The translations under genes were made by a program, and so were the position numbers. 8,429 nt of DNA, from the NCBI GenBank assembly GCA_022759065.1, contig JAEMPZ010000096.1, positions 1-8,429 of the forward strand. The letters run 5' to 3'. The notes below the pieces were generated by a model. The model was not told the origin of the DNA. It was given only the letters and a program-made list of their open reading frames with translations, and did not search any database. Each line of letters starts with the position of its first letter. Within the stretch, counting starts at the first letter, position 1. The stretch comes from Acidobacteriota bacterium (lineage in GTDB: Bacteria; Acidobacteriota; UBA4820; DSQY01). Of this stretch, positions 1 through 8,429 are shown piece by piece.

Positions 1-1583
1 GCCTTGCGCTGCATCAGTTTCACGCGCCCCTCCGCGGTCCACGAGGCGCTGCTGTTGTAATCCCAGCCGAGGTACTGGCTATCGCCGCCACCCTGGGTAG
101 TTATGAGAAAACGGTTGTCCAGCCCGCCGAAGTACTTTGCCTGATCCTCAACCAGCGGTGAATCACCACCCGACGGATCCACCGGCACCCAGCCAAAATT
201 GGGAAGGTAGACCTCGACCCACCGGTGGAAAACGTCATCTCGGCTTGCGTCATCCCCGCGAATCACGACCGAGCCCGCGTAACGGGCCGGCAGCCCCGCC
301 GCGCGGCATAGCGCGATCATCACGAAGCTGTACTCAGAGCATGAACCCGAGCCTCGCTCGAGAACCACCGGCGCGATGTTCCACCCTCCAGCCAATTCGT
401 AGTGCATCTTTTCTTGAACGTAGCGATTTATTTTCTGGGCGATCCAGTAGGGGTTGGCCTCGCCCCCGACCGCCTCTTTCACTGCCTTCTGGATGACGGG
501 ATCATGAAGCTGCAGCTTCGACGCGTCGGCGAGGTAGGCATGCCGGATATCCTCAGGGATGTCCTCAAGGCCTCCCACGGCTTTTGGATCAATGAAATAG
601 CGCACCCTCTTTACCGTCACGTTCACCGTCATCTTGGCGCGAGCTTCCTGGCCGGATTTTATATCCTTAAAAAGAAAGTGGGCGAAGCGCTGTCCCCACT
701 GGTCGGTCACGAAATCCACCGGCTTCGGCTCGTAAACTGGTTCGCTTTCAATTTTCTGATTGGGCAGGTCTTGAGGCACCGCCAGATAGACGTCGAGACT
801 CTTGACGGTTCCAGGGCCGAAATTTGTCCAGGCTTCGGAATAGACGACCTTCTCGCGCTTCGGATCGTAGTTGACGTAGAGAGGCGAGGGCGAAACGGCA
901 AGCTTCGCAAGCGTTCGCTTCTCATAGTCGCAGCACCAGAGATTCCGCCCGTCCCACGCGAGCCCTGACGTATAGGGGCCGGGCGAGTCGAAGAAGTTGA
1001 CCACCCACCCGGAGACGGGGTCAATCTGGTAGATGCGGTCGCTACTGCGGTCGGCCGCCCACAAATAGTTTCCGTCCCAAGTCATGCCGGTTCCGTGGCC
1101 CTTCCGGGGCGACGGGAAACTGCGAAACGTGGTGCCGTCTTCCTCGTCAAGTTTGGCAATCACGCCGGACTGCGGGTCGGACACCCACAGATCCTTTCCG
1201 TCCCAGGCGATCCCCTCGGGCGATTGCGTATCAAGCGCAAGGGCGCGGACCGTCCGCTTTGAAATTGGATCGTAGGCATAGGCGGTTTTGTCGGCCTCAT
1301 CAAGGCACCAGAGCCTTGAACCGTCCCACGCCAAGCTCAGCGGCGCGTAGCCGGGCGCTTCCACTTTCGTGAGCACCTTCCCGTCGGACGGAGAAATTCT
1401 GTAAAGGGCAGCCGTGTCGTAGTCCGCCACCCAGAACGCTTCTCCGTCCCATGCAAGGCCCGTGGGTGTTGAAACAGGCAGGTCTATCGTTTTCAGGACG
1501 TCGCCCGGAAGCGGCGCTGGCGCAGCAAAGACGGCCACAACCACCACCATTACCGCTAATAGCACAAGAGGACTTTTAACCAT
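1..1583 (-). CDS. Secreted transglutaminase-like protein with five N-terminal WDG propeller-type repeats (3' end beyond window)
   Basis: The frame is open for 527 codons from ATG at 1583 to the left edge with no stop, so the C-terminus is missing. An AAGGGAG ribosome site (1589-1595) lies 5 nt before the ATG. Residues 1-21 form a signal peptide (Lys3, then a Leu/Val/Ala core, cleavage probably near VFA-AP), so export is expected. Residues ~37-230 contain five repeats with the core [GS]-[LIM]-[AT]-W-D-G and Trp at 45, 86, 127, 169 and 210. Residues ~235-345 look like a beta-rich linker. A transglutaminase-superfamily core follows: GSGSCSEYS with Cys415, FHRWVEVY with His453, and VPVDPS with Asp469, spaced as a Cys-His-Asp triad should be. 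Later residues (DNRFLITT) resemble the tail of such domains, so little may be missing. In bacteria this fold covers cross-linking enzymes and cysteine peptidases, and the substrate cannot be told. It stands alone, 405 bp from the operon upstream. Confidence 0.9.
   Translation of the reverse strand, partial: MVKSPLVLLAVMVVVVAVFAAPAPLPGDVLKTIDLPVSTPTGLAWDGEAFWVADYDTAALYRISPSDGKVLTKVEAPGYAPLSLAWDGSRLWCLDEADKTAYAYDPISKRTVRALALDTQSPEGIAWDGKDLWVSDPQSGVIAKLDEEDGTTFRSFPSPRKGHGTGMTWDGNYLWAADRSSDRIYQIDPVSGWVVNFFDSPGPYTSGLAWDGRNLWCCDYEKRTLAKLAVSPSPLYVNYDPKREKVVYSEAWTNFGPGTVKSLDVYLAVPQDLPNQKIESEPVYEPKPVDFVTDQWGQRFAHFLFKDIKSGQEARAKMTVNVTVKRVRYFIDPKAVGGLEDIPEDIRHAYLADASKLQLHDPVIQKAVKEAVGGEANPYWIAQKINRYVQEKMHYELAGGWNIAPVVLERGSGSCSEYSFVMIALCRAAGLPARYAGSVVIRGDDASRDDVFHRWVEVYLPNFGWVPVDPSGGDSPLVEDQAKYFGGLDNRFLITTQGGGDSQYLGWDYNSSASWTAEGRVKLMQRK
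894..1475 (-). repeat. Five tandem 41-42-residue WDG repeats within the secreted transglutaminase gene
   Basis: The conserved Trp codons of the W-D-G core sit at 1449-1451, 1326-1328, 1203-1205, 1077-1079 and 954-956, a period of 123-126 bp. Each unit reads roughly G-[LI]-[AT]-W-D-G-x2-[LF]-W-x2-D, followed by a short strand and an acidic or Gly/Pro turn, as in NHL, YVTN or glutamine-cyclotransferase-type beta-propeller blades. On the plus strand the cores appear as recurrent GTCCCA. Five full units are visible; a sixth blade could be closed by flanking strands, but that is inference. Confidence 0.85.
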
Positions 1584-1600
1584 GTCAACTCCCTTCATCC

Positions 1601-1623
1601 GGCGCCAAGACAAAAAAGGCGCC
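1601..1623 (-). promoter_or_regulatory. GGCGCC inverted pair in the leader of the transglutaminase gene
   Basis: GGCGCC at 1601-1606 and again at 1618-1623 can pair as a 6-bp stem with an 11-nt loop. It lies 5 nt upstream of the ribosome binding site at 1589-1595. In transcript sense the loop is T-rich (TTTTTTGTCTT). It could be a small leader hairpin affecting translation, or simply a remnant of a repeat: GGCGCCAAGACA (1601-1612) recurs exactly at 8386-8397. Confidence 0.3.
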
Positions 1624-1860
1624 TGCTTACTCGCGAGTGTACATCCGTCAACGAGCCATGGGAAGAGGCTTTCAACTTCGCGCGGCGAAGATTCGCGAGT
1701 CGTGGCGGGCCATTCAAAAAAGGGGCTCGCGGAAGTGCATTGCTAATTCGTTGCGGAGCAGAAAAATCTAAAGTATCGGATTAGGTTTTTTTGTGTGCCC
1801 ATGAGTGCTGTGAAATGCCCGTGGATGTTAGGTCCTGGCACATAAAACTTTTCCGCGTTC

Positions 1861-1896
1861 TTTGTGGAAAACTCTGTGGAAAACGTTGTGGATAAC
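1861..1896 (+). repeat. Three tandem 12-bp iterons, each carrying a DnaA box
   Basis: The units at 1861-1872, 1873-1884 and 1885-1896 share the core TGTGGAWAAC. The DnaA boxes are TGTGGAAAA (1863-1871), TGTGGAAAA (1875-1883) and TGTGGATAA (1887-1895). These are reverse complements of TTTTCCACA and TTATCCACA, so all three fit the TTWTNCACA consensus, and the third is the canonical high-affinity box. They point the same way at exactly 12-bp spacing. No further good box is seen; TGTGAAATG (1809) and CGTGGATGT (1820) are only poor matches. The role (replication origin, DnaA-regulated promoter or DnaA-titrating site) is inferred. Confidence 0.75.
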
Positions 1897-1968
1897 CTCC
1901 GAAGTGAAGGCAGGGCAAGCAGATTACGGAGGTTGCACTCATATTCAGCATGGTAACGTTTCTGCATT

Positions 1969-1987
1969 GATAATCATTGCTATTATC
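1969..1987. promoter_or_regulatory. 19-bp AT-rich inverted repeat resembling a Fur box
   Basis: GATAAT and ATTATC flank a 7-bp centre (CATTGCT). The 19-bp length and both 6-bp arms match the classical Fur box GATAATGATAATCATTATC; by eye 14 of 19 positions agree, with the mismatches in the centre. It abuts the prmA stop codon. A weak hairpin after prmA, or chance in an AT-rich gap, are alternatives. No iron gene is visible nearby. Confidence 0.3.
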
Positions 1988-1988
1988 T

Positions 1989-2915
1989 CTAACTCCCAGC
2001 GCTTAAAGGACTTTGCTTGCGCCAGGTAAAGGTCCACCATTCGCCGTCACTCCTCTTGTCGAAAACCTCTAAAGCGCTTGCTATTGCTATGTTATTAATG
2101 TCCGTCCCCTTTTCGCTCGAGATGCCGCTTCCGATAAGAAAACCTCCGGGCGAAACTCGCGCGCAAAGGTCAGGGAAGATCTCCGCCAGCGTCTCGGCGA
2201 GGATGTTGGCGAAGACGCAATCAAAGCTCTCGTCCACGTCACCGGCGCTGCCCGTTAGAATGGTTACACCGGCCCCGTTGAGGGCCGCCGTTTCATTCGC
2301 CACTCTGCAAGCCTCTGCATCGTTGTCGCAGGCCACAACGCGGGGACAGCCGTCCAGGAATGCCGCGACGGCAAGTATTCCCGAACCGCAGCCGACATCG
2401 AACACGCTTTTGGGCGTTGCCGGAAGCCCTTCCCATGCGCGCAGGCAAGACGCCGTCGTGTAGTGTTCGCCGGTTCCAAAAGCGCAACCAGGCACAAGCC
2501 TAATAGAAATCCTCTCTTTCCAAGGGCTTTCGATTTTTTCAGAAGGCAGCACCACGAAGCGCCTCCCGACGCACAGCGGCGCCACCGTCTCCTGATAACG
2601 CGCCGCCCAGTCAATGGCAGGCTCACCTTCCCACGCCAGATTCACGCCGGGATACCGCCGCCGAAATTTTTCGATGGAAGGGCGGGAAGAGCCGCAGTAG
2701 ACGCGCCACTGTTTAGGTGAAATCTCCCACATCGCCTTCGCGCCCGATGCTCGAAGCTCGTCCCAAAGCTCCGAAGGGAGCGGGCCTTGCGATTCGACTA
2801 CCAGAGCTTGTTCAGGTTCCGAGAAAGAGGAGGGAGAGCCTGGGGAGCCCGAAGTGGTTAAGCGCCGCCTGGCGCGCGAGCCTTTCAACGGTTTTGTCGA
2901 GGACTTCTTTTTCAA
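1989..2915 (-). CDS. prmA: Ribosomal protein L11 methyltransferase
   Basis: PrmA is a cytoplasmic AdoMet-dependent enzyme that methylates amino groups of ribosomal protein L11. Numbering from the start used here (308 aa), the sequence shows the family's GTGEH motif (147-151; GTGTH in E. coli), followed by a TT pair. The AdoMet-binding loop DVGCGSG is at 173-179, the acidic ACD end of strand beta-2 is at Asp197, and the catalytic-site FANILAE is at 235-241. The start is uncertain. There is no ATG before codon ~62, which would cut into the N-terminal L11-recognition domain. I chose TTG at 2915 because GGGAGG lies 8 nt upstream. That overlaps orf233 by 104 bp and adds a basic, Ser-rich leader unlike the ~293-aa E. 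coli protein. A rare CTG start at 2804 would give a more typical ~271 aa. It is the last gene of the operon. Confidence 0.88.
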   Translation of the reverse strand: MKKKSSTKPLKGSRARRRLTTSGSPGSPSSFSEPEQALVVESQGPLPSELWDELRASGAKAMWEISPKQWRVYCGSSRPSIEKFRRRYPGVNLAWEGEPAIDWAARYQETVAPLCVGRRFVVLPSEKIESPWKERISIRLVPGCAFGTGEHYTTASCLRAWEGLPATPKSVFDVGCGSGILAVAAFLDGCPRVVACDNDAEACRVANETAALNGAGVTILTGSAGDVDESFDCVFANILAETLAEIFPDLCARVSPGGFLIGSGISSEKGTDINNIAIASALEVFDKRSDGEWWTFTWRKQSPLSAGS

Positions 2916-3513
2916 GGCTTCCACCTCCCGCTTCCTTAAGCCTGGCACGCGACTCGTTTCTCCAACGGGCGACTTCGCCGGCGGGGCTCTCCAAAAGAAC
3001 CAGCCGGCCCAACTCCTCGTCGAGCGGAGCAAGCGTCTTCTCAAGCTGGACCATTCCCAATTGGGGCTCCATTTCTTTCAACCGAGCCGACGTCTCCCCG
3101 CAGAATCTCGCGAGGACAGGCATCAAGCCGCCCCTTTCGGAATCGGCGGCGAAGGCCTCGAGCGCCGAAGCCCGCGATTCCAGAAAGCGCGCTATCCTCG
3201 CGCCAACAGGTTCGCCGGGCGGCTCGCCAGTGGAACGTCCGGCAGAGGCCGCGCGCAGTGAATCGAGCGCCTCGGCCACTTGCGGCTCGGCGAACGAGAG
3301 GCAGACGGCGCGGCGGGGTGGGACCTTCCTTGCCGCCAGGCGGGCGAAGTATGCCCTCACCCCCTCCTCGACGGCCTCTATCGGAACGCCCGCGGCGAAC
3401 CACTCCGCCGCTTTCTCGAAATCCAATGGGGACAAGAGCAGCGGCGCCCCGCGCTGCCGGCAGAAGATATCCTCCACGCGCTCGAAATAGCGAAGGATTT
3501 CTTCGTCACTCAA
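2812..3513 (-). CDS. Unrecognised helical protein between coaX and prmA (orf233)
   Basis: 233 aa, function unknown. It starts with TTG at 3513, sharing TTGA with the coaX stop, so it is probably translationally coupled; the upstream GAGAAG is only a weak ribosome site. The N-terminal ~90 residues look like a compact folded domain, with YFERVEDIFCRQRG (9-22), LLLSPLDFEKAAEWF (25-39), a Gly-Val-Pro-Ile-Glu turn and FAEPQVAEAL (74-83). A Gly/Pro-rich linker (~91-104) separates it from a second, mostly helical Ala/Glu/Leu/Arg-rich part that ends in LPRLSLL. There is no signal peptide, membrane helix or metal motif, so it is likely cytoplasmic. The regular codon usage and tight packing argue that it is a real gene. 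No enzyme family can be assigned. Confidence 0.75.
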   Translation of the reverse strand: MSDEEILRYFERVEDIFCRQRGAPLLLSPLDFEKAAEWFAAGVPIEAVEEGVRAYFARLAARKVPPRRAVCLSFAEPQVAEALDSLRAASAGRSTGEPPGEPVGARIARFLESRASALEAFAADSERGGLMPVLARFCGETSARLKEMEPQLGMVQLEKTLAPLDEELGRLVLLESPAGEVARWRNESRARLKEAGGGSLEKEVLDKTVERLARQAALNHFGLPRLSLLFLGT

Positions 3514-4274
3514 GTATTCTTCTCGTATATGATACGCAGGCCCTCGAGCGTCAGGTCTTCGTCAACCACCTGAATTGACTTGCATTCGGGGGCTATCGCG
3601 GACGCCAGCCCGCCAGTGGCAACGACGGTCTTGACCTCTCCGAACTCTCTTTTCATCCGCTTCAACACGCCTTCCATCAAGCCGATGTAGCCCCAGAAGA
3701 GGCCGGACTGCATCGAGCAAACTGTCGAACGTCCTATGACGCGCGGCGGCTTTATTATTTCAACCTTGGGCAGCTTGGCCGTCCGCTCGAAAAGGGCCTC
3801 GGCGGAAATGCCAAGCCCTGGAGCTATCACGCCGCCCAAGTAACCGCAGCCATCGCCCAACATGTCAAAGGTGGTCGCGGTGCCCAGGTCAACGACTATT
3901 GCCGGGGTTTCGTATTTGGCGCACGCGGCGACCGCGTTGACGACCCTGTCGGCGCCGACCTCCGCCGGATTGTCATAGTGAATCTTGAGCCCCGTTTTGA
4001 CGCCTGGCGCCACGAAGAGAGGCTCCCTGTTGAAGTAGCGGCCAATCATGGCGCGAAGCTGCACGTCGGCAGGGGGGACGACCGAGCAGATGGCAACTCC
4101 GCTGACCTCCTGTGTGGAAATGTTGTTGAAATGGAAAAGGCTTTGAAGCACGGCGCCCCATTCGTCCATCGTGCGATGGCGGGCCGTCGTAAGCCGCCAG
4201 TGATAAATCAGATTCTTCTTGTCGTAGAGCCCCACGGTCGTCTGGGTATTGCCGACGTCCATGACCAGAATCAT
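3510..4274 (-). CDS. coaX: Type III pantothenate kinase
   Basis: CoaX phosphorylates pantothenate with ATP, the first step of coenzyme A synthesis, in the cytoplasm. It is an ASKHA-fold enzyme. In the 254-aa protein the phosphate-1 motif DVGNTQT is at 6-12, GADRVVNA at 107-114, the phosphate-2 motif DLGTATTFD at 129-137, GGVIAPGL at 147-154, GLFWGYIGLMEG at 191-202 and the adenosine-motif ATGGLA at 219-224. Length and motif order are normal for the family. Two ATGs are adjacent (4277 and 4274); I prefer 4274 because GGAGG then lies 6 nt upstream, against 3 nt for the other. The start shares one base with the birA stop (TGATG), so coupling is likely. Known family members are potassium- or ammonium-dependent and resistant to CoA feedback, which cannot be read from the sequence. 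Confidence 0.95.
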   Translation of the reverse strand: MILVMDVGNTQTTVGLYDKKNLIYHWRLTTARHRTMDEWGAVLQSLFHFNNISTQEVSGVAICSVVPPADVQLRAMIGRYFNREPLFVAPGVKTGLKIHYDNPAEVGADRVVNAVAACAKYETPAIVVDLGTATTFDMLGDGCGYLGGVIAPGLGISAEALFERTAKLPKVEIIKPPRVIGRSTVCSMQSGLFWGYIGLMEGVLKRMKREFGEVKTVVATGGLASAIAPECKSIQVVDEDLTLEGLRIIYEKNT

Positions 4275-5095
4275 CATTGGCCTCCATGTCGTCCTGTGCC
4301 AATAACGTGATCGGGGCAACGGAGCATGGCCACGTCGCCCGCGGAAATTTTCTCAAGCCCGCCGCCGGTTTCCATCATAAGCTCGCCGCCCTCGCCTATA
4401 GAGATAAAACGTCCCTCAATGATGCCCCTGGCCGTCGTCACGCGCAACGGGCTGCCAGGCTCGTGAATCCAGAACCGAGCCGCCGAGTCCACCAGCGAGC
4501 CCGGCGCCAAGAGGGCTTCCGTGACCAGAGGCTCGAGCGCATTTATGACCGACGCAGCGAAAGCCTCGAGTTCCACGAAGCGTCCCGATTCAATTTTAAC
4601 CGAGGTTGCCGTATCACGGATCTCGGGTGGGAAATCCTCGGGAACCTGGCCCAAGTTGACGCCCGCGCCCAAAACCACCCCTTGTGGCAAATCCCCGCTG
4701 AAGCGGCTTTCAACCAATATCCCGGCGATCTTGCGCCCGTTTGCCAAGACGTCGTTTGGCCACTTCAGCCTGCACTCGACGCCTTCATCCATGAGGGCTT
4801 TTCGCACGCCGAGGGCACCCGCGAGGGGAAGGCAGCTGGCGCCTTTTGTCCCCAACCGCGGCCACAGGGCGACCGACATGGCAAGCGACTTGCCGCTTTC
4901 AACAAACCAGGCGCGGCCATGCCTCCCCCTGCCCTCCGTCTGGCGGGCAGCAATCACCACGGCGCCGATGGCTTTTTCTCCCAACGTTTCCAGCAACTCG
5001 CGGGCCCTGTCATTCGTGGAGCCCAATTCGGCGTGGCATTCAAGAATACGCCCGAACTTACCCGTCAGGCGGCTCGCGATGGCGTCGCGGTTCAT
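4274..5095 (-). CDS. birA: Biotin--[acetyl-CoA-carboxylase] ligase, class I (no DNA-binding domain)
   Basis: BirA activates biotin with ATP and joins it to the biotin carboxyl carrier protein of acetyl-CoA carboxylase and related enzymes in the cytoplasm. The 273-aa protein begins directly with the catalytic domain (GSTNDRARELL at 25-35). It has the biotinyl-AMP loop GRGRHGRAW (55-63), KWPNDVL (111-117) with the catalytic Lys, KIAGILVE (122-129) and GAGVNLGQ (143-150). A small C-terminal SH3-like domain follows at ~218-259. The N-terminal winged helix of E. coli BirA (~60 residues) is absent, so it should be an enzyme only and not a biotin-operon repressor. ATG at 5095 overlaps the nadC stop (ATGA); there is no strong ribosome site, which suggests translational coupling. 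Confidence 0.95.
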   Translation of the reverse strand: MNRDAIASRLTGKFGRILECHAELGSTNDRARELLETLGEKAIGAVVIAARQTEGRGRHGRAWFVESGKSLAMSVALWPRLGTKGASCLPLAGALGVRKALMDEGVECRLKWPNDVLANGRKIAGILVESRFSGDLPQGVVLGAGVNLGQVPEDFPPEIRDTATSVKIESGRFVELEAFAASVINALEPLVTEALLAPGSLVDSAARFWIHEPGSPLRVTTARGIIEGRFISIGEGGELMMETGGGLEKISAGDVAMLRCPDHVIGTGRHGGQ

Positions 5096-5943
5096 GATGT
5101 CAACGGCTCGATCTTGAACGATATGTCGCTCGCCGGCGCTGAATGGGTGAGCGCGCCGATTGATATGAGGTCAACCCCGGTGGCCGCCACCCTGGCCAGC
5201 CTGTCAAGCGTCATGTTTCCAGAGGCTTCCAGCACCACTCCATGAGGCCTCTCGCGAGCCGCCGCGCTCATGTCCTCATCGCTCATGTTGTCGAGCATGA
5301 TAATTTCGGCGCCAGCCGCCACGGCCTCCCTGAACTCGGCGAGGCTCTTCACCTCTACCTCGACGCGCCAAAGCGGGCCGGATGAGGACTTTGCCATGGC
5401 CACGGCCTGCGTTATCGAACCTTTCGCCTTGATGTGATTGTCTTTGATTAGAATGGCGTCCGAGAGGCCCATGCGGTGGTTCGCCGCTCCTCCCGTGCTC
5501 ACGGCGTACTTTTCCAAAAGCCTCAGCCCGGGCGTCGTTTTTCGAGTATCGCATACCCTGCAGCCAGTCCCCGCCACCGCTTCGCTGGCCCTTCTTGAGA
5601 GCGTGGCTATGCCGCAGAGCCTCTGTAGAAGGTTCAGCGCCGGCCGTTCGGCCAGGAGCAGGGCTGGCAGAGGCCCGCTGGCCCGGCCCATGACCGTTCC
5701 AGGCTCGACTATCGCGCCTTCGGCAACCAGGGCTTCGACATCGCAAGCGGGATCAGCGACGTTAAAAGCTCGCAAGGCCGCCGGAACCCCGCACGCGACG
5801 AGAACCTGCTTGGCAAGGAAAACGCCGCTTCCCGTGCCCTTGATCCCCAACGCCTCGGTGGTCTTGTCGCCATACGGGGCGTCCTCCCGAAAGGCCCTGC
5901 GAAACAGGGCATCAATGGCGCTCCGGTTCAGTTCCGCGGCCAT
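5092..5943 (-). CDS. nadC: Nicotinate-nucleotide pyrophosphorylase (quinolinate phosphoribosyltransferase)
   Basis: NadC converts quinolinate and PRPP to nicotinate mononucleotide, CO2 and pyrophosphate in de novo NAD synthesis. The 283-aa protein carries the family's signature blocks in order: EDAPYGDKTT near the N-terminus, RPALNLLQRLCG (100-111), DTRKTTPG (132-139), HRMGLSDAILIKDNHI (156-171), EVEVKSLAEF, IMLDNM (215-220), LEASGN (238-243) and ISIGALTH (260-267). Length is typical. ATG at 5943 is chosen because GGAGG sits 5 nt upstream; a TTG at 5985 would extend it without a better site. The start overlaps the end of orf91 by 16 bp and the stop overlaps birA by 4 bp. Partners nadA and nadB are not in this window. 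Confidence 0.96.
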   Translation of the reverse strand: MAAELNRSAIDALFRRAFREDAPYGDKTTEALGIKGTGSGVFLAKQVLVACGVPAALRAFNVADPACDVEALVAEGAIVEPGTVMGRASGPLPALLLAERPALNLLQRLCGIATLSRRASEAVAGTGCRVCDTRKTTPGLRLLEKYAVSTGGAANHRMGLSDAILIKDNHIKAKGSITQAVAMAKSSSGPLWRVEVEVKSLAEFREAVAAGAEIIMLDNMSDEDMSAAARERPHGVVLEASGNMTLDRLARVAATGVDLISIGALTHSAPASDISFKIEPLTS

Positions 5944-6203
5944 AGTATCCTCCGTGGCGAAGAGATGCCCCTGCGCTTGAGCCAAGCGGCCAGATCCTCC
6001 GCCAGCGCCTCGACTTGAAACCGAACGTTTTTGTCGCTGCTGATGAAAATCATGTCGTTCCCTTTGCAGACGACCTTGAATTCGCCATTCCTGGCGGCGG
6101 GAACGTTAGATGTTATGAAGGCGAGAACGGCGGACTCAGGCGACATCGGCAAAGCGGCCTTTTCCGAAATGTCGCCGATCGAGCGAAAACCGCGGCGGCG
6201 CAC
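5928..6203 (-). CDS. Unrecognised 91-aa protein between lapB and nadC (orf91)
   Basis: Function unknown. I place the start at GTG 6203, four bases after the lapB stop, because a strong GGGGAGGGG ribosome site spans that stop 8 nt upstream. An upstream ATG at 6272 would lie well inside lapB, and the internal ATG at 6146 has no clear ribosome site. The product is small and basic (RRRGFRS at the N-terminus, PRRILWPRN at the C-terminus). It appears to have a short helical part, then a strand pair (GEFKVVCKGNDMIFISS, 40-56), then a helix (FQVEALAEDLAAWLKRRG, 61-78). There is no signal peptide, membrane segment or Cys-pair metal site. The good ribosome site and the 16-bp overlap into nadC argue that it is real rather than a spacer. 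Confidence 0.65.
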   Translation of the reverse strand: MRRRGFRSIGDISEKAALPMSPESAVLAFITSNVPAARNGEFKVVCKGNDMIFISSDKNVRFQVEALAEDLAAWLKRRGISSPRRILWPRN

Positions 6204-6207
6204 GGGC

Positions 6208-7398
6208 TCACCCCTCCCCGTCGGCGAAGGAGTTCCACTCCTTGCAGTTGGGGCAGCGGTGGAGCACTTCAATCGTCTTGTAGCCGCAATACATGCAGGT
6301 GTAGGCGTCGTTCATGATCTCGCTGCCCGAAAGTTGCGCGGCGATCTCCCGCACAAGGCCATCATCCAAAAGCCGTTTGTTTATCAGGCCCCAGAGCGTG
6401 CGCTGCACGAGCCTCGACCTGCCGAAGTGGCGGACCATGTCCCTCACGATGGCTGGCAGCAGTTCTGTACGGCGAAGCTCGATGCATTCATCGAGGTACT
6501 GGATCAGCGCCCTCTTCTGGTGATGTTCGCTCGCCAGGCGGTTAAGCGCTTTCAGATACCCCTCCTGGTCATCCAGCTTGAGATAAATTTCCTTCAAGAG
6601 CCCCAGCACCATGTAGGATTTATACGGCATCTCGCGAAGAGCCCGTTCCAGGAGCCTGACGGCGCGGCGCGGCTTCTCTTTGGAAAGGTATGCGTTGCAG
6701 AGGAAAATGTAGGCCAGCATGTTTTCTGGCAGCAGGCGGATGGCCCGGTGCAAAAGCCACGACCCGCGAAATAGCGAGCCCTTCTCTGCCAAACGCTGGC
6801 CCCGCTGGGCAAGGAGGTAAGACAGCGCCCGCTGGTCCTTGTGGCGCTGGACTTTCTGCAGAGCGACGGCCAGCTCGTAAGCCTCGTCCCACTGCTGCAA
6901 GTCCTCGGAAAGCTTGAGAAGCTGCGCGAGCGCGTAGGTGTCCTTCGGGTGAAGGCCCAGCGCCTCGCGAAACGTCTTGGCGGAGCGGTCAAGAAATCCT
7001 CCGGTCCGATAGTCGGAACCAAGCGCGTTGAGAGCGAGCACCCTTTCTTGAGCGGTCAGCTCCCCCCTCGCCAAAAGCGACTGATGGACTCTGATAGCGC
7101 GGTCAATCTGGCCCCTCTGGCGGTAAAGGTTCCCAAGGGCCAGATAGACTTCGATCGGCTCCGTGGAAATCTCCACTACCCGCGAGAGTTTCTCGATCGC
7201 CGTCTCGATATCGCCGGCCAGCATCGCGTACATGCCAAGGATGTACTCCGGCGACTGCCGAGGGTCGGGCCCCTGCCTCTTGCCCCGGCCCCTGAGCGGA
7301 AAGCGAAGCCCGAGCACGAGTCCCAGAACGAACAAGGCGGCCATCAGGAAAAACAGGTAAGAGTCAGGCAGGGCCTTGAGGCTTATGGCCGCTATCAC
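6208..7398 (-). CDS. lapB: LapB-like lipopolysaccharide assembly protein (TPR plus C-terminal rubredoxin-type zinc ribbon)
   Basis: In E. coli LapB (YciM) is an inner-membrane-anchored cytoplasmic protein that helps FtsH degrade LpxC and so limits lipid A synthesis. This 396-aa protein has the same layout as the 389-aa E. coli one: one N-terminal membrane helix (~14-33), tetratricopeptide repeats from ~50 to 340, and a C-terminal metal-binding ribbon CMYC-x10-CPNC with Cys368, 371, 382 and 385. The block VYLALGNLYRQRGQIDRAIR (~84-103) closely resembles the E. coli LTLGNLFRSRGEVDRAIR region, and YTCMYCGYKT...HRCPNCKEW matches the E. coli tail. The start is GTG at 7398 (GTGA overlaps the lapA stop), with AGGAGG about 10 nt upstream. 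Together with lapA and kdsC it makes an LPS module. Confidence 0.92.
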   Translation of the reverse strand: MIAAISLKALPDSYLFFLMAALFVLGLVLGLRFPLRGRGKRQGPDPRQSPEYILGMYAMLAGDIETAIEKLSRVVEISTEPIEVYLALGNLYRQRGQIDRAIRVHQSLLARGELTAQERVLALNALGSDYRTGGFLDRSAKTFREALGLHPKDTYALAQLLKLSEDLQQWDEAYELAVALQKVQRHKDQRALSYLLAQRGQRLAEKGSLFRGSWLLHRAIRLLPENMLAYIFLCNAYLSKEKPRRAVRLLERALREMPYKSYMVLGLLKEIYLKLDDQEGYLKALNRLASEHHQKRALIQYLDECIELRRTELLPAIVRDMVRHFGRSRLVQRTLWGLINKRLLDDGLVREIAAQLSGSEIMNDAYTCMYCGYKTIEVLHRCPNCKEWNSFADGEG

Positions 7399-7745
7399 AG
7401 GGATCTCTCCTCCTCCACCGCGCCATCGGTGCGCAAGCCCTCGCGAATCGGAAGGTTGCGCAGCTGGCGGACCTCCTGTTCAAGCTCCAAAATGCGCTTC
7501 TTCATTTCTCTGCCGGCCATGAAGTTGTCAACCTGGTCAATCATGCCGACCAGCCAGAAGACGACAAAAAGGACCACCAGCGGAAAAAAGATAACCCAGA
7601 GCATCGAGATCTGCTCAAATTGGATGATGCCTGGAATGATCACAAGGCTTGTCGAAAGCGACCTGTTCGCGAGGGCCAGGCCGAACCAGACCAGCACCAC
7701 GCCCGCGAGCAGAGCCCACTTGAGAAGGCCGAGCATGTTATGCAT
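7395..7745 (-). CDS. lapA: LapA-like (DUF1049-type) inner-membrane protein
   Basis: A small inner-membrane protein of 116 aa. It has two predicted membrane helices (~6-25 and ~48-68), the second entered by SMLWVIFFPLVVLF and ending VGMIDQ. A cytoplasmic coiled coil follows (~78-97, REMKKRILELEQEVRQL). That layout, the size (E. coli LapA is ~102 aa) and the position directly before lapB support LapA, which works with LapB in LPS assembly. The sequence is divergent, so the call rests on architecture and context more than on residues. The start is ATG 7745, with AAGGAGG 9 nt upstream. An open frame extends 30 codons further into kdsC but has no reason to be translated. It overlaps kdsC by 8 bp and lapB by 4 bp. 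Confidence 0.72.
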   Translation of the reverse strand: MHNMLGLLKWALLAGVVLVWFGLALANRSLSTSLVIIPGIIQFEQISMLWVIFFPLVVLFVVFWLVGMIDQVDNFMAGREMKKRILELEQEVRQLRNLPIREGLRTDGAVEEERSL

Positions 7746-8304
7746 TGGTGATTCCCTCCTTGAATTTTGAAACGAGGCCGTCGAACTTTCCCTGGATTTT
7801 GAGGACCACCTCAATCCATTCGCGAGCTGCGCCAAGGCCTCCCGGCCTCTGGCACACGTAATCAGCCTCCCGCTGCAACATGGGATGAGCGTCCGATGGA
7901 CAAGCCGTCACGCCCACGCGCCCGAAACAGGGAAGGTCCAAAAGGTCGTCGCCCATGTACGCCGTTTCCTCGCCGGCCACGCCGGCCTCTTGAAGCACCC
8001 CTTCAAGGGCCGGCCCCTTGTCCAGCGCGCCCTGAACAATCCTTTTTATGCCAAGTTCCTCGGCCCTTCGCGCCGTCACCCCGGACTCCCGCCCGGAAAG
8101 GATTGCGACTTCGAGGCCGCACCACTGCGCCATCTTTATGCCCGCCCCGTCCTTCACGTCGAAGCGCTTCGTCTCGCGCCCCGACTCATCCAAAAAGATC
8201 GAGCCGTCGGTCAAAACCCCGTCCACGTCAAAAAGCAAAAGCTTTATGGGACGGATTTTTGCAGCCAAACTGTCGGATGCTCCGGCGCGGTTGTCTTCCG
8301 CCAT
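7738..8304 (-). CDS. kdsC: 3-deoxy-D-manno-octulosonate 8-phosphate phosphatase
   Basis: KdsC removes phosphate from Kdo 8-phosphate to give Kdo, the sugar that links lipid A to the LPS core. It is a cytoplasmic HAD-superfamily enzyme, normally a tetramer with Mg2+. In this 188-aa protein HAD motif I is FDVDGVLTDG (25-34; nucleophile Asp26, acid/base Asp28), motif II is ILSGRES (Ser70), motif III is Lys96 in DKGPAL, and motif IV is GDDLLD (Asp119, Asp123). The family's short cap-less insert (FDVKDGAGI, 48-56) and C-terminal RPGGLGAARE are present. The length is normal. ATG 8304 has AAGGGAGG 6 nt upstream. It is the first gene of the operon, and no kdsA, kdsB, kdsD or lpt genes are within the window. 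Confidence 0.95.
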   Translation of the reverse strand: MAEDNRAGASDSLAAKIRPIKLLLFDVDGVLTDGSIFLDESGRETKRFDVKDGAGIKMAQWCGLEVAILSGRESGVTARRAEELGIKRIVQGALDKGPALEGVLQEAGVAGEETAYMGDDLLDLPCFGRVGVTACPSDAHPMLQREADYVCQRPGGLGAAREWIEVVLKIQGKFDGLVSKFKEGITNA

Positions 8305-8326
8305 CGCGCGCCTCCCTTGTCAGGGC

Positions 8327-8335
8327 ATCATACCA
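8327..8335 (-). promoter_or_regulatory. Possible extended -10 promoter for the kdsC operon
   Basis: The minus strand reads TGGTATGAT: a TATGAT -10 hexamer preceded by TGG, an extended -10 element. Transcription would start close to 8320, just ahead of the kdsC ribosome site (8311-8318), leaving a very short leader. No TTGACA-like -35 is seen at the right distance, because the upstream bases are GC-rich. It is the only promoter candidate I find for the nine-gene operon. Confidence 0.35.
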
Positions 8336-8373
8336 CGAAGCGCGCCTCCCCCGCCACGCGCGCGGCGAAAAAC

Positions 8374-8429
8374 ATTCACCACCAAGGCGCCAAGACACCA
8401 AGGGAAGACTCACAGGGAGGTCAGGGAGG
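8374..8429. repeat. Degenerate ~8-bp-period intergenic repeat running off the right edge
   Basis: Consecutive 8-mers CACCAAGG, CGCCAAGA and CACCAAGG are followed by purine-rich ...CACAGGGAGGTCAGGGAGG. No gene reads through it. Strings of this style (CACCAAGG / ACACCAAG) are familiar as non-coding repeats in some environmental bacterial genomes, but that is from memory. The 12-mer GGCGCCAAGACA in it (8386-8397) also occurs at 1601-1612. It continues beyond the window. Confidence 0.5.

Follow-up and report, generated by a model that had tools for sequence, protein, structure and literature searches.

What does a compact, regularly spaced group of DnaA boxes do between prmA and a transglutaminase-like protein gene in an Acidobacteriota genome? 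The stretch analysed here (8,429 nucleotides, hereafter the window) comprises one entire contig, C70, of a 1.91-Mb assembly that consists of 275 contigs and is 86.5% complete. In Escherichia coli, spent DnaA is stripped of its ADP at two chromosomal loci, DARS1 and DARS2. Outside the E. coli group, the reset of DnaA from the ADP form to the ATP form is, as far as we know, largely open. The results presented below favour, with slightly better than even confidence, a DARS-like chromosomal element that would recharge DnaA and has four box sequences, one inverted and three in tandem. An earlier sequence-only reading had called the site a candidate replication origin or DnaA control site, or else a switch for a neighbouring gene; its DnaA control site fits this explanation, and its origin and its transglutaminase switch are not supported.

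The box array and its surroundings

The three DnaA boxes at 12-bp pitch reported in the sequence-only reading are present (Table 1). In order of position they read TGTGGAAAA, TGTGGAAAA and TGTGGATAA, with 3 bp between neighbours, and the window has no other TGTGGAWAA site. Three such sites contrast with 0.07 expected, and none of 200 dinucleotide shuffles contained three, which bears out the earlier remark that chance was an unlikely source. The intergenic gap is also AT-richer than its surroundings, as had been noticed, with a GC content of 0.45-0.47 (200-bp windows, 1700-2099) versus 0.57-0.63 in most flanking windows. A fourth DnaA box, inverted and with 2 mismatches, lies 5 bp from the first unit and was overlooked in the earlier reading. 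The array forms the centre of a conserved region that spans about 140 bp.

In the whole 1.91-Mb assembly, pairs of TGTGGAWAA sites separated by 3 bp are unique to the array (2 overlapping matches), and the reversed pattern of two boxes 3 bp apart gave 0 matches. Perfect TGTGGAWAA sites number 21 in the assembly: 3 at the array, 3 just upstream of dnaA and 15 elsewhere. A scan of positions 1560-2060 revealed no promoter-like or terminator-like pattern. Between positions 1740 and 1800, the sequence AAAAATCTAAAGTATCGGATTAGGTTTTTTT can form a weak stem, with runs of T on each strand; it was absent from the output of the terminator scan, and may act as a terminator in both directions, placed between the element and the transglutaminase gene.

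Table 1. Coordinates of the element, its boxes and the adjacent genes in the window
Feature	Position	Strand	Basis
Whole conserved DARS-like element (putative)	1804..1940	-	Match to model R2 (E 6e-19 in own genome; window among the sequences used to build R2) and alignments
Inverted DnaA box TTTTCCGCG, 2 mismatches, in the place of DARS box I	1849..1857	+	5 bp to next box; TTTTCCAC-like boxes there in most relatives
Direct DnaA box TTTTCCACA, in the place of DARS box II	1863..1871	-	Exact match; geometry
Direct DnaA box TTTTCCACA, in the place of DARS box III	1875..1883	-	Exact match; geometry
Extra direct DnaA box TTATCCACA, outside the E. coli DARS core	1887..1895	-	Exact match; degenerate in several relatives
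GTGCAA motif, a conserved arm located to the side of box III	1933..1938	-	Columns rank with the best conserved in the 25-sequence alignment
prmA (ribosomal protein L11 methyltransferase), upstream neighbour, start codon approximate	1989..2822	-	Pfam PF06325, E 7e-50
Transglutaminase-like protein gene, downstream neighbour, cut by contig end	3..1583	-	Pfam PF01841, E 4e-22; unlinked to the element in most relatives

Conservation, neighbours and fixed spacing

The earlier reading had suggested aligning the gap between prmA and the transglutaminase gene in relatives, with lack of conservation of the 12-bp units in close relatives as part of what would refute its interpretation. A comparison of 12 genomes of the same order (G001-G012) revealed that the element is conserved. 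A prmA gene was detected in 9 of the 12, and in all nine the array follows it: eight prmA loci show this directly, and in G007 a prmA tail followed by the element is found on contig C4, the main prmA locus ending at a contig edge. G001 and G010 yielded neither prmA nor the element; in G008, where prmA was not found, an element lies beside a PPK2 gene. The transglutaminase-like protein, which carries an N-terminal beta-propeller-like part, was matched in 11 of the 12 genomes at E values up to 0.001, some of these matches being partial or weak. Where its gene is away from prmA it has different neighbours, such as a rho-like gene (identified by eye) in G003 and G006, and no box cluster was found at those of these loci whose upstream flank was readable, with single boxes in four. 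Within the order, the element stays with prmA and not with the transglutaminase gene, and the proposed switch for that gene has accordingly been discarded.

A sequence-only model (R1) built from 9 elements was searched against 297 genomes of the phylum. Matches at E values up to 0.01 were obtained in 164 of the 297, many of the weak ones being other DnaA-box clusters, some of which flank dnaA (for instance in G124, G282 and G091); matches below 1e-6 were obtained in 37 genomes, the order contributing 11 by a count of the listing. A second model (R2), built from 25 elements and including no E. coli sequence, was run on 40 chosen genomes and matched 27 at E values up to 0.001, many of which had contributed sequences to the model. 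These were 11 of 13 genomes of the order and 16 of 17 other members of the phylum, some of the 16 matches being weak or beside dnaA (G282, G124, G021 and G134). The case for an ancient, universal element is limited, because R2 matched 0 of the 10 genomes reached through loci from the transglutaminase search. The element occurs in up to three copies per genome in family f1 (G006), and its neighbours vary from copy to copy: PPK2 (G007 and G008), FtsK (G020 and G290), trehalose synthase (G006) and, in G016, an OPT transporter gene on one side and a prmA-like gene on the other. Its orientation relative to the neighbouring genes also varies between copies.

In the alignments, the element shows on the minus strand of the window a GTGCAA motif followed after about 40 bp by three direct boxes spaced 3 bp apart, of which the extra one comes first; 5 bp separate the last of them from the inverted box, and a less conserved tail follows. 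Several relatives (G016, G020 and G091 among them) have a degenerate extra box and retain the three-box core. Taking the gap between the two direct boxes of this core and the gap to the inverted box as a pair, (3,5) was the unique best of 121 gap pairs in all 25 aligned elements. This alignment (A5) omits 8 of the 19 distant loci L087-L105, including the three that have no inverted box, as well as the near-duplicates L083, L109 and L111. When the 14 order elements of A5 were taken together with all 19 distant loci, (3,5) was the best gap pair in 30 of 33 (all 14 of the order elements and 16 of the 19 distant loci). The distant loci had been located with models built on (3,5) spacing, which favours it. 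A set obtained independently of any model, consisting of the window and of elements recognised next to prmA (nine in all), has gaps of 3 and 5 bp throughout. The three exceptions (L090 in G143, L096 in G206 and L105 in G084) all belong to family f44; they keep three tandem boxes at 12-bp pitch with the inverted box missing, and may represent a natural variant that has lost the head-to-head pair.

Two control sets were used for the spacing. In 22 dnaA loci, 18 triples with up to 2 mismatches were spread over 11 gap pairs, (3,5) appearing once. In 1.31 Mb of long stretches, several of them chosen because they bear an element, 4 of 5 triples had the (3,5) spacing and all four were elements. Two other candidate features were rejected. 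An RNA hairpin formed by boxes II and I would pair fully in just 6 of 25 elements, with breaks most common at box positions 9, 5 and 1. An inverted repeat upstream of GTGCAA stood out in 4 of 23 elements (no more than 2 of 60 simple shuffles reached it there), with no shared sequence.

Likeness to DARS1 and DARS2 and the proposed role

Several gaps around uvrB and mutH of E. coli K-12 were scanned for box triples. One was found in the bioD-uvrB gap, which we take to be DARS1 (boxes at L212 1108 (+), 1122 (-) and 1134 (-); 2 mismatches at (3,5)), and another in the rppH-mutH gap, which we take to be DARS2 (boxes at L213 3136 (+), 3150 (-) and 3162 (-); 3 mismatches); the uvrB-ybhK gap has no DARS-type triple. 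In both regions the gaps are 5 and 3 bp and the orientation is that of the window element. These triples agree with the core rule in the available text of PMC5742627, in which DARS1 and DARS2 have three-box cores of equal spacing, boxes II and III pointing one way and box I the other. The window has these three DARS core boxes (the inverted one with 2 mismatches), and the spacing and box I orientation recur in 30 of the 33 element loci and in both E. coli regions. This geometry, two direct boxes 3 bp apart with an inverted box 5 bp further on, is the decisive argument for the DARS-like reading. Like DARS1 and DARS2, the element is intergenic, and in G125 its copies lie far from dnaA; in its own genome it is on a different contig from dnaA. 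Moreover, the further good boxes of the rppH-mutH region lie on the box III side, the same side as the extra box and the GTGCAA arm. The acidobacterial element differs in its extra direct box, its GTGCAA arm, its presence in up to three copies per genome and its phylum. The f44 loci devoid of the inverted box and the 2 mismatches in the inverted box of the window count against the DARS-like reading, as do the bias of the models towards this spacing and the choice of the two E. coli gaps from several that were scanned.

When R2 was run on 23 kb of E. coli sequence, the DARS1 region ranked first (22.3 bits) and the DARS2 region second (16.4 bits), followed by datA (13.3 bits, a small margin below DARS2) and another box cluster (13.1 bits). 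The match to DARS1 also takes in a GTGCAAGC stretch that lines up with the GTGCAA arm, which may be due to chance. The DnaA residues Leu290, Asp269 and Arg285 are kept in the three proteins of the order that were compared, but these residues are common to DnaA proteins generally and carry little weight.

By analogy with E. coli, ADP-DnaA would bind to the direct boxes, and a DnaA molecule on the inverted box would meet its neighbour head to head through the AAA+ domains, loosening the ADP. The nucleotide would then leave, and the empty DnaA would drop off and take up ATP, ready for another round of replication. Stabilisation or regulation of the complex might fall to the remaining direct boxes and the GTGCAA arm. 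A functionally essential head-to-head DnaA pair is described in the accessible part of PMC10380432, and DARS1 is active in vitro with no added factors according to that of PMC5742627.

The several good boxes close together, the presence of up to three copies in a genome (G006) and the f44 loci, which keep direct boxes and lack the inverted one, would all suit a DnaA titration site, at which the boxes hold DnaA and delay initiation with its nucleotide unchanged. Titration as the sole explanation is nevertheless unlikely, since it needs neither fixed gaps of 3 and 5 bp nor an inverted box, yet these are kept in 30 of 33 loci. The head-to-head mechanism of recharging would need those fixed gaps. 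The multiple copies in some genomes and the f44 loss of the inverted box make titration possible as a second or alternative role.

Action on neighbouring genes, as a DnaA-dependent regulator or terminator, would be in keeping with the position of the element, which follows prmA in the order and ftsK in G020 and G290. This proposal is quite improbable, as the neighbours (PrmA, PPK2, FtsK, trehalose synthase and others) and the orientation of the element differ between copies, and the pattern scan of the window gap was negative.

It is very unlikely that the element inactivates DnaA by promoting ATP hydrolysis, in the manner of datA or otherwise. The datA locus of E. coli is likewise an intergenic DnaA-box cluster away from oriC, and its action depends on IHF, as described in the text available of PMC5742627. 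However, its box arrangement differs from that of the element, no (3,5) triple was found in it at up to 3 mismatches, and it scored below both DARS regions with R2.

Sequences similar to DARS are found in many proteobacteria (PMC10380432, accessible part), and the DARS2 core is described as limited to gamma-proteobacteria related to E. coli (PMC4245941, accessible part). DARS is mentioned solely as an E. coli feature in the portion available of PMC10316083. A literature search that covered few subscription papers, some sources being available in part, found no report of DARS outside Proteobacteria and no paper dealing with DnaA-reactivating sequences in Acidobacteria. Judged by its sequence, the acidobacterial site would be a DARS-like element new outside the Proteobacteria, and not a proven DARS. 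A conserved DARS-core geometry in another phylum provides a concrete, testable sequence for the reset step of DnaA.

DARS2 requires IHF and Fis. It is conceivable, although doubtful, that DNA-borne recharging of DnaA is ancient and shared by descent between Acidobacteriota and Proteobacteria, with the extra box and GTGCAA arm of the acidobacterial element replacing the IHF/Fis region of DARS2. The three f44 loci without an inverted box, together with the soft evidence on the origin and on dif given below, lower the confidence in shared descent. If true, control of replication timing by the nucleotide switch would be older and wider than the Proteobacteria.

Position relative to the replication origin

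The array is probably not a replication origin. In its own genome, dnaA and dnaN are located on another contig (C16), and the gap between them (L001 760-980) contains TTCCACAGGAACTACTACTACTAG before dnaN. This sequence combines a box-like site with CTA repeats and resembles the unwinding module of BUS, the origin unwinding system. The DnaA-trio is described as 3'-GAT-5' beside DnaA boxes (PMC8287927, available text), and its complement is CTA. As the sequence-only reading had noted, inspection by eye found no DnaA-trio (CTA/TAG repeat) beside the window element; CTACTACTACTA is present in the dnaA-dnaN gap instead. The element therefore shares tandem DnaA boxes with BUS and differs from it in the repeat, which its own genome has in the dnaA-dnaN gap. 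Three boxes also precede dnaA in this genome; like the element, the cluster upstream of dnaA in the same genomes has two direct boxes and an inverted one, but with other gaps, for example 2 and 2 bp in the own genome. Among the dnaA-dnaN gaps inspected by eye, the six of family f1 (L024-L029) all keep a CACAGG-nn-CTACT motif before dnaN, and the four of the other family (L030-L033) keep ACT- or ATT-rich repeats with no adjacent box.

The positional evidence comes from one genome, G125, which is a single contig; the skew is flat in G126 and too weak on four contigs of order relatives. In G125, dnaA is located at 83-1387 and the elements at 907,941 and 1,136,912, that is, 0.91 and 1.14 Mb from dnaA. 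From dnaA to about 980 kb the sampled GC skew is positive, and past that point it is mostly negative. Both halves contain exceptions: 10-kb bins at 815 and 900 kb are slightly negative, bins at about 1.13, 1.20 and 1.25-1.29 Mb are positive, and so are stretches at 2.155 and 2.30 Mb. This pattern points to a terminus switch near 985 kb and to an origin, as the minimum of the cumulative skew, between about 2.05 Mb and dnaA at the contig start. An origin, or half of a bipartite origin, would be in line with a box cluster in an AT-richer intergenic stretch, but it is highly improbable given the origin-like dnaA-dnaN gap elsewhere, the absence of a CTA repeat by eye beside the window element and the proximity of the G125 elements to the opposite skew switch; the origin away from dnaA put forward earlier has been abandoned on the first and last of these grounds.

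A dif-like site is found in G125 at 982,412, with the elements 74 and 155 kb away. It is a soft landmark: with a proteobacterial pattern it scores 20, the same as the best control stretch (20). A second dif pattern, written after the G125 site had been seen, scores 22 of 22 there and has matches in 3 of 25 genomes, being perfect solely in G125. Both G125 elements, at about 908 and 1137 kb, flank the terminus skew switch, one on each side.
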